This document shows, piece by piece, positions 1-64,000 of a stretch of 64,000 nt of DNA (position 1 is the stretch's first letter; each line of letters opens with the position of its first letter). A program made the position numbers and the translations under genes. A model generated the notes under the pieces. It was given only the letters and a program-made list of their open reading frames with translations. It ran no database searches and had not been told where the DNA came from. The stretch comes from Arthrobacter sp. (GTDB lineage: Bacteria > Actinomycetota > Actinomycetes > Actinomycetales > Micrococcaceae): NCBI RefSeq assembly GCF_031179985.1, contig NZ_JAPSHJ010000005.1, forward strand, positions 62,001-126,000, in the 5' to 3' direction.

Positions 1-2163
1 GGACTCATCCGTGAGGGTGAAGGTGTTGCCGCCCAGGTGCTGGTCAAGCTCGGTGCTGACCTCAACCGTGTCCGCCAGCAGGTCATCCAACTGCTCTCGG
101 GTTACCAGGGCAAAGAGACTACCGGTGCCGGTGTTGGCCCAGGCCAGGCTGAGGGAACCCCGGCAGGCTCGGTGGTTCTGGACCAGTTCGGCCGGAACCT
201 GACGCAGGCTGCCCGCGAGAACAAGCTTGACCCCGTGATCGGGCGCGAACAGGAAATGGAACGCGTTATGCAGGTCCTTTCCCGCCGCACCAAGAACAAC
301 CCTGTGCTGATCGGTGAACCGGGCGTTGGCAAGACCGCCGTCGTCGAAGGCCTGGCTCAGGCGATTGTCCGCGGGGATGTGCCTGAGACCATCAAGGACA
401 AGCAGCTTTACACGCTGGACCTTGGCTCCCTCGTTGCCGGTTCCCGTTACCGTGGTGACTTCGAAGAGCGCCTGAAGAAGGTCCTCAAGGAAATCCGCAC
501 CCGTGGCGACATCATCCTGTTCATCGACGAGATCCACACCCTTGTAGGTGCCGGTGCCGCCGAGGGCGCGATTGACGCCGCTTCCATCCTGAAGCCAATG
601 CTGGCCCGCGGTGAGCTCCAGACCATCGGTGCCACCACGTTGGATGAATACCGCAAGCACATCGAGAAGGACGCCGCCCTTGAGCGCCGCTTCCAGCCAA
701 TCCAGGTCAAGGAGCCCTCGGTTGCACATGCAATCGAAATCCTCAAAGGCCTGCGGGACCGCTACGAAGCCCACCACAGGGTCACCATCACCGACGGCGC
801 CCTCGCGTCGGCAGCGAGCCTCGCCGAACGCTACATTTCGGACCGCTTCCTTCCGGACAAGGCGATCGACCTTATCGACGAAGCCGGTGCACGCCTCCGT
901 ATTCGCCGGATGACCGCTCCGCCGGAGCTCAAGGCCATGGACGAGCGCATTGCAGAACTCAAGATGGAAAAAGAGTCTGCCATCGACGCCCAGGACTTCG
1001 AGGGCGCCGCTTCACTGCGCGACAAGGAGCAAAAGCTCATTGCCGAGCGGGCCGAGAAGGAACGCCACTGGAAGACCGGCGGGATGGACGACATCTCCGA
1101 GGTGGATGAGGATCTCATCGCCGAGGTGCTGGCCAACTCCACCGGCATCCCGGTCTTCAAGCTGACCGAGGAAGAGTCCTCGCGCCTGCTGAAGATGGAA
1201 GACGAGCTCCACAAGCGCGTTGTCGGCCAGAACGAGGCCATCAAGGCCCTGTCCCAGGCCATCCGCCGGACCCGTGCGGGTCTGAAGGACCCGAAGCGCC
1301 CGGGCGGCTCGTTCATCTTCGCCGGCCCCACGGGCGTCGGAAAGACGGAGCTCGCCAAGGCCCTCGCTGAATTCCTCTTCGGCGAGGAGGACGCCCTCAT
1401 CACGCTGGACATGTCCGAGTACTCGGAGAAGCACACAGTGTCTCGTCTCTTCGGTGCACCTCCCGGCTACGTCGGCTACGAAGAGGGTGGGCAGCTGACT
1501 GAAAAGGTCCGCCGTCGTCCGTTCTCCGTAGTGCTGTTCGACGAAGTTGAAAAGGCCCACGCGGACCTCTTCAACTCCCTCCTGCAGATCCTGGAGGATG
1601 GCCGGTTGACCGACTCACAGGGCCGCGTGGTGGACTTCAAGAACACGGTGATCATCATGACCACCAACCTGGGTACCCGCGACATTTCCAAGAGCGTCGC
1701 AACGGGCTTCCAGTCGGGCACAGATACGCAGACGGGCTACAACCGCATGCGTGCCCGTGTTACCGAGGAGCTGAAGCAGCACTTCCGTCCCGAGTTCCTG
1801 AACCGTGTGGATGACGTTGTGGTGTTCCCGCAGCTGACCCAGGACGAGATCATCGAGATCGTGGACATGTTCGTTGGACGTCTGGAGAAGCGGCTCAAGG
1901 ACAAGGACATGGGCATCGAGCTTACGCCGGCGGCCAAGGTCCTCCTTGCAACCCGCGGTTACGATCCCGCTATGGGCGCCCGGCCGCTGCGCCGGACCAT
2001 CCAGCGCGAGATCGAGGACCAGCTTTCCGAGAAGATCCTGTTCGGCGAGATCCACGCCGGGGACATCGTGGTGGTGGATGTGGACGGCGAAGGCGACGAC
2101 GCCAAGTTCACCTTCGCCGGCAACGCCAAGCCGCGCATCCCGGAGATCGCCCCCAGCGTCTAG
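1..2163 (+). CDS. clpC: ClpC-family AAA+ unfoldase, 3' part (5' end outside window)
   Basis: Hexameric ATPase that unfolds substrates for the ClpP protease in the cytoplasm. The reading frame is already open at base 1, so the N-terminal repeat domain is only partly present. Two AAA+ modules are visible: the first has a Walker [10 protein letters not shown] (about 313-339) and a Walker B ending FIDEIH (about 520-537); the second has Walker [10 protein letters not shown] (about 1324-1350) and the AAA_2/ClpB D2-small C-terminal region. A UVR-like coiled segment (about 985-1060) between them is typical of ClpC rather than ClpA or ClpB. The C-terminus ends at a TAG followed by a strong hairpin. 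In many actinobacteria clpC lies in the same neighbourhood as mutY and disA, as it does here. Family assignment is secure. Confidence 0.97.
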
Positions 2164-2180
2164 GCGCACACCGCTCCAAC

Positions 2181-2226
2181 AACAGGCCCCGTCCTCACCG
2201 CAAGGTGACGGCGGGGCCTGTTCGTT
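2181..2226 (+). terminator. Intrinsic terminator after clpC
   Basis: Perfect 11-bp inverted repeat (AACAGGCCCCG at 2181-2191, CGGGGCCTGTT at 2212-2222) with a nested small stem in the loop, 17 bases past the clpC stop. The T-run is weak. It sits between convergent genes and may act in both directions. Confidence 0.75.
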
Positions 2227-2285
2227 GTCGAGTCGCTGCGGCGGATGCGCCCCTGCCCCTGGACTTCGTGCACTACCACGTGGGT

Positions 2286-3371
2286 TTAGGCGTGCGCCAG
2301 CGGGCCCTGCCTAAGATTCTCGTGCCAGGCCGGCCCCATCAGGTTCCGAGCGCTCAGGTCCTTTTGGAGGATCTGCCCGTACAGGCTCAAATGATCAGCC
2401 ACCATACGTTCTGCGCTGAAATTGGCCTCGACCGCCGCCCTGCACGCGGCTCGGTCCAGCTCTTCTGCCAGGAGCAACAGAGACGAAAGCTCTTCGGTAG
2501 GCGCCAGATAGCCGGTAACCCCGTGCTCCACGATCTCTGGTGCTGACCCTATGGGCGTTCCCACCACCGGCGTGCCTGTCGCCATGGCTTCAATCATCAC
2601 CAAGCCGAAGGGTTCGTGCCATTGAATGGGATTCAGCAAGGCAACTGCGTTTCCCATAAGCTCGTATTTTTCGGCATCCCCGATTTCGCCGATGTACTCT
2701 TCGTTGCTTCCCAGGATCGGCTCGATGACGTCGCGGAAGTACCTGATTTCGTCCTTTTCGCGCATCTTGGCGGCGATATGCAAGGGGATACCCGCCTCCC
2801 GGGCAATTTTGATGGCCTCCAGGACGCCCTTGTCCGGGCAGATCCTGCCTACGAAACAGGCGTAGCCACCTCTGCCCCGTCCCAGCGGGACACTGGAGTA
2901 ATCCAGCCCATGGTGGATGACGCGGGTCACGTGCACATCCGGAGCCTGGGCTGCCTGATCCTGGGAAATAGCCACAATGCTGGTGTTCTTCTCCATGGCC
3001 CGGTATATGTCCACGGCATGAGGCACAAGGGGGCCGTGGATAGTGGTGACTAAGGGAATATGCGGCGCACGGTGGAGATACAGCGGGCCTGCCATTGTGT
3101 GGTCGTGAATGAGGTCCATGCCTTGCATTGCGTCATAAGCCCTTGCCACATGGCTCAGTTCAGACAGCGTGGCTCCCATATCGCCTGGCTCGGATTCAGT
3201 CATTCCCGGGGCGAGGGGAACAGGACATTCACTATCCGAGGGTGCAGCCAGCAATACCTCATGCCCCGCAGCCGTCAGGCCGCGGGCGAGGTAGTCCACA
3301 ACCCGTTCGATCCCGCCGTATGTTCGTGGTGGCACTGGAATCCACGGGTTTCCGATTAGTCCTATGCGCAT
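2286..3371 (-). CDS. GT4-type glycosyltransferase
   Basis: Predicted cytoplasmic GT-B glycosyltransferase of about 361 aa. It opens with MRIGLIGNPW followed by a PPRTYGGIERVV segment, the usual N-terminal acceptor-side signature of GT4 enzymes. The C-terminal half has the GRICPDKG motif and the HEPFGLVMIEAMATGTPV segment that holds the EX7E nucleotide-sugar binding motif. The ATG at 3371 is preferred over an upstream in-frame ATG at 3425, because a GGAGAGG ribosome site precedes it and homology begins there. Its sugar donor and acceptor cannot be told from sequence. It stands alone, convergent with clpC. Confidence 0.88.
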   Translation of the reverse strand: MRIGLIGNPWIPVPPRTYGGIERVVDYLARGLTAAGHEVLLAAPSDSECPVPLAPGMTESEPGDMGATLSELSHVARAYDAMQGMDLIHDHTMAGPLYLHRAPHIPLVTTIHGPLVPHAVDIYRAMEKNTSIVAISQDQAAQAPDVHVTRVIHHGLDYSSVPLGRGRGGYACFVGRICPDKGVLEAIKIAREAGIPLHIAAKMREKDEIRYFRDVIEPILGSNEEYIGEIGDAEKYELMGNAVALLNPIQWHEPFGLVMIEAMATGTPVVGTPIGSAPEIVEHGVTGYLAPTEELSSLLLLAEELDRAACRAAVEANFSAERMVADHLSLYGQILQKDLSARNLMGPAWHENLRQGPLAHA

Positions 3372-3610
3372 GCCGACCTCTCCGGTCCGCCGCTTAGCGG
3401 ACCCGCTTATGAGACCAGTCTGCAAACTTCATTTTCCGCGCCCCAGCCCGCGGCACTGCTTCTCAAGCGCCACAAAAAGCTAAGTTGGCTGCCTAGATCA
3501 AACCATAGGATCCCGTGCCCATCCCGGCAAGGGGTTTTTGGTCCTTCGTGCCATCCGTCCTGCAGAGGGGCGTCACAAGGGCATGAGTTGGCCGCCGTAA
3601 GATTAGGGCT

Positions 3611-4120
3611 GTGACCGAGTCCTTCCGCATCCGCCCTGCCCGCACCAGCGATGTCGCTGCCATCAAACAGCTTGTGGCGCCTCTGGCGGATCAGCGGATC
3701 CTCATGGCAAAGGAGACCGTGGCTTACTACGAGAGCCTCCAGGAGTTCCGGATCGCCGAGTCAGACGGAGGCCAGGTGATTGGCTGCGGTGCCTTGCACG
3801 TGATGTGGGAGGATCTGGCGGAAGTGCGCACTCTTGCGGCCTCCGACGCCTGGCGTGGCAGGGGAGTGGGCCACGTTCTGGTGGAGACCCTGCTGGAGGA
3901 TGCGAAGGCACTGGGTGTCTCCAGGGTTTTTTGCCTCACGTTCGAAGTGGATTTCTTCAAACGCCATGGTTTCGAGGTCATGCCCGACCAGACGGCTGTC
4001 GATCCCGTCGTTTATTCCGAACTCCTGCGCTCGCATGACGAAGGTGTCGCAGAATTCCTGGACCTTGCCCGGGTTAAGCCCAATACCCTCGGCAACACCC
4101 GGATGATCAAGGTTCTCTAG
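3611..4120 (+). CDS. Amino-acid N-acetyltransferase (ArgA-type GNAT)
   Basis: A 169-aa single GNAT domain starting at GTG. The acetyl-CoA pyrophosphate loop reads [13 protein letters not shown] (about residues 80-92), and the C-terminal segment [11 protein letters not shown] is the usual GNAT beta6-beta7 region. Length and sequence layout resemble the short mycobacterial ArgA (L-glutamate N-acetyltransferase), which makes N-acetylglutamate for arginine synthesis. No other arg gene is nearby, so the substrate is inferred from family resemblance. It stands alone between divergent and unrelated genes. Confidence 0.75.
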
Positions 4121-4202
4121 CCACGGCGCAAGTGCTACCGCGGGACCGCTCCCCGGTAGTAGGGTCAGAGCGAACCGGCAGATCCATCTAAGGAGCACAG
4201 CC

Positions 4203-5203
<1,001 letters not shown>

Positions 5204-5204
<1 letters not shown>

Positions 5205-5833
5205 TGGCCCTGGACGTCACGTGGGCTGTGAAATGGCTGACCATGTGCGCACAGGCGATGGCCGAGCACCGGCTCGAGCTGATCGAACTGGACCGCGCCA
5301 TCGGCGATTCCGATCACGGCGAGAACATGGACAGGGGGTTCCAGGCCGTTCTGGACAAGCTGGCTGAATCCCAGCCGGAGACGCCCGGCGCCGCCCTGAA
5401 ACTGACTGCGATGTCCCTGATGTCAAAAGTGGGTGGGGCAGCGGGGCCCCTTTACGGGACCGCGTTCCTTCGCGCCGCAACAACTTTGGGGGACGCTCCT
5501 GACATCAGCCCTGCGGCTCTCGCGCAGGCGCTGGAAGCGGCACGGGACGGCGTAGTGGCACGCGGGAAGGCAGAGCCCGGAGACAAGACCATGGTGGACG
5601 CCTGGACACCCGCCGTCGAGGCAGCGGGGGCAGCCTCGGCCGCTGGCGCCAACGTTCTCGCTGTTCTGGTGGCCGCAGCCGAGGCTGCGGAGGAAGGTGC
5701 TGCGGCAACAGATCCGCTGATTGCGAGGAAGGGCCGGGCCAGCTATCTGGGAGAACGCAGCATCGGCCACCGCGATCCGGGAGCCGTTTCCACTGCCCTG
5801 ATTCTTCGTGCGGCGGCAGGGGCCGCGGCGTGA
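5204..5833 (+). CDS. dhaL: Dihydroxyacetone kinase subunit DhaL
   Basis: ADP-carrying subunit that passes phosphate from DhaM to the sugar on DhaK. About 209 aa, with the Mg-ADP binding motif GDSDHGENM near the N-terminus and the MSKVGGAAGPLYGTAF segment typical of DhaL. The ATG at 5204 has GGGGG just upstream and overlaps the dhaK stop; an in-frame GTG at 5192 is possible but less likely. The C-terminal GRASYLGERS and HRDPGA motifs are intact. Its GTGA overlap with dhaM indicates a single transcript. Confidence 0.95.
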
Positions 5834-6534
5834 CTGTCCGGCTGGTCGTGGTGTCCCATAGCGAAAAAATTGCCGACGGCGCGGTGGAGCTTGCCGCTCA
5901 AATGGCTCCCGACGTCGTTATTCTCCCCGCCGGGGGAACTGATGACGGCCGGATCGGAACGAGCATGGAAAAGGTGATGGCGGCACTCGCCGAAGCCGCA
6001 GACGGCGACGGCATTGTGATCCTCACGGACCTGGGCTCGGCCGTGATGACTGCTGAGGCGGCCATCGAGTTTTCCGGTGACCCCGATTCAGTGGTGCTTG
6101 CCGATGCGCCGCTGATCGAGGGGCTCATCGCCGCCGCTGTGGCTGCCCAGACAGGTGCCGATCTGCGGACGGTGCAGAAGGCTGCGGAAGCTGTCCGGGG
6201 TGCTCTCGGGCAGGGACGGGACGAGCCTGTAAGCGTCAATGAAGAGTCCCGCACCCAGCACGCGGCGGACTGGCAACCGGAGGTCAGTGAGAGTTTTGAG
6301 CTCGTCAACGAAGCGGGGCTGCACGCAAGGCCCGCTGCCAAGATCGCCGGCGGTCTCGCCGGGATGGATGCCGACGTCACCATCAACGGCGTCGACGGCG
6401 CTTCCATGACCGGCCTGATGACCCTCGCGGCGGGCAAAGGTTCGGTGCTTCGCGTCGAGGCCAATGGTCCGGATGCGGCTAAAGCTGTGCGCTATATACA
6501 GGGGCTGGTGCAGTCCGGGTTCGGCGAATCCTGA
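5830..6534 (+). CDS. dhaM: PTS-dependent dihydroxyacetone kinase phosphotransferase DhaM
   Basis: Phosphoryl donor to DhaL. The 234-aa protein has an EIIA-mannose-type domain (about residues 1-130) with the phospho-histidine in VVVSHSEKIA (H10) and an HPr-like domain (about 150-234) with NEAGLHARPA (H165). The third, EI-like domain of the E. coli protein is absent, so it must receive phosphate from the general PTS enzyme EI encoded elsewhere. GTG start overlapping the dhaL stop by 4 bases. The presence of dhaM shows that the kinase is PEP-dependent, not ATP-dependent. Confidence 0.95.
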   Translation: MTVRLVVVSHSEKIADGAVELAAQMAPDVVILPAGGTDDGRIGTSMEKVMAALAEAADGDGIVILTDLGSAVMTAEAAIEFSGDPDSVVLADAPLIEGLIAAAVAAQTGADLRTVQKAAEAVRGALGQGRDEPVSVNEESRTQHAADWQPEVSESFELVNEAGLHARPAAKIAGGLAGMDADVTINGVDGASMTGLMTLAAGKGSVLRVEANGPDAAKAVRYIQGLVQSGFGES

Positions 6535-6692
6535 ATACTTGCACTCTTGAGGAGAATTTGCGGAACTCCTGCCATAAGCCGACCCGGTTCTTGAGTGTCC
6601 CGGCGCAGTCTGGGGATATGAGCCTTTGGGGCCCGGCGAGGGGGCCGGCCCCAAAGGCCGCCAAAGGACCAGAGCAGCGGGGGGCCGACGCC

Positions 6693-7163
6693 ATGACCAC
6701 TACATCGGAAGAAGAAATCAAAGCCGTGCACGGTGTTCTCACCGACCCGCGGCCGCTGGATTTTCAAGCCCTTGGTCTCGCAGGGTGCATTGACAGACTG
6801 GCAACTCCACTGCGGGGGCAGGGAACCAGGCTGCACTGGGAAACACCTCACCACGGAGTTGAGATCGATGCCCGTTCTGCGTCGCTGCTCTACCGGGCCG
6901 CCCAGGAAACTCTGAGCAACACTTACAAATATGCCCACGCAACGGATGTCACCATCCGGCTTGACGCTGTGTACCACGGTATCCGGCTGGTCATCTCAGA
7001 TAACGGGACCGGCTTCGACTGCAAAAAGGCGGTCCGGGGCAGGCTGCACGGATTCGGGCTGCGCCTGATGTGCGCCGCAGTGACGGGGGCAGGCGGCAGC
7101 AGCGTAGTGGACTCCAATCCGGGTGCCGGCACCAAGGTCACCATCACGCTCCCGCTGGACTGA
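6693..7163 (+). CDS. Truncated NarL/LiaS-type histidine kinase: ATPase domain only
   Basis: About 156 aa from the ATG at 6693; in-frame starts at 6618 and 6558 exist, but the added residues look non-coding. The protein has a HATPase_c domain with an N box (ETLSNTYKYA), a G1 box (DNGTGFD) and a G2 box (GFGLRLM), plus a short linker (RPLDFQALGLAG) like the end of a NarL-type DHp domain. The phospho-accepting histidine helix, sensor and membrane segments are missing, and no response regulator is adjacent. It could be a decayed kinase or an anti-sigma-like stand-alone ATPase. It follows dhaM but is separated from it by about 158 bases. Confidence 0.65.
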   Translation: MTTTSEEEIKAVHGVLTDPRPLDFQALGLAGCIDRLATPLRGQGTRLHWETPHHGVEIDARSASLLYRAAQETLSNTYKYAHATDVTIRLDAVYHGIRLVISDNGTGFDCKKAVRGRLHGFGLRLMCAAVTGAGGSSVVDSNPGAGTKVTITLPLD

Positions 7164-7211
7164 TCTCAAGGGCTGCGTTCCCGGACTGGCTCCCCCTGGA
7201 CTGAGTGGCTG

Positions 7212-7742
7212 TCAGCCGGCAGGTATGTCCGGCTCGATGCTCTGGTTCAGGCCCGACTGGCGCAGGCCATCGGCGTCGAGAATGAGGGAAGCACCGAGGA
7301 ACTTTCCGCACTGCTGGCCAAAGGGATAGTCACTAGTCGGGGTGAACGTCAGAGAGCGCTGGGGCAACGGAGCACCATTGGGGGATGTTCCGGTCAGGGA
7401 AGCGTCAATCGGGGACTCCGTCAGAACGTCCAGCATGAGCATTCCCACCAGGGTGCCGTCAGGCACTGAAGTGGCCGAGCAGGAATCGTCCGGCCCATCG
7501 CCCGTGCAGCCCTGATCAACGGAGACAGTTCCCGGCATGAGTTCGAGGTCCGCTTCCTTGCAGACGCCGTCCTGGCAAGCTTTGAGATGGACGCTTTTCA
7601 CTGAGGGCACATAGCTGCGCTCTACCCTAAGGGAGACAGCCGACGCCTGAGCGATCGCCGGGCACGGCTGCTCATAAAAGTGGCAGCCCGAGGTCAGAAC
7701 TGCCGTCGCCCCGAGAGCAAGGAACCCGTACAGGATGCGCAT
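7212..7742 (-). CDS. Putative lipoprotein, unknown function
   Basis: 176-aa protein with a lipoprotein signal peptide: short N-region MRILY, hydrophobic core and lipobox LTSGC (C20). The mature part has several further cysteines (CQDGVC, GCTGD, DSC, QQC) that could form disulfides outside the cell. No catalytic motif is recognised. It is transcribed leftward, as is mutY, with about 105 bases between them, so an operon is possible but not evident. Confidence 0.7.
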   Translation of the reverse strand: MRILYGFLALGATAVLTSGCHFYEQPCPAIAQASAVSLRVERSYVPSVKSVHLKACQDGVCKEADLELMPGTVSVDQGCTGDGPDDSCSATSVPDGTLVGMLMLDVLTESPIDASLTGTSPNGAPLPQRSLTFTPTSDYPFGQQCGKFLGASLILDADGLRQSGLNQSIEPDIPAG

Positions 7743-7847
7743 ACTTCAGGGTAAATCTGCGGATGCAGGGAGCATACGGAAGCGGACGAAGTGGGACCTA
7801 CATCGTTACCTTCCGAATGCCTCAGCCTTCCGACTCAGCCCGCTCAC

Positions 7848-8837
7848 TCAGCCCGGGAGCTGGAAGCCGGCCGGGTGGAGCTCAGCGAGACCGTCATTGA
7901 GAAGCCCCGCCAGTGCACGCTCCAACTGCTCAGGTGCACAGTTGAGGCGATGAAGGGCAGCAAGCGGGACTCCTATTCCATCCGGTTCGAACCCCAGATC
8001 GGCAGGAGCCTGCGAAAAGAATTCGGGGGCCACTGGAGCATCCGCGGCCCGGAGGACGGCCATGACTGCGCCCCGGACCTGCCGGTCTGTCCCGTGCCAG
8101 GACTGGCCCTTGGGGATGTACGACGGCGGCGGCTCACCTGCCGCCAGCCACTCACAGGATTCGCGGACGGGACAATCACTGCACCTGGGTGAACGGGCTG
8201 TGCAGACGAGGGCGCCCAGTTCCATTACCGAGGCGTTCCAGCGGACGGATGCGTCGTCGTCGGTTGGAAGCAGCTGTTCGGCAAGCCTCATCTCCGCGGC
8301 GGTCAAAGCGGGCGATGGCAAGGCTGCACCGGAAACGAGCCGGGCGTGAACGCGGCGGATATTGGTATCCACCACGGTCTCCCGCTTCCCGAAGGCAAAC
8401 GCCGCCACCGCAGCGGCTGTATAGCTGCCCACCCCCGGAAGTTCGAGGAGCTCAGCGTACGTCCGAGGCACGCTTCCCCCATGATTGTGGGTTATGTCGA
8501 CGGCGGCCGCGTGGAGCCTGAGTGCCCGCCGGGGGTAACCAAGGCGTCCCCAGTGCCTGACCGCTTCACCGGCAGCATCTCTTGCCAGGTCCGCCGGCGA
8601 GGGCCAACGGTCGAGCCATTCTTTCCAGACTGGCAAAACCCGGACCACCGGAGTCTGCTGCAGCATGATCTCGCTGACCAGGACACCCCAGGGACTGCAG
8701 GCGGGATCTCGCCACGGGAGTGTGCGCGCTGTCTCCTCGAACCAGTCGTCCAGCGCCCTGTGGAGCTTTTTGAGGGCCGGGCCAGGAGGAATGAGCGGCG
8801 GAATGGCGGAGGGATCTGTTGGAGCTTTGATTCCCAT
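7848..8837 (-). CDS. mutY: A/G-specific adenine glycosylase MutY
   Basis: Removes adenine mispaired with 8-oxoguanine or G. The 329-aa protein has the catalytic glutamate in SEIMLQQTP (E56), the helix-hairpin-helix LPGVGSYTAAAV, the catalytic aspartate in VVDTNIRRV (D157), and a C-x6-C-x2-C-x5-C [4Fe-4S] cluster (CTARSPRCSDCPVRESC). The C-terminal NUDIX-like recognition domain is short, as in many actinobacterial MutY proteins. Its position near disA and clpC follows the usual actinobacterial order. Confidence 0.95.
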   Translation of the reverse strand: MGIKAPTDPSAIPPLIPPGPALKKLHRALDDWFEETARTLPWRDPACSPWGVLVSEIMLQQTPVVRVLPVWKEWLDRWPSPADLARDAAGEAVRHWGRLGYPRRALRLHAAAVDITHNHGGSVPRTYAELLELPGVGSYTAAAVAAFAFGKRETVVDTNIRRVHARLVSGAALPSPALTAAEMRLAEQLLPTDDDASVRWNASVMELGALVCTARSPRCSDCPVRESCEWLAAGEPPPSYIPKGQSWHGTDRQVRGAVMAVLRAADAPVAPEFFSQAPADLGFEPDGIGVPLAALHRLNCAPEQLERALAGLLNDGLAELHPAGFQLPG

Positions 8838-8929
8838 ACTTTAGTGGATGGCGGCCCGGTGCCGGAAAGGGACGGGCGGGCGGCGTGGTGGGTCCTCATC
8901 CGTGCCGTTGGTTCTCTAGCCTAGAAGAT

Positions 8930-9688
8930 ATGGTCAGGCAAGGCAGCACAGGAAACAACGGTTCAAGGCAGGCGACGTCCTCCGGCAGGAAACCCACGAG
9001 CAGTTCAAACGGCGCTTCCAGGGGAAGGTCGGCGGGACCGTCTCGCGGCAGGTCCGGGGGCAAGTCTGTCAGTGCCGTGTACCGCCGTCGCCGTCTGTTC
9101 GTTGGGGTCACTTTGCTTATGGTGCTGGCCATGGGCTTCGGAGGTTTTGCAGCAGTGTCAGGGATGCTGAACGGAGACCAGGAGCATGTTTCTTCCACGG
9201 ATGGCGGCAACGCTGATGGCGGATCAGATGCCTCTCCGCAGCCAACCGCCGGTCGGGACAATTCCGCCGCAGCGCCCGGCTCCCCGCCTGCGACTCCGAG
9301 TTGCGACGAGAGCCTGGTGACAGTTACGGCCTCAACTGACAAGCCCGTGTATGGCGATGGCGAAAACCCGTTGCTGAGCCTGAAAGTCACCAATGGCGGT
9401 GAGCTGCCCTGCGACGTCAACATCGGAACTTCGCAGATGGAGTTCCTGGTGACCAGTGGTTCGGACCGGATCTTCTCCTCCCTTGACTGCCAGGCCAACA
9501 GCGAGGACCTGATAAAGACCATCGCTCCCGGGAAGAGCGAAACCGCCAACTTCCCCTGGCCACGTAACCGCAGTGTGCCGGGCTGTTCGGCTGTCTCGGC
9601 TAAGCCCGGTGCCGGTGGCGCCTACTACGTCTTCACCGCCAAGCTCGGGGCCAGGACCAGCCCCAAGGCAGTTTTCCAGCTGGGCTAG
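8930..9688 (+). CDS. Membrane-anchored extracytoplasmic protein, unknown function
   Basis: About 252 aa from ATG 8930; an in-frame start at 8885 overlaps the divergent promoter region and is less likely. The N-terminus is low-complexity and rich in Ser, Gly and Arg (about 50 residues), followed by an Arg cluster and one membrane helix (LFVGVTLLMVLAMGFGGFAA). After a Pro/Ser/Asp-rich linker comes a beta-rich domain of about 130 aa with three or four cysteines, beginning CDESLVTVTASTDKPVYGDG. The fold resembles small Ig-like domains but no family is named. The topology puts the C-terminal domain outside the cell. Confidence 0.7.
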   Translation: MVRQGSTGNNGSRQATSSGRKPTSSSNGASRGRSAGPSRGRSGGKSVSAVYRRRRLFVGVTLLMVLAMGFGGFAAVSGMLNGDQEHVSSTDGGNADGGSDASPQPTAGRDNSAAAPGSPPATPSCDESLVTVTASTDKPVYGDGENPLLSLKVTNGGELPCDVNIGTSQMEFLVTSGSDRIFSSLDCQANSEDLIKTIAPGKSETANFPWPRNRSVPGCSAVSAKPGAGGAYYVFTAKLGARTSPKAVFQLG

Positions 9689-9710
9689 GTGTACTGCCCA
9701 GCTCGGGCCG

Positions 9711-10256
9711 CTAATCTTGGTCGCCGGGAGGCGTTGGGGCCAAGGAATACTCGGAGCCTGACGCTGTCCGGACGAGCCAGCCGCCGTCGACGAGGTATCG
9801 CCGCAGCAGGACGTAGTCGTCCGCGATTTCCTTCAACCGCTCGTTGATTGCCTTTTCGCTCAGGACTTCCCCGCCGCTGATGACCTTTGAGCAGGCCCAG
9901 GCAAGCACTTCATCCCGATGCCTCGCTCTGGTGGGAAACGTTTCTATCCTGCCCTTGGCGAGAAAGCGCTCCACTCCGGTAGCGCCGCCGGGTTCTCTAG
10001 CCGAATCGAGAATGTCCTTCAAAAAGGAAGAGTTGAAGGCTTCGTTCTCGCTCCGAAACAGGCCTGATTTCACAAGGCGGTCCCGTGCTTTCCTTCGCTG
10101 TCCCTCGGTAAGGGAACGGCCTGATCGGGCCGCTTCTTCGACAATGAGTTCCGCGGCGGCCAGCCGCAGGTTGTCATTGGCGAGGACGGACAGCACGCCT
10201 TTCCACTGTTGAGGGTCGTTCAAAATTCTCCTCTTTCGCCACTTTCTTTTCTCCAT
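9711..10256 (-). CDS. DUF2087-domain protein
   Basis: 181-aa cytoplasmic protein. Its C-terminal half (about residues 95-175) matches the DUF2087 pattern: GRIETFPTRARHRDEVLAWA, a helical EKAINERLKEIADDYVLLRR stretch and a final VDGGWLVR wing, suggesting a winged-helix-like fold. The N-terminal half is helical and charged. DUF2087 proteins are often annotated as transcriptional regulators, but no target is indicated here. It ends 22 bases from the convergent gene at 9688. Confidence 0.75.
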   Translation of the reverse strand: MEKRKWRKRRILNDPQQWKGVLSVLANDNLRLAAAELIVEEAARSGRSLTEGQRRKARDRLVKSGLFRSENEAFNSSFLKDILDSAREPGGATGVERFLAKGRIETFPTRARHRDEVLAWACSKVISGGEVLSEKAINERLKEIADDYVLLRRYLVDGGWLVRTASGSEYSLAPTPPGDQD

Positions 10257-10326
10257 TCTGGACCCCCGAACGGAGAGGTGGGGACGGGCCAGTTATCTCA
10301 CCGATAAGGGGCGGCATTGCCAGCTG

Positions 10327-11028
10327 CTACCTGCAGGCGGCGAGAATTCCGGCGATAGCGTCGCGTTCCGGCTGGGTGACCCACAGCTGGTACTTGGCCT
10401 TCACAGCCGTCTGGCGCGCCACGTACTCACAACGGAACGCCTTGTTGCCTGGCAGCCAGCTGGCGGCGTCTTTATCGCCCTTGCTCATGTTCGCGGTGCC
10501 ATCGGCGGCCATGAGGTTCAGTGGATCGTTGGCGAACTGCCGTCGCTGTTCTTCGCCGATCTGCTGGGCTCCTGTCTGCCAGGCCAGGGACAGCGGAATG
10601 ATGTGGTCGATCTGGACTTCGGAGCTGGTGTCGGCACCGCGGACGAAGCTGATGGTGGTGCCGGTGTACTTGTCCGCAAGCTTTCCGGTCAGCACTATGC
10701 AGTTGTGCGTGCCTGGCTTGAACGTCTCACCTTCGAGGTCCCTTGCGAGGATATCGTTGCGGGTATCACAGCCGTTATGGTCGACGTCGGCCCATGCGGC
10801 ACCGAACTCCTCCCGGCTGTAGCCGGTTTTGGGGGCGCGGCCCTTTACCGGGATGGTTGCGAGTTGCTCAAGTGCGGCGGCAGCCTCGCCGGCCGCTGAA
10901 GGTCCGTGAGTGGCCCCGGCCTGGGTTGAAGGCCCCGCTTCCTGAATCTCCTCCACCGCATCGGCGACGGCGGTGTTAACCGCGCCGCATCCCGCGAGCC
11001 CTCCGCTCAACAGAACAGCGGTCAGCAA
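10327..11028 (-). CDS. HNH-family secreted nuclease lipoprotein (start uncertain)
   Basis: Exported HNH endonuclease-family protein (the DUF1524-like type common in actinobacteria). The HNH core is seen in VQIDHIIPLS and the downstream NDPLNLMA and GDKDAASWLP segments. A lipobox LAGC lies 14 residues after the TTG at 11028. With that start the signal peptide would lack its basic N-region. The frame upstream is open to a stop at 11071-11073 and encodes a perfect basic N-region (AHRTAKALT), yet contains no ATG, GTG or TTG; an ATC at 11056-11058 or a CTG would have to be used. The start is therefore unresolved. Confidence 0.82.
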   Translation of the reverse strand: MLTAVLLSGGLAGCGAVNTAVADAVEEIQEAGPSTQAGATHGPSAAGEAAAALEQLATIPVKGRAPKTGYSREEFGAAWADVDHNGCDTRNDILARDLEGETFKPGTHNCIVLTGKLADKYTGTTISFVRGADTSSEVQIDHIIPLSLAWQTGAQQIGEEQRRQFANDPLNLMAADGTANMSKGDKDAASWLPGNKAFRCEYVARQTAVKAKYQLWVTQPERDAIAGILAACR

Positions 11029-11155
11029 GGTCAGGGCTTTAGCAGTGCGGTGTGCGATTGTTCTGTCTTTCTACAAGCATGGGGAGGGCAAAGACACCCT
11101 ACCTGCTGCGCACGCCGCAGACCGGGAGGCCGAAGGCAAGGAGCGGTGGCGTTAT

Positions 11156-12232
11156 TTACAGGAAGCGGTCCAGCAGGCTGGCTTCTGCCATGCGGCTCAA
11201 GCCCTCGCGCACTGTCCGGGCACGCTGATCGCCAATACCGTCCACGGTCATGAGGTCGTCGATGGTGGCAGCCATCAGGTTCTGGAGCCCGCCGAAGTGG
11301 TCCACCAGTCGGTCTGCCACCGCTTTCGGGACAGCTTTCAGTCCCGAAAGGAGCCGGTAACCACGGGGCTGGACGACGGCGTCGAGCGTTTCCACACCAC
11401 CGGCAAAGCCGATGATGTGGGCGATCTTACCCAGATCGATCAGTTCAGTGGGCCCAAGACTGACCAGGGCGTTGACGGCACCGTCAATGTCTTCAGGCGA
11501 AGCGTCCGGCCCCGCGTAATCGCGGATAATCACGTCACTGCCCGGACCGCGGCCCACGGTGAGTTCATCGAGCTGGAGGGACAGCAGACGGCCGTCTTCG
11601 CCCAACTCCAGCACATACTGCGAGATCTCCTCAGAGATGCGCCGTACCATTTCCTGGCGCTGCAGCGTAACGGCAACGTCCCTGACCGTGACCATGGCTT
11701 CAATCTCCAGGGCGGACAGTGAACTGGTGACCTGGTCCAAACGGGAACGGTACCGCTCCAGGGTTGCCAGGGCCTGGTTGGCGCGGGCCAGGACCTTCTC
11801 TGAGCCTTCCAGGACATGGCGCAGGCCGTTCACGTACAGGGCAATGATCTGCATGGACTGGCTGACCGAAATGACGGGAACACCGGTCTGGATGGCCACG
11901 CGCTCGGCGGTCCTGTGTCGGGTGCCCGATTCCTGGGTTTCGATACTGGAATCCGGAACAAGCTGGACGGCGGCGCGGAGGATGTTGCCTGCATCCTTAT
12001 CGCAAATGATTGCGCCGTCCATCTTGGCCAGCTCCCGCAGGCGGGTGGGGGAAAAGTCGATGCCGATATCGAAACCGCCTGAGCAGATGGATTCGATGGT
12101 CCTGTCAGAGCCCAAAACGATGAGGGCGCCCGTGCGTCCGCGCAGGATGCGTTCGAGTCCGTCCCGCAGCGCTGTTCCGGGAGCCACTCTGCCCAGAGTC
12201 GCCTTGAGTGAATCTTCAGGGCTCCGAGCCAT
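11156..12232 (-). CDS. disA: DNA integrity scanning protein DisA (c-di-AMP synthase)
   Basis: Diadenylate cyclase that joins two ATP into c-di-AMP and responds to branched DNA. 358 aa, full length. The DAC domain carries the DGA motif (D72-G73-A74) and RHR motif (R105-H106-R107) in GTRHRTAER. The middle helical domain and the C-terminal helix-hairpin-helix DNA-binding domain (TVDGIGDQRARTVREGL) are intact. In Mycobacterium, radA is adjacent; here the next gene upstream is a divergent prfC and no radA is seen. Confidence 0.97.
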   Translation of the reverse strand: MARSPEDSLKATLGRVAPGTALRDGLERILRGRTGALIVLGSDRTIESICSGGFDIGIDFSPTRLRELAKMDGAIICDKDAGNILRAAVQLVPDSSIETQESGTRHRTAERVAIQTGVPVISVSQSMQIIALYVNGLRHVLEGSEKVLARANQALATLERYRSRLDQVTSSLSALEIEAMVTVRDVAVTLQRQEMVRRISEEISQYVLELGEDGRLLSLQLDELTVGRGPGSDVIIRDYAGPDASPEDIDGAVNALVSLGPTELIDLGKIAHIIGFAGGVETLDAVVQPRGYRLLSGLKAVPKAVADRLVDHFGGLQNLMAATIDDLMTVDGIGDQRARTVREGLSRMAEASLLDRFL

Positions 12233-12574
12233 AGATTTTTCCCTTCAAAGGTGCGGGCCGCTGCCCGCAGGTATGCCGGTTTTCGACGAGCTCCGACAGG
12301 ATAAAAAGTACTCGTTTTCCCGCAAGCACCATGATAAAGGTAAAGCCGACCAATATCCGCACAGGCAAGCCTTAAAGTGCCTCATTTACTCTCGTCGGAA
12401 ACGGCCAGGCAGGTGCATCCGGGGACACTTCACTCAGGGCCGTTTTAGACCGCCCATCAGCGTCCCCGGGTGGGCTGCGATAAACTTGGGAACCGGACTG
12501 CACCACCGTGTGCACCACGCACCCGGCTCCCAGATCCCCTCCGCGTTCCCCTTGACTGCAGCGAAAGTAGCACC
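12233..12574. other. Intergenic region between divergent disA and prfC
   Basis: 342 bases separating two divergent genes. It must hold both promoters, but no clear operator or RNA structure is evident. The prfC frame is open back to 12470, but those codons look non-coding. Confidence 0.5.
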
Positions 12575-14188
12575 GTGTCCCAAGAAGTCCTCAGCCCCGC
12601 CAGAGTCCACGAGATTCACAAGCAGGCGGCCCGGCGTCGGACGTTCGCTGTTATTTCCCACCCCGACGCCGGCAAGTCGACGCTCACCGAGGCGCTTGCC
12701 CTGCATGCCAAAGTAATCGGAACCGCCGGGGCCTCCAGCGGCAAGGCCAACCGCAAGGAAACGGTCTCGGACTGGATGCAGATGGAGAAGGACCGCGGTA
12801 TTTCCATCAGCTCCGCAGCCCTCCAGTTCTCCTACCGGGACACGGTCATCAATCTCCTGGACACCCCCGGCCACGCCGACTTCTCCGAAGACACCTACCG
12901 GGTTTTGGCCGCCGTCGACTGCGCTGTGATGCTCATTGACGCGGCGAAGGGCCTGGAAACGCAAACCATGAAACTCTTTGAGGTCTGCAAGCAGCGCAAC
13001 CTGCCCATCATCACGGTTATCAACAAATGGGACCGTCCGGGCCTGGATGCCTTGGCCCTGATGGACGAAATCACCGAACGTACAGGGCTGCTTCCCATGC
13101 CCCTGACGTGGGCTGTAGGCATCTCCGGCGACTTCCGTGGGGTGTGGGATCTCCGCAACGACCGGTTCGCGCAGTTCAAGCGCAACAACGCCGGCGCGAA
13201 TATCGCCCTCACCGAATACTTCACCCCGGAAGAGGCCGCTGCCAGCCAAGGCAACGACTGGGACAACGCCGTGGATGAGGCGGGTCTCGTGATCGAATCG
13301 AACCTGGAGTTCGACGTCGACAGCTTCCACGCGGGCAAGGCAACCCCCATCCTCTTCAGCTCGGCCGCGCTCAACTTCGGCGTCAAGGAAATCCTCGACG
13401 CCCTCGTGGACTTCGCTCCTCCGGCAGCGCCGCGTCCGGACGTGGACGGTGCGCCCCGGGCCGTTGACGCTCCTTTCGCAGGCTTCGTTTTCAAAGTCCA
13501 GGCCGGCATGAACAAGGCGCATCGGGACCACGTTGCCTTCATCCGGGTGTGCTCGGGGGTCTTTGAGCGCGGAATGGTGGTCACGCAGACGCGTACGGGC
13601 AAATCATTCGCGACGAAGTACGCCCAGCAGGTGTTCGGCCGGGAACGCGAAGTGATTGACGAGGCCTACCCGGGCGATGTTGTTGGTCTTGTAAACGCGT
13701 CATCGCTGCGGGTGGGAGACAGCCTGTTCCTGGAGCAGCCCGTCGAGTTCCCCGCCATCCCGCTGTTTGCGCCCGAGCACTTCCAGGTTGCCAGGTCCAA
13801 GGATCCCAGCCGCTTCAAACAGTTCCGGCGGGGCATCGAGCAGCTTGAACACGAGGGCGTCATCCAGGTGTTGCGTTCCGACATCCGCGGGGACCAGGCG
13901 CCGGTGCTGGCCGCCGTCGGCCCCATGCAGTTTGAAGTGGTGGAGGACCGCATGGCGCATGACTTCAGTGCACCCATGCGCCTTGAACGGCTTCCGTATT
14001 CAATAGCCAGGATCTCGACGGCGGATGCCATGCCTGCGCTGGCCAACGTCCCCGGCGCTGAGGTGCTGCTGCGTTCCGACGGCGAATACCTCGCCTTGTT
14101 CAACGACGTCTGGGCGCTCCGGCGGATCGAGAAGAACCTTCCCGGGCTGACCCTGGTTCCCATCGGAACGCATAACCCCGCCAAGTAG
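12575..14188 (+). CDS. prfC: Peptide chain release factor 3
   Basis: Translational GTPase that recycles RF1 and RF2 from the ribosome. About 537 aa from GTG 12575; the longer frame to 12470 adds residues that do not look like RF3. GTPase motifs: P-loop SHPDAGKST, switch region DRGISISSA, DTPGHADF and NKWDRPG. The domain order (G domain, beta-barrel, RF3-specific C-terminal domain ending in SDGEYLALFNDVWALRR) is complete. RF3 is patchily distributed in actinobacteria, and its place beside disA may reflect a local insertion. Confidence 0.94.
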   Translation: MSQEVLSPARVHEIHKQAARRRTFAVISHPDAGKSTLTEALALHAKVIGTAGASSGKANRKETVSDWMQMEKDRGISISSAALQFSYRDTVINLLDTPGHADFSEDTYRVLAAVDCAVMLIDAAKGLETQTMKLFEVCKQRNLPIITVINKWDRPGLDALALMDEITERTGLLPMPLTWAVGISGDFRGVWDLRNDRFAQFKRNNAGANIALTEYFTPEEAAASQGNDWDNAVDEAGLVIESNLEFDVDSFHAGKATPILFSSAALNFGVKEILDALVDFAPPAAPRPDVDGAPRAVDAPFAGFVFKVQAGMNKAHRDHVAFIRVCSGVFERGMVVTQTRTGKSFATKYAQQVFGREREVIDEAYPGDVVGLVNASSLRVGDSLFLEQPVEFPAIPLFAPEHFQVARSKDPSRFKQFRRGIEQLEHEGVIQVLRSDIRGDQAPVLAAVGPMQFEVVEDRMAHDFSAPMRLERLPYSIARISTADAMPALANVPGAEVLLRSDGEYLALFNDVWALRRIEKNLPGLTLVPIGTHNPAK

Positions 14189-14197
14189 CAGCCCGCT

Positions 14198-14926
14198 TTA
14201 TTCTTCCCCTGGGCCCAGGAATCCGTGCAGCAGGGAAGCCGTGCCCAGCAGGTGGTCTTCCATGGCCCGCCGCGCTTCCTCATCATCACCGCGCAGGATG
14301 GCGTCCACAATCCGCTGGTGCTGGCGGTTGGAGTGTTCCAGGTTAGGCTCCAGAAAAGGGATGCGGTCCAACAGGTCATTGATCCGGGCACGTACATCGG
14401 CCACCGCGGCTGCCAGGCTCGGGGACCCGGCGAGTTCGGCTACAGCGACGTGGAAGCGCGCATCCTTGGGCCTGTAAAGCTCGGCTGGGGCGGTGGCTAC
14501 GTCCGCCAAAGAGTCCAGCAGATGCCGGCGTTCCCGCGGGGAGAGCTTGGCTCTGGCAGCAAGTGAAGCCGCGGCCGGTTCCAGTACGGTTCTGAAAGCG
14601 AGGGCATCGTCCACTTCGGCCGGGTCCAGGGCGGTGCCCTCGCCGCGACCGGCGGGCAGTTTCAGGGCAACATAAGTCCCGCCGTAGCGGCCGCGCTGAA
14701 CCTCCACGTACCCGGCCTTTTGGAGTTCGGCCAGAGCCTCACGCAGAGTTGCACGGGAAACACCGAGCTGCTCGGAAAGCTCACGCTCAGCAGGCAGTTT
14801 GTCGCCGGCGGCAAACAGGCCCAGTTTGATGGTTTGAAGGAGTCGTTCGATGGTTTCTTCAAAGGCGTTTCCATGCCTGACAGGCCGAAGCAGGGACGCT
14901 GGGTTGTCGAACGGCACCTGTTCCAT
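14198..14926 (-). CDS. FadR-type GntR regulator of the adjacent amine cluster
   Basis: 242-aa repressor-like protein with an N-terminal winged helix (AGDKLPAERELSEQLGVSRA, about residues 41-60) and a helical FCD effector domain with metal-ligand-type residues in DARFHVAVAELAG and NRQHQRIVDAI. It is divergent from the permease at 15102 across 175 bases that hold a perfect inverted repeat. It therefore probably represses the permease-GS-hydrolase-dehydrogenase operon until an amine or its gamma-glutamyl derivative binds; this is inferred from position. Confidence 0.88.
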   Translation of the reverse strand: MEQVPFDNPASLLRPVRHGNAFEETIERLLQTIKLGLFAAGDKLPAERELSEQLGVSRATLREALAELQKAGYVEVQRGRYGGTYVALKLPAGRGEGTALDPAEVDDALAFRTVLEPAAASLAARAKLSPRERRHLLDSLADVATAPAELYRPKDARFHVAVAELAGSPSLAAAVADVRARINDLLDRIPFLEPNLEHSNRQHQRIVDAILRGDDEEARRAMEDHLLGTASLLHGFLGPGEE

Positions 14927-15049
14927 TCCTCCATCCTAAACTGATGGGAAAAGTACCAATAAGCGGCGGCGCCGACGCCCGGCACAATGGGAAAAAAAGA
15001 AAAAGCTTGACTCCCGCGGTGACCTCTACCACACTTGGGCAGGAGCCAG

Positions 15050-15067
15050 TGGACTAAAAATAGTCCA
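15050..15067. promoter_or_regulatory. Palindromic operator candidate for the FadR-type regulator
   Basis: TGGACTA-AAAA-TAGTCCA, a perfect 7-bp inverted repeat with a 4-base spacer, 34 bases upstream of the permease start and between the divergent regulator and permease. The layout fits a repressor site overlapping the permease promoter. Confidence 0.6.
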
Positions 15068-15101
15068 TTGAAACCATGGTCCCTCGAAAGAAGGAAACAG
15101 G

Positions 15102-16538
15102 ATGCCAGCCTCCAGCGCGGATTCACTTAAGGACGACGACGGGTACCTGAAACACAGGCAGCTGAAACGGGGTGCAGCGGGCTGGATTCTCTTGGCGGGG
15201 CTCGGCGTCGCCTACGTGATTTCGGGGGACTTCGCTGGCTGGAACCTTGGGTTGGCCCAAGGCGGGTGGGGTGGCCTCCTCATCGCATTCGTACTGATGG
15301 GAATCATGTACGGGTGCATGGTCTTCGGCTTGGCCGAACTGTCCTCCACCCTCCCCACCGCCGGCGCCGGCTATGGCTTCGCCCGCAGGGCATTGGGTCC
15401 GCTGGGAGGCTTCGCGACCGGAATGGCAGTGCTGATTGAGTACGCCGTGGCTCCTGCCGCCATCGCGATCTTTATCGGCGGCTATGTGGAGGCGCTGGGG
15501 CTCTTCGGCCTTACCAACTCCTGGCCCGTGTATCTCGTGACGTATGCGATCTTCGTGGGCATCCATCTCCGGGGTGTTGGCGAGGCCCTGAAGCTGATCT
15601 TCGGCATCACGGCTGTAGCGGTGGTGGCCCTCTTCGCAGTGGTGGTTGGTCTCATCCCGCACTTCGACGCAGCTAACCTCTTTGACATTGTTCCCAATGG
15701 CTCACCGGCGTCCAGCGCCTTCCTGCCGATGGGAATCAGCGGAATTGTTGGTGCACTGGTTTACGGGATCTGGTTCTTCCTGGCTGTCGAGGGCGTCCCG
15801 CTGGCAGCAGAGGAAACCGCGGACCCGAAGAAGGACATGCCCCGCGGAATCATTGCGGCAATGGCGATCCTGGTGGTCTTCGGTGCCCTGATGTTGGTGC
15901 TTGTCCCTGGCGCCGCCGGTTCCACGGCCATGAGCACATCAAACAATCCGCTGCCGGAGGCTCTTCGCCTTGCGTACGGCGGTAACACGTTCCTGGCCGA
16001 CTTCGTGAACTATGCAGGCCTCGCCGGGCTGGTGGCCAGCTTCTTCTCCATCATCTACGCCTATTCTCGGCAGATGTTCGCACTCTCAAGGGCTGGCTAT
16101 TTGCCGAAGTGGCTATCCCTGACAGGCAAGAGGCACACACCCTACCTGGCGCTCATTGTGCCGGGTACCATCGGCTTCACTCTGGCAGCAGCCACCGGCA
16201 ACGGCGCCCTGCTGATCAACATTGCAGTCTTCGGCGCCACAGTCTCCTACGTGCTGCTGAACCTGTCCCACATAGTGCTGCGCATAAAGGAACCTGACCT
16301 GCAGCGCGGCTACCGCACCCCAGGTGGCATCTGGACCACCTCGGTCGCGTTGGTGCTGGCGCTTGTGGCGGTCGTGGCCACGTTCGTCGTCGACGTCTTT
16401 GCCGCAACCATTACCGCAGCAATTTTCGGGGCGGCACTGCTCTACTACTGGTTCTACAGCCGCCACCACATCGTCGCCGGTGCCCCCGAAGAAGAGTTCG
16501 CACATCTGGCAGCGGCGGAGGCCGAACTTCAGCACTGA
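15102..16538 (+). CDS. APC-family permease, ethanolamine-permease type
   Basis: 478-aa cytoplasmic-membrane transporter with about 12 hydrophobic segments. The N-terminus (LAGLGVAYVISGDFAGWNLG) and the segments GAGYGFARRALGPLGG and AVEGVPLAAEETADPKKDMP match the ethanolamine/amino-acid permease subfamily. It heads the operon and is followed at 66 bases by the GS-like gene. Substrate is inferred from family and context: ethanolamine or a similar small amine. A GAAAGAAGG ribosome site precedes the ATG. Confidence 0.88.
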   Translation: MPASSADSLKDDDGYLKHRQLKRGAAGWILLAGLGVAYVISGDFAGWNLGLAQGGWGGLLIAFVLMGIMYGCMVFGLAELSSTLPTAGAGYGFARRALGPLGGFATGMAVLIEYAVAPAAIAIFIGGYVEALGLFGLTNSWPVYLVTYAIFVGIHLRGVGEALKLIFGITAVAVVALFAVVVGLIPHFDAANLFDIVPNGSPASSAFLPMGISGIVGALVYGIWFFLAVEGVPLAAEETADPKKDMPRGIIAAMAILVVFGALMLVLVPGAAGSTAMSTSNNPLPEALRLAYGGNTFLADFVNYAGLAGLVASFFSIIYAYSRQMFALSRAGYLPKWLSLTGKRHTPYLALIVPGTIGFTLAAATGNGALLINIAVFGATVSYVLLNLSHIVLRIKEPDLQRGYRTPGGIWTTSVALVLALVAVVATFVVDVFAATITAAIFGAALLYYWFYSRHHIVAGAPEEEFAHLAAAEAELQH

Positions 16539-16603
16539 CAACTCGGGTGAGACCGTGGGCCCAGGTTCCCGGTCCCCTAAGGAAGACAAGGTTACGGAAA
16601 AAA

Positions 16604-17986
16604 ATGACACAGCAATCAAATGGAACCGCATCAAATGCCCCCTTGAGTGTCGACGCACTCAGGGAGATGGTGGCTGCCGGAACAATCGACACAGTGGTGG
16701 TTGCCATTACCGACTCCCTTGGCCGGCTGCAGGGAAAGCGATGCGGTGCCAGATCCTTCCTTGAAGACGTCCTGGGCCACGGAGCAGAGGGCTGCAATTA
16801 CCTCCTGTCCGTAGACGTGGAGATGAACACGATTGACGGCTACAGCATGTCGTCATGGGAGAACGGGTATGGGGACATGGTGATGAGGCCCGATGTCTCC
16901 ACCCTGCGCCTGGTTCCCTGGCTGGAGGGTACCGCCATGATCCAGTGCGACATCCTCTGGCTCGACGGGAGCCCAGTCGCGCAGTCTCCGCGGCAGATCC
17001 TGCGGGGACAGATCGATCGGCTGGAGAAGCTGGGTTACCGGGCGCACATTGGCACCGAACTCGAGTTCATCATGTTCGATGACAGTTACGCCGAAGCATG
17101 GGACAAGAAGTACGAAGCCCTTACCCCGTCCACGAGCTATAACGTGGATTACTCTCTGCTTGCCACCGCACGGCTGGAACCTGTGATCCGCAACATCCGG
17201 ACGAACATGGAAAAAGCGGGACTCGTCGTCGAATCTTCCAAAGGGGAGTGCAACTACGGCCAGCAGGAAATCACCTTCCGCTACGCCGAGGCGCTGACCG
17301 CGTGCGACAACCATGCTTTCTACAAGAACGGCGCCAAGGAAATCGCCGATCAGCACGGTAAGAGCATCACGTTCATGGCGAAGTACAACGAACGCGAGGG
17401 CAGCTCCTGCCACATCCACTTCAGCCTGACGGACCTTGACGGAAACCCGGTACTGCCGGGGGATGGCGAGCATGGTTTCAGCCCTCTCATGGAGCACTTC
17501 ATCGCGGGACAGCTCGCTGCGCTGCAGGAGCTGGCCTACTTCCAGGCGCCAAATATCAATTCCTACAAGCGCTTCGTTGAGGGCAGTTTTGCGCCTACTG
17601 CCATCGCGTGGGGCCTGGACAATCGCAGCTGCGCCCTGCGCGTGGTGGGTCGCGGCCGGGGGATGCGGGTCGAAAACCGGGTAGGCGGAGGAGACGTCAA
17701 CCCGTACTTGGCTGCAGCATCGCTGATTGCCGCAGCGATACACGGCATTGAAAATGAACTCACGCTCGAACCGATCATGACCGGCAACGCCTACCTCTCC
17801 GATGCGGCCAGGATCCCCGGCAACCTCCGTGATTCCCGGGCATTGCTCGCCGGCAGCGAGATTGCGCGCAAGTCCTTCGGGGATGAGGTGGTGGACCACT
17901 ACGTCCACGCCGCCGACGTCGAGTTGAAGGCCTTTGACAGTGCAGTGACGGACTGGGAGCGCAAGCGTGTCTTTGAGCGCCTCTGA
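16604..17986 (+). CDS. Glutamine-synthetase-like gamma-glutamyl-amine ligase (GlnA3/GlnA4/PuuA group)
   Basis: About 460 aa. The GS catalytic fold is intact: IGTELEFIMFDD (metal-binding glutamate), the GECNYGQQEITF segment, GSSCHIHFSL (nucleotide and metal site) and NRSCALRVVGRG. It lacks features of housekeeping GlnA and resembles the group that ligates glutamate to amines (putrescine, ethanolamine, isopropylamine) using ATP. With the permease upstream and a gamma-glutamyl hydrolase, aldehyde dehydrogenase and SDR downstream, it likely makes a gamma-glutamyl amide of the imported amine. The start at 16604 is preferred to an in-frame 16547. The 3' end overlaps the next gene by 20 bases. Confidence 0.88.
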   Translation: MTQQSNGTASNAPLSVDALREMVAAGTIDTVVVAITDSLGRLQGKRCGARSFLEDVLGHGAEGCNYLLSVDVEMNTIDGYSMSSWENGYGDMVMRPDVSTLRLVPWLEGTAMIQCDILWLDGSPVAQSPRQILRGQIDRLEKLGYRAHIGTELEFIMFDDSYAEAWDKKYEALTPSTSYNVDYSLLATARLEPVIRNIRTNMEKAGLVVESSKGECNYGQQEITFRYAEALTACDNHAFYKNGAKEIADQHGKSITFMAKYNEREGSSCHIHFSLTDLDGNPVLPGDGEHGFSPLMEHFIAGQLAALQELAYFQAPNINSYKRFVEGSFAPTAIAWGLDNRSCALRVVGRGRGMRVENRVGGGDVNPYLAAASLIAAAIHGIENELTLEPIMTGNAYLSDAARIPGNLRDSRALLAGSEIARKSFGDEVVDHYVHAADVELKAFDSAVTDWERKRVFERL

Positions 17987-18734
17987 TTCTGGTTCGTACC
18001 GTCCGCGTATCGGGCTGACCACCTACTACCAGGAGGCCTCCTGGGGTGTCTGGACCTCAGAAGCTGCCATCCTGCCCGGAACGTATGTCCAGGCGGTCGC
18101 GGCGGCCGGAGGAACTCCGGTCCTGCTGCCGCCGGTAGGGACAGATCCTTCGATTGTTGAGCTGCTCGACGGGCTGATCATCTCAGGGGGATCCGACGTC
18201 GGCCCTGAACACTACGGGGCACAGTCTCACTCGCTGACTCGCTCCCAGGCCAACCGGGACCACCATGACATCGCGCTGACCAGCGCCGCATTGGAGTACC
18301 AGTTGCCGCTCTTCGCAATTTGCCGTGGGGCCCAGATCCTCAACGTTGCGTTGGGCGGAACCCTGATCCAGCACATTCCGGATGTGAATCCTGAGGCAGA
18401 TTATCAACCGGCGCCCGGGGTATTCGGCAGCGTCGAATTCACCACCGTCACCGGGAGTATCAGCGAACGGCTTCTGGGCTCACGAGCAAGCGCTCCCTGC
18501 TATCACCATCAGGCCATCGATGAGGTGGCACACGGTCTTCGCGTCACCGCGGAGGCGTTGGACGGCACGGTAGAAGCAGTCGAAACGACATCCGGCGGCT
18601 GGGTTCTCGGCGTCCAGTTCCATCCTGAACAAAACGCGGATGACCTGCGGCTGTTCCGCGGGTTCATCGAGGAAGCACGCCGTTACAGAACACATCGAAT
18701 GGAGGGTTCTGCTGATGTCCAGCAGTACGTATGA
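17967..18734 (+). CDS. Gamma-glutamyl hydrolase, class I glutamine amidotransferase (PuuD-like)
   Basis: 255-aa cytoplasmic hydrolase expected to release glutamate from a gamma-glutamyl intermediate at the end of the pathway. Catalytic cysteine in FAICRGAQ (C119); the histidine-glutamate pair lies in VLGVQFHPEQ. The N-terminal RIGLTTYY and SGGSDVGPEHYG segments match the PuuD / gamma-Glu-GABA hydrolase family. GTG start lies inside the 3' end of the GS gene (20-base overlap), and its own end overlaps the next start by 20 bases, showing tight coupling. Confidence 0.9.
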   Translation: MSLSASDSGSYRPRIGLTTYYQEASWGVWTSEAAILPGTYVQAVAAAGGTPVLLPPVGTDPSIVELLDGLIISGGSDVGPEHYGAQSHSLTRSQANRDHHDIALTSAALEYQLPLFAICRGAQILNVALGGTLIQHIPDVNPEADYQPAPGVFGSVEFTTVTGSISERLLGSRASAPCYHHQAIDEVAHGLRVTAEALDGTVEAVETTSGGWVLGVQFHPEQNADDLRLFRGFIEEARRYRTHRMEGSADVQQYV

Positions 18735-20082
18735 GGTACTAAATCCAGCCACCGAGGAAGTCATCCACACCTTGGAACTGGCGACCCTGGAGGAGACAGA
18801 CACGGCCATACAAAAAGCCGCCCGGGCGTTTGAAAGCTGGCGTCACGTCGCACCCGCAGACAGGGCATTGCTGCTGCGCCGCTTTGCCGCCGCCGTCGAC
18901 TCCGACCTGGAGAATCTGGCTCAGCTGGAAGTGCTCAACGCTGGCCACACCATCGGCAACGCCCGCTGGGAAGCGGGCAACGTCCGGGACGTTCTGTCCT
19001 ACTACGCTGCCGCACCGGAGAGGCACCTCGGCCAGCAGATCCCCGTGGACGGGGGAATCAACGTCACTTTCAACGAACCTCTCGGCGTCGTGGGTGTCAT
19101 CGTTCCTTGGAACTTTCCCATGCCCATCGCAGCGTGGGGTTTCGCCCCCGCGCTCGCCGCGGGCAACACCGTTGTCCTCAAACCGGCCGAGCTGACACCG
19201 ATGACTGCAGTTCGGATTGGCGAGCTCGCCCGCGAGGCCGGCATCCCGGACGGCGTGCTGACCATCATCCCGGGCAAGGGCTCGGTGGTAGGGGAGCGGT
19301 TTGTCACGCATCCGGCAGTGCGGAAGGTGGTTTTCACTGGATCCACAGCAGTGGGCAAGCGCATTATGGCGGGCTGCGCAGACCAGGTGAAACCTGTCAC
19401 GCTCGAACTGGGCGGCAAGAGTGCCAACATCATCTTTGCGGATGCGGATCTGCAAGAAGCGGCTGCCGCTGCACCCGGCGGGGCCTTCGACAACGCCGGC
19501 CAGGACTGCTGCGCCCGTTCCCGGATCCTGGTCCAGCGGAGCGTGTATGAAGAGTTCCTCGGACTCCTGCAGCCGATTGTTGAGGCCTTGAACGTGGGGG
19601 ACCCGGGGGATGAGTCCTCGTTTATGGGTCCGCTGATTTCTGCCGCCCAGCACCGGACGGTTTCCGGGTACGTCCCGGAGGGGGCACCTGTCGCGTTCCG
19701 CGGTTCGGCTCCGGCCGGGAAGGGTTTCTGGTTTCCTCCCACGGTTCTCACTCCGTCCCCCGGCGACAGGGTTATGTACGAGGAGATCTTCGGCCCCGTC
19801 GTCGCCGTCGTACCGTTCGACGACGAAGCGGACGCCCTGCGGCTGGCGAACGATTCGATTTATGGGCTCTCGGGCTCTATCTGGACCCGGGACGTCGGGC
19901 GCGCCTTGCGGATGGCTCGCGGCCTGGAATCGGGGAATCTTTCCGTGAATTCGCACTCTTCGGTCAGATATTCAACCCCGTTCGGCGGGTTCAAACAGTC
20001 CGGCCTCGGACGCGAGCTCGGACCGGATGCATTGAACGCCTTCACCGAGACGAAGAACGTCTTTATTTCCACCCGGGCTTAA
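18715..20082 (+). CDS. NAD(P)-dependent aldehyde dehydrogenase
   Basis: 456-aa ALDH-superfamily enzyme. Cofactor region PWNFPMPIAAWGFAPALAAG, catalytic glutamate in LELGGKSAN, and catalytic cysteine in NAGQDCCAR (C265, followed by a second Cys). The C-terminal PFGGFKQSGLGREL signature is present. A GGAGGG ribosome site precedes the ATG at 18715. In this operon it likely oxidises a gamma-glutamyl aminoaldehyde to the acid before the hydrolase frees glutamate. Confidence 0.92.
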   Translation: MSSSTYEVLNPATEEVIHTLELATLEETDTAIQKAARAFESWRHVAPADRALLLRRFAAAVDSDLENLAQLEVLNAGHTIGNARWEAGNVRDVLSYYAAAPERHLGQQIPVDGGINVTFNEPLGVVGVIVPWNFPMPIAAWGFAPALAAGNTVVLKPAELTPMTAVRIGELAREAGIPDGVLTIIPGKGSVVGERFVTHPAVRKVVFTGSTAVGKRIMAGCADQVKPVTLELGGKSANIIFADADLQEAAAAAPGGAFDNAGQDCCARSRILVQRSVYEEFLGLLQPIVEALNVGDPGDESSFMGPLISAAQHRTVSGYVPEGAPVAFRGSAPAGKGFWFPPTVLTPSPGDRVMYEEIFGPVVAVVPFDDEADALRLANDSIYGLSGSIWTRDVGRALRMARGLESGNLSVNSHSSVRYSTPFGGFKQSGLGRELGPDALNAFTETKNVFISTRA

Positions 20083-20101
20083 CGCCCAAGCAAGAGCAAG
20101 G

Positions 20102-20890
20102 ATGCCAGCAATGATCGAAGTAATCTCAAACCGTCTCAAGGACCGCAGCGCCGTCATCACCGGTGGGGCCAGCGGAATCGGCCTGGCCACAGCCCGCCGC
20201 CTCGCTTCTGAAGGTGCCAAGGTAGTCATCGCCGACGTCGACCCCACCGCCGGATTGCGCGCTGCGGAAGAGGTAAGCGGCCTTTTCGTCAAAGTGGACG
20301 TCACCAGCGAAGAGGACGTCAAGAACCTCTATGCCGTGACCAACGAAACCTACGGAAGTGTTGATATTGCCTTCAACAACGCCGGCATCTCCCCGCCGGA
20401 TGACGCTTCCATCCTGGACACAGGCATCGACGCCTGGCGCAAGGTCCAGGAAGTGAACCTGACGTCGGTTTTCTACTGCTGCAAATACGCCCTGCCGTAC
20501 ATGCAGGCACAAGGCAAGGGGTCCATCATCAATACGGCCTCCTTCGTCGCGGTGCTGGGGGCAGCAACCTCGCAGATCTCCTACAGTGCCTCCAAAGGCG
20601 GAGTCCTGGCCATGAGCCGGGAACTCGGCGTCGAATTCGCCCGCCAGGGCATCCGGGTCAATGCCCTCTGCCCGGGACCTGTCAACACTCCGCTCCTGAA
20701 GGAGCTGTTCGCAAAGGACCCGGAAAAGGCGGCCAGGCGCCTGGTCCATATTCCCTTGGGCAGGTTCGCCGAACCCGAGGAACTTGCCGCCGCAGTGGCC
20801 TTCTTGGCCAGTGACGACTCATCCTTCATGACGGCCTCCACATTCCTGGTGGACGGCGGAATCTCGGGAGCGTACGTAACGCCGCAGTGA
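20102..20890 (+). CDS. Short-chain dehydrogenase/reductase
   Basis: 262-aa classical SDR (start may instead be the ATG at 20111). Rossmann motif TGGASGIGLA, NNAG at the active site, and the Y-x3-K pair in SYSASKGG (Y161, K165 from the 20102 start). The C-terminal end FLVDGGISGAYVTPQ is typical. It lies 19 bases after the ALDH gene and ends the operon. It could oxidise the hydroxyl group of a gamma-glutamyl amino-alcohol to the aldehyde used by the ALDH; this role is inferred. Confidence 0.9.
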   Translation: MPAMIEVISNRLKDRSAVITGGASGIGLATARRLASEGAKVVIADVDPTAGLRAAEEVSGLFVKVDVTSEEDVKNLYAVTNETYGSVDIAFNNAGISPPDDASILDTGIDAWRKVQEVNLTSVFYCCKYALPYMQAQGKGSIINTASFVAVLGAATSQISYSASKGGVLAMSRELGVEFARQGIRVNALCPGPVNTPLLKELFAKDPEKAARRLVHIPLGRFAEPEELAAAVAFLASDDSSFMTASTFLVDGGISGAYVTPQ

Positions 20891-20942
20891 TCCGGTTTCC
20901 GGTTCACCTCTGTGGCGGACCGGAGCATAGCCAAACGGGGGA

Positions 20943-20977
20943 GATGGCCCGGCGCTGGGAAGCGCCGGGCCATCTTT
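20943..20977 (+). terminator. Intrinsic terminator of the amine operon
   Basis: Perfect 14-bp stem (GATGGCCCGGCGCT at 20943-20956 and its complement at 20961-20974), GGGA loop, followed by TTT. It ends the permease-to-SDR transcript. Confidence 0.9.
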
Positions 20978-21038
20978 GGTGAGCAGGCCCCAATGGCACA
21001 GTTCCCGAGGCCTCCTCGGCTCCTTGGGCAACGTTTTA

Positions 21039-21062
21039 GGAACCCGAGCCGGCATCGGCGTC
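21039..21062 (+). promoter_or_regulatory. Candidate ECF-type promoter before the sigma-fusion gene
   Basis: GGAACC (21039-21044) and CGTC (21059-21062) resemble ECF -35 and -10 elements, about 100 bases upstream of the sigma-fusion start. Spacing is slightly shorter than usual. It would fit autoregulation but is tentative. Confidence 0.35.
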
Positions 21063-21165
21063 ACGATTTCGTGAGGAGTGGGTTAAGTATGAGCCCGGAG
21101 TTGGGTGGCGGGGAGTTTCACGCGAAAACCGCGGGTCGAAAGAACTGATAGGCGGTGCCAGGACA

Positions 21166-22602
21166 ATGCAGAAAGCAACGGACGTTGCGGACGAGGATCT
21201 CATCCGTTCCGGCCGCGAGGGCGACCGCACTGCCTTGGAGGTCCTCTACAACAGGCATCACGACGCCGGTCTAAAGTTCGCGCGGCGGCTAACGGGCAAC
21301 AAGGCAGACGCCGAAGACGTCACCCAGGAAGCGTTCCTCAAAGTCGTCTCGGCCATGGAGCGCGGCAACGGGCCGGAAACTGCATTCAGGCCGTACTTTC
21401 TGAGGGCAGTGCGCACCGTCGCCGCTGACCACTGGGAGAACCAGGCCAAGGAGACACCCACGGAAAACGCCGGTGATACCCCGGTGGAGGACGCCTCGCT
21501 GGCCTCCCTGTTTCAGCGGGATGACCCCGAATTGGTCATGAAAGCATTCCAGTCACTCCCATTGCGGTGGATGACTGTCCTCTGGCATGCGGAAGTGGAA
21601 CGGGAACCACCCCGCAAGATCGCCCCAGTCCTCGGCATGGAACCCGGGGCTGTTTCGGCACTGCTCTTACGGGCAAGGAAAGGGCTTCGTGAGGCCTATC
21701 TCAGCGCCTATGCGGAGGCCCCTCTGCGCTCAGACTGCGAGCCGACTTTTCCCTACCTTGCCGCGACGGTGCTGGGGACCAGCTCTGCTCGTGATCGGAG
21801 GAAGGTGCACGAACACATCCGCGACTGTGAAGACTGCGCCAAGGTCCTGGCTCAGCTGACCGACGTCGGAGCGACAATGAGGGGCATCGTTGCCCCCTTT
21901 GTGCTCCTCGGCCCTGCCCTGGGCGGCGCCCGCTTCTCTCTGCAAGACCATTTCCCTCCGCGTTGGACAGCAACGGCGGCTGCCGCGGGCGTGGTGACTC
22001 TGGCGGTCGGAGCTGTGGCCGCCGTCGCTGTAGCGGGTGGTTTTTTCAGCAGCGGACCGAGCGCTGCGCCGCCCCCGCATGAAACTGAGTTGAGCCGAGC
22101 AGTTCCTGCAAGTCCGGAGCTGCCTCCCGCAATCACCAACACGGCGCCGCCCCCCACCTCCGGGCCCTTGCCTGCGGAGGACCCTGGCTCACCGGGCTCG
22201 GATTACCCGGCAGGGTCCCTCTTCGCTGAACCTGACACCGGCGCCTTTCATGGAATGGCACCTGTGGGGCCTTGGCCGCCAGTTCCTGCCGCTGGCCCGC
22301 GTAGTGCCGGGGGAGGTGTTCCGGCCAGGCCGACGGCGTCTCCCATCTCGACTCCGACACCGGCGCCCACCGCTGTTGCCTCCCCATCGGTGACAGCGAC
22401 GCCAACCCCTAGGCCACCACGGACTTCGACTCCGACCCCCACCCCAACTCCGACCCCCACCCCGACTCCGACTCCAACTCCGACCCCCACCCCGACTCCG
22501 ACTCCGACTCCGACCCCCACCCCGACTCCGACCGTTACGCCTACTGACCCCCCGCGTGAACCAAACTGCCCCATCATTTTTGATTTGTGTTTCATCATTT
22601 AG
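21166..22602 (+). CDS. ECF sigma factor fused to zinc-finger anti-sigma domain, membrane helix and PT-repeat tail
   Basis: 478-aa multi-part regulator. Residues 1-75 form sigma region 2 ([12 protein letters not shown]), and about 125-180 form region 4 ([20 protein letters not shown] through [11 protein letters not shown]). A ZAS-like zinc motif H-x3-C-x2-C (HIRDCEDC) lies near residues 217-224. A hydrophobic helix follows at about 268-291, then a Pro/Ser-rich stretch and a long Thr-Pro repeat (about 420-458), ending in a hydrophobic [12 protein letters not shown]. The predicted topology tethers a sigma factor to the membrane with its own anti-sigma module and an extracellular stalk. An ATG start follows the candidate ECF promoter. 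Confidence 0.88.
22430..22534 (+). repeat. Thr-Pro coding repeat
   Basis: Tandem near-identical units built from ACTCCGACCCCCACCCCG, coding (PT)n in the tail of the sigma fusion. Likely a cell-wall-spanning stalk and prone to length change by slippage. Confidence 0.9.
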
Positions 22603-22722
22603 GAGCCGTCGCCATCAAGGCCAGGCTCCATGAGTTACACGGCAACCGGAGGAGGGTCCTGACGTCAGGGCGATACCGGCGCTTCCGCAGAAGGACCAGC
22701 GCTTCAAACCGGTAGTATTGGG

Positions 22723-22746
22723 AATTAATCAGCATACGTATTAATT
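22723..22746. promoter_or_regulatory. AT-rich inverted repeat before the small ORF at 22761
   Basis: AATTAAT (22723-22729) and ATTAATT (22740-22746) flank a 10-base centre, with the 8-base palindrome ATACGTAT (22734-22741) overlapping its right side. It lies 15-38 bases upstream of the start and stands out in this GC-rich DNA, so it may be an operator or promoter. Confidence 0.4.
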
Positions 22747-22760
22747 TGAGGAGACTAGGC

Positions 22761-23000
22761 ATGCCTGGCGAATCAGGAGGGCGGCTCACCTTGTCTGTGG
22801 GCCGTCGGGAGTTCGAAGAACTCGCGGGTGCATGGGCTTCTTATCTCCAAGCAACCGAGAGCCTCGAAGCGGTCGACCCGGTCCTGGCGATGCAACGGAC
22901 AGGGGCTGTTCTCCGCGCCCTGGAGCAGCTGATGAGCACGCTGGAGCCAGGAACCAGGTTGGGCGGATCCAATGGCGAGGACGCCCCGCAACGGACATAA
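22761..23000 (+). CDS. ECF-associated small protein, copy A
   Basis: About 79 aa, no signal or membrane segment. Reads MPGESGGRLTLSVGRREFEE at the start and has the family signature VDPVLAMQRTGAVLRALEQL in the C-terminal half. It is clearly related to copy C at 30126 (start, SVGRREFE and VDPVLAM.RTG all shared) and more distantly to copies B (23701) and D (43828). A GAGGAG ribosome site precedes the ATG. It follows the sigma-fusion gene. Function is not known; a short helical regulator of the neighbouring sigma factor is one possibility. Confidence 0.72.
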   Translation: MPGESGGRLTLSVGRREFEELAGAWASYLQATESLEAVDPVLAMQRTGAVLRALEQLMSTLEPGTRLGGSNGEDAPQRT

Positions 23001-23134
23001 ATCTAAAGCCCTGCGTCATCCGGTGACTTTTCCATGTTCTTTATGACCAAACGTCTCCCGATTGATCTGCGGGTGGTTGCGTTAGGGCATTCCCTGTTCC
23101 GAGTTGCTCGGGACCCCAATCCTGCGGAGCCCGA

Positions 23135-23461
23135 ATGTCCAGAATCGATCCTTTCCCATCAGCGCCGTCCGTGACGGAGAGGGCTGGGGTTTGCCATAGG
23201 CAGGCAGCGGGTACTTACGTGATCGGGGCATTTGCCACCATTCCGGAAGATTGGCGCCGGGCCCTCTGGTATTCCGATATGCAGGGCTTGACTCCGGCCG
23301 AGGCCGGACCACTACTGCAGATAAGTCCGGAGCTGTTTTCAGCCGTCCTTAAAGATGCGCGCGCAGCCCTTCGGGTGGCCTTTGCCAGTGTGCCTCTGCG
23401 TGCGCCAGGCGCGGGCATTGTCCCCGAGAATGGAAAGGCTCAGCCCGGGCTGACCGTATGA
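23135..23461 (+). CDS. Stand-alone sigma-region-4-like protein or sigma-factor remnant
   Basis: 108-aa ORF whose centre (about residues 30-87) matches region 4 of the neighbouring ECF sigma factors: FATIPEDWRRALWYSDMQGL aligns with [15 protein letters not shown], followed by LTPAEAGPLLQISPELFSAV and DARAALRVAFASV. Region 2 is absent. It may be a pseudogene left from a duplicated sigma gene or a free DNA-binding domain. A GGAG-like ribosome site lies upstream. It is about 135 bases downstream of small ORF A. Confidence 0.5.
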   Translation: MSRIDPFPSAPSVTERAGVCHRQAAGTYVIGAFATIPEDWRRALWYSDMQGLTPAEAGPLLQISPELFSAVLKDARAALRVAFASVPLRAPGAGIVPENGKAQPGLTV

Positions 23462-23488
23462 GGGTCAGGCCTGGCCTGATCTGGGCCA

Positions 23489-23627
23489 GGGGCAGGCGGT
23501 ATCCGATCACGTCTCAAGGTTTGCGGATACCGCCAGCCCCTTGCGGAAGCATTTTGTGCTGCTCCGCCTCGGTGCAGTGCAATCTGCAGTAAGGGGGACT
23601 TACTGCAGTACAAGGGCTACGGAGCCC
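23489..23627. other. Three successive stem-loops in a gene-free stretch
   Basis: Hairpin 1: 17-bp stem with one mismatch (23489-23505 with 23524-23540), 18-base loop. Hairpin 2: perfect 10-bp CTGCAGTAAG/CTTACTGCAG (23584-23593, 23599-23608). Hairpin 3: GGGCT/AGCCC (23614-23618, 23623-23627). They lie between the region-4-like ORF and copy B. The first could be a terminator without a T-run; the set could also be a small RNA. Confidence 0.45.
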
Positions 23628-23700
23628 ACTCCCTGCACAGCTGTATAACCTCGATGCCGGCTTTTCGTGACGGCGCTGGTTCGTCATGAGGCCAGTGGAC

Positions 23701-23937
23701 TTATGAAGGACCCTGATTTGTGGATCTGGCGGAAGCAATTACATCACCGACGGCGTGGAGGAGAGTTCCTGTCCGGTGCAGGGCCTCAACGGGATCAATG
23801 GGTCCATTTAGCGGGTCTGTGATGGAACAGTATTCGGACCATTCGTGCGTCAGCTTTCCAAATTGCCGGGCACCCACCGTTGCTGTCACCGTGGCTGCCT
23901 CCTGAACGTTCTTCAGCTGGAGGTGTTCTTCACTCAT
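23701..23937 (-). CDS. ECF-associated small protein, copy B
   Basis: About 78 aa from the ATG at 23937; the frame is open to 24039, but the extra residues do not match the family. C-terminal signature IDPVEALHRTGTLLHAVGDV matches the DPVxxLxxTG pattern of copies A, C and D, preceded by VGARQFGKLTHEWSEY, which aligns with SVGRREFEELAGAWASY of copy A. It is divergent from the ECF sigma gene at 24215, sharing an intergenic region of about 280 bases. Function unknown. Confidence 0.62.
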   Translation of the reverse strand: MSEEHLQLKNVQEAATVTATVGARQFGKLTHEWSEYCSITDPLNGPIDPVEALHRTGTLLHAVGDVIASARSTNQGPS

Positions 23938-24214
23938 GCCCTGATTGACTCCCGGGGAAGCGAATCGTGACGCGACGGAAATGTTGGATCGATTGAGAAT
24001 CGACGTCCGGGCGGATATTGACCCGCCTAAAACGACCACTATGCGGAATCTGTCTGCCCAGCATGTGGATGAATGACTAGATCACGTCATGAATTTCCAC
24101 TCGTCAGTTCTAACTGCTTGGTAGGTGGCGTCCGGCCTGTGCCGATGAACGAACGGAACAAACAGGTTGGCTTTACAGGGGACTTCAGGCGAACCGCCGC
24201 TTGGAACAGTTGGG

Positions 24215-24808
24215 ATGGGGGATCCCGTGCTGCTAACGGCACTGAGGGCTGGGAGCACGGAAGCGGCAGATGTGTTGTATCGGCGGCATGCCGCAGCTGC
24301 ACTGTCATTTGCCCGGGGACTGGTTCGGACCGAGCATGACGCGAAGGATCTTGTGCAGGAGGCCTTCGCCAAAACCATCAGTGCAGTGGCCAACGGAAAC
24401 GGTCCGCTTGAGAATTTCCCGGGCTACCTCTTTACGGCAATCAAGAGCTGTGCCGCTGAGTGGTGGAGTAAGAATTCGAGGGAAGTGCCGGTGGAAGCCG
24501 GCGTGCTGGATGCAACGCACGGCCCTACCCACGACGACCGGCTGCACCGGGTTTTCGACCATGATGGCAATGAGCGGGTCCTGGCTGCTTTGCAGTCCTT
24601 GCCTGCGCGATGGCAGAGCGCACTCTGGTATGCCGATGTCCTGCAGGAGCCGCCTCGGCGGATTGGACCTGCCCTGGGCATAAAACCCAACGCGGTGTCC
24701 GCCTTAGTAAGACGGGCGCGCGCCGGACTACGGGATGCCTACGCTAACATGCTGTTCGAAGAGAGCCAAGGGGTAGTAAATCCACCACTAGAGGACCAGC
24801 TGTACTGA
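24215..24808 (+). CDS. ECF RNA polymerase sigma factor
   Basis: About 197 aa from ATG 24215 (a TTG at 24167 would add 16 residues). Region 2 contains EHDAKDLVQEAFAKTISAV and region 4 contains LPARWQSALWYADVLQEPPR through VSALVRRARAGLRDAY. Aromatic residues in the region 2.3-like segment (NFPGYLFTAIKSCAAEWW) fit promoter melting. No anti-sigma gene follows; instead the divergent small ORF B lies upstream. The 3' end enters the left inverted repeat of the transposon-like unit at 24801, so the insertion may have fixed or changed the last residues (DQLY). Confidence 0.85.
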   Translation: MGDPVLLTALRAGSTEAADVLYRRHAAAALSFARGLVRTEHDAKDLVQEAFAKTISAVANGNGPLENFPGYLFTAIKSCAAEWWSKNSREVPVEAGVLDATHGPTHDDRLHRVFDHDGNERVLAALQSLPARWQSALWYADVLQEPPRRIGPALGIKPNAVSALVRRARAGLRDAYANMLFEESQGVVNPPLEDQLY

Positions 24809-24817
24809 CCGGATACG
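24801..24817 (+). repeat. Left terminal inverted repeat
   Basis: TGTACTGACCGGATACG, exact inverse match to 26686-26702; overlaps the last codons of the ECF sigma gene. Confidence 0.8.
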
Positions 24818-24827
24818 ATGATCAATC

Positions 24828-25050
24828 GTGGAAGGGGGGCTGGCTGCCGCATGCGGTGGGGGTCGGTGGAAGCGCTCGATCTTGCCGTTCGTCTGTGGGC
24901 GATACGGGCGGGTGCGCTTGTGCTTGAATTCACACTGTGTTTGTTGCGCGGCTTGCCGGGTGTCTTGGCGCGGTTCTTCTCGCCTTGTCGGCGGCCGACG
25001 TAGCGCCAGCCTCCGCCGTCGGGGATCACATCTACATGAATCACGGAGCC
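24828..25050 (-). pseudogene. IS481-family transposase remnant
   Basis: Minus-strand fragments of a DDE transposase. One frame reads IHVDVIPDGGGWRYVGRRQG (start of the rve catalytic domain); another reads KRTRPYRPQTNGKIERFHR, the strongly conserved segment near the catalytic glutamate of IS481-type enzymes. The stretch that would join them is deleted, the frame shifts, and the N-terminal helix-turn-helix is missing. No active transposase can be made from this copy. Confidence 0.82.
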
Positions 25051-25168
25051 GGGATGCCTTTAGCCGGTGGAGCGGTGTGAGAGCAGCGTTTGCGTGGGTC
25101 ATGAATTCCCTCAGAAACGGAAAGGGGCCAGCCGGAATTCGGCTGACCCCTTAGGTTGTGCGTGCAGT

Positions 25169-25900
25169 TCAGTTGGTTCGGGAAGCCTCGGACTGAATGG
25201 CCTTGGCGAGGTCGCGGGGACTGCTCCACATAGGCCAATGGCCCGTCGGGAGGTCAATGACGTCGAGGTGTTCAAGGTTCGCGACTTCGGTGAACATGGG
25301 ATGACCGGTTTGGGCCAGCTCCAGCACCTGCGCACTAGGGATTGAGCAACAAACCAGGGTCGTCCGGACCTTGCGGCGGGCGTCGTTGGTGAGCTCAATG
25401 GGCTGACGAAGCACGGGGCCGGGCTCAGGGACGGCTCGGGCCCTAAACTGCTCGAGCACCTCTGCGCTCAGTCCTTCGAGGCTCGCCTGCTGTGCGAGGA
25501 CGTCGAAGGGCGGCAGCGGAAGCTCCTCCAACTCCTCCGGGAGGTCTGGGGCGAAGACACTTCCCGTCGCTACAGGGCCGGAGTCGACCCACACTACCCG
25601 GTGGACAAGCTCAGGGTATCGGTCCATGACGAGGCTGACGGGAGCGTTGGCCCCACTGTGGGCGACGAGAATTGCAGGCTGTTTACCGTGTTGAGTAATG
25701 ACGCCCAGGATTGCCTCAGCCTGGGCGTCGAGGGTTTTAGTCGCACGCTCAGGATCGTGCGCGTCGAGACCGGGCAGTGTCATCGCGATGGCACGAGAGT
25801 GGTCGGTTTTCAGGTGTTCAAGAACTTCATCCCACGCCCAAGCGCCCAGCCAGTGGCCGGCGATGAGAATGATGGTCGGACTGCTCATAGCGGTTGTCAT
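25169..25900 (-). CDS. Alpha/beta-fold hydrolase
   Basis: 243-aa esterase/hydrolase-like protein. The N-terminal beta-strand and oxyanion segment is ILIAGHWLGAWAWDEV; the nucleophile serine is in LVAHSGANAP, and the terminal histidine in LPTGHWPMWSSP. Closest general resemblance is to small alpha/beta hydrolases acting on esters or lactones; substrate unknown. It is divergent from the WYL regulator at 25974, which probably controls it, and both lie inside the inverted-repeat unit. A GAGAG ribosome site precedes the ATG. Confidence 0.85.
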   Translation of the reverse strand: MTTAMSSPTIILIAGHWLGAWAWDEVLEHLKTDHSRAIAMTLPGLDAHDPERATKTLDAQAEAILGVITQHGKQPAILVAHSGANAPVSLVMDRYPELVHRVVWVDSGPVATGSVFAPDLPEELEELPLPPFDVLAQQASLEGLSAEVLEQFRARAVPEPGPVLRQPIELTNDARRKVRTTLVCCSIPSAQVLELAQTGHPMFTEVANLEHLDVIDLPTGHWPMWSSPRDLAKAIQSEASRTN

Positions 25901-25924
25901 GTCACAACTCTCGCAGGCCCTATG

Positions 25925-25951
25925 GACATTGGTATGTCACTATTTATGTCA
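25925..25951. promoter_or_regulatory. Operator candidate between hydrolase and WYL regulator
   Basis: Inverted repeat GACAT-TGGT-ATGTC (25925-25938) followed by a further half-site ATGTC (TATGTCA at 25933-25939 and 25945-25951). Located in the 73-base divergent promoter region, it suits the regulator next door. Confidence 0.5.
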
Positions 25952-25973
25952 TGAATTTGTCTGGGTCTGAGCA

Positions 25974-26672
25974 GTGAAGCGAGCAGAACGGCTCCATGCT
26001 CTATCAGAGATGTTGCGCCGCAGCGGCGCGCGGGGGGTCTCCGCCGAACGGTTGGCGAGAGAGTTCGAGGTGTCCGTGCGCACAATCAAGAGAGACCTCG
26101 ATGCGCTGGAGAACAGCGGTGCGCCTCTATGGTCGCGCCCAGGTCCGGGCGGTGGCTACGGATTGGCTATCGGCGCGTCCCTGCCACCTGTCAGCCTGTC
26201 CTCAGGGCAGGCAGTGGCGCTCATGGCAGCCGTGTCCGCTGCACCCGATGCCCCCTACGCCGATCTGGCAGCAGCAGGTATTCAGAAGATTCTGGACGTC
26301 CTCGATCCCAAAACCCGCGCACGAGCCGACAAGCTGGCCCACCGCGTCTGGGTCAATGCGCTTCCCTCGTCCTCGCGCGCAATCAAGTCGGCACTGGAGG
26401 AGGCGATGGCCGAGCAGCGAGTAGTCCGTATTCGCTACACATCGAGAGACGAGACTACGACCACCCGCGACGTCGAGCCCGTGCTGTTCGCCTCCACGAA
26501 CGGCCAGTGGTACCTGATTGGATGGTGCCGAATGCGCGACGCAATGCGATGGTTTACCGTGTCGCGCATCGAGCAGGCCACCGTAACTAAGGCGGCCTGC
26601 AGCGGCCACACCATCCACGAGGTCGGAGAACCCCCAGCGAACGCCAGACCCGTACACGGTCGTGGTGAGTGA
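25974..26672 (+). CDS. YafY-type HTH/WYL transcriptional regulator
   Basis: 232-aa regulator with an N-terminal HTH_11 domain (LAREFEVSVRTIKRDLDALE, about residues 27-46), wing PGPGGGYGL, and a WYL ligand domain (VLFASTNGQWYLIGWCRMRD). GTG start. Proteins of this type control a divergent neighbouring gene, here the alpha/beta hydrolase. It ends 14 bases before the right inverted repeat. Confidence 0.9.
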   Translation: MKRAERLHALSEMLRRSGARGVSAERLAREFEVSVRTIKRDLDALENSGAPLWSRPGPGGGYGLAIGASLPPVSLSSGQAVALMAAVSAAPDAPYADLAAAGIQKILDVLDPKTRARADKLAHRVWVNALPSSSRAIKSALEEAMAEQRVVRIRYTSRDETTTTRDVEPVLFASTNGQWYLIGWCRMRDAMRWFTVSRIEQATVTKAACSGHTIHEVGEPPANARPVHGRGE

Positions 26673-26685
26673 GCCACTCAATCAA

Positions 26686-26702
26686 CGTATCCGGTCAGTA
26701 CA
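26686..26702 (-). repeat. Right terminal inverted repeat
   Basis: Exact reverse complement of 24801-24817. Similarity continues imperfectly for about 5 further bases inward. Confidence 0.8.
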
Positions 26703-26729
26703 ACAAGACAGGGGTTTTGCCTGTTAAGG

Positions 26730-27062
26730 TCAGGCAGTGGCTAGTTCGTGGGCGTCCAGGATCTCAGCGGGTAGCCTTCCCCTGCTGTTGGCTGCATAGC
26801 CATTTCGTTCAGCCCATTCACGAATGCTGGACGCGTTGGACGGAACTCGTCGGGCTTGGCGGACGGCGTTTTCTCGGCGATTCCTGCCAGTTACCTTCCG
26901 CCCAGCTGTCATGTAGGGCGTAAGCAGCTCCCTCAATGCAGCGGCATTCATGGCCGATAGATCGATTTCGTAGTGAGCCCCATCAATCATGAAAGACACG
27001 GTTCTGTCGGCCGTGGTTCCGTCCAGATCATCGACGAATTCGGTCACTATCTTTGTTGCCAT
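26730..27062 (-). CDS. lsr2: Lsr2-type nucleoid-associated protein
   Basis: 110-aa H-NS-like xenogeneic silencer. N-terminal dimerisation domain: ATKIVTEFVDDLDGTTAD and YEIDLSAMNAAALRELLTPY. C-terminal DNA-binding domain: IREWAERNGYAANSRGRLPA with the AT-hook-like RGR. Binds AT-rich, often foreign, DNA and bridges it. A GGAATGA ribosome site precedes the ATG. Its place in an accessory region suggests either local control of these genes or a mobile extra copy. Confidence 0.95.
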   Translation of the reverse strand: MATKIVTEFVDDLDGTTADRTVSFMIDGAHYEIDLSAMNAAALRELLTPYMTAGRKVTGRNRRENAVRQARRVPSNASSIREWAERNGYAANSRGRLPAEILDAHELATA

Positions 27063-27099
27063 AAAGTCATTCCTTTATTCAGAGTCTGTGCTGGCAGGT

Positions 27100-27133
27100 G
27101 CGGCCGGTTGCGGGCTGCTTCACAACCGGCCGC
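27100..27133. promoter_or_regulatory. Inverted repeat upstream of lsr2
   Basis: Perfect 11-bp repeat GCGGCCGGTTG (27100-27110) and CAACCGGCCGC (27123-27133), 12-base spacer, 38-71 bases upstream of the lsr2 start. Could be an operator or a 5'-leader hairpin. Confidence 0.5.
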
Positions 27134-27322
27134 AGGAATCCAGCGCTTACACCGCCAGAATCCCCCTCCGCCGGCGTACTGCAGATCCTCGGCGGATTCA
27201 TGCATGCGGGCAGCTGATATGCCTGTGCCCGAACACTCCTTAAGACCGTGAAAACGGCTAATCGTGACGCAGGACGCCGTCGAGCCATCTAACAGGCAGT
27301 GGGCTTAGTCCGAAAGGCTCTG

Positions 27323-28264
27323 TCAGTAGCGCTTGGTGAAACGGCGGTACCAGAGGGCCGCTTCCGCAGAAATCGTGAAGGCTGGGGGGTTCAGGCCGGT
27401 GAGGGCCCACAACCGGTCCGACTCATACCAATGGTCTTGCGAGAGCAGTGCGGCCTGGTGGCTGGTGAATCCGCTTTGGAGAAGGAGGATAAGGGAGCGT
27501 TCAAAATCCGTCGAGGCTGACCCCAGTGGCCCGGTGATCTTGTCCTGGATCTCAAGCAGTAGCCGTTCCACACTCACCGGTTCTGGTTCCGCGGCGTGGA
27601 ATGGCCCCGAAATCCCGGCGCCTAAGCCCGGACCTACCAGAGCTGAGATCAGCTGGCCCAGATGCCCTACGTCGATCACGGACAGTTTTGAGCTGCCGTC
27701 ACCAACTGGTCCACCCACGACGGCAGCCATGCGAATCAGGGCCGGGATAAACCATTTGTCTCCCTGGCCGTAGATCAGCCCAGTGCGAATTACGCTGCCT
27801 CCGGCATTCAGGACCAGACGTTCAGCTGACGCCCGTGAGCGGCTTGCAGCGGATTCGGGTGCATAGGGGAGAGAAGTGCCCTCTCCTCTGTGTGGGCCTG
27901 TTCCGTAAACAGACGTGGTGCTGATCTGTATGAACCGCGAGACACTGTTTCGGGCGGCGGCATCGAGAAGATTGCCGGTGCCGTCCGAGTTGACCTCAGT
28001 TGCCGTTAAGGCGTCTGCGCCGGTGTACGTGGCAGCGTTAACAATTGTGTCGGCTCCAGCGATGGCACTGTTAAGGCTGTCGACGTCGGTAATGTCCCCG
28101 ACGTATATGCTGGCCTTACGGCTCTCCGGGAGGACTGTCGTCGGACGTGCCAAGATGCGAAGGTCGTTTTCGCCGCGAGCGGTGATGGCTTCAAGGATGC
28201 TGCGGCCGATGAATCCGGATGCGCCTGTGAGCAGAACTATCGGCTTCCGCGAACCTTTTTTCAT
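27323..28264 (-). CDS. NAD(P)-dependent epimerase/dehydrogenase, probable partner of AfsA-type signal synthesis
   Basis: About 313 aa from ATG 28264; an upstream in-frame start at 28333 runs into the shared promoter. Rossmann motif VLLTGASGFIGRSILEAI, then an extended-SDR layout with STTSVYGTG; the usual Y-x3-K pair is not obvious (ESAASRSRASAE in its place), which is odd for the family. It is divergent from the ScbR-like receptor by 92 bases and near the AfsA-like gene. Similar NAD-dependent enzymes neighbour butyrolactone loci in Streptomyces, so a reductive step in signal synthesis is plausible, not shown. Confidence 0.78.
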   Translation of the reverse strand: MKKGSRKPIVLLTGASGFIGRSILEAITARGENDLRILARPTTVLPESRKASIYVGDITDVDSLNSAIAGADTIVNAATYTGADALTATEVNSDGTGNLLDAAARNSVSRFIQISTTSVYGTGPHRGEGTSLPYAPESAASRSRASAERLVLNAGGSVIRTGLIYGQGDKWFIPALIRMAAVVGGPVGDGSSKLSVIDVGHLGQLISALVGPGLGAGISGPFHAAEPEPVSVERLLLEIQDKITGPLGSASTDFERSLILLLQSGFTSHQAALLSQDHWYESDRLWALTGLNPPAFTISAEAALWYRRFTKRY

Positions 28265-28356
28265 GATTCGCTCTGCCAGGCGGGGAGAGTTCTTGGTCTT
28301 GTGCGGGACGAGGCCCGGAGTTTGGTGGCACATCCAGTCAACGAGGAATTGTATAT

Positions 28357-29019
28357 ATGCCTGTGCAGGAACGTGCGAGGGTGACGAGGGGCTCCATAGT
28401 GGCCGGGGCCGCTGCAGTGTTCGAAGAAGCAGGCTATGGCAGTGCGAGCCTGAGTACTGTAGCCGAACGGGCAGGTGTGACGAAGGGTGCCCTGTACTTT
28501 CACTTCAGTTCCAAGGAAGACCTGGCCCTTGCTGTCATCGAGGCACAGCATGCCCTTGTTACTAAAGAAGCCCGACGTACGGCGTCGTATGGACGCGATG
28601 CTTTGTCTACTATGGTCATGATCTGTGGAAGTTTCGCCAGACAGCTGGTCAGGGAACCAGTAGTCCGTGCAGGTGTGCGATTGACCCTCGAAGCGTCCGC
28701 TTTCGGGCAGCAGGTCACTAAGCCTTATCATGACTGGATCCGCACCATGGAGAGCTTGACCCGGCAGGGCCAGGCAAAAGGTGAAATCAAAGATGCAGTG
28801 GACGCTGCTGCTTTCGCCCGGTACCTTGTGGCGTCATTCACTGGAGTGCAGATGCTGTCCACGATTCTCACGGAACGCGCGGATGTGCTGGAGCGGATTG
28901 AGGACATGTGGTCGATCCTGCTCCCCTCACTGGTGCCAGACTCGAAACGGGATGAGTTCCTGACGCTGGTCCGTCTGAGTGTCGCGGACACAGAGTTCCA
29001 TCCGAACCCTCAGGCATGA
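28357..29019 (+). CDS. Gamma-butyrolactone receptor, ArpA/ScbR-type TetR regulator
   Basis: 220-aa TetR-family protein. The DNA-binding domain SLSTVAERAGVTKGALYFHF and preceding ERARVTRGSIVAGAAAVFEE are characteristic of ArpA/ScbR receptors, as is the REPVVRAGVRLTLE segment in the ligand domain. Such receptors repress targets until an acyl gamma-butyrolactone binds. An AfsA-type synthase overlaps it convergently and a reductase/epimerase is divergent, giving the standard butyrolactone gene set. Start ATG lies within 92 bases of the divergent gene. Confidence 0.9.
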   Translation: MPVQERARVTRGSIVAGAAAVFEEAGYGSASLSTVAERAGVTKGALYFHFSSKEDLALAVIEAQHALVTKEARRTASYGRDALSTMVMICGSFARQLVREPVVRAGVRLTLEASAFGQQVTKPYHDWIRTMESLTRQGQAKGEIKDAVDAAAFARYLVASFTGVQMLSTILTERADVLERIEDMWSILLPSLVPDSKRDEFLTLVRLSVADTEFHPNPQA

Positions 29020-29944
29020 GCTCAAACTCGCACGTCAGCACCACGCGCACATCCGCGTCGACCCTGATTTCGGCGGTGGCTTTAGTGCGGTTGTGATAGC
29101 TCTTGCTGGGCAAAATAGAAACGTCAGCTTTGTCGTTGAGCTCAACGATTTTCAGGAACGCGGCGTCGAAGCTCACAAAATCCAGGTGAGGCTCCCTCGT
29201 GTGAGCCCGGAGCGCCTGGCGGATGGCTTCCAGCAGGAGAGCCCCGGGGACGTGGTCCAGGGGATGGTCAAACATGATGGGATTCGTCTTGTCGACGTGC
29301 AGCGGCCACGTCCCATCGCGGGAGCTTTCGCCGATAACCACGTGGCCGGGGTGGCGCTGACCCACCTGCTCCGGCGGCAGTGCGATGGTAGGCCTGGGCG
29401 GATCTCCGGCTTCGGATCGGAGCCGCATGCGGGCATATGCGGAGGGGTCGACCACGCGGGCACCCGCTGTCCCTGTCGCGATGCAATCGCCGTTCACATA
29501 AAACCGTGCCTTGACATGTAATTTCGCGGGTCCCCGGGGAGTCCGTTGCAGGACATCCACGTCAAGACTGATATGAACGTTTGTCGGTGTGCTGGGATCG
29601 CGAGAGTGCCCGTCGAGGGCTTGAACGGCCATCTCCGGTAAGAGGAAGACCTGACCGAGGGGCACGCCCTCCATCGAATGAGCTATGAGGATCGTAGCCT
29701 GCCGAAGCGATTCCACAATCAACGCCGAGTCGTAGACCCGAGGAATCGGATGGTAAAAGGTGTGCATTCGTGGCCATTGAGCGCCTGCAATGTAGCGGCC
29801 GTCGCCCACTCTGCGGATATCAGTCATAAATACCTCGGAAAGTCCCCACCGGTGCACCAACTCCCGTGGAACGGTGCTGCTGAACGTGACACCTGCATCG
29901 CAAGCAGGCGCACCGCTGCCGGGCCTCCCACGACCAAAATGCAT
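28868..29944 (-). CDS. AfsA-type gamma-butyrolactone synthase
   Basis: About 358 aa from ATG 29944, which has an AAGGGGGA ribosome site. Two AfsA hot-dog-like repeats are visible: VPRELVHRWGLSEVFMTDIR with RMHTFYHPIPRVYDSALIVE, and MFDHPLDHVPGALLLEAIRQ near residue 225. AfsA condenses a beta-ketoacyl thioester with dihydroxyacetone phosphate to start butyrolactone synthesis. The homologous part ends near FELMPEGSD; the last 45 or so residues are Pro/Ser/Gly-rich and are encoded antisense to the 3' end of the receptor gene (152-base overlap). Confidence 0.88.
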   Translation of the reverse strand: MHFGRGRPGSGAPACDAGVTFSSTVPRELVHRWGLSEVFMTDIRRVGDGRYIAGAQWPRMHTFYHPIPRVYDSALIVESLRQATILIAHSMEGVPLGQVFLLPEMAVQALDGHSRDPSTPTNVHISLDVDVLQRTPRGPAKLHVKARFYVNGDCIATGTAGARVVDPSAYARMRLRSEAGDPPRPTIALPPEQVGQRHPGHVVIGESSRDGTWPLHVDKTNPIMFDHPLDHVPGALLLEAIRQALRAHTREPHLDFVSFDAAFLKIVELNDKADVSILPSKSYHNRTKATAEIRVDADVRVVLTCEFELMPEGSDGTLCPRHSDGPASGTHPVSSLAPVRGAGSTTCPQSAPAHPRVP

Positions 29945-29977
29945 GGTCCCCCTTCCACAACGAGCTGGTGGCAAAAG

Positions 29978-29992
29978 CATACCGGTCGTATG
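29978..29992. promoter_or_regulatory. Candidate autoregulatory element before the AfsA-type gene
   Basis: CATACCGGTCGTATG, an inverted repeat with CATAC/GTATG arms, 34 bases upstream of the start. The arms and centre resemble the half-site recalled for ArpA (GGYCGGTWYGK), in a compressed form. It probably binds the adjacent receptor. Confidence 0.5.
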
Positions 29993-30125
29993 GCTTATTC
30001 CGTTCCAGGCTAGTACTGTGGCCAATGCGCAGCGCATTTTTGGGGGCGGGCCACAGTCTCATCCCGCGGAAGGCTGCCCACGCGCCCTTGAGGCCAAGTA
30101 CTGATCGGATCAATAGGAGTGGCAC

Positions 30126-30362
30126 ATGCCTGAAAAATCAGGAAGGCGGCTCACTGTTTCTGTCGGACGCCGGGAATTCGAGAATCTTCAAGGAGCCTTG
30201 GCTGCTTATCTCGACGTAACCCGGACGGCGAGGCCGGTGGATCCTGTTCTGGCAATGCGGCGGACCGGTTCATTGCTCCGTTCTCTGGAACGGTTGGCCG
30301 GCACCGTAATTTCTGATCAGAATGTGCCCGGAGTCGACAACGACGCCGGGCGGCGCGGCTAG
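30126..30362 (+). CDS. ECF-associated small protein, copy C (orphan)
   Basis: 78 aa, soluble. MPEKSGRRLTVSVGRREFEN at the start and VDPVLAMRRTGSLLRSLERL in the C-terminal half match copy A closely. Unlike the other copies no sigma gene is next to it; neighbours are the AfsA-type synthase and a convergent flotillin. A TAGGAG ribosome site precedes the ATG. Function unknown. Its 3' end overlaps a terminator stem. Confidence 0.7.
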   Translation: MPEKSGRRLTVSVGRREFENLQGALAAYLDVTRTARPVDPVLAMRRTGSLLRSLERLAGTVISDQNVPGVDNDAGRRG

Positions 30363-30385
30363 CCACCCGGCGTCGTGCTCCTGTT
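30340..30385. terminator. Bidirectional terminator
   Basis: Perfect 11-bp stem ACGACGCCGGG (30340-30350) / CCCGGCGTCGT (30366-30376) followed by CCTGTTTT, between small ORF C and the convergent flotillin gene. Confidence 0.75.
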
Positions 30386-30393
30386 TTGGGGAG

Positions 30394-31917
30394 TTACTTG
30401 TCCTTTGCCGTGTCAATGACGACGGCGGTTCGCGCCGGTTCCTCGACGGCACCATCGTTGGTGCTCTTGGCTTCGCCGGCCGGACGTGACTTGCCGAAGC
30501 CGGAGAGCATCTCTATGACGTCGAAACCTGTGGTGTCCTTGAGCATCTGCGCTGTCTCCTGAACGCCCGAGGAAACATTTTTACTCAACTGGCTTGCGCC
30601 GTCGTTGGAGATGACCGTCATGTTGCTGATGGCCCCCATCGGTGAGGCAATCTCCCTGGCGATGCCGGGCAAAACCTCCAGGACCTTGTTCAGGATGGCA
30701 GCCTCGTTGAACTCGCTGTACGCCTTGGCCTGGGCTTCGATGGCTCCTGCTTCCGCCTTGCCGCGAAGCCCGATGACATCAGCTTCCGCCACACCCTTGG
30801 ACTTGATGACCTCGGCCTCAGCAAGGCCACGGATCTTGTTGATCTCGGTTTCGGCGTTGCCCTTGGCGGTGTTCGCTGCTGCGAGAGCCCGGGCTTCCAC
30901 CTCGTTGCCGGTTGCTTTCAGCTTGCGCGTTTCGAGTTCGGCAGCCGCTTCGACCTTGGTGGCTTCGGAGATGCGTGTGCGGCGCGCAAGATCGGCTGCC
31001 GCTTCGGTTTCAACCTTGTACTTGGCAGCGTCAGCGGGTTTCCGGACCTCGATGTCCAGTTCCTTTTCGCGGAGTTCAGCCTGACGTGCAACCACCTGCT
31101 GGTTCTTGAGAATGATTGCCTGCTGTTGCTCGGCCTGCGCCAGAGGGCCGGCCGCATCAGCTTCTGCTTGACGGGCATCCGTTTCCTGCTTGAGTTCAGC
31201 GCGGCGGAGCGCCAGCTTCTGTTCAGCTTCGGCGGTCTTCTGGTCCGCGAGGGCCTTTGCTTCCGCAGCTTCCCGTTGGGAGTTCGCTTCAGCGATACTC
31301 GCATTGCGAGCCACCAGAGCAGCCTCAGGGCGGCCAAGGTTTTTGAGGTAGCCGCTGGAATCCTCGACGGACTTGATCTGGAACGTGTCGATGACCAGAC
31401 CCTGGTTGGTCATCGAGTGTTCGGCCTCTTCCTTGACCGAAGCAGCGAACTGGGCGCGGTCCTTGATAATGGCGTCAACGCTGAGCGTACCCACAATCGA
31501 GCGCAATGATCCGGAGAGAGTCTCCTGGGTGTAATGGTCAATGGCGTCCTGCTGGTCGAGGAAGCGCTGGGCCGCCTTGCGGACCGAGGCCTTGTCTCCC
31601 CCGACCTTAACCTGGGCAACGCCAGCCAGGCGGAGTTGGATGCCGTTATTGGAAATTGCTTCAATGGTTACTTCCACCTGGCGCGAGGACAACGAGATGT
31701 GACTGACGCGTTCCGTGATGGGGTTGACGAAGGCCCGGTTGTTGATCACGACGCGGGACTGGTCCTCGGACATGTCTTCTGTTGGGTTGGGGTCGCTCTT
31801 GCCGGTGATGAGCATTGCCTCGTTCGGCTTAGCGAATCGGATGCTCATGACGTAGTACATGAAACCGGCAATGAGCAGGAGGACGAGCACGCCCCCGCCG
31901 ATCAGAAGTTCAATCAT
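30394..31917 (-). CDS. Flotillin-family membrane scaffold protein
   Basis: 507 aa from ATG 31917, which has an AGGGGGAA ribosome site. An N-terminal membrane segment (MIELLIGGGVLVLLLIAGFM) is followed by a SPFH/band-7 domain (about residues 30-190) and a long Ala/Glu-rich coiled coil (about 210-400). The C-terminal part ends in a charged tail. Flotillins organise membrane microdomains. It is the only gene in its transcript as far as can be seen. Confidence 0.92.
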   Translation of the reverse strand: MIELLIGGGVLVLLLIAGFMYYVMSIRFAKPNEAMLITGKSDPNPTEDMSEDQSRVVINNRAFVNPITERVSHISLSSRQVEVTIEAISNNGIQLRLAGVAQVKVGGDKASVRKAAQRFLDQQDAIDHYTQETLSGSLRSIVGTLSVDAIIKDRAQFAASVKEEAEHSMTNQGLVIDTFQIKSVEDSSGYLKNLGRPEAALVARNASIAEANSQREAAEAKALADQKTAEAEQKLALRRAELKQETDARQAEADAAGPLAQAEQQQAIILKNQQVVARQAELREKELDIEVRKPADAAKYKVETEAAADLARRTRISEATKVEAAAELETRKLKATGNEVEARALAAANTAKGNAETEINKIRGLAEAEVIKSKGVAEADVIGLRGKAEAGAIEAQAKAYSEFNEAAILNKVLEVLPGIAREIASPMGAISNMTVISNDGASQLSKNVSSGVQETAQMLKDTTGFDVIEMLSGFGKSRPAGEAKSTNDGAVEEPARTAVVIDTAKDK

Positions 31918-32065
31918 TGTTCCCCCTAGGATTTGCATCGAGCCAGACGGCCCCACGACCAGAGACAAGTATCTCTTGGCCTGCACGGATACATAACGAG
32001 GACGCGGGCAATTCGTGATGAATCAACACATTTGGACCACGCTATCCCGGGGATTGAGGCAGGGG

Positions 32066-34708
32066 TCAGCCGGGTGCGACCTCGTAGTGTCGCCTGCTTT
32101 GGGCTCTTGCCCTGCGCCGCCGAAGTTGGCGTTCCACCCATCCCATAGTTCTGGTAGCCGCGCCCCAGTAGAGGACTCCAGCTGCCAGAGAAGCGAGGAC
32201 AGCGAGGCCTTTGCCCGATTCTTCGACGAGCGGGTATACCAACCAATGAGTGACGTAGATATAGAGGGACGCGCTGGCCAACAGGGCGATAAGCCGGTGA
32301 AGTCCGCGGGGCACCGTCAGAGTGGGCACCCAGAGCAAAATGAGGAATCCCACCAGCATTGTTGCGGTGCGGTACTGGTCGCTGAAGGATAGCGGGATGG
32401 TCAGGAGCGCAATCGCCGTCACGGCCGCCCGCTGCCACAATGTTCGCGATGCGGCGGCGGCCCAACCTAGACCGAACAGCCACAGAACGGGGCCCTGGCC
32501 TGGATAGCCGGAGTCAATCAAGCCGAAGAACAGCGGCATATCCACAGCTATCAACGCCAGCGCGAAGGCCCACGGCCACCTGCGCTGGGCCCGGTCCGCG
32601 GCCGGTATGGCGAGGAGCGCCGCCAGGCCCAGCAGGATATGGACGAGGATCTCGATAAACCAGAACCTGGATTGGTTGCCCCACCCTTCCGGTCCAAGCA
32701 GGGGGTTCAGCAGGAATACATTGACCCAGGTGTAGGTATCGGTCACCGCGAAGGCGAAGCCGATGAACGCAATGCTCGGCACGACGATCCGGGCAATGCT
32801 GCGCAGTTGCCGTCGGAGCCGGGCACGGCGGCTGCCGGTGAGCTGGAACCGGGCAAAGTTATAGCCGGCGACGGCGATGAGTACGTGGGCGGTGCCGCCC
32901 CAGTGGAAGAACCCGATGTGGGTGGAGACGATGAAGATGATGGCGATGGCCCGAAGCACGATCCCCGTCTCCATCGGGGCAAACATCCGCAGGTACACAT
33001 CGCGGGCTGTGCGTCCGACCCTCATCGGTTGCCGGGATCCAGGAGTGCCCGTCGCCGGCGCTGCTGCGGGTTTCTGCGGGCGGTGCGGGGCGGGAACAAG
33101 CTCGCAAAGCGGCATCAGGTGCCAGCCCTGCGGGATATAGCCCAAGGCACGCTCCAACCGGAGGGATGCTGCCACATATGACAGGGAGTCGCCGCCCAGG
33201 GAAACGAATGTGTCCGTGTCTGCGATGTTTTCCTGTTCCAGGACCTCGGCGAAAATCCTCCGGACGTCCACCCGGGTTTCTCCCCGTTCCTCCGCTGGAG
33301 CAGTGCCGTGGTCGCGGCCCTTTCCGTGGAATGCCAGGGCCTGGACTGCGGGGTAGTCAGGCTTTCCGTTGGCCAGCCGTGGAATCTCCTGAACGGAACG
33401 GAGTTGGATGGCTGCGCGCGGTACGCCCAGATCTTGTGCGAGGGACTTGGCGATCAGGGCGAGGTCATGGCTTCCTTCCACCGCTGCCACCACTGCTTCG
33501 TCAGAGCCTGCAGCCGCGGCGGTCAGGCCGAGGTCGGCCAGCAGACGTTCCACCTGGCCCAGGTCCACGCGGAGGCCAACGATCTTGACGAACCTGCTTC
33601 GACGGCCAACGATTTCGTAAAGGCCGCTCGAACTGCACCTGGCCAGGTCGCCGGTCTGAAGCTCTGTGATGACCCGTCCCAGGGCGAGGTCCTCCGGTTT
33701 TTCGGCGTACCCCAGCATCACATTGGGTCCCGTGTAGACAAGCTCAGAGGCATCGAGGCCCGGCACTGGCTCCAACCGGAAGGACCCGCCGGGCACCGGC
33801 ACTCCAATGGCGTGCGGATGTTCTGCTGCCATGTCAGGAGGCAGGTAGGCCATCCTGGCCGTGGCCTCCGTCTGGCCGTACATGACAAACAGGTCCCAGC
33901 CCTGCCTGCGGCCCAGTTCGGCGTAAGAACGCACCCGGTCCGGGGCGAGACGCCCTCCCGCCTGGGTGATGTAGCGCAGGCTGGGCAGGTCCATATGCTC
34001 AAACCCCACCCGCTCCAGCAGGTCGAAGGTGTAGGGAACTGCTGCAAACGACGTTACGTTTTCGGTGCGGACCAGTTCCCAGAAACAGGGGTCCACCACA
34101 GAGAAGTCCGTCAGCGCCAAAGATGCGCCCACCAGAAGGTGGCTGTTCACCACGCTCATCCCGTAGCAGTACGACAGGGGAAGTGTCGTAGCAGCTGTGT
34201 CGCTGGGACGCAGGTGCAGGTACTCGGCTATCGCCGCGGCATTGGCTTGCACTGATTCGGCGGACAGGCGAACGAGTTTGGGTGAACCCGTGGATCCCGA
34301 GGTACTCAGCAGGAGCGCCAGCTCAGGGTGCAGTTCATGGCTGGTCTCTTCATGCAGTACGTCCAGAACCGCCTCACCGGCTGAGGCTCGGACCACGATA
34401 TCCGGATCGTAGGCTGCGACAAGCATCTCGGCGGCCGCTCCGCCGCCTGACGGCAGGATGAGCAATGGATTGCCGGAGGACAGGGCAGCGAGGTAGGCCA
34501 CCAGAGACGGCAGGGAGTTCTCTGCCTCGAGGGCGATCAAGCGCCGCGCGGGTCCGAAAGCGCGGGTCATATCCTCGACGCGTCGTGCCAGCTCGCGGTA
34601 GCTCACTGATTGGTTTTTAGTCTTGATGGCGGTGCTGTCCCCGAAGCGGGCAAGCTTGGCCGCGAATGAGACACCGGCCAGCTCTGGCTGTACAGTCACC
34701 CGCATCAC
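32066..34708 (-). CDS. Adenylation-carrier-acyltransferase fusion under iron-box control
   Basis: 880 aa. An adenylation (AMP-binding) domain occupies about residues 1-470 (LSTSGSTGSPKLVRL core motif, VMYGQTEATARM, TGDLARC, LANGKPDY). A carrier-protein domain follows (about 495-565, phosphopantetheine serine in VSLGGDSLSYV). The C-terminal part (about 600-860) is a membrane acyltransferase_3 domain with some ten helices (RAIAIIFIVSTHIGFFHWGG at its start). It likely activates an acid, loads it on the carrier and transfers it across or at the membrane. GTG 34708 or ATG 34705 is the start; no clear ribosome site, so a leaderless mRNA is possible. Confidence 0.87.
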   Translation of the reverse strand: MMRVTVQPELAGVSFAAKLARFGDSTAIKTKNQSVSYRELARRVEDMTRAFGPARRLIALEAENSLPSLVAYLAALSSGNPLLILPSGGGAAAEMLVAAYDPDIVVRASAGEAVLDVLHEETSHELHPELALLLSTSGSTGSPKLVRLSAESVQANAAAIAEYLHLRPSDTAATTLPLSYCYGMSVVNSHLLVGASLALTDFSVVDPCFWELVRTENVTSFAAVPYTFDLLERVGFEHMDLPSLRYITQAGGRLAPDRVRSYAELGRRQGWDLFVMYGQTEATARMAYLPPDMAAEHPHAIGVPVPGGSFRLEPVPGLDASELVYTGPNVMLGYAEKPEDLALGRVITELQTGDLARCSSSGLYEIVGRRSRFVKIVGLRVDLGQVERLLADLGLTAAAAGSDEAVVAAVEGSHDLALIAKSLAQDLGVPRAAIQLRSVQEIPRLANGKPDYPAVQALAFHGKGRDHGTAPAEERGETRVDVRRIFAEVLEQENIADTDTFVSLGGDSLSYVAASLRLERALGYIPQGWHLMPLCELVPAPHRPQKPAAAPATGTPGSRQPMRVGRTARDVYLRMFAPMETGIVLRAIAIIFIVSTHIGFFHWGGTAHVLIAVAGYNFARFQLTGSRRARLRRQLRSIARIVVPSIAFIGFAFAVTDTYTWVNVFLLNPLLGPEGWGNQSRFWFIEILVHILLGLAALLAIPAADRAQRRWPWAFALALIAVDMPLFFGLIDSGYPGQGPVLWLFGLGWAAAASRTLWQRAAVTAIALLTIPLSFSDQYRTATMLVGFLILLWVPTLTVPRGLHRLIALLASASLYIYVTHWLVYPLVEESGKGLAVLASLAAGVLYWGAATRTMGWVERQLRRRRARAQSRRHYEVAPG

Positions 34709-34712
34709 ACTA

Positions 34713-34731
34713 GAAGGTCAGCCTAACCTAA
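34713..34731 (-). promoter_or_regulatory. DtxR/IdeR iron box
   Basis: On the minus strand TTAGGTTAGGCTGACCTTC, matching 16 of 19 positions of the consensus TTAGGTTAGGCTAACCTAA, only 4 bases from the GTG start. Iron-loaded IdeR/DtxR should block this promoter, so the gene is expected to be on in iron shortage. Confidence 0.75.
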
Positions 34732-34920
34732 CTCAAATGGACAATGCCCAGGGGCGTGAAAGTTACAGCGGGGGAACAAACCTACGTCCTGCATGCGTGA
34801 ATGACCGCGGCGTAAGGTCAACGCCTTTCGCAGCCGGTGACTGTGGCATTCCCTTTGACCAGATAATGATCACGCGGGCGCACGAAGATGAAGCGGCAGT
34901 CGCCGGAAACCACTTGAGGG

Positions 34921-35946
34921 TCAAGGACGTGAGGGATGTTTCGCATGGAAGAAGCCTATGGGAGCTCCGCACCCGCCTGGTCCCGGGCTTCGCTTTGCGG
35001 GTGTCACCGTCCCTGCAGGGCGGTAAGTTTTCGGTATCTGAGGGATCCAGCAGCGCACGTCGTCGCGGTATTGCTCGAATTCATGGCCGAACCGTTCGTG
35101 TAAGTCAGACTCCTCGAGCGGTCGGATGGCGTAGTCCCACACCAAGGAGCCTGCGACGGCGTACACGATCACCAGCCAGGACTCCAGGATCAGTCCGACC
35201 GCCGCGCCCTGGACAATCCCGGCGATCGCCATCGGATTACGGATCCAGCGATAGGGGCCCGCGATGACCAGGCGGTTGGGCATTGCTGATGGCAGCGGCG
35301 TTCCATCTCCCAACCTCGACATGACTGCTGCGGACCAGATACCAAGGGAGCTGGCAAGCAGGAGAACGCCAACGCCGACAGGTCCTGCCATTGCGGGAAA
35401 CGGCAGCCCTACCTCCCAGCGCCGTTCGAGGACGGTTATGGCAATCGGAATTGCCACCAGGAAGAACCCCCAGAAGAAGACGATTTGCCCGAGCGTATGA
35501 GCCACGTTTGCACGGATCGGACGGATGTCCGCCTGGCGGAATGCGAACGGACCGCGCAGGATCCATGTGGTCGGTACGCGCCCCAGGAAGACGAGGCAGA
35601 GCGCGATCAGCGAACCTGCCGCGGCAATACCCATGCTGAGTACGCCCCATCCCGCTTCGGTTGTGATGGTGGCGTAGACCGCCAGAGCGACGGCGACGAG
35701 ACCGGTCCAGCCGGCAGTCACCACCGCGGCAGCCCGAACACCAACTGCGGCCAGGGCCGAGGCAACGACGAACAGGGGAACGTCGAAGAACGCGACGACG
35801 GTCGGGTTGAGACTGCCGAGGGTAGCTTCACGCACTGCGGGGGAGAAGAACACCCCGATCCACCAGGACAAACCGGCGATCGCCTGGGCAGCGAAATATG
35901 TCCGGCTCCACAGGGCCAAGGGCGCCACCAGAATCAGCCCGGACAT
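34921..35946 (-). CDS. Isoprenylcysteine methyltransferase-like membrane protein
   Basis: 341 aa with about seven or eight hydrophobic segments. The C-terminal signature GPYRWIRNPMAIAGIVQ and the DLHERFGHEFEQYRDDVRCW segment define the ICMT/phospholipid methyltransferase-like fold that binds S-adenosylmethionine at the membrane. Bacterial members methylate small lipids or are uncharacterised. It lies between the iron-box gene and a TetR gene, in the same direction as both, but gaps of about 115 bases or more argue against a tight operon. Only a weak ribosome site is seen. Confidence 0.78.
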   Translation of the reverse strand: MSGLILVAPLALWSRTYFAAQAIAGLSWWIGVFFSPAVREATLGSLNPTVVAFFDVPLFVVASALAAVGVRAAAVVTAGWTGLVAVALAVYATITTEAGWGVLSMGIAAAGSLIALCLVFLGRVPTTWILRGPFAFRQADIRPIRANVAHTLGQIVFFWGFFLVAIPIAITVLERRWEVGLPFPAMAGPVGVGVLLLASSLGIWSAAVMSRLGDGTPLPSAMPNRLVIAGPYRWIRNPMAIAGIVQGAAVGLILESWLVIVYAVAGSLVWDYAIRPLEESDLHERFGHEFEQYRDDVRCWIPQIPKTYRPAGTVTPAKRSPGPGGCGAPIGFFHAKHPSRP

Positions 35947-36061
35947 ATATGGCCCTGGCGTGGACCAGAAGGCTCCCGGCAGGCGAATGCGAGAGGCATG
36001 TTGTCAGATCCTGTGTTTGTGCTCATGGCTTCCTGCCGGATGTGGAGGGATCAAATTGGTG

Positions 36062-36718
36062 TCAGGCGCGGATACTGCGTGCGAGGTTCAGGACGTCGTC
36101 GAAGATCCTGTTTACTCCTGGGATTTTTGCCAGTGAGATGCCCTTGGCTATGAGGGGGACGAGACCATCAATGAGTCTCCGTGTCCGTTGCTGGTTCTCG
36201 GAGGTGTCGTGTACCCAGAACAACGTAGTGCCCATGTAGGCCAGCCACAGCAGCTCGGGAAGATCGTTGCGCAGCTTTTCGGGGAGAGCTGGGGAAGCCC
36301 CTTTAACGACTGCGTGGAAGAGGGCAAGGGACGCTTCACGGGCTGGCGCGGATTGGTCCCCGAAAGGGTTGACCGGGGAGCTCGGCCGGATGGCTGTGGA
36401 GATGAAGTCCCCGCCAAAGCCGTGATAGGGGGCCATTACATCGACTCCCGCATGGAGGACAGCCTTTAGTCGGTCTCCAAAACCCTCAAGTCCTTCAATT
36501 GTGTGGGAGGCGTGGGCGGCATGCTCGTTCTGGACTTGTTCATAGAGTTCCAGCACCAGATCATCCTTCGAGGCGAAGTAATAGTAGGCGTTGCCCACCG
36601 AAACGCCAGCCTCATTGGCGATGGCACGCATCGTCGTCTTCTCGAAACCGATCTCTCGGAACATCCCCAGGGCAACACTCGCCAACATCTCTCGGGTCCG
36701 TTCACTTTTCACTGCCAT
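36062..36718 (-). CDS. TetR-family regulator divergent from pilus operon
   Basis: About 218 aa from ATG 36718 (GGGGG upstream); a longer in-frame start at 36751 would begin inside an operator. N-terminal helix-turn-helix TTMRAIANEAGVSVGNAYYY, then a helical ligand domain. Two copies of the palindrome TTGAAC-NN-GTTCAA lie just upstream, which is the pattern of TetR autoregulation. The opposite neighbour is the sortase pilus operon at 37009, which it may also control. Confidence 0.9.
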   Translation of the reverse strand: MAVKSERTREMLASVALGMFREIGFEKTTMRAIANEAGVSVGNAYYYFASKDDLVLELYEQVQNEHAAHASHTIEGLEGFGDRLKAVLHAGVDVMAPYHGFGGDFISTAIRPSSPVNPFGDQSAPAREASLALFHAVVKGASPALPEKLRNDLPELLWLAYMGTTLFWVHDTSENQQRTRRLIDGLVPLIAKGISLAKIPGVNRIFDDVLNLARSIRA

Positions 36719-36737
36719 CAGGTGCCCCCAGATATTT

Positions 36738-36751
36738 TTGAACACGTTCAA
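36738..36751. promoter_or_regulatory. TetR operator copy 1
   Basis: TTGAACACGTTCAA, palindromic arms TTGAAC/GTTCAA, 20 bases upstream of the TetR start. Confidence 0.7.
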
Positions 36752-36771
36752 TAGCCACCCTTACACATAAT

Positions 36772-36785
36772 TTGAACATGTTCAA
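36772..36785. promoter_or_regulatory. TetR operator copy 2
   Basis: TTGAACATGTTCAA, perfect 14-base palindrome, 34 bases centre-to-centre from copy 1; a further CAACATGTTG palindrome overlaps its right arm (36783-36792). Confidence 0.7.
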
Positions 36786-37008
36786 CATGTTGTCCGGTGT
36801 GCAAATTGGAACGTCAATCGAGATCGGCGTTATTGGTTTCGTCACGAAATTGAATCGGGGAGGTCATTGGTGAGTCAGGTGCCGAACGAAAATTCACCGT
36901 GTGTCTTACTTCGGGTCTCAACTTACAAAACCTGTGGGCGGGCTGCGTAGGCCGGCTCCATCGTCGGCGCCTTGACGTCCCGGATCGACGAAATGGGGGA
37001 AGAAGTCG

Positions 37009-40000
37009 ATGAGGAACAACCGAGGGCGCAGTGGTCGCCCCATGATGCGCCGCCGAGGCACTGCAGGATCTCTGGTCCTTGCCGTCTTTTTGGGACTTAT
37101 GGCTTTCACTGTTCCGATGCTGACTGCGGCCCCGGTGCAGGCAGCTCCTGGCGACCCGTTCAATTCTGCAGCGGCAACGGTCTATGTGGCCCAGGGCGTC
37201 CCGACAGGGTTGTTTGCAACTACCACTAATGGCTCAGGTGCCACGAGCTTCACTCCGGTCGGCTCCGCCTCCAATTTCCAGTACAACGCGGTCGCCTACA
37301 ACCCGGCCGACAACTACATTTACGGCATAGCACTCACGGCAGGAACCGCTAACAACGGGACTGCCGTCCCTGCCGGGTCTCTCATCCGCATTGGCCAGGA
37401 CGGGTATATCACCAGGGTAGGTACCGCGACTTTCGGTGCGGCAACCAACGTAGGTGCATTCAGCCCCGATGGCTTCATGTACGTCATGAGCGGGAACGCT
37501 GGAACAAGTATCCAAAAAATCAATACAACAACCGGTGCGCCAGCCGGAACCGTCACCCTAACGTCGGCTCCTGTTATTTCCGACTTCACCTACAAGGGGG
37601 GCTTTTTCTGGGCCATCCAGAACTCTACCGGCCGGCCAGTCCGGATCAACCCTATAAACGGCGCCGTGCTTGTATACAACCCGCTCGTTCCGATCGCGAT
37701 TGGCTACGGAGCGGCATGGACTTACGGGAACGGCAACCTTGGGTTCTCCAACAACGAAACTGGCAGGATCTACCAGATTGCGGTTACCAACCCAACCGCA
37801 ACACCTCCAGGGGTTCCAACGTTCACCGTGGTCTCATCCAACCCTGGGCCCCCGAACGGCAACAATGACGGGACATCCTCCCCAGGCATCCCAACCGATC
37901 TGTCGATCATCAAGACCACCTCGCCCGCATTTACTCCAGGCACAGCAATCAGCTACACCATCACCGTGACCAACAATGGTGCCGGAGTCTCAACCGGTTT
38001 CATCGTCACTGACGCGGTGCCTTCTCCTCTGACCACAGTGACCACAAACAACAGTGCCGCCTGCACAGTCACGGGGAACAACGTCCGGTGTGTCGGCGGT
38101 ACCCTCGCCGTAGGAGCAACACAGACCTACACCATCACGGCTCAAGTCCCGAGCGGCACCACTGCCTGCATCACCAACACCGCCACGGTGCTGGCGAACG
38201 AGGCTGACTCGAGCGATACGAACAACTCCTCGTCAGCAACCAGCTGCCCTGGGCCGCTTATCACCTGTACCTCAAACCCGAATCTGTTCAACACCGGTTA
38301 TAACGTGGCAACCGGCGGCGTCCTTGCGAACCTGGCAAAAGACGCGAACTGGGACGTGGCTGGACCATTTACTACAGCGACTGATGCTGAGTACACCGCT
38401 GCACCGTACATGGGCAGCTCTATGCCCCCCGGAGGGGCCACATGGACGGACGCCAATGTAGGGAACCTTGTACCTCAGGCCGGAGGGTGGGCACCCAGCC
38501 CTTACAGCAACGCCCAGTGGATTTCCCAGCAAACCACGGCGGCACCCGATCAAGGCTTATTCGCTGGTGACTGGTACTACCGCTATAACTTCACCCTGGC
38601 ACCCTCCGTCGATGCATCCACCTTCGCACTGTCGATGGACTTCTACGCCGACAACAGCGTTTCTCAGATCTTCATCAATGGAACTGCACAAAGCTCCCAG
38701 ATCACCGGTATACCCAGCAGCGGTACCAATAACCCGTACTTCTACCCAGGGTTTGTCTCTTCTGCCAGAGCCTCGACAACTCTGAAAAACAACTGGCAGA
38801 CGGGCCTGAACTCAATCATCATCCAGATCAAGAGTGGGCGACCCATGGAAGGCTTCATGGCGCAGATGCGGCCCAGTGCGTTGTGCGCCTCGGTGCAGGT
38901 GACTAAGACGGTTGCCAGCAGGTTCGAGTCCGCTGACCAGTTCACTGTCAGTGTTGCTGACAGCACTCCGACCATTCTGACTTCGGCCACAACATCCGGT
39001 ACTGGCACTTCGGCAACCAGCGCCCTGGCTTATATCCGCACGGGATCGACATACACGCTGACTGACGCACCGGCCGCGGGAACGGATATCGGCAACTACA
39101 CGAAGACGGCCTCTTGCGTGGGTGCCACTTCTGGCACTTCTCCTCCCCTGACCGGGACTGGACCTTCATGGACCTTCACCCCGGCTGTTGTTGAAAACTA
39201 CACCTGCTCCATCACGAACACCGCAATGAGCCCTTCACCGTGGACGGTGGCTAAGTCCGCCACTGTCGCAGATGCAGTGCCGGCGGGCGGGATCGTGCAC
39301 CCTGGTGAGACCATCACATACAGCGTTGTTGCAACGAATACCGGTAACACCAGCCTGCCGGGTGTGGTGCTGACCGATGATCTGAGCGCTGTCCTGGATG
39401 ATGCAGCGTTCGTGCCGGGTTCCGCGCAGTTGGTGATCGACGGCGGAGCCCCGGCCACGCTGGCCGATCCGGATACTTCCACGCAGCCGATCACGCTGAC
39501 TACCGCGCCGTTCACACTGCCGGCAGGAAAACTCGCCACGCTGGTCTATCGGGTGACCTCAAACGCAGACGCATGGTCCAGGACGCTGACTAACGTTGTC
39601 ACCGGCACCAGCACCGTGACGCCGCCGACCAGCTGTTTTACCGGACAGGAACCGCTTGACCCGAGCTGCACAACCACTCACACGACCCCGGCGAAGTTCC
39701 TGATCGAAAAGGTCGGGGAGTCTTCAGGTTCGATCTGGGTGCCGATGACTGGGTCCTCCTGGGCTATCCATGACGACTCGAATGGCACCCCAGGGGCCGT
39801 GAACCCTGACTATCAGGCCGCGGCCGTACCCACTGAGACGGGCCGATTCCAGGTCGAAGGAATCCTCCCGGGTGTGTACTGGCTCGAAGAGACAGTTGCT
39901 CCTCATGGCTTCAATCTCCTGGCTGAGCCGGTGCAGTTCACGGTGGAGGCTGATGGTGCCATCACTGTCGGCGAAGGCAATGGCAGCGGCGTCGTCACTA

Positions 40001-40173
40001 GCAGCGACGAGGATGAGGACAATATTTTCCTCGTCACCGTCAGGGATGTGCCTTCCCTGAAGATGCCCGACACCGGTGGCACCAGCTACTGGCCGTTCGT
40101 CTTCTCTGGCTCTGCCCTCCTGCTTGCCGCCTTTGTCCTGGCCTCCGCTAACATCCGACGCCGGAATCAGTAA
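37009..40173 (+). CDS. Large sortase-anchored pilus-tip/adhesin protein
   Basis: 1054 aa. Signal peptide with hydrophobic core SLVLAVFLGLMAF and cleavage near VQAAPG. The N-terminal third has repeated NxxGxxY-type blades suggesting a beta-propeller (about residues 55-290). DUF11-type Ig domains follow (DLSIIKTTSPAFTPGTAISY; WTVAKSATVADAVPAGG). A SpaA-like domain with an E-box-like GVYWLEETVAPHGFNL segment precedes the sorting signal: MPDTGG, a hydrophobic helix and RRRNQ. A GGGGGAAG ribosome site precedes the ATG. Size and place before the major pilin suit a tip subunit joined by the class C sortase. Confidence 0.88.
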   Translation: MRNNRGRSGRPMMRRRGTAGSLVLAVFLGLMAFTVPMLTAAPVQAAPGDPFNSAAATVYVAQGVPTGLFATTTNGSGATSFTPVGSASNFQYNAVAYNPADNYIYGIALTAGTANNGTAVPAGSLIRIGQDGYITRVGTATFGAATNVGAFSPDGFMYVMSGNAGTSIQKINTTTGAPAGTVTLTSAPVISDFTYKGGFFWAIQNSTGRPVRINPINGAVLVYNPLVPIAIGYGAAWTYGNGNLGFSNNETGRIYQIAVTNPTATPPGVPTFTVVSSNPGPPNGNNDGTSSPGIPTDLSIIKTTSPAFTPGTAISYTITVTNNGAGVSTGFIVTDAVPSPLTTVTTNNSAACTVTGNNVRCVGGTLAVGATQTYTITAQVPSGTTACITNTATVLANEADSSDTNNSSSATSCPGPLITCTSNPNLFNTGYNVATGGVLANLAKDANWDVAGPFTTATDAEYTAAPYMGSSMPPGGATWTDANVGNLVPQAGGWAPSPYSNAQWISQQTTAAPDQGLFAGDWYYRYNFTLAPSVDASTFALSMDFYADNSVSQIFINGTAQSSQITGIPSSGTNNPYFYPGFVSSARASTTLKNNWQTGLNSIIIQIKSGRPMEGFMAQMRPSALCASVQVTKTVASRFESADQFTVSVADSTPTILTSATTSGTGTSATSALAYIRTGSTYTLTDAPAAGTDIGNYTKTASCVGATSGTSPPLTGTGPSWTFTPAVVENYTCSITNTAMSPSPWTVAKSATVADAVPAGGIVHPGETITYSVVATNTGNTSLPGVVLTDDLSAVLDDAAFVPGSAQLVIDGGAPATLADPDTSTQPITLTTAPFTLPAGKLATLVYRVTSNADAWSRTLTNVVTGTSTVTPPTSCFTGQEPLDPSCTTTHTTPAKFLIEKVGESSGSIWVPMTGSSWAIHDDSNGTPGAVNPDYQAAAVPTETGRFQVEGILPGVYWLEETVAPHGFNLLAEPVQFTVEADGAITVGEGNGSGVVTSSDEDEDNIFLVTVRDVPSLKMPDTGGTSYWPFVFSGSALLLAAFVLASANIRRRNQ

Positions 40174-40276
40174 GCGGCCTGACACCTGGTCCCGGTCCTG
40201 CCCACTCCTGAAGGGCCGGGGCTCCACAAATGTTCACTCCCAAGCATCTGCACTATCAATAAGAAAGAAGATACAA

Positions 40277-41740
40277 ATGGGTAATCACAGCTCCGGGCGG
40301 ATTTGGAAGACCACTGCCGCCACCATTGCCGGGGCGGTGCTGGCAATGTCCTTCTCCGTGGCTCCGGCGTCCGCCGCCCCCTTGGTCGACGGCGACCAGC
40401 CCGGTTCCATTACCATTCACAAGTTTGAGCGTCCGAGCACGCCCACAGGCCTGCCGAACGACGGCACCGCTGTTGATACTTCAGCCCTTACTCCGCTGGC
40501 CGGCATCGGCTTCACCATCCAGCAGGTCAATGCCCTTGACCTGTCCACCAACGCTGGCTGGGAGTCTGCGCACAACCTAAGCACGGTGTTCTCCGCCGAG
40601 GACCCTGAAGGGTCCATTACGGGTGCAGGGTTCACCCTGGGAACAGGACTGACCCAGGTCACTGATACCGCCGGTACAGCATCCTTCACCAGTCTTCCCG
40701 TGGGCCTGTATCTGGTCACTGAGACCAGCTACCCCTCCAGCGTGACGCCGTCGGCCCCGTTCCTGGTCTCTGTGCCGCTGACCGATCCGAACACCACGGA
40801 CAACTGGCTCTACGACGTCCATGTCTACCCGAAGAATTCTGTAACGACTGCCGCGAAGACCGTCAGCGACGCTGCCGATATCAACCTCGGCGACCAGATC
40901 GACTTCACCATCAGCGGTGATATCCCCAACGAAGCCGTTCTCGATGGCTACAAAGTGGTTGATGCACTGGATCCGAAGCTGACCTACATCAACGCAACCG
41001 CAACATTGGTCGATGGCACGGTTATCACTGAGGTCATCGACTACACAGTGGCCTTCGATGCTGCCACGAACACTGTTTCGGTCACCTTCACCCCGGAAGG
41101 TCTTGCGGTGCTCGCAGCCCACAACGACACCCGAGTTCAGGTCGTTGTGAACACCACGGTGAACACCATCGGTGAGATCGCGAACAGCGCGACGGTCTTC
41201 CCGAACGCGGGCAGCTTCACCGGCACTGGCGTACCCACCCCGCCAGTCGTCACCAAATGGGGCGAAATCACTCTGCAGAAGGTAGGCCCAACCGGTGCCG
41301 CCCTTGCCGGTGCTTCCTTCTCGGTCTACGCTAACGAAGCTGACGCACTGGCAGGTGCCAACCCGATCGTGCTCAACAGCCAGAGCGTCTTCACGGTTGC
41401 CGCCGATGGAACGCTGACAATCTCCGGTCTGCGGTACTCCGACTGGGCCAACGGTGCAACAGTCTCCCCTGGATCCCCGGACTACCGCACGTACTACCTG
41501 GTTGAAACCGCGGCACCGGCCGGTCATGAGCTGCTCGCAGCACCGGTCTCATTCCTGATCAACACTGCGACCACCACGGCGGGCGTGGATCTTGAGATCA
41601 CCAACGTTCCGTCCAACAACGGATTCGAGCTGCCGCTGACCGGTGGTGTTGGTGCTGCCCTGTTCTACGCCGGCGGTTCCCTCCTGGTTGCTGGCGCAGC
41701 CCTGCTGCTCGTGCGTTCACGTCGGGCAGCAAAGAACTAA
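40277..41740 (+). CDS. Major pilin (SpaH/EbpB-type, LPXTG)
   Basis: 487 aa from ATG 40277 (AAGAAAGAAG ribosome site). Signal peptide ending SVAPASAAP. Pilin motif DVHVYPKN gives the lysine used for polymerisation (K186). An E-box-like segment YYLVETAAPAGHELL supports an isopeptide-bonded domain. Sorting signal LPLTGG (from residue 452), hydrophobic helix, and RSRRAAKN tail. Three Ig-like domains are expected, as in SpaA-type shafts. It sits between the tip protein and the sortase. Confidence 0.94.
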   Translation: MGNHSSGRIWKTTAATIAGAVLAMSFSVAPASAAPLVDGDQPGSITIHKFERPSTPTGLPNDGTAVDTSALTPLAGIGFTIQQVNALDLSTNAGWESAHNLSTVFSAEDPEGSITGAGFTLGTGLTQVTDTAGTASFTSLPVGLYLVTETSYPSSVTPSAPFLVSVPLTDPNTTDNWLYDVHVYPKNSVTTAAKTVSDAADINLGDQIDFTISGDIPNEAVLDGYKVVDALDPKLTYINATATLVDGTVITEVIDYTVAFDAATNTVSVTFTPEGLAVLAAHNDTRVQVVVNTTVNTIGEIANSATVFPNAGSFTGTGVPTPPVVTKWGEITLQKVGPTGAALAGASFSVYANEADALAGANPIVLNSQSVFTVAADGTLTISGLRYSDWANGATVSPGSPDYRTYYLVETAAPAGHELLAAPVSFLINTATTTAGVDLEITNVPSNNGFELPLTGGVGAALFYAGGSLLVAGAALLLVRSRRAAKN

Positions 41741-41797
41741 CACTCTGATAGCGCTGCTACAGCCGTTGTGTTCGCAGCTAACTTTCCCAGGATCCTC

Positions 41798-42751
41798 ATG
41801 ACACAGCCAGAATCGATTCACGCCCCGCCTCAGACGCCCGATAGGACCCGCCCTAGGCGGAGACTTCGCCAGCAGTGGAGCAAGCAACGTGTCGTCATCG
41901 TTCTGGCTGCGGTCCTCGGCGTGGGGGTTCTGGTCTATCCAACAGCTTCGGCGTGGTTCTCTGACCGGGTGCATGCCACGGAAATCAGCGGCTACATCGA
42001 TAGCGTTGAAAACATCTCCCCGTCCGTGAAGACAGGCCTTCTGAACGAAGCCCGGCAATTCAACAAGCAACTGCCTTTCGGGCCGCTGCGGGATCCGTTC
42101 GCCCTGAACGAGAACGGCGAGCAGACTGTCATCGGTTCCGGCTCTGATGCGTATAAGAAAATGCTTGGCGTCGGACCTGACGGGATGATGGGACGCATCA
42201 GTATCCCCTCCATCCGTGCAGACCTGCCAATCCTTCATGGGACAGATGAGGGCGCCCTCTCCAGAGGGATCGGGCACCTGTTCGGCTCCGCCCTGCCGGT
42301 CGGGGGAGACAGCACCCACAGCGTCCTTACCGGCCACTCCGGGTTCGTCAGCGCCACACTTTTTGACCACTTGGACCAAGTCACTGAAGGCGACGTTTTT
42401 AGCGTTACGACGCTGGACGAGACCCTTCACTACAAGGTCGACCAAATCCTGACGGTGCTTCCCGACGACACTAGGGCTCTTCGCAAAGTGGAGGGCAAGG
42501 ACTACATCACCCTGATCACGTGCACCCCCAAAGGTATCAACAGTCACAGGCTGCTCGTGCGTGGCGAACGAACCGACCCGCCGGTCATCGACTCAACCCA
42601 GCACGTCCTCCCCAGCACGACAACTGACCCCGGCTTTCCCTGGTGGGCACTGGCACTTCTGGTCGCAGCTACACTCCCAATCGTTGCTACACGCGCACCC
42701 GGCCGCGCACCAAAAGCAGCAGCAATGCCAACCAAAACAGACCCGGACTAG
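41798..42751 (+). CDS. srtC: Class C sortase (pilin polymerase)
   Basis: 317 aa from ATG 41798. N-terminal membrane helix RVVIVLAAVLGVGVLVYPTA and a C-terminal one (WWALALLVAATLPIVA), the two-helix topology of class C. Lid motif DPF in LRDPFALN. Catalytic H180 in TGHSG, C242 in LITCTP and R255 in HRLLVRGER. It joins pilin K186 to the LPLTG threonine of the next subunit. The stop overlaps the convergent gene at 42748 by four bases. Confidence 0.95.
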   Translation: MTQPESIHAPPQTPDRTRPRRRLRQQWSKQRVVIVLAAVLGVGVLVYPTASAWFSDRVHATEISGYIDSVENISPSVKTGLLNEARQFNKQLPFGPLRDPFALNENGEQTVIGSGSDAYKKMLGVGPDGMMGRISIPSIRADLPILHGTDEGALSRGIGHLFGSALPVGGDSTHSVLTGHSGFVSATLFDHLDQVTEGDVFSVTTLDETLHYKVDQILTVLPDDTRALRKVEGKDYITLITCTPKGINSHRLLVRGERTDPPVIDSTQHVLPSTTTDPGFPWWALALLVAATLPIVATRAPGRAPKAAAMPTKTDPD

Positions 42752-43032
42752 CCGCCGTCTTCAAGCCCAGCCAGCTGCTCCAGTTCCAGGGCGGCGAGAA
42801 GCTCCGTTACAGGCACGTTGATGGCTTGGGCGGCCGCCGACAGGATGGTGAAGTGTTGCCGGGCGAGAGCGATGGCCAGCTCTGTTGCGGAGTTGGGGCC
42901 GTTGCGTCTCACCAACTCTTCGACGAGCTCGGTCATGCGGCCGGTCAGCTGCCCCGGTCCTTCGGATTCCTCGGCCGCAATTCGCGTCATAACGACCGCA
43001 GCCAGGCCGGCGTGATCATATCTCAGTCCCAT
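42748..43032 (-). CDS. Small helical protein, unknown
   Basis: 94 aa, rich in Ala, Leu and Glu and predicted to be almost fully helical; no membrane segment. No family is recognised, and it lacks the DPVxxLxxTG signature of the other small proteins here. It is divergent from the ECF sigma gene at 43212 and overlaps the sortase stop. The ELIAIALARQHFTILSAAAQ-like stretch in the middle recurs in no other protein of the window. Confidence 0.5.
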   Translation of the reverse strand: MGLRYDHAGLAAVVMTRIAAEESEGPGQLTGRMTELVEELVRRNGPNSATELAIALARQHFTILSAAAQAINVPVTELLAALELEQLAGLEDGG

Positions 43033-43211
43033 TGAAACACTTTAGAGCCGCCCGTCGGGATTTTGTGCTTTTACCGCAATGGCCTATCCATCCCAAGAAG
43101 ATTCTTTTCGGCCCCATGCAGTTTCGCGTCATAAAACGGAAGCCGCCCGCGTATAGGAGGAGAGCGGTGGTCATCGTTTACTGGGTTTGGGGCGAGTGAT
43201 GGGAAGAATGC

Positions 43212-43844
43212 GTGGAGACAGTGGGGGAACTGGTGCCCGAGGACGCCGGCGTCTTTGGGCCGGAGGCGGACCTGATCGATGGTGTGCGGAACGGGGATCC
43301 GGATGCGATGGCTGCCCTGTATGAGCGGCACCGCGAACCGGCGTTGAGGTTTGCCCGGTCGCTGATGTCCCGGGCGGAGGATGCTGAAGATGTTCTGCAT
43401 GAGGCGTTCGCGAACGCTGTTCGTGCTATCCGTAACGGCTTCGGCCCCAGCGACTCGTTTGCGCCTTACCTGAATACCTGTGTGCGCTCGGTCTCGAATA
43501 ATGCCTGGAAGAGGCAGGCGAAGGAGAGGACGTCCCCCTTCGAAGACCTGGACCCTCTCGCCGTCGCCGTTGAAGACCCTGGCTTGGAAACAGTGTTGAG
43601 TGTTTTCGAGCACGAGCACGTTGCGGCGGCAATGCGGACTCTTCCGGAACGGTGGCGCATAGTGCTCTGGCATTCCGAGGTAATGGGCGAACCGCCAAGG
43701 AACATCGCCCCTTTGCTGGGCATCGAAGCCAATGCGGTCTCATCGCTGCTGATCAGGGCCCGTGCCGGGCTTCGCGCCGCCTACGAACGGCAGGCCCTCC
43801 CAATGACAGAACCGGGAGGCCTGGACCGTGGTGGACTCAACTGA
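43212..43844 (+). CDS. ECF sigma factor of a three-gene coupled operon
   Basis: 210 aa from GTG 43212 (GGGAAG upstream). Region 2: RAEDAEDVLHEAFANAVRAI; region 4: LPERWRIVLWHSEVMGEPPR through VSSLLIRARAGLRAAYE. It is very close to the sigma factor at 48012 (region 4 nearly identical), so one arose by recent duplication. The following small ORF D starts 17 bases before this gene ends, and a small membrane protein follows with an ATGA overlap; the trio is probably one transcript. Confidence 0.9.
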   Translation: METVGELVPEDAGVFGPEADLIDGVRNGDPDAMAALYERHREPALRFARSLMSRAEDAEDVLHEAFANAVRAIRNGFGPSDSFAPYLNTCVRSVSNNAWKRQAKERTSPFEDLDPLAVAVEDPGLETVLSVFEHEHVAAAMRTLPERWRIVLWHSEVMGEPPRNIAPLLGIEANAVSSLLIRARAGLRAAYERQALPMTEPGGLDRGGLN

Positions 43845-44091
43845 GGGATACGAGGGGAGACCCGTGGGCGCAGGTCTTTTTCCCAGGGACATGGTGGGCG
43901 TCGAGGGGATGCTGCTTCAGGACCTTGCCGGATCCTACGCGGAATACCGCCATGCCTTGGCAGGCCCCTTTGACCCTGTGAAGATCCTGGCACTCACCGG
44001 CGACGTCCTCCAGTCCGTCAGCACTATCCTCTCCGCCATCGAGCAGCCCCCCGAGCACCACACCGTAGACCCAGGAAAGGCCTGGCAATGA
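43828..44091 (+). CDS. ECF-associated small protein, copy D
   Basis: 87 aa, GTG start inside the sigma gene with GGGAGG nine bases upstream. The C-terminal signature FDPVKILALTGDVLQSVSTI fits the DPVxxLxxTG pattern; the preceding LAGSYAEYRHAL matches the LxxxWxxY region of copies A-C. It differs most from copies A and C, so the family call rests on the signature and genomic link. Translational coupling to a sigma factor makes a regulatory partner (co-factor or anti-sigma) the leading guess. Confidence 0.68.
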   Translation: MVDSTEGYEGRPVGAGLFPRDMVGVEGMLLQDLAGSYAEYRHALAGPFDPVKILALTGDVLQSVSTILSAIEQPPEHHTVDPGKAWQ

Positions 44092-44453
44092 TTGATGCCC
44101 ATCACCTCGCCTACGCCGGAGTGCTCCTGGTCTTCCTCGCAGGGGCAGCCTTCATTGCCATTAGCGCCTTCCTAATCTTGGGGACGGCATGGCTCACCGT
44201 TGTTGGGGTCCGCTTCATCAAACGCCGCACACCGCACAAGCCGCCAGGAGGGGAGTGCAAGCGGAGGAACGCCTTGGAGCCGGTCCTGCCGATGGAGGAG
44301 GCACTACGCCAGGCCGCTGCGGGAAAGGCCAATTATCCCCAGGAACGATCCGGGAACGACCTGGAAAGATCAATCGGGGCACGGACAGGCCCAAGCAGGC
44401 GCCTGCGGGCGCAACGACGCCAGACAGCGGCCCGGACTAAAACTGCCGCCTGA
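44088..44453 (+). CDS. Small membrane protein in sigma operon
   Basis: 121 aa. One or two membrane helices in the N-terminal 45 residues (YAGVLLVFLAGAAFIAISAF), then a basic cytoplasmic tail (RFIKRRTPHK and further Arg/Lys clusters). No zinc-finger anti-sigma motif. Start overlaps the stop of copy D (ATGA), with AGGAAAGG upstream. It could tether copy D or the sigma factor to the membrane, but no motif shows this. Confidence 0.68.
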   Translation: MIDAHHLAYAGVLLVFLAGAAFIAISAFLILGTAWLTVVGVRFIKRRTPHKPPGGECKRRNALEPVLPMEEALRQAAAGKANYPQERSGNDLERSIGARTGPSRRLRAQRRQTAARTKTAA

Positions 44454-44509
44454 CAGTATCGCCCTGCTCCCAGACGCCGTTCGCCTTGGCGAATTTCCCC
44501 GGCGAAACT

Positions 44510-44523
44510 GCGTCAGGAATTGC
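44510..44523 (+). promoter_or_regulatory. 14-base element shared with 47930-47943
   Basis: GCGTCAGGAATTGC, exact copy of the sequence before the sigma gene at 48012. GGAATT could be an ECF -35. It precedes the structured RNA at 44568. Confidence 0.45.
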
Positions 44524-44567
44524 ATTCTCCCGGGTTAACCACATGTGCGGGCGGTTGATGCCCGGAT

Positions 44568-44689
44568 CTCTCATGCAAATCCCCCGGATGAAGTGTGAGA
44601 GTCCCGCTCAGGGCGCCAAGACGTGAGACTCCTTGCCGCCCAAAGGGACGGGCGGAACAGTAATCCTGAAGAACTGAACCGCCCGTCCC
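44568..44689 (+). ncRNA. Candidate structured RNA with three consecutive hairpins
   Basis: P1: CTCTCA (44568-44573) with TGAGAG (44596-44601). P2: GGGCGCCAAG (44611-44620) with CTTGCCGCCC (44632-44641), one C-C mismatch. P3: GGGACGGGCGG (44645-44655) with CCGCCCGTCCC (44679-44689), perfect, plus an inner CAGT/ACTG pairing. It lies in a 464-base gene-free stretch before the ORF at 44918. No known riboswitch class fits fully, and the strand is inferred from the downstream gene. Confidence 0.45.
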
Positions 44690-44917
44690 ACACCACCACA
44701 TGTTCATGTCACGGAAACACAACCAAGTATCCATCTGCCTTATAGGCGAGAATCCTGCGGGGTCGTGACGACAAGCAGCCAGCCAGGACCGCACCGTCAC
44801 GATCGGTCCCGTTGATCGTCTAATCAGGGACTGCAGGTGGTCTCATCTGCCGTCACCTCGCTGTTTGGATACCCTGCGGGTCCAGCAATACAGTCCCATG
44901 ATGAAATCGGGTTGCCA

Positions 44918-45481
44918 ATGCATGTAAAAGCAGATTCGCCCCTCAACAGGGCGGCGGTGGTGCGCTTGCTGGTTCTGATACCTCTGATGGTCGGCATCCT
45001 TGTGGTTGGGGCCTACTACATCAAGTCCCTGGCAGCGGACAGCCTGGGAAGTCAGGCAGGGACTCCCCGAGACGTCCAGGTGATAGCCGGATCGGAAAAA
45101 ATGACTCTCAGAATCGCGGTTACAAGTGTCCGTCCAGGATCCATTGATGACCTCAACAGATTTGATATCCCCGCCGAAGACCAGGATAAGATCCCTCATT
45201 ACATTTGGTTCAGATCAAAGATCACATCCGGTTCACTGCATTCAGGGGAACCGTTCCCAATAACGGTCGACCAATGGGAAGCCGTTTCCTCCGGAGGAGA
45301 AACGTTGCAGGGCATCCCATTGGGTGGCGATCTTCAGCCTTGTCCTCAGATCAGCAACCAGAAGCTCTCTGCCGGGGAAGCAGATGAGGGATGTTTTATG
45401 GTCTTCAACGAAGCCGGGAACAGCCTGACAAGCGTGTCCCTGCATCTTGTGGGAGGCGAAAGCATCCGCTGGAGGTTTTAG
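44918..45481 (+). CDS. Membrane-anchored extracytoplasmic protein, unknown
   Basis: About 187 aa from ATG 44918 (frame open to 44837). One N-terminal membrane helix (VVRLLVLIPLMVGILVVGAY), then about 150 extracytoplasmic residues with a beta-rich pattern and two cysteines (QPCPQ, EGCFM). No family is recognised; the layout resembles small secreted Ig-like proteins of actinobacteria such as that at 8930. The candidate structured RNA lies 230 bases upstream and may affect its expression. Confidence 0.58.
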   Translation: MHVKADSPLNRAAVVRLLVLIPLMVGILVVGAYYIKSLAADSLGSQAGTPRDVQVIAGSEKMTLRIAVTSVRPGSIDDLNRFDIPAEDQDKIPHYIWFRSKITSGSLHSGEPFPITVDQWEAVSSGGETLQGIPLGGDLQPCPQISNQKLSAGEADEGCFMVFNEAGNSLTSVSLHLVGGESIRWRF

Positions 45482-46214
45482 GTCAGAGGCCCGCTTCACA
45501 GCCCTGTGACGGGACTGGCTTGCTTGGCACCCCTTTACGACGGCATCTTGAACTGTCGAACCAATGGGTTCCGTCACGGAACCGTTCACTGGGTGCGTCC
45601 TGAAACTGCCGCGCATCGTCAAGCACAAGGGGCAAATGAACTGGCGCCGAATCCCTGCCCTCAGTTCCGCATCGGCTGCAGCCCTCACTATGGATTTGGA
45701 GAATGTGTCACGTCCTTCCCCTAGCTGCACCGTCAAATTGGCAGTCGTTCTGCTCAAAATCCAGGTTCCGCGCGCCAAGCTGGTCGGAGGGGCAAGGGCA
45801 GGCGGAACCATCGATGTGCCCAGTCAGGGCGGTAGTACATGTCTGGATCTTCTTGGATCATGGCATGGGCCGCATCTCAGTCACGCAAGGAGCGTTTAAC
45901 CGTTCTCGCACTTGTCAGTTCGCAGTGGGAACGTTTCTGGGACGACGGCAACGTCCTGACGTAAGTTGCGACTGCATGTCCCCCACGTGACGACCAGCGC
46001 AACATCCGATCAAGGTTCGCTCAAAAAGGGGACTTTTTCCAGTCAGGAACCGTCGATTCGAACAATTCGACAGTTACGCGTCAGTAGCCTCTCATTGCCG
46101 CTGTGTTCTTTTGGTGGCAGCCCTGACCACGATCAACGTGAATTCGGGCCCTACAGACAGCCGCCAGCCCTCCATCCGAGAATTGGCGCGCTCAAAAAGA
46201 AAGTTCACTCCACG
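45482..46214. other. 733-base stretch without a supported gene
   Basis: Short overlapping frames occur on both strands but none has a convincing start, ribosome site or family match. An 11-base sequence CGCTCAAAAAG occurs twice (46018-46028, 46189-46199). A GGAACC at about 46047 followed by CGAC could be an ECF-type promoter for the surface protein at 46215, but this is weak. Confidence 0.5.
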
Positions 46215-47834
46215 ATGCTCAGATCTAGAAACCTTGCCGCCCGGAGACCCCTGGCCGCTTCAAGCTTCACCCGTGTTGTCGCGGGAGGCGCTGCCCTGAT
46301 GGCCGTTGCTGTTGGATCCGCCGTTGCCGCCTCCGCAACATCAGGATCACCGACTTGCCTGAACCCGCTCGCAAAAACGCACAACTTCACAGTCATTGTG
46401 GAAGACAATGCTGCTCTCGGCTCAACCGGCGCGGGCGGCGAAATCGAGGGAAGCCTGGCAGCTGGCGGCGACGTCAGTTTTGGCCTGTACAACCTTTTGG
46501 ATAACTCCGACGGGGGCGCGCTGCCGACGATTGGGAGTTCTGCGACCCAACTCCTGGTAGGAGGAACTATCGACTACAGCAGCGGCCAGAAGCTTGACCT
46601 GAATGCAGGATTCGGCAAGATCACCGACACCAGCGGCCTGAGTGTTACAGCCGATGGGAGGCTCGTGCAGCATGACGGCAACCGCTATGTGAAATCGCAG
46701 TTCGGCGCCGGCCAGAGCAGCGTCGCCGACTACACGGCAGCCGCCGAGACGTACAGTGAAGCTTTTCCGGCCGACTACTTCGACCGGTTGCGCACTCTCT
46801 CGACTCAGTACGCAGCTCTGACCGAGGGCGATGACGTCGCGCAGGTTTCCACTACAGGTAGCGGCGAGGTCCAGCTGGTACTCCAAGAAGGAGAAACCAA
46901 TGTCTGGAGTGTTAGCGCTGCCAGTCTGGCTGGTGTCACTGCAGTGAACTTCAACGGAGCCACTCCCAGCGATGATACGCGGCTGGTTATCAACGTCATA
47001 CCCGACGGTTCCAGGGACGTTGGAGGAGTGAGGTTCAACGGCGATCCGGTTTCGGACCGATACTTTGCCCCCTGGGTCGTTTGGAACTTCGAGGGCTGGG
47101 AAAACCTGCGCCTTGTTGGCGCGACAGAAATGAGCGGGATGCTGCTGGCCCCTGACGCTGCGCTGGACTACAACCGCAACAACCCGCTTCGTGGCCAGAT
47201 CCTTGCGGAAAGCATCAATATCACCGCGGCAGGCGAGATCCACCACTGGAGCTATGCAGCGGCGGCTTGCACCGAGGTGACCGTGACACCGTCGCCTGAG
47301 GTGACTGTTACGCCGTCGGCATCGGTTACGCCGTCGCCTGAGGTGACCGTGACACCGTCGGCATCGGTTACGCCGTCGCCTGAGGTGACCGTGACACCGT
47401 CGGCATCGGTTACGCCGTCGCCTGAGGTGACCGTGACACCGTCGGCATCGGTTACGCCGTCGCCTGAGGTGACCGTGACACCGTCGCCTGAGGAGACTGT
47501 TACGCCGTCGCCTGAGGTGACCGTTACGCCGTCGTCCACTCCTGAGCCCACCGTCACCCGTCCGGGTCAGGCCGCAACCGTTGGCCCGACGTCATCGGCC
47601 GACCCGACGTCATCCACGACGGCTCCGGTAGTTGCTTCTGTACCCGAATCGTCCACCCCAACCACCACCGGAGCGCTGCAGAGCGCTTCATCAGATCAGC
47701 TCGCAGAGACCGGCTTCGACCGTGCATGGATGGTCGCCATCGCTCTCGTTCTAATGTTCGGCGGCGCTCTGGCCGTGGCACTGAACCGCCGCCATGAAGG
47801 CAAGCGGGCTGCCGGCAACCGGGCCAGGCACTAG
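46215..47834 (+). CDS. Choice-of-anchor-A surface protein with repeat stalk and LAETG sorting signal
   Basis: About 539 aa from ATG 46215; the frame is open upstream to 45966 but the signal peptide (MLRSRNLAARRPL, core VVAGGAALMAVAVGSAVAAS) begins here. The mature N-terminal domain (about residues 45-350) matches the choice-of-anchor-A type: AKTHNFTVIVEDNAALG, EIEGSLAAGGDV, EMSGMLLAPDAALDY, LRGQILAESINI. A PEVTVTPSASVTPS repeat forms a stalk, ending in LAETG, a hydrophobic helix and a basic tail. LAETG is usual for class E sortase, which is not in this window. Confidence 0.87.
   Translation: MLRSRNLAARRPLAASSFTRVVAGGAALMAVAVGSAVAASATSGSPTCLNPLAKTHNFTVIVEDNAALGSTGAGGEIEGSLAAGGDVSFGLYNLLDNSDGGALPTIGSSATQLLVGGTIDYSSGQKLDLNAGFGKITDTSGLSVTADGRLVQHDGNRYVKSQFGAGQSSVADYTAAAETYSEAFPADYFDRLRTLSTQYAALTEGDDVAQVSTTGSGEVQLVLQEGETNVWSVSAASLAGVTAVNFNGATPSDDTRLVINVIPDGSRDVGGVRFNGDPVSDRYFAPWVVWNFEGWENLRLVGATEMSGMLLAPDAALDYNRNNPLRGQILAESINITAAGEIHHWSYAAAACTEVTVTPSPEVTVTPSASVTPSPEVTVTPSASVTPSPEVTVTPSASVTPSPEVTVTPSASVTPSPEVTVTPSPEETVTPSPEVTVTPSSTPEPTVTRPGQAATVGPTSSADPTSSTTAPVVASVPESSTPTTTGALQSASSDQLAETGFDRAWMVAIALVLMFGGALAVALNRRHEGKRAAGNRARH
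47271..47546 (+). repeat. 42-base coding repeat
   Basis: Units beginning CCTGAG at 47295, 47337, 47379, 47421 and 47463 (exact 42-base period), flanked by shorter variants; codes the Thr/Pro/Ser/Val stalk of the LAETG protein. Confidence 0.92.
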
Positions 47835-47856
47835 TCCACCCCACTGCGGTTTTCAT

Positions 47857-47895
47857 CCTGCCAATCCCTGCCCCCTCCGGGTGGGGATTGGCAGG
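47857..47895 (+). terminator. Terminator after LAETG protein
   Basis: Perfect 12-bp stem CCTGCCAATCCC (47857-47868) / GGGATTGGCAGG (47884-47895), 15-base loop, 22 bases after the stop; no T-run. Confidence 0.65.
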
Positions 47896-47929
47896 TGGGG
47901 GCAGGGCAAGAAAACTGTTTGCCGATTTA

Positions 47930-47943
47930 GCGTCAGGAATTGC
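47930..47943 (+). promoter_or_regulatory. 14-base element shared with 44510-44523
   Basis: GCGTCAGGAATTGC, followed by CGGTCGTATAAG, about 69 bases before the sigma gene at 48012. Possible ECF-type promoter and autoregulatory site. Confidence 0.45.
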
Positions 47944-48011
47944 TATTTCGGTCGTATAAGAGCAAAGCAACTTCATCGCCTCCAGCGGTTTGGGGCCCAA
48001 CGACGGGATGA

Positions 48012-48716
48012 ATGACTGTGCAGAATTATGGGGCCGTGCTGCCTTGGGAAGCGCCACAGCAGGACCGTTCGCGTTTTCATTTGGGGAGCGTCATCGCCGC
48101 CGCCGGGAAGGTTCCAAGGCAGACTGACAAGCTGATCCCGGGCGTTTCCGAGGCCCGCCTGATTATGGGGGTGAGGAGCGGGGAGCCTGCGGCAATGGCT
48201 CAGCTCTATGAGCGCCATCGTGTTCAGGGGCTCCAGTTCGCCAGATCCCTCCTCAACTCGTCTGAGGATGCGGAGGACATTCTGCACGAAGCCTTCACCA
48301 AGGCTGTTAGCGCTATCCGGAACGGGTTTGGCCCCACAGATACCTTCGGGCCATACCTGAGCACCTGCGTTCGGTCAGTCGTAAACTCCCTATGGACTAA
48401 ACGTGCGCAGGAGAGTACTTCCTGTTTGAGCCACTTGGATGCCGAGGCGGTAGAGGACCCTGCCTTGGAAACGATTCTGTCAGTGTTCGAGCATGAGAAC
48501 ATTGCCGCGGCGATGCGCTCATTGCCTGAGCGGTGGCGGACTGTGCTGTGGCATGCCGAAGTGATGGGCGAACCGCCCAGAAACATTGCCCCGCTGCTTG
48601 GCATAGAACCGAACGCTGTCTCAGCACTGCTTATCAGGGCCCGCGCCGGACTCCGCGCCGCCTATGAGCTGCAGTCCAGGCCTGATATCAGCACGTCCGG
48701 CCGGGACCAGGCGTAG
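48012..48716 (+). CDS. ECF sigma factor, close paralogue of 43212
   Basis: 234 aa. An N-terminal extension of about 45 residues precedes region 2 (SEDAEDILHEAFTKAVSAI). Region 4 reads [20 protein letters not shown] through VSALLIRARAGLRAAYE, nearly identical to the 43212 protein. No small-protein partner or anti-sigma gene follows; a convergent GH32 gene lies 190 bases downstream. It follows the LAETG surface protein, suggesting a shared cell-surface role for this sigma group. Confidence 0.88.
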   Translation: MTVQNYGAVLPWEAPQQDRSRFHLGSVIAAAGKVPRQTDKLIPGVSEARLIMGVRSGEPAAMAQLYERHRVQGLQFARSLLNSSEDAEDILHEAFTKAVSAIRNGFGPTDTFGPYLSTCVRSVVNSLWTKRAQESTSCLSHLDAEAVEDPALETILSVFEHENIAAAMRSLPERWRTVLWHAEVMGEPPRNIAPLLGIEPNAVSALLIRARAGLRAAYELQSRPDISTSGRDQA

Positions 48717-48906
48717 GGGCAGTTTTTAGGTGGTTCACTTGTTTACGCAGAGTGGCGGACCACAACCTGGGCAGCTGCAGGATTAGCCGCCTTCGGCCTG
48801 CATCGCCGCCAACCATGTGGGGGACTGCAAGGTTGATGACTCCACAAGGGGCCTCCAGAGGGGGCGCCAAAACATCGTTCCGACGCCCCACTCTTTGGCT
48901 CTCCGC

Positions 48907-51483
48907 CTATTCGGTCCAGACGGACCGCAGCGGCGTTACCTTCACTGATTTGATGACGGCACCTCCGTCAGTGGCGAAGGCCTCGAGGCCCTCACTGCCG
49001 GCGTCGGGGAAGATCTGGTCCGTGATAGCCACCGAGCCGTCCTGGCCGAAGACCTCCACCGAGGACCAGTCGACCAGAACCCGCAGGGTCACCTCGCCGG
49101 TGGAGCCAACCTTCATAGGGGCACGTTGTACCCCGGCGAAATCGGTGCTGAATCCTACGTCGCCCGATTTGGTCCGGTCGACGTAAACCTCTCCGGCTGA
49201 CCGGTCGTAACCGATCCGGGTCTCCTGGCCGTTGCCCGTGCGTACCTTCACACCGAATTCGCTGGCCGTACCAGCTGCGAACGTTGCCGTCAGCTCGTAT
49301 GACTTGCCTGTGGCCGGCAGCGGCGCGGACCCTGCCGGAACGGCCAGGTTCTTGGCGTTGAGCACGGCTTCCCCGCGAAGGTCCTGCAGCTCGGCGACGG
49401 GCTGCTGTACCAGATGCACACCTTCAGCGCTGCTGCGGAGACCCAGCTCGCGCGGCACGGTCATCGCACTGCGCCACGGGTCGGTCGGGATCGAGCCGGA
49501 GTAGTCCCAGTTGTTCATCCAGCCCATCATCACGCGGCGGTCAGAGGGGGCGTCGTCGAACGTCACACCGGCGTAATTGTCCTTGCCATAGTCCACCCAG
49601 TGCGCCCGCTGGACGCTGGAAAGTGCTGGTATGTCCGAGAGGCTGAACTGGTCCGCCAAGATGTGCCCCCAGCCACCGGTGTTGTTGTCTGCCACCACGA
49701 TCCGGGCGGTCTTGCCTTGAAGGTTCCGAACATCCCAGCCATTCCAGTCGAGCGCCTCGCTGTCTGAGCCGGTGGCCGTCCTGACCACCTCGCCGTCGAC
49801 GACGAGGCGCACGGAGGTATCAACGGCGCGTGCTGCCGCCGCCTCGTCGGAGAACATGATGTGGTCAACGTTGATGTGTCCCCAGCCACCTGAACTCTTG
49901 TCGACGATCTGGATCGTGGCAGTCTTGCCGGCGTACTCCGAGACGTCCCAGCCCGTCCAGTTGAGGGCCTCATTGTTGGCCCCTGTGGCGGACCTTACGA
50001 TCTCGCCGTCGATGAGCAGGTCAACGGAGGTCGGCTCGCCGGCGGTATAGGGGTGGTTGCCTCCGCCGACGAGCAGGTTGATGTGGCTCTTGGCGATGGT
50101 GAATTCCGGGGATGTGATGGTTCCCTGTGACGTGTCGTGGTCGATGAAGGTGTTGACCAGCTGATCGCCGACGTAGCCGGTGACTTGCTGCTGGTCACCG
50201 ATAGTCCCCTTCACCGGGGCGGTTCCGGCGAAGTTACCTGTTGCCACCCACCCGTCGCCGAACCCGCTACCCTCGAAGTCGGCGAAGACCTCTCCTGCAG
50301 GAGGCGAGGGGCTGAGTGTTGATCCGGGCACATAGGGGTGCTTGCCACCGCCCACTTTGAAGTTGAGGTAGCCGGCATTGAGAGTGAACTCGGGAGAGGT
50401 CAGCGTGCCGGTACCGCCGTCGAAGTTGTTGAAGCTGTTGGCCAGCCCGGCTCCGACCCAGTCGGAGACGCCGCCCTGACCGGGCAGGTTCCCGGCGGCG
50501 GGCGCCGTACCGAAGGCAGTGCCGTCGGGTGCCCATCCGCTGTACGTGCCGTCGTCGAAACTGCCGACGTCGATTCCGGTCGGGGCGACATATGGTTTGT
50601 CATCCGAGACGAAGTTCTTGCCGTCGAAGGTTCCGGTGAAGTACTGGTTAGCCGATCCGCCGGCGATGCCGCCCGAACCAATGTTGACCAGCAGCACCCA
50701 TTTGCTCTTCTTCTTGTCGCCGTCCACAGGAAGCGGGAAGAGGTCCGGGCACTCCCAGACCCCGCCGGTGGCGCCGGCCGGACCGAAGTTGCTGAGATGC
50801 TCCCAGGTCTTCAGGTCACTCGAGCGGTAGAAGGCAACCTTGCGCTCGGCGCTCAGGGCCACGCTCATGATCCACTCCTGGCCCTGCTCATACCAGAACA
50901 CCTTCGGGTCCCGGAAGTCGCGTGAACCGATGTCAAGGACCGGGTTGTCGGCGTACTTCGTGAACGTGCGCCCGCGGTCGGTGCTGTAGGCCAATGCCTG
51001 CGACTGGATGCCAGTTGCCTTGTCCAGACGTGTGTACACGGCCACCATCGCCGGGTTGTCCTTGGTGCCGAACCCGCTGGTGTTGTTGGTGTCGATGACG
51101 GCGCTGCCCGAGAAAACCATCTCAACGTCGTCGTGTGGGATCGCGACGGGCAGCTCATTCCAGTGCACCATGTCCGTACTGACCGCGTGGCCCCACGACA
51201 TGTTCCCCCATTGGTTGCCCGACGGGTTGTGCTGGTAGAAGAGGTGGTACTCGCCCTCATAGAACACCATCCCGTTGGGGTCATTCATCCAGTTCTTCTC
51301 CGGCGTGTAGTGGAACTGGGGCCGGTACTGCTCGGTGTACGGGGCGGGTTCAGATTCGACGGAGGATGCGGGCACGCCGGTGGCCATAGTGGCGGCGAGG
51401 GCCAGCGCAACGGTGGCAATTGCGGCGGCCCGGCGCCTCCGGCTGCGGAGGCGTCGGCCGGGGGCGGGGATTGGGTAGTTCAT
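48907..51483 (-). CDS. Secreted GH32 fructan hydrolase (levanase/inulinase type), copy 1
   Basis: 858 aa. Signal peptide with an Arg-rich N-region and hydrophobic core AAIATVALALAATMATG. GH32 catalytic residues: nucleophile D68 in NWMNDPNG, stabiliser in FRDPKVFWY, acid/base in WECPDLF. The five-bladed catalytic domain is interrupted at about residues 310-600 by four modules: two related TLTSPEF-type units (each ending in a VGGGxHPY motif) and two related VDGEVVRTATG-type units (each ending GGWGHI). The C-terminal beta-sandwich (VLVDWSSVEVFGQDG) is intact. It should release fructose or short oligomers outside the cell. A LacI operator lies upstream. Confidence 0.94.
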   Translation of the reverse strand: MNYPIPAPGRRLRSRRRRAAAIATVALALAATMATGVPASSVESEPAPYTEQYRPQFHYTPEKNWMNDPNGMVFYEGEYHLFYQHNPSGNQWGNMSWGHAVSTDMVHWNELPVAIPHDDVEMVFSGSAVIDTNNTSGFGTKDNPAMVAVYTRLDKATGIQSQALAYSTDRGRTFTKYADNPVLDIGSRDFRDPKVFWYEQGQEWIMSVALSAERKVAFYRSSDLKTWEHLSNFGPAGATGGVWECPDLFPLPVDGDKKKSKWVLLVNIGSGGIAGGSANQYFTGTFDGKNFVSDDKPYVAPTGIDVGSFDDGTYSGWAPDGTAFGTAPAAGNLPGQGGVSDWVGAGLANSFNNFDGGTGTLTSPEFTLNAGYLNFKVGGGKHPYVPGSTLSPSPPAGEVFADFEGSGFGDGWVATGNFAGTAPVKGTIGDQQQVTGYVGDQLVNTFIDHDTSQGTITSPEFTIAKSHINLLVGGGNHPYTAGEPTSVDLLIDGEIVRSATGANNEALNWTGWDVSEYAGKTATIQIVDKSSGGWGHINVDHIMFSDEAAAARAVDTSVRLVVDGEVVRTATGSDSEALDWNGWDVRNLQGKTARIVVADNNTGGWGHILADQFSLSDIPALSSVQRAHWVDYGKDNYAGVTFDDAPSDRRVMMGWMNNWDYSGSIPTDPWRSAMTVPRELGLRSSAEGVHLVQQPVAELQDLRGEAVLNAKNLAVPAGSAPLPATGKSYELTATFAAGTASEFGVKVRTGNGQETRIGYDRSAGEVYVDRTKSGDVGFSTDFAGVQRAPMKVGSTGEVTLRVLVDWSSVEVFGQDGSVAITDQIFPDAGSEGLEAFATDGGAVIKSVKVTPLRSVWTE

Positions 51484-51520
51484 AAAACCACTTCCTTGTG
51501 TTGGGGGCTTGCCAGTACGG

Positions 51521-51534
51521 GTAATACGTATAAC
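51521..51534. promoter_or_regulatory. LacI-type operator before GH32 copy 1
   Basis: GTAATACGTATAAC, 38 bases upstream of the GH32 start; shares CGTATAAC with the site before lacI at 52705. Confidence 0.62.
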
Positions 51535-51626
51535 TGTGAGACGGAGGAAGCTCTCCTCAGGCGGAACAAAGAGAATTTTCAGTGCGGCAACGTTGCCGCA
51601 TTCGGACGCTCGCCGGATGGTGCGGC

Positions 51627-52670
51627 TCAGGGCATCTCCGTAGGGCGGGTGACTGAATTGCGTTCAATCAAAGGGCACTCCATCAGCTCGACCCGGCCAT
51701 CTGGTTCCGTATCCTGGAGGATCAGTTCGACCGCGCGCCGGCCCATGGCGACGAACGGCAATTCAAGGGTGGTCAGGCCGGGACGCAGGTTTGGCGCCAG
51801 AATCGCCTGGTTGTCGAACCCCACGATCGAGACGTCACGAGGGATGGAAAGGCGGAGGTCTGACACTGCCTGGTAGGCACCCCAGGCGCCGCGGTCGTTG
51901 CCACAAAAAATCGCGGTTGGTGGCTTGTTGGCGGTCAGCAGTTCCATTGTGTAGTCGTAGCCGTCTTCCTCGCCGCCCCGCCCAAAGCGGATGAGAGCCG
52001 GATCCGGTTCCAGGCCCGCCTCGCCCAGTGCTGTCAGGTAGCCTTCATGACGTCCGACGGCGGCCGGGAGTCCGCTTTCCAGGCTCTGAATGTTGAAGAA
52101 GGCTATTCGAGAGTGCCCTGCATCCAGCAGCCTGCGGGTTGCGGTGTAGCCCCCACGCACTTCGTCAGGCGCGACGCTGGGAACGCGCCCGTCCCGGTCC
52201 TGCGAGTTGAGAACAACTGAGGGGACGCCGGTCAAGGCCTCCGGAACGTCCAGCCGCCGGTGGTACATAGCACCGTAGACCACCCCGGCCACCTTGTACG
52301 AGAGCATGGTGTCCAGGGATGCGGCCTCAAGCTCTTTGTCGCCGCCGGTGTTGACCGTAAGCAGGAGGAGTCCGTCCTCCCAAGCCCGCTGTTGTGCCCC
52401 TTCGATAATGGCGCCGGCGAACGGCGACGTGGCGACGGAGTCACCAACGAAGCCGATCATCCCGGAAACACCCTCGCGCAGGGTTTTGGCGTGTGCATTG
52501 GTGCGGTAGCCGAGTGTGTCCACGGCATCCTGGACGCGCTTCCGGGTTTCCGCGGAGAAGCGTGAACCACCCGCCGAATTCAGCACCAAAGATACGGTGG
52601 CCTGCGAGACGCCGGCGGCTGCCGCAACATCGTGCATTGTGGGTCCGGATTTGGGGCGTGATCCAGCCAT
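51627..52670 (-). CDS. LacI-family regulator of GH32 copy 1
   Basis: 347 aa from ATG 52670 with a perfect AAGGAGG ribosome site; the frame is open to 52766 but would cross the operator. HTH: TMHDVAAAAGVSQATVSLVL and RVQDAVDTLGYRTNAHAKTL. The periplasmic-binding-like effector domain has SIVGFDNQAILAPNLRPGLT. It is upstream of and co-directional with GH32 copy 1, with matching palindromes before both genes, which indicates autoregulation and control of the hydrolase by a fructan-derived sugar. Confidence 0.92.
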   Translation of the reverse strand: MAGSRPKSGPTMHDVAAAAGVSQATVSLVLNSAGGSRFSAETRKRVQDAVDTLGYRTNAHAKTLREGVSGMIGFVGDSVATSPFAGAIIEGAQQRAWEDGLLLLTVNTGGDKELEAASLDTMLSYKVAGVVYGAMYHRRLDVPEALTGVPSVVLNSQDRDGRVPSVAPDEVRGGYTATRRLLDAGHSRIAFFNIQSLESGLPAAVGRHEGYLTALGEAGLEPDPALIRFGRGGEEDGYDYTMELLTANKPPTAIFCGNDRGAWGAYQAVSDLRLSIPRDVSIVGFDNQAILAPNLRPGLTTLELPFVAMGRRAVELILQDTEPDGRVELMECPLIERNSVTRPTEMP

Positions 52671-52704
52671 GAGGACCTCCTTGGACCACCGAACCAGTAA
52701 CTGA

Positions 52705-52718
52705 GTTATTCGTATAAC
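52705..52718. promoter_or_regulatory. LacI-type operator before lacI gene
   Basis: GTTATTCGTATAAC, near-perfect palindrome, 35 bases upstream of the regulator start; partner of 51521-51534. Confidence 0.62.
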
Positions 52719-52800
52719 TGCGGAAACTGTATCCTGCATCACAAACAGCGTCAATAGACCAGCCACCTAGGCGGCAGGCACTCAACGCTCGCCGGACAAT

Positions 52801-52832
52801 AGCGCTCGGCTGGGGTTTCCCAGCCGAGCGCT
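52801..52832 (-). terminator. Terminator after GH32 copy 2
   Basis: Perfect 14-bp stem AGCGCTCGGCTGGG (52801-52814) / CCCAGCCGAGCGCT (52819-52832) with a 4-base loop, between GH32 copy 2 and the LacI promoter; no long T-run. Confidence 0.78.
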
Positions 52833-52876
52833 TGCGGGATCCACCCACGGCCACCTCCTGGCCTGGGCGCTCTGTT

Positions 52877-55534
52877 TTACTTGAACATTGACTGCTGCAG
52901 CGGCGTAACGGTCAGGGACTTCAGGCGGGCAGTGCCGCCGTCGGCGAACAGTGCTACCTCGCCTGCGCCCGGGCCGGGGAACACCTGGTCTGTGATGGTC
53001 CGTTGGCCGCCCTGGGCGAAGACCTCCACCGAGGAGCGGTCAACGTAGATCCGCAGTGTCACGGTGCCGTCGGCGTTCAGCGTGACGGGGGCCGAGTCGA
53101 CCGAGGTGAACAGGGGGTGGAATCCGGTGTTTCCGGAGTTGCCCCGGTCCACGTACACCTCGCGGCTTGATGCGTCGTAGCCGATTACCGTGGAGTGTGT
53201 CCCGTCGCCAAGGACTGTGATGCCCGATTTTGCTGCTGTTCCGGGCGCGAACGTTACGTCGATCCGCTGGACGTCACCGGAGGCCGATGCCGGCAGGGGG
53301 TGCGTGCCCGGGGTGATACTGGCGCCCTTTCTGTCGCTGTAGCTCGCCTTGGTGCCGAGCTTGTCCACTTGCTTCACGGCCTTCTGGGCCAGCCGGGGCC
53401 CGGCAGGTGTTTGCGTCAGCGAGACTTCACGCGGCAGGGACATGGCACTGCGCCACGGTGAGGTGGGGATGGTGTTGGCGTAGTCCCAGTTGTTCATCCA
53501 GCCCAGCATGATTCGTTTGTCCTCGGGCATGTTGCCGAAGGAGACCGAGGCGTAATAGTCCCGGCCGTAGTCCAGCCAGTCGTAGGAGTTGATCCGGGGC
53601 CTTGCCGGTGCAGACGAGGCAATGAATTCGTCCGCCAGGATGTGGCCCCAGCCGAAGCGGTTGTTGTCAACGATCCTGATCTGCGCCTGACGGCCCTTGA
53701 ACTCGGACACGTTCCAGTTGGCCCAGTCCAGAACCTCACTGTTTGCTCCTGTTGTGGACCGGACCACTTGGCCGTCCACCACCAGGTTTACGCTGGTTTC
53801 ATCCGAACGGGGCACTGCCGCCTGGTCGGTCAGCATGACGTGGTCGAGCGTGAGGTGCCCCCAGCCGCCGGTGGCCTGATCGACGATCCGCAGCTGCGCC
53901 TGTTTGCCCGCAAACTCCGAAACGTCCCAGCCCTTCCAATTGAGCTGGCCGGAGTCGTCCCCTGACAATGTCCGCACGACGCCGCCGTCCACCAGCAGTT
54001 GGGCCTCAAGCACCTGGCCGCTCTCGGGGCTGCGCTTGCCGCCGCCCACCAGAAGGCTGATGAAGTTGCGCGTCAGAGTGAACTCGGGGGACGTGAGGGT
54101 TCCTTGACGATTGTCGCCAGGGGTGGCGCCGGTTTCCCAAGTGTTGATTCGCTTGGCGCCGATGAAATAGTCGCCGCCGGAGGTGGCGGGCTGGAACGAC
54201 GGCGCGAGGTCACCGGTGCCAGTCCAGCCGGCATCGGCGAGGGTGCTGCCGTCCGGAACCTCAAAACCGTCGAACAGCAGATCGCCGGCCGGGGGAGTGT
54301 TGTCCAGTTTGTCGGACACGCTTGGGTGCTGGCCGCCGCCCACCAGGAAGTTGATGTAATCGCTGTCCACAGTGAAGTCGGGGGAGGACATGGAGCCCAG
54401 TGGCCAGTCGCCGTCGTTGAAGGAATTGACCAGTCCGGCGCCGGCGAAGCCAGTGACAGGGCTCTGGCCGGGGAGGGACCCTGCTGCTGGTGTGTCGCCA
54501 AAGGGTCCGTTCTTCCAGTTGCCGGGCTCATTGCTCACGGTCCAGCCGTTGTAACTTCCGTCGTTGAACCCAGCTATCGCCGTTCCGGACGGCAGGGACT
54601 CGCTTGGCCTGGTGCTCTCGGAGGTGAAGGTTGTGCCATCGAAACTGCCCACGAAGTACTGGCCGGCCGAGCCCCCGGCCACCCCGCCCGGATTGATGTT
54701 GACCACCATGACCCATTTGATGTTGTTCGGATCGCCGTCCACGGCCAGCGGGAAGAGATCCGGGCACTCCCAGAGCCCGCCTGTAGCGTTGGCCGGCCCG
54801 AATTCGCTGAGGGCTGTCCAGTCCTTGAGGTCCGTGGACTTGTAGAGCAGCACCTTGTGGTCGGTGGCCTCTACGGCTGTCATGACCCAGTAGCCGCCGC
54901 CGTCGGGGGAGCTGTACCAGAAGACCTTGGGGTCGCGGAAGTTGGCCGAATTCCGGTTCAGGACGGGATTTTCGCTGTATTTGGTCCAGGTCTGGCCGTC
55001 ATCAAGGCTGTACGCGAGTGACTGCGCCTGCAATCCGCGGTGCGGGGAGACGTCCTTGTACGCGCTGGTATAGATGGCGACCAAGGGCGGGTTCTCCGCA
55101 GTTCCGAAGCCCGTGGAATTGTCCTTGTCCACCACAACGCTTCCCGAGAAAACATCCTCCTGATCATCTGTGGAGATGGCCAGCGGCTGCTCCTTCCAGT
55201 GCACCAGATCCGGAGACGTGGCATGCCCCCAGGACATGTTCCCCCAGGTGTTGCCCGAGGGGTTGTGCTGGTAGTAGAGGTGGTAAACGCCCTTGTGGTA
55301 GACCATCCCGTTGGGATCGTTCATCCAGTTTTTTTCCGGCGAGAAATGGACTGCCGGGCGGTACTGTTCCTGCCCCAGGCTGCCTTGGGGGCTTCCGACG
55401 TCGGACTCTCCCGCCGAGACAGGACCACCCCCGGCGAGCAAGCCCGCAAGCGTTAGTCCCGCAAGCGTCAGCGCCGGAAAAGATTGAAATCTTGATGTTC
55501 GTTTCGCGTGCATATTTAAAAATTCGCCCTTCAT
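52877..55534 (-). CDS. Secreted GH32 fructan hydrolase, copy 2
   Basis: 885 aa (start ATG 55534 or 55513). Signal peptide core ALTLAGLTLAGLLAGGGPVS. Catalytic D73 in NWMNDPNG, FRDPKVFWY and WECPDLF. The catalytic domain is interrupted by the same four-module insert order as copy 1 (two TSPxF/VGGGxxP units, two VDGxVVR/GWGHL units), so the two genes share descent, but sequences have diverged. C-terminal beta-sandwich VDRSSVEVFAQGG. A perfect palindrome (55555-55566) lies just upstream. Probably splits a different fructan linkage or size from copy 1; this cannot be told from sequence. Confidence 0.94.
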   Translation of the reverse strand: MKGEFLNMHAKRTSRFQSFPALTLAGLTLAGLLAGGGPVSAGESDVGSPQGSLGQEQYRPAVHFSPEKNWMNDPNGMVYHKGVYHLYYQHNPSGNTWGNMSWGHATSPDLVHWKEQPLAISTDDQEDVFSGSVVVDKDNSTGFGTAENPPLVAIYTSAYKDVSPHRGLQAQSLAYSLDDGQTWTKYSENPVLNRNSANFRDPKVFWYSSPDGGGYWVMTAVEATDHKVLLYKSTDLKDWTALSEFGPANATGGLWECPDLFPLAVDGDPNNIKWVMVVNINPGGVAGGSAGQYFVGSFDGTTFTSESTRPSESLPSGTAIAGFNDGSYNGWTVSNEPGNWKNGPFGDTPAAGSLPGQSPVTGFAGAGLVNSFNDGDWPLGSMSSPDFTVDSDYINFLVGGGQHPSVSDKLDNTPPAGDLLFDGFEVPDGSTLADAGWTGTGDLAPSFQPATSGGDYFIGAKRINTWETGATPGDNRQGTLTSPEFTLTRNFISLLVGGGKRSPESGQVLEAQLLVDGGVVRTLSGDDSGQLNWKGWDVSEFAGKQAQLRIVDQATGGWGHLTLDHVMLTDQAAVPRSDETSVNLVVDGQVVRSTTGANSEVLDWANWNVSEFKGRQAQIRIVDNNRFGWGHILADEFIASSAPARPRINSYDWLDYGRDYYASVSFGNMPEDKRIMLGWMNNWDYANTIPTSPWRSAMSLPREVSLTQTPAGPRLAQKAVKQVDKLGTKASYSDRKGASITPGTHPLPASASGDVQRIDVTFAPGTAAKSGITVLGDGTHSTVIGYDASSREVYVDRGNSGNTGFHPLFTSVDSAPVTLNADGTVTLRIYVDRSSVEVFAQGGQRTITDQVFPGPGAGEVALFADGGTARLKSLTVTPLQQSMFK

Positions 55535-55554
55535 TGCGCGTGCCTTTCCCCGTA

Positions 55555-55566
55555 GACAACGTTGTC
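55555..55566. promoter_or_regulatory. Palindrome before GH32 copy 2
   Basis: GACAACGTTGTC, perfect 12-base palindrome 20 bases upstream of the ATG; resembles a LacI-family operator core (AACGTT). Confidence 0.5.
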
Positions 55567-55634
55567 AGTGAACGGAACGCTAGGCTAAGTCCAGGGGACA
55601 AGTCAATGAATAAAAAAGTTGTTGACACGCTTTA

Positions 55635-55648
55635 GTAACGCGCGTAAC
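55635..55648. promoter_or_regulatory. LacI-type operator copy 1 in divergent region
   Basis: GTAACGCGCGTAAC; a near-repeat of 55666-55679, 31 bases apart, in the region between GH32 copy 2 and the second lacI gene. Confidence 0.6.
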
Positions 55649-55665
55649 CTCGATCCCACGTCTTG

Positions 55666-55679
55666 GTAACGCGCTTTAC
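55666..55679. promoter_or_regulatory. LacI-type operator copy 2 in divergent region
   Basis: GTAACGCGCTTTAC, sharing GTAACGCGC with the copy at 55635; together they may bind one dimer pair. Confidence 0.58.
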
Positions 55680-55771
55680 TCACGAGGTGGACGCGGACCT
55701 AAGGGACATCAGACTCACGCACTACCGCCAGTCACAGCGACGGCGTCAACGCAGACCACCGGAGAATTTCA

Positions 55772-56842
55772 ATGGCGAAGAACGGGCCCATCACGAAGTC
55801 GGCTGCAGTGCGGGATCGGGGCGTCACCATGAACGACGTCGCGAACCATGCAGGCGTCAGCCGCACCACCGTGTCCTTCGTTCTGAACAACCGGTCCACC
55901 GCCAATATCTCGGAAGAAACCCGCAAGCGCATCATTGAGTCGGTGCAGGAACTGGGCTACCGCCCAAACGCCGGCGCACGTGCATTGGCCTCCCAGCGAA
56001 GCGACTGGTACGGGCTGGTCACGGAAATCGTGACGGCCCCGTTTGCAGTGAACGTCATCAAGGGCGCCCAGGACCAAGCCTGGCTTGACCGCCGGTTCCT
56101 TCTCATTGCGCCCTCCGACCAGGCCGATGCCGTAGGACCCAACCAGGGCATGGAAGATGCAGCCATTGAAAAGCTGCTGGAACAACGGGTGGAAGGGCTT
56201 TTGTACGCGGCGACGTTCCACCGCGGCGTGCATGTTCCGAAAAGCGCCCATGAGGTTCCCACTGTCCTGATCAATTGTTTCGATGCGGACGGGAAGCTGC
56301 CCTCGATCGTCCCGGACGAACGCGCCGGCGGCAGGGTTGCCGTCGAGCGTTTGCTCGTGGCTGGCCACCGCAGGATCGGAGTCATCAATCTGGACCCGCA
56401 GATCCCGGCGGCCGTCGGGCGTTTGGAGGGTGCACGCGACGCGCTGGCGGGCGCCGGGCTGGAACTGGATCCGGAGCTGGTGGTGTCCGGATATGCGACG
56501 GCGGACGGGGGCTACGAGGCGGCCTGCGAAATCCTGGACCGTTATCCAAAAGATGAACGGCCAACCGCCCTGTTCTGCCTCAATGACCGCATGGCGATGG
56601 GCGCCTACGACGCCATTAAGGAACGGGGCCTGACCATCCCCGGGGACATCGCTGTGATCGGCTTCGACAACCAGGAACTGATTGCGGCCTACCTCAGGCC
56701 AAAGCTGACCACGGTTGCGTTGCCCTTCGAGAAAATGGGCGCTCTGGGAGTCCGGACGCTCGCCGCTCTGACAGCAGGACAGCCGATCACTGCCGACCAG
56801 CAACTGGTCGACTGTCCGCTGCTAGAACGCTCTTCGGTCTGA
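55772..56842 (+). CDS. LacI-family regulator of fructan transport operon
   Basis: 356 aa. HTH: TMNDVANHAGVSRTTVSFVL and RIIESVQELGYRPNAGARAL; effector domain with AVIGFDNQELIAAYLRPKLT. GGAG ribosome site. It is divergent from GH32 copy 2 and lies 78 bases before the ABC transporter operon, so it probably controls both. Its operator set (GTAACGCGC type) differs from that of the other LacI, suggesting separate inducers. Confidence 0.92.
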   Translation: MAKNGPITKSAAVRDRGVTMNDVANHAGVSRTTVSFVLNNRSTANISEETRKRIIESVQELGYRPNAGARALASQRSDWYGLVTEIVTAPFAVNVIKGAQDQAWLDRRFLLIAPSDQADAVGPNQGMEDAAIEKLLEQRVEGLLYAATFHRGVHVPKSAHEVPTVLINCFDADGKLPSIVPDERAGGRVAVERLLVAGHRRIGVINLDPQIPAAVGRLEGARDALAGAGLELDPELVVSGYATADGGYEAACEILDRYPKDERPTALFCLNDRMAMGAYDAIKERGLTIPGDIAVIGFDNQELIAAYLRPKLTTVALPFEKMGALGVRTLAALTAGQPITADQQLVDCPLLERSSV

Positions 56843-56920
56843 CCGTGAAATCAATGTCGAAGAGCTGACCCTTACCCACCCCTTCACCTTGCTGATGAAG
56901 ATAGGAAAGAGATACCCATC

Positions 56921-58597
56921 ATGACACAACCCCGATACCTGAGGTCTGCCCGCGTGGCAGCGGCCGGACTGGCGGTAGGCGCAATGCTGCTGACCGGTTG
57001 CGTTGCCACCGTCAATAAGTCCGCCGGCACGGACGCAGGCGCGAACGCGAACGCCTTCCTGACCATCCCGCGTGAGGACATGGGTACGTTCGTGCAGAAC
57101 TTCAATCCGTTCGCGCCAACCGTGAATCCGATGGTCCAGCAGTCGATCTACGAATCCCTGCTGATCTTCAACCCGGCCAAGGGAAACACGACGCCGTGGC
57201 TCGCCACGGAGTGGAAGGCCGCCGACGACGGCAAGTCCATCACTTTCACCTTGCGCGACGGCGTGAAGTGGTCTGATGGTCAGCCGCTGGTGGCGGACGA
57301 TATCGCCTACACCTTCGAACTCCAGAAGAAGATTAAGGGCGGCTTCGACTACCTGGATAAGGTAACCGCTGAAGGCACCAACACGGTCACGTTCAACTTC
57401 AACAAGCCATGGTCGCCAGCGCTCCACGAGGTGGGACAGCTCAGCATCCTGCCGAAGCACATTTGGTCAGCGCTGGCCGATCCGGAGAAGGACGCCAACG
57501 CGAAGCCTGTCGGTACCGGCCCGTACACCGAGGTGGACAGCTTCCAGGCCCAGTCCTTCGTGCTGAAGAAGAACCCCAACTACTGGCAGCCGGAAAAGCA
57601 GAAAATCGCCGGTATCAAAATGCTCGCCTTTGCGGGCAACGATGGGGCCAACCTTGCCGCTGCTAACGGCGACGTGGACTGGGCTCCGCAGTACATTCCG
57701 AACATTGAGAAGACGTTCGTCTCCAAGGACAAGGAACACCGTCAATACTGGTTCCCGGCTACAGGTTCCATGATCAACTGGCAGCTCAATACCACCAAGG
57801 CGCCGTTCAACGATGTTGACGTTCGCAAGGCGTTGAGCATGGCTGTGGACCGTGATCAGGTGACCAAGATCGGCATGAGCGGCTATGCCAAGCCCGCCGA
57901 CTGCACAGGGCTCTCCGGCAACTACGAGACCTGGAAGAACAGCGAGGTCAAGGACAACTGCACCTGGACCAAGCTTGATGTGCCGGCGGCGAACGACCTC
58001 CTGGACAAAGCCGGCTATCCCAAGGGTGCTGACGGCAAACGCACGCTCAAGGACGGCAAGCCTTTTGAGTTCAAGATCTCCGTGGGTGCGACGTCTTCTG
58101 ACTGGCTCTCCGTTGCCAACGTGATCTCACAGAACCTCGCCGAGGTTGGCGTGACGGTCAAGGTTGATTCGCCGGACTGGGCTGCCGTGGTGGCTGGCTA
58201 CGAGACCGGCGACTTTGATTCCGGCATTGTGTGGAGTGCCAACGACCCCAGCCCGTACAAGTACTTCAGCACCTCCATGGGCACAGCGACCGTGAAGCCG
58301 GTGGGCACTAAGACGTTCGACAACTACCACCGCTTCGGAGACACCAAAGCTGATGCCCTGCTGGCCGAGTTCGCTGCAGAGGCCGACGAGTCCAGGCAAA
58401 AGGACATAGTCAACAAGCTGCAGGAAGAATACAACGACGCCGCTCCGCTGGTCCCGCTCTTCTCCGGCCCGGAATGGGGTGCCTTCGACGACACCCGCTT
58501 CATCGGCTGGCCCACCCAGGACAACCCGTACGCAACCCTCTCGGTCCGTGCGCCCACCACTGTCCTGGTGCTGACCTCGCTGGAACCGCGCAAGTAG
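56921..58597 (+). CDS. ABC transporter substrate-binding lipoprotein (SBP family 5)
   Basis: 558 aa. Lipoprotein signal with LLTGC (C27). The family-5 fold is shown by NPMVQQSIYESLLIFNP, WKAADDGKSITFTLRDGVKW and KPVGTGPYTEVD. The family covers peptides, nickel, and some oligosaccharides. Flanked by a LacI gene and a GH32 gene in one run, it is likely to bind fructo-oligosaccharides outside the membrane. AGGAAAGAG ribosome site. A hairpin follows before the first permease. Confidence 0.92.
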   Translation: MTQPRYLRSARVAAAGLAVGAMLLTGCVATVNKSAGTDAGANANAFLTIPREDMGTFVQNFNPFAPTVNPMVQQSIYESLLIFNPAKGNTTPWLATEWKAADDGKSITFTLRDGVKWSDGQPLVADDIAYTFELQKKIKGGFDYLDKVTAEGTNTVTFNFNKPWSPALHEVGQLSILPKHIWSALADPEKDANAKPVGTGPYTEVDSFQAQSFVLKKNPNYWQPEKQKIAGIKMLAFAGNDGANLAAANGDVDWAPQYIPNIEKTFVSKDKEHRQYWFPATGSMINWQLNTTKAPFNDVDVRKALSMAVDRDQVTKIGMSGYAKPADCTGLSGNYETWKNSEVKDNCTWTKLDVPAANDLLDKAGYPKGADGKRTLKDGKPFEFKISVGATSSDWLSVANVISQNLAEVGVTVKVDSPDWAAVVAGYETGDFDSGIVWSANDPSPYKYFSTSMGTATVKPVGTKTFDNYHRFGDTKADALLAEFAAEADESRQKDIVNKLQEEYNDAAPLVPLFSGPEWGAFDDTRFIGWPTQDNPYATLSVRAPTTVLVLTSLEPRK

Positions 58598-58662
58598 TCC
58601 CACCGCCTCCCTGGCCTCGCTTCGCTTCGTCCAGGGAACCCGGGCAGCGTGGGCCCACCCAC

Positions 58663-58693
58663 CGCTGGTCGCCGGCATCCCCGGCGACCAGCG
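58663..58693 (+). promoter_or_regulatory. Stem-loop between binding-protein and permease genes
   Basis: Perfect 13-bp CGCTGGTCGCCGG / CCGGCGACCAGCG with a 5-base loop and no T-run. Such hairpins often stabilise the upstream message, giving more binding protein than permease. Confidence 0.6.
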
Positions 58694-58789
58694 CTGAACT
58701 GCCCGCCCGGCGGCGCCTCCCCGTATAGAGGGACAAGCCAGCCGGGCGTGGCCCCAAAAGTTCCATAATTCCCGAAATGGAGGGAAACC

Positions 58790-59767
58790 GTGCGCTTCAT
58801 TCTCCGCCGTCTTGGTTTCTACCTGATCGCCTTCTGGGCATCCATCACCCTGAACTTCCTGCTCCCGCGCTTCATGCCCGGCGACCCCGTCTCCCGCATG
58901 TTTGCCCGCTCCCAGGACAGATTGCAGCCTGAACAGATAGAGGCTCTGCGCAAGCTGCTCGGAGTCGACAGCCGGCCCCTCTGGGAGCAATACATCGGCT
59001 ACCTGCATAACGTGTTCACCGGCCAGATGGGCGTCTCCATCTCGCGTTTCCCGACTCCAGTCACCGAGGTTATCTCGACCCAGATCGGCTGGACCCTCCT
59101 GCTGGGCGGTACCGCGCTGGTGATTGCCGCCGTCGTGGGCAACCTGCTCGGCATCCTCGCAGCCTGGCGACGCGGCGGGGTGATCGATTCGGCGCTGCCG
59201 CCGGTGCTGGTGTTCATCGGTTCGTTCCCGTATTTCTGGCTCGCGATGGGTGCGCTGTACTTGTTCGGCGTGGTGCTGGGCTGGTTCCCGATCCGCCACG
59301 CATTCACGGACGGATTGGAGCCCGCGTTTACCTGGGAGTTCATCGGCGACGTCGGTGCTCACCTTGTACTGCCGGCGTTGACGATTGTGCTGGTATCCAT
59401 AGGCGGCTGGATGTTGGGCATGCGGAACACCATGATCGCCACGAATTCGGAGGATTACATCACCATGGCCGAGGCAAAGGGTCTCCGGCCGGGCCGGATC
59501 ATGCTCCGCTACGCAGCACGGAACGCCATGTTGCCGTCGGTCACGAGCTTCGGCATGGGGCTGGGCTTTGTGGTGGGTGGTGCGTTGCTCACCGAGGTGG
59601 TGTTCGCATACCCCGGTGTTGGCTACCAGCTCCTCAATGCAGTCCAAGGCCTCGACTACCCGCTCATGCAGGGCCTGTTCCTGACCATCACCGCCGCCGT
59701 GCTGTTGGCGAACTTCCTGGTGGACATCCTCTACGTCCGTCTCGACCCGCGCGTGCGCAGCAACTGA
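58790..59767 (+). CDS. ABC permease, DppB/OppB type
   Basis: 325 aa, six predicted helices. N-terminal MRFILRRLGFYLIAFWASIT and PRFMPGDPVSRM are typical of the B subunit; the EAA loop reads ITMAEAKGLRPGRIMLRYA. Works as a heterodimer with the next permease. GTG start. Confidence 0.93.
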   Translation: MRFILRRLGFYLIAFWASITLNFLLPRFMPGDPVSRMFARSQDRLQPEQIEALRKLLGVDSRPLWEQYIGYLHNVFTGQMGVSISRFPTPVTEVISTQIGWTLLLGGTALVIAAVVGNLLGILAAWRRGGVIDSALPPVLVFIGSFPYFWLAMGALYLFGVVLGWFPIRHAFTDGLEPAFTWEFIGDVGAHLVLPALTIVLVSIGGWMLGMRNTMIATNSEDYITMAEAKGLRPGRIMLRYAARNAMLPSVTSFGMGLGFVVGGALLTEVVFAYPGVGYQLLNAVQGLDYPLMQGLFLTITAAVLLANFLVDILYVRLDPRVRSN

Positions 59768-59777
59768 GGGACCCATC

Positions 59778-60704
59778 ATGACAACCGCAATTCTGAAGCA
59801 GCCCGTTGAGCACACAGCTGCCCGCAAGCCCAACCGCAGTTTCGTCCACGGGCTTATCACCAACAAGAAGGCCCTGGTGGGCATGATCGTGATGCTCGTG
59901 TTCATTGCGCTTGCTTTGCTGGCCCCCGTGCTGTTCCCTGGAGACCCGTCGCGGATCACCGCGATGGCCTCGCTGGAACCGTCTTCCGAGCACTGGCTAG
60001 GCACCACGGCCAAAGGCCAGGATGTGCTCGCCCTGACTGTCCACGGCTCACGCAGTTCCCTGTTCGTTGGGTTGACTGTCGGCTTCGCGTCCACCTTCAT
60101 TGGCATTTTGGTGGGCCTGGCCTCGGCGTACTTTGGCAAGTTCATTGACGAAGCACTGTCCCTGGTAACCAACATCTTCCTGCTCCTGCCCGGATTGCCG
60201 CTTCTTGTCATCCTGGCGGCGTTCCTGCCGCCGGGTCTGGGAACCGTGATCCTGGTCCTCGTTGTAACCGGCTGGGCCGGGTCGGCACGTGTGTTGCGCT
60301 CCCAGGCGCTGTCCATCCGCTCAAAGGACTTTGTGGCCGCAGCCGTGGTGTCCGGGGAACGGGCGGGCAGGATCATGTTCCGCGAGATCCTGCCGAACAT
60401 GGCCTCAATCGTCATGGGTACCCTGCTGGCCTGCGTGATCTACGGCATCGGCGCCCAGGCAGGGCTGGAGTTCCTTGGCTTGGGTGACGTCAGCACGGTC
60501 TCCTGGGGCAACAACCTCTTCTGGGCCGGCAACGAGGGCGCCCTGCTGACCGGCAGCTGGTGGGTCTTTGTGCCCTCGGGTGTCTGCATCGCGCTGGTCG
60601 CGTTCGCACTAGCGCTCGTCAACTACGCCGTGGACGAGGTCACCAACCCCCGGCTGAGGAAAATCAAAACCCCAAAAATTACCGAAAGGAGCGCCGCAAA
60701 ATGA
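59778..60704 (+). CDS. ABC permease, DppC/OppC type
   Basis: 308 aa with six predicted helices. An N-terminal cytoplasmic segment precedes LVGMIVMLVFIALALLAPVL. GTTAKGQDVLALTVHGSRSS is the OppC-type motif, and the EAA loop is VAAAVVSGERAGRIMFREIL. It starts 10 bases after the partner permease, and its stop overlaps the ATPase start by four bases (ATGA). Confidence 0.93.
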   Translation: MTTAILKQPVEHTAARKPNRSFVHGLITNKKALVGMIVMLVFIALALLAPVLFPGDPSRITAMASLEPSSEHWLGTTAKGQDVLALTVHGSRSSLFVGLTVGFASTFIGILVGLASAYFGKFIDEALSLVTNIFLLLPGLPLLVILAAFLPPGLGTVILVLVVTGWAGSARVLRSQALSIRSKDFVAAAVVSGERAGRIMFREILPNMASIVMGTLLACVIYGIGAQAGLEFLGLGDVSTVSWGNNLFWAGNEGALLTGSWWVFVPSGVCIALVAFALALVNYAVDEVTNPRLRKIKTPKITERSAAK

Positions 60705-61663
60705 CAGTCTCCCAAGTTTCCTTCGGTTCCCACGAGCCAGTCCTCGAGGTCAAGAACCTCACCGTCAAGTACATCGGTGACACCCGCTCCACCACCGCCG
60801 TCGACCGTGTTTCCTTCAGTATCGGCACGGGTGAGGTGTTCGGGCTGGCGGGCGAGTCCGGCTGCGGGAAGTCCACCATCGCCAACTCGGTCATGCGGCT
60901 CCTGAAAGATCCCGCGAAGATCGCCGGCGGCAGCATCTCCTTCGGCGGCAAGGACGTCCTGGCCATGAGCCAGGAGGAGCTGCGCCGCTTCCGCTGGCAG
61001 GACGTGGCCATGGTGTTCCAGTCGGCCATGAACTCGCTGAATCCGGTGCTGACCATCGGAGAGCAGATCGTGGATATTTTCACCACACATGCGGGCTACA
61101 CGCGCAAGGAATCACTGCGGCGGGCCGGTGAGTTGCTCGAATTGGTGAGGATCGACTCCGCACGCCTGAAGTCCTACCCGCACCAGCTCTCGGGCGGCAT
61201 GCGCCAGCGTGCGGTGATCGCCATGGCCGTGGCGCTCAAGCCGTCCGTTTTGATCCTGGACGAACCCACCACCGCGCTGGACGTGGTGGTGCAGCAGGAA
61301 ATCATGGCCCAAATCAAGGAACTCCAACGCGAACTGGGCTTCTCGGTCCTCTTTATCACCCACGACATGTCCCTCATGGTGGAGCTCTCGCACCGCATGG
61401 CCGTGATGTACGGCGGCCGGATCGTGGAGACCGCCAAGGCCCAGGATGTCTACACAAACCCCCGCCACCCGTACACCCAGGCGCTGATGAGTGCGTTCCC
61501 GCCGCTCACCGGTCCGCGGGTTCCGCTGACGGGACTACCCGACGGCGTGAAGTTCCGGAACATTCCGGACCTTACGGAAGCAGCACCTGGCCATTTCGTG
61601 GCACCAGTCAGTGCCGACGCTTCAGCGGCTGACACCGCCATCATGGAAGGAGCCGCACGATGA
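60701..61663 (+). CDS. ABC ATPase, OppD/DppD type
   Basis: 320 aa from ATG 60701 (GAAAGGAG ribosome site). Walker A GESGCGKST, signature LSGGMRQRAVIAMA, Walker B LILDEPTTALDV, H-loop FITHDMS. The C-terminal oligopeptide-type extension (NPRHPYTQALMSAFP) is present. Powers import together with the next gene. Coupled to it by an ATGA overlap. Confidence 0.95.
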   Translation: MTVSQVSFGSHEPVLEVKNLTVKYIGDTRSTTAVDRVSFSIGTGEVFGLAGESGCGKSTIANSVMRLLKDPAKIAGGSISFGGKDVLAMSQEELRRFRWQDVAMVFQSAMNSLNPVLTIGEQIVDIFTTHAGYTRKESLRRAGELLELVRIDSARLKSYPHQLSGGMRQRAVIAMAVALKPSVLILDEPTTALDVVVQQEIMAQIKELQRELGFSVLFITHDMSLMVELSHRMAVMYGGRIVETAKAQDVYTNPRHPYTQALMSAFPPLTGPRVPLTGLPDGVKFRNIPDLTEAAPGHFVAPVSADASAADTAIMEGAAR

Positions 61664-62730
61664 GTCACGCTGTACTGTCATCCCAGCGCCCCTCCGCCGA
61701 CACCGAGGCTCCAGCCCTCGAGGTCCGCGGACTAGGAAAGTCTTTCCCTATAGGTGGCTTATTCTCTCGGGATTCCGTCCGGGCCCTGCACGGCGTAGAC
61801 CTGACCATTGGCCGCGGCGAAATCGTGGCCCTCGTGGGAGAGTCCGGGTCCGGTAAGAGCACCCTGGCCCGGTGCGTTGCACGGCTGGAAAAGCCGAGCT
61901 CCGGCCAGATCCTCATCGACGGCGTCGACGTCCTCAAGCGCGACCGTTTCCAGGCGTCCCGAGCCTTCCGCTCCCAACTGCAGATGGTCTTCCAGGATCC
62001 CTTCGGCTCGCTGAATCCTGCGCATAGAGTGGAGCACTTCCTGCGGAGGTCGCTGGCGATCCACCGGAAGGGCGGCAACTCCGAGACAGCGACGCAGCAG
62101 CGACTCGGGGAGCTTATGACCACTGTGGGCCTGCAGGCCGACATGCTGAACTCCTACCCGCACGAGCTCTCCGGCGGGCAGCGCCAGCGCGTCGCGATTG
62201 CCCGGGCCTTGGCTGTTGAGCCACAGGTCATCCTCGCCGACGAACCCACCTCCATGTTGGATGTCTCGGTCCGGATCGGCGTGCTGAACCTCATGCGGAA
62301 GCTCCGCGACGAGCAGGGCATCTCCATGCTCTACATCACGCACGACCTCGCCTCGGCCCGATACCTCGCGGACCGGACGGTGGTCATGTTCGCGGGAGAG
62401 CTCGTTGAAGAAGGGGAATCCCTGGACCTCCTGGCCAACCCTGCCCACCCGTACACGCAACTGCTGGTCTCAGCCGTCCCGGATCCGGCCCGGGCGGGAT
62501 CCTACGATCCCGTCCGCCGTGCCGAGCTGCGGCAGGCTGTGATGGCTTCGACCACCTGCACGTTCGACGGCGACCCAAACCAGGCCTGCTCGGCCGAGGA
62601 ACCCGTTCGTCACCGCGTGGGCGACCCCGAAAACAGTCACTGGGTGAGGTGCCATCTATACCGCCCGCAACCCGGTGCTGGCGGCCATGCCCTGGCAGCT
62701 GAACCTACCGACAACACAGCTTCCGCATGA
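61660..62730 (+). CDS. ABC ATPase, OppF/DppF type
   Basis: 356 aa. Walker A GESGSGKST, signature LSGGQRQRVAIARA, Walker B ILADEPTSMLDV, H-loop YITHDLA. The C-terminal domain has the NPAHPYTQLLVSAVP segment and a cysteine cluster (TCTFDGDPNQACS, VRCHLYRP) like that seen in some oligopeptide ATPases that bind iron-sulfur. The stop overlaps the GH32 start (ATGA), tying the hydrolase to the transporter. Confidence 0.95.
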   Translation: MSHAVLSSQRPSADTEAPALEVRGLGKSFPIGGLFSRDSVRALHGVDLTIGRGEIVALVGESGSGKSTLARCVARLEKPSSGQILIDGVDVLKRDRFQASRAFRSQLQMVFQDPFGSLNPAHRVEHFLRRSLAIHRKGGNSETATQQRLGELMTTVGLQADMLNSYPHELSGGQRQRVAIARALAVEPQVILADEPTSMLDVSVRIGVLNLMRKLRDEQGISMLYITHDLASARYLADRTVVMFAGELVEEGESLDLLANPAHPYTQLLVSAVPDPARAGSYDPVRRAELRQAVMASTTCTFDGDPNQACSAEEPVRHRVGDPENSHWVRCHLYRPQPGAGGHALAAEPTDNTASA

Positions 62731-64000
62731 CAGAACTTACGCACCCGCTGGCCACCGTGCCCCGGGACGAACTCGTCGCCCGTGCGGCTGCCGACCCCCT
62801 CCGGCCCCGCTTCCACTTTGTATCCCCGGCGGGTTGGCTCAACGACCCCAACGGTGTTGCGCAGTGGGACGGCACCTACCACCTCTTCTACCAGTACAAC
62901 CCCGAGGGCGCCTTCCATCACCGCATCCAGTGGGGCCATGCCACCAGCACGGACCTGGTGACCTGGAAGGACCAGCCTGTGGCGCTGTCTGCGGGCGGTC
63001 CGGACAGCACCGACGCTGACGGTTGCTGGTCAGGGGTTTTGGTGAACGACGGCGGCACGCCCACCATCGTTTACTCCGGCCGGCACGGGGAGCATGAGCT
63101 GCCTTGTGTCGCGACCGGGAGCCCGGACCTGCTCAGCTGGAGCAAGTTTGCGGACAACCCCGTGATAGCGGCACCACCTGCCGACCTCGACATCACCGCC
63201 TACCGCGACCACTGCGTCTGGCAGGAGGGAGGCCGGTGGCGGCAGCTGGTCGGCTCAGGCATCCGCGGGTGCGGCGGAACTGCGTTCCTGTACGAATCGG
63301 CGGACCTGCGGACCTGGGAGTACATCGGTCCCCTCTGTATCGGCGACTCGTCACAGGGCAGCCCCACGGACGCGGACTGGACGGGCACCATGTGGGAGTG
63401 CGTGGACCTGTTCCGTGCCGACGGCGGTGCACCCGGACAGGTGCCGGATGCCTCGGGCGCTTCGGAGGGGGATTCGCATGTGCTTGTCTTCTCGGCCTGG
63501 GACGACGGCGTCACGCACCATCCCCTCTATTGGACAGGGCGATACTCCGGTGACGCGTTCGAACCAAACGCACTGAACCGGCTCGACTACGGCGGCCGCT
63601 ATTTCTACGCACCGCAGTCGTTCCAGGACGAGTCGGGCCGCCGGATCATGTTTGGATGGCTGCAGGAGGGGCGAGAGGCAGATACCTCCGTGGAAGCGGG
63701 ATGGTCGGGGGTAATGAGCCTTCCACGGGTTGTCTCACGTGACTCCGACGGCTCCCTGTCTTTCGCGCCCGTGCCCGAGGTAGCTGCGCTCCGCCGGGAG
63801 CACGTTGGTGTGACCCCTGCCATGATCACGGAGTCCACATCGGGACCGGGTGTTGTCACAGGCGTTGCGGGCCCCCAACTGGACCTTGAGCTGGAGCTGG
63901 AACTGGATCCCGGCGCCGTCGTCCGCCTGGGGGTGCTGGAGACATGGGACGCCGACGGGACCCCGATCGAGCAGACCGCCATCGAGCTTTCCCGGGAGGA
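62727..64000 (+). CDS. Cytoplasmic GH32 beta-fructosidase, 5' part (3' end outside window)
   Basis: The frame is open to the window end (about 424 codons seen). No signal peptide. Catalytic nucleophile D40 in GWLNDPNG, acid/base in MWECVDLF; the usual RDP stabiliser motif reads YRDH, so the aspartate is kept but the proline is not. Short GH32 without the inserted modules of the secreted copies. As the last seen gene of the transporter operon, it should split imported fructo-oligosaccharides or sucrose inside the cell. Confidence 0.93.
   Translation, partial: MTELTHPLATVPRDELVARAAADPLRPRFHFVSPAGWLNDPNGVAQWDGTYHLFYQYNPEGAFHHRIQWGHATSTDLVTWKDQPVALSAGGPDSTDADGCWSGVLVNDGGTPTIVYSGRHGEHELPCVATGSPDLLSWSKFADNPVIAAPPADLDITAYRDHCVWQEGGRWRQLVGSGIRGCGGTAFLYESADLRTWEYIGPLCIGDSSQGSPTDADWTGTMWECVDLFRADGGAPGQVPDASGASEGDSHVLVFSAWDDGVTHHPLYWTGRYSGDAFEPNALNRLDYGGRYFYAPQSFQDESGRRIMFGWLQEGREADTSVEAGWSGVMSLPRVVSRDSDGSLSFAPVPEVAALRREHVGVTPAMITESTSGPGVVTGVAGPQLDLELELELDPGAVVRLGVLETWDADGTPIEQTAIELSRE

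Follow-up and report, generated by a model that had tools for sequence, protein, structure and literature searches.

A probable Rhodococcus-type gamma-butyrolactone gene module in Arthrobacter, and a candidate receptor-controlled small RNA in related strains

General features of the gbl module

A 64,000-nucleotide stretch of an Arthrobacter sp. genome (hereafter the window) was found to carry three adjoining genes which very probably (at a probability of about 0.8) form a Rhodococcus-type gamma-butyrolactone (gbl) module, by which a gamma-butyrolactone (GBL) would be both made and sensed with feedback. This reading is based on the protein families to which the genes belong, on a gene order that is conserved, on an operator-like site that is conserved too, and on intact pocket residues; the enzyme reaction, ligand, repression and feedback of the module are what we infer. 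GBL signalling has been studied mainly in Streptomyces. It has also been demonstrated in Rhodococcus (PMC5735094), in which this known kind of gene trio is described, and NCBI models already name such genes, the names being borne by the plasmid records (NCBI) in our comparison. No paper on GBL in Arthrobacter was found in the openly licensed literature searched. The interest of the module lies in its genus setting, in an odd GblE, in relatives having only the receptor and in a unit of ARE and hairpin. Arthrobacter and its close kin are soil bacteria with simpler development, which makes them a tractable setting for GBL roles outside antibiotic control. The features of the module are as follows.

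27323–28264, minus strand: GblE, JadW2-like extended SDR of 313 aa (PF01370, alignment, fold; a longer ORF from 28333 is possible)
28357–29019, plus strand: GblR, ScbR/ArpA-type TetR receptor of 220 aa (NCBIfam, alignment, solved-structure matches)
28868–29944, minus strand: GblA, AfsA/ScbA/BarX-type synthase of 358 aa, double hotdog (PF03756, NCBIfam, alignment, tree, fold)
28868–29019, no strand: gblA–gblR overlap, 152 bp tail to tail (ORF coordinates)
29979–29996, minus strand: candidate ARE-like receptor site AAGCCATACGACCGGTAT, ending ~33 nt short of where gblA begins (consensus match, conservation)

The ORF list bears out the coordinates which the first-pass annotation had given for the three ORFs, all of them intact. 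Synthase and receptor converge with their tail-to-tail overlap and receptor and SDR are divergent, gblR lying between gblA and gblE on the opposite strand to both, as in Rhodococcus loci L104 and L117 and in the layout described in the excerpted text of PMC5735094. The overlap is also 152 bp in the nearest named relative, Arthrobacter rhizosphaerae (L042, synthase 78% identical), and 155 bp in L020. The annotation had further spoken of a complete GBL module in a Micrococcaceae-like genome. The module is upheld, being a recognised three-gene set in the same order as Rhodococcus gblA-gblR-gblE; its completeness holds by the Rhodococcus standard only and not by other standards.

The synthase GblA

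GblA matched PF03756 at 102.7 bits over two stretches (Pfam profile search) and the NCBIfam ScbA/BarX equivalog at 243.2 bits (cut-off 200), while GblR matched the NCBIfam ScbR family at 207.1 bits (cut-off 150), and with these cut-offs passed the earlier identification of an AfsA-type synthase and an ArpA/ScbR-type receptor is confirmed. The structure model of GblA has a pLDDT of 79.9, with a tail (residues 317–358) below 50, and its best folds were of the hotdog kind, TesB, acyl-ACP thioesterases and FAS-I among them (fold search). H31, E37, H61, E78, R81, Q82, D226, H227, D230, H231 and E268 are invariant in the 38 aligned rows. These include E78/R81/Q82 of the first of two ExxRQ motifs, one in each half of the protein (E239/R242/Q243 of the second being nearly invariant), and D226/H227/D230/H231 of an FDHPxDHxPG motif. 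The residues of both motif types are ones we take to be catalytic.

The window GblA is the single AfsA place in its own genome (genome search). In a tree of 73 rows (quick method, midpoint root; duplicates L044/L050, the split L094 and rows below 80 bits omitted) all 21 Micrococcaceae rows fall into a single clade (SH-aLRT 99), next to three Rhodococcus rows (93), which are the nearest GblA group. Missing residues or a grouping with unrelated hot-dog enzymes, which the first pass had named as points against its synthase label, were not found: the motif residues are kept and the protein groups beside Rhodococcus GblA.

The receptor GblR

The closest solved chains to GblR include AvaR1, a GBL receptor (5xaz) and CprB. 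Lactone contacts described for AvaR1 are Gln64, Trp127 and Thr161/162 (PMC7347384, in part), and alignment to AvaR1 finds Q64, W127 and T162 in GblR, so that it may plausibly be a true lactone receptor. With the window GblR counted in, the genome has three ScbR-type receptors that pass the cut-off. The two orphans both keep the AvaR1 contact residues, and they could respond to the same signal as GblR. Best upstream ARE matches were 16/18 (17/200 shuffles) and 15/18 (63/200 shuffles), neither of them clear. The orphans adjoin pepA/lpd-like and recQ/glycosidase-like genes (names by eye). Among the orphan receptors of other genomes that were read, L037 is without all three contacts, L035 is without two and L038 is gapped at one.

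The SDR-like protein GblE

GblE matched PF01370 (Epimerase) at 85.7 bits (Pfam profile search), and its structure model (pLDDT 92.2) had mostly sugar-nucleotide SDRs as best folds. It was compared in an alignment of 52 rows above 100 bits, window included, in which two pairs are probably from the same genomes, only two rows are from Rhodococcus, and JadW2 and RHA1 GblE themselves are not contained. The Rossmann GxxGxxG is kept, with G14, G17 and G20 in 51 of the 52 rows and the remaining row gapped there. GblE aligns with solved SDRs by both sequence and fold, the YTETK of 6jkg corresponding to A-S-R-S-R in GblE. At the Tyr site (position 140) the rows carry T (29), A (16), V (4), L (2) or S (1) and Tyr in none of 52; at the Lys site (position 144) they carry Arg in 52 of 52, and YxxxK in this region is absent from all 52 aligned rows.

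As the SDR catalytic Tyr and Lys are missing throughout, the enzyme label is doubtful. Of the NAD-dependent epimerase/dehydrogenase named in the first pass, membership of the SDR family, the Rossmann motif and the fold are retained, and the catalytic YxxxK is not. Without this catalytic pair, GblE would seem to carry out some reaction that is not a Tyr-dependent oxidoreduction, and the loss bears on a known problem, namely that JadW2 is essential, yet the role of JadW2/GblE is described as unsolved in the excerpted text of PMC5735094.

The candidate operator and a proposed mode of action

A candidate receptor site had also been placed before the synthase. The window site matches the AvaR1 ARE consensus of S. 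avermitilis, as given in an excerpt of PMC5744401, at 16/18; 23/200 shuffles were as good, so that alone it is not significant. The case for an operator is made not by the consensus score alone but by conservation in distant Arthrobacter, the 10-mer GACCGGTATG being common to the gblA upstream regions of the window, L020, L021 and L073, where in 1000 shuffles of those regions the longest word in common never exceeded 7 bases. Scores before gblA were 18/18 in L020, L021 and L045, 17/18 in L073, L023, L048, L049, L051–L053 and L094, and 16/18 in L042. Nothing above 16/18 was found in the 250 bp upstream of gblA in L022, L043, L046, L047, L054, L065, L081 and L086, nor in those of Rhodococcus L104 and L117. 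Apart from the window, 20 Micrococcaceae loci were scanned (250 bp, L057 left out), and nine of them, including L042, have no site above 16/18. No ARE above shuffles was found in the gblE–gblR intergenic region of the window, which lends no support to autoregulation of the receptor. This, the degenerate 16/18 match of the window site, the nine loci with no better site and the sporadic distribution of the module count against the GBL reading. A generic inverted-repeat scan was uninformative.

In the proposed scheme GblA would condense a fatty-acid derivative with a C3 glycerol derivative as the start of the GBL, and GblE would act in a later step, probably not via the Tyr-Lys SDR mechanism. As there is no GblD in the cluster, the GBL would probably be of the 6-keto (A-factor-like) form. 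GblR would bind the ARE before gblA, which would be repressed; accumulating lactone would then fill the GblR pocket, take GblR off the DNA and induce gblA (positive feedback).

Distribution and comparison with known systems

A peptide-pattern scan of genome contigs, which gives a lower bound, returned at least 68 loci, at least 19 of them titled Arthrobacter, Pseudarthrobacter or Paenarthrobacter. The order gblA> <gblR gblE> was found in 18 of the 19 Micrococcaceae loci of the scan (the exception, L057, is without gblR), as well as in the window, L020 and L023; in L094 gblA is split. L021 and L022 are apparently the same genomes as L050 and L044. AfsA (PF03756) was found in 4 of 36 congeneric relatives, and the module is therefore sporadic. 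A ScbR-type receptor over the cut-off was present in at least 10 of the 36, a number possibly too low because only the first 45 candidates were scored in TetR-rich genomes. Six of the 36 have a receptor without an AfsA match (G008, G009, G022, G023, G032 and G033), the receptor count again being a minimum. In an order-wide sample the ScbA cut-off was passed by one of 297 genomes (the window's own), and five more match below it.

The cluster of Rhodococcus jostii RHA1 has the same three genes, with gblR between and against the others and no GblD in the cluster (PMC5735094). R. jostii, with GblA, GblR and GblE, makes 6-dehydro-SCB2 (PMC5735094). The window differs in belonging to Micrococcaceae, in a GblA ~31–36% identical to the Rhodococcus copies other than RHA1, and, compared with the RHA1 cluster, in the 152 bp by which gblA and gblR overlap. 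Rhodococcus L104 and plasmid L117 share the window's layout, and on plasmid L116 no gblE is listed alongside. Streptomyces scbA/scbR and jadW1/jadR2/jadW2 belong to the same protein families, GblE corresponding to JadW2 (PMC5735094). In the Streptomycetaceae loci of the scan a receptor gene is upstream of and divergent from the synthase, whereas in the window the two converge; gblE comes after the synthase in many of these loci and was not seen in several, L083 has an E-like ORF far upstream, and some (such as L096–L103) have a second receptor-like gene 3' of the synthase. The AvaR1 system of S. avermitilis is similar in its receptor pocket residues and in an operator type which the candidate site before gblA resembles (PMC5744401 and PMC7347384), and different in its ligand avenolide, a butenolide.

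It is unlikely, in our estimate, that the signal made and sensed here is not GBL but another AfsA-derived one, of the butenolide or methylenomycin-furan type. Such a signal would be in keeping with the near-equal matches of GblR to AvaR1, the receptor of avenolide (E 1.8e-36), and to a GBL receptor (6e-36). Avenolide is a product of Aco/Cyp17 and is not known to come from an AfsA enzyme. GblA, however, groups with Rhodococcus, where R. jostii makes GBL (PMC5735094), and the MMF receptor is without the Gln and Thr that GblR keeps, both of which speak against such a signal.

Less probable still is that the Rhodococcus-type GBL module of this strain is a remnant, silent or in decay. Its sporadic distribution, the degenerate operator, the apparent synthase loss in G022 and the split gblA ORF in L094 speak for this, but the three ORFs are intact, their products are 78% (GblA), 86% (GblR) and 80% (GblE) identical to those of A. 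rhizosphaerae, and the conserved motif residues and the site sequence are kept, as they are in that species.

Neighbouring genes

The first-pass annotation had placed lsr2 and ECF sigma factors near the module, which is correct:

21166–22602 and 24167–24808, strand not given: ECF sigma factors (NCBIfam search)
26730–27062, strand not given: Lsr2 (profile match)

Its proposal that receptor and synthase are cell-density regulators of these neighbours and of surface genes is very improbable. It is favoured by proximity, by the lsr2, ECF and flotillin genes which A. rhizosphaerae L042 also has next to its module, and by one weak site (47911) that precedes an ECF-like ORF (48012; ECF by similarity only) by ~85 nt. 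Yet ARE-like sites in the window (AvaR consensus, at least 16/18) number 21 against 13–22 in ten shuffles, with none between lsr2 and the module, and the lsr2, ECF and flotillin neighbours were not found in the examined flanks of the other 20 Micrococcaceae loci, where the only similarities were of 30–37%, to an ALDH and an SDR of the window. Since the sites are at shuffle level and the neighbours are not shared, the link is not supported. Flanking genes of the Rhodococcus gbl cluster are likewise described as not conserved (PMC5735094).

Receptor-type sites across the window's own genome, to which the first pass had also pointed, gave a similar picture. A module-type pattern occurs once with zero mismatches, at the gblA promoter, and with up to two mismatches three times against seven for the reversed control; the palindromic ARE form, at 9 places against 11 for the control, is not in excess either. 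A looser AvaR-type pattern was found at 4 places against 0 for the control, a point in favour of the wider regulation. Three of these places have one mismatch each. The fourth, at G000:C6:14646, 18/18 to the AvaR consensus and lying between a glcD-like oxidase and an alpha-glucosidase (names by eye), was rejected as not conserved; among homologous glucosidase upstreams in 19 relatives' loci (L128–L146) the best score was 17/18, elsewhere (L134).

AREs and a hairpin element in related genomes

An ARE is present upstream of the receptor in AfsA-less G008, G023 and G033 and of the second receptor of G034 (17–18/18; 0–1/200 shuffles), and ~290 nt upstream of the receptor in AfsA-less G022. No clear ARE was found upstream of the receptors of G009 and G032 or the second receptor of G016. 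Palindromic AREs (AAACCGn6CGGTTT, at most one mismatch) number 29 in 384,534 bases, with 0.6 expected from base composition, over 31 module or receptor loci which are related and hence not independent. Counted over whole genomes, the exact form has one to three copies in 6 of the 10 genomes searched and none in the other 4 (control 0–1 each). Lactone eavesdropping and the candidate small RNA described below can be tested directly in the receptor-only relatives, whose pocket residues are mostly intact and several of which have a conserved ARE.

At many loci the ARE lies within what looks like a promoter, directed into a non-coding region that contains a hairpin (GGGGGAGGUGCG..CGCACCU) with covarying inner pairs. 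Of 206 genomes of the genus, 38 contain the pattern GGGGGAGGTGCG-N6-20-CGCACCT, each of them once (one match in total for a reversed control); the pattern is absent from the window's own genome, and a covariance model found no copy in the window. Thirty loci from the 38 genomes were read. An ARE (at most two mismatches, best in 300 nt) starts 89–123 nt upstream of the hairpin in all 30, and only 18 of 3000 shuffled 300-nt stretches hold one. Its right arm falls on what is likely the -35 region of the promoter before the hairpin, and a -10-like TAnnnT stands at one fixed distance in 29 loci and one base further in the remaining one. A receptor gene is within 1.5 kb of the hairpin in 29 of the loci and a tRNA-Ala just downstream in 29, while gblE was seen nearby in 13 and not in 17.

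Over 24 distinct hairpin rows, 93.2% of the pairs are standard. Sixteen cells are changed on both sides, a number reached by 0/500 shuffles, and slid structures have 0–1 such cells; the number of pairs with two-sided changes (four) was reached by 66/500 shuffles and that of pair types by 266/500. Two inner pairs have nine unpaired cells each, and seven outer pairs were unable to vary because the rows were chosen by exact pattern. When the covariance model was run over 41 sources, among them the window, a single additional copy came up at 39.2 bits, beside the L086 module, whose outer stem AAGTGCG/CGCACTT is a two-sided G-C to A-U change. This copy has a weak ARE (three mismatches) and no tRNA gene in 10.9 kb, and L207 has ARE and hairpin without a receptor or tRNA-Ala in its flanks and with no tRNA in 3 kb; the two argue against the hairpin being a mere tRNA-Ala leader. 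A search of four loci against Rfam returned no family matching at the hairpin.

We take the element to be a candidate for a small RNA under receptor control. It may instead be a palindromic DNA site to which another protein binds, but covariation and a one-sided G run point to RNA. At slightly less than even odds, we suggest that a conserved output of ScbR-type receptors in Arthrobacter is this small structured RNA, and that many strains are listeners with receptor, operator and RNA and no synthase. If so, the window's lineage, having the module and no hairpin RNA, would be a sender with a different output. Within G001–G036, the hairpin is present in 7 of 10 receptor genomes and in 0 of 26 others (Fisher p 1.4e-5, ignoring kinship).

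Receptors without an adjoining synthase

The genome holding the window encodes two further ScbR-type receptors, in which the lactone residues are intact and which are not adjoined by a synthase:

L040 7334-7969, ScbR-type receptor, own genome
L041 6566-7198, ScbR-type receptor, own genome

A scan of the region in front of each detected no clear receptor operator-type site (ARE, scored against the published AvaR1 consensus). Among the congeneric genomes, G008, G009, G022, G023, G032, and G033 have an ScbR-type receptor above the cut-off and no AfsA match, making them possible listeners.

Module variants and a conserved hairpin

In locus L048 of another genome (3395-4868), an extra TetR gene and an SDR-like ORF lie upstream of the synthase gene gblA, with equivalents in L049, L051-L053, and L094. 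ARE-like sites precede the SDR-like ORF and also occur between the second TetR gene and gblA; this arrangement is an expanded module. In Arthrobacter sp. Hiyo8, gblA is broken up into a pair of ORFs (L094 4995-5758).

A conserved hairpin element with an ARE-promoter upstream was found in loci of other genomes, with ScbR-type receptors adjoining in most cases. It occurs in 38 of the 206 genus genomes searched, the genome of the window not being among them. It is a candidate small RNA under receptor control.

L195-L224, hairpin element loci, other genomes
L158 6841-6880, hairpin element, other genome
L049 7656-7688, hairpin element, other genome
L086 7721-7759, hairpin element, other genome

Two tRNA-Ala(GGC) genes flank the synthase-less receptor in L158, with similar arrangements in L160, L162, and L196; this pairing is perhaps an integration trace.

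L158 5876-5951, tRNA-Ala(GGC), also a below-threshold Rfam match to tmRNA
L158 7034-7107, tRNA-Ala(GGC)

Other sites and ORFs

Elsewhere in the window's genome (contig C6), a site at L121 4647-4664, flanked by a glcD-like oxidase and an alpha-glucosidase, fully matches the AvaR1 consensus; no such site was found at the equivalent place in relatives (19 loci). Within the window, an ECF sigma factor (21166-22602) has a long tail with a TP-repeat close to its end. The ORF at 24788-25102 contains, by eye, an integrase-like stretch, RPYRPQTNGKIERFHR, and looks like an insertion-sequence remnant.
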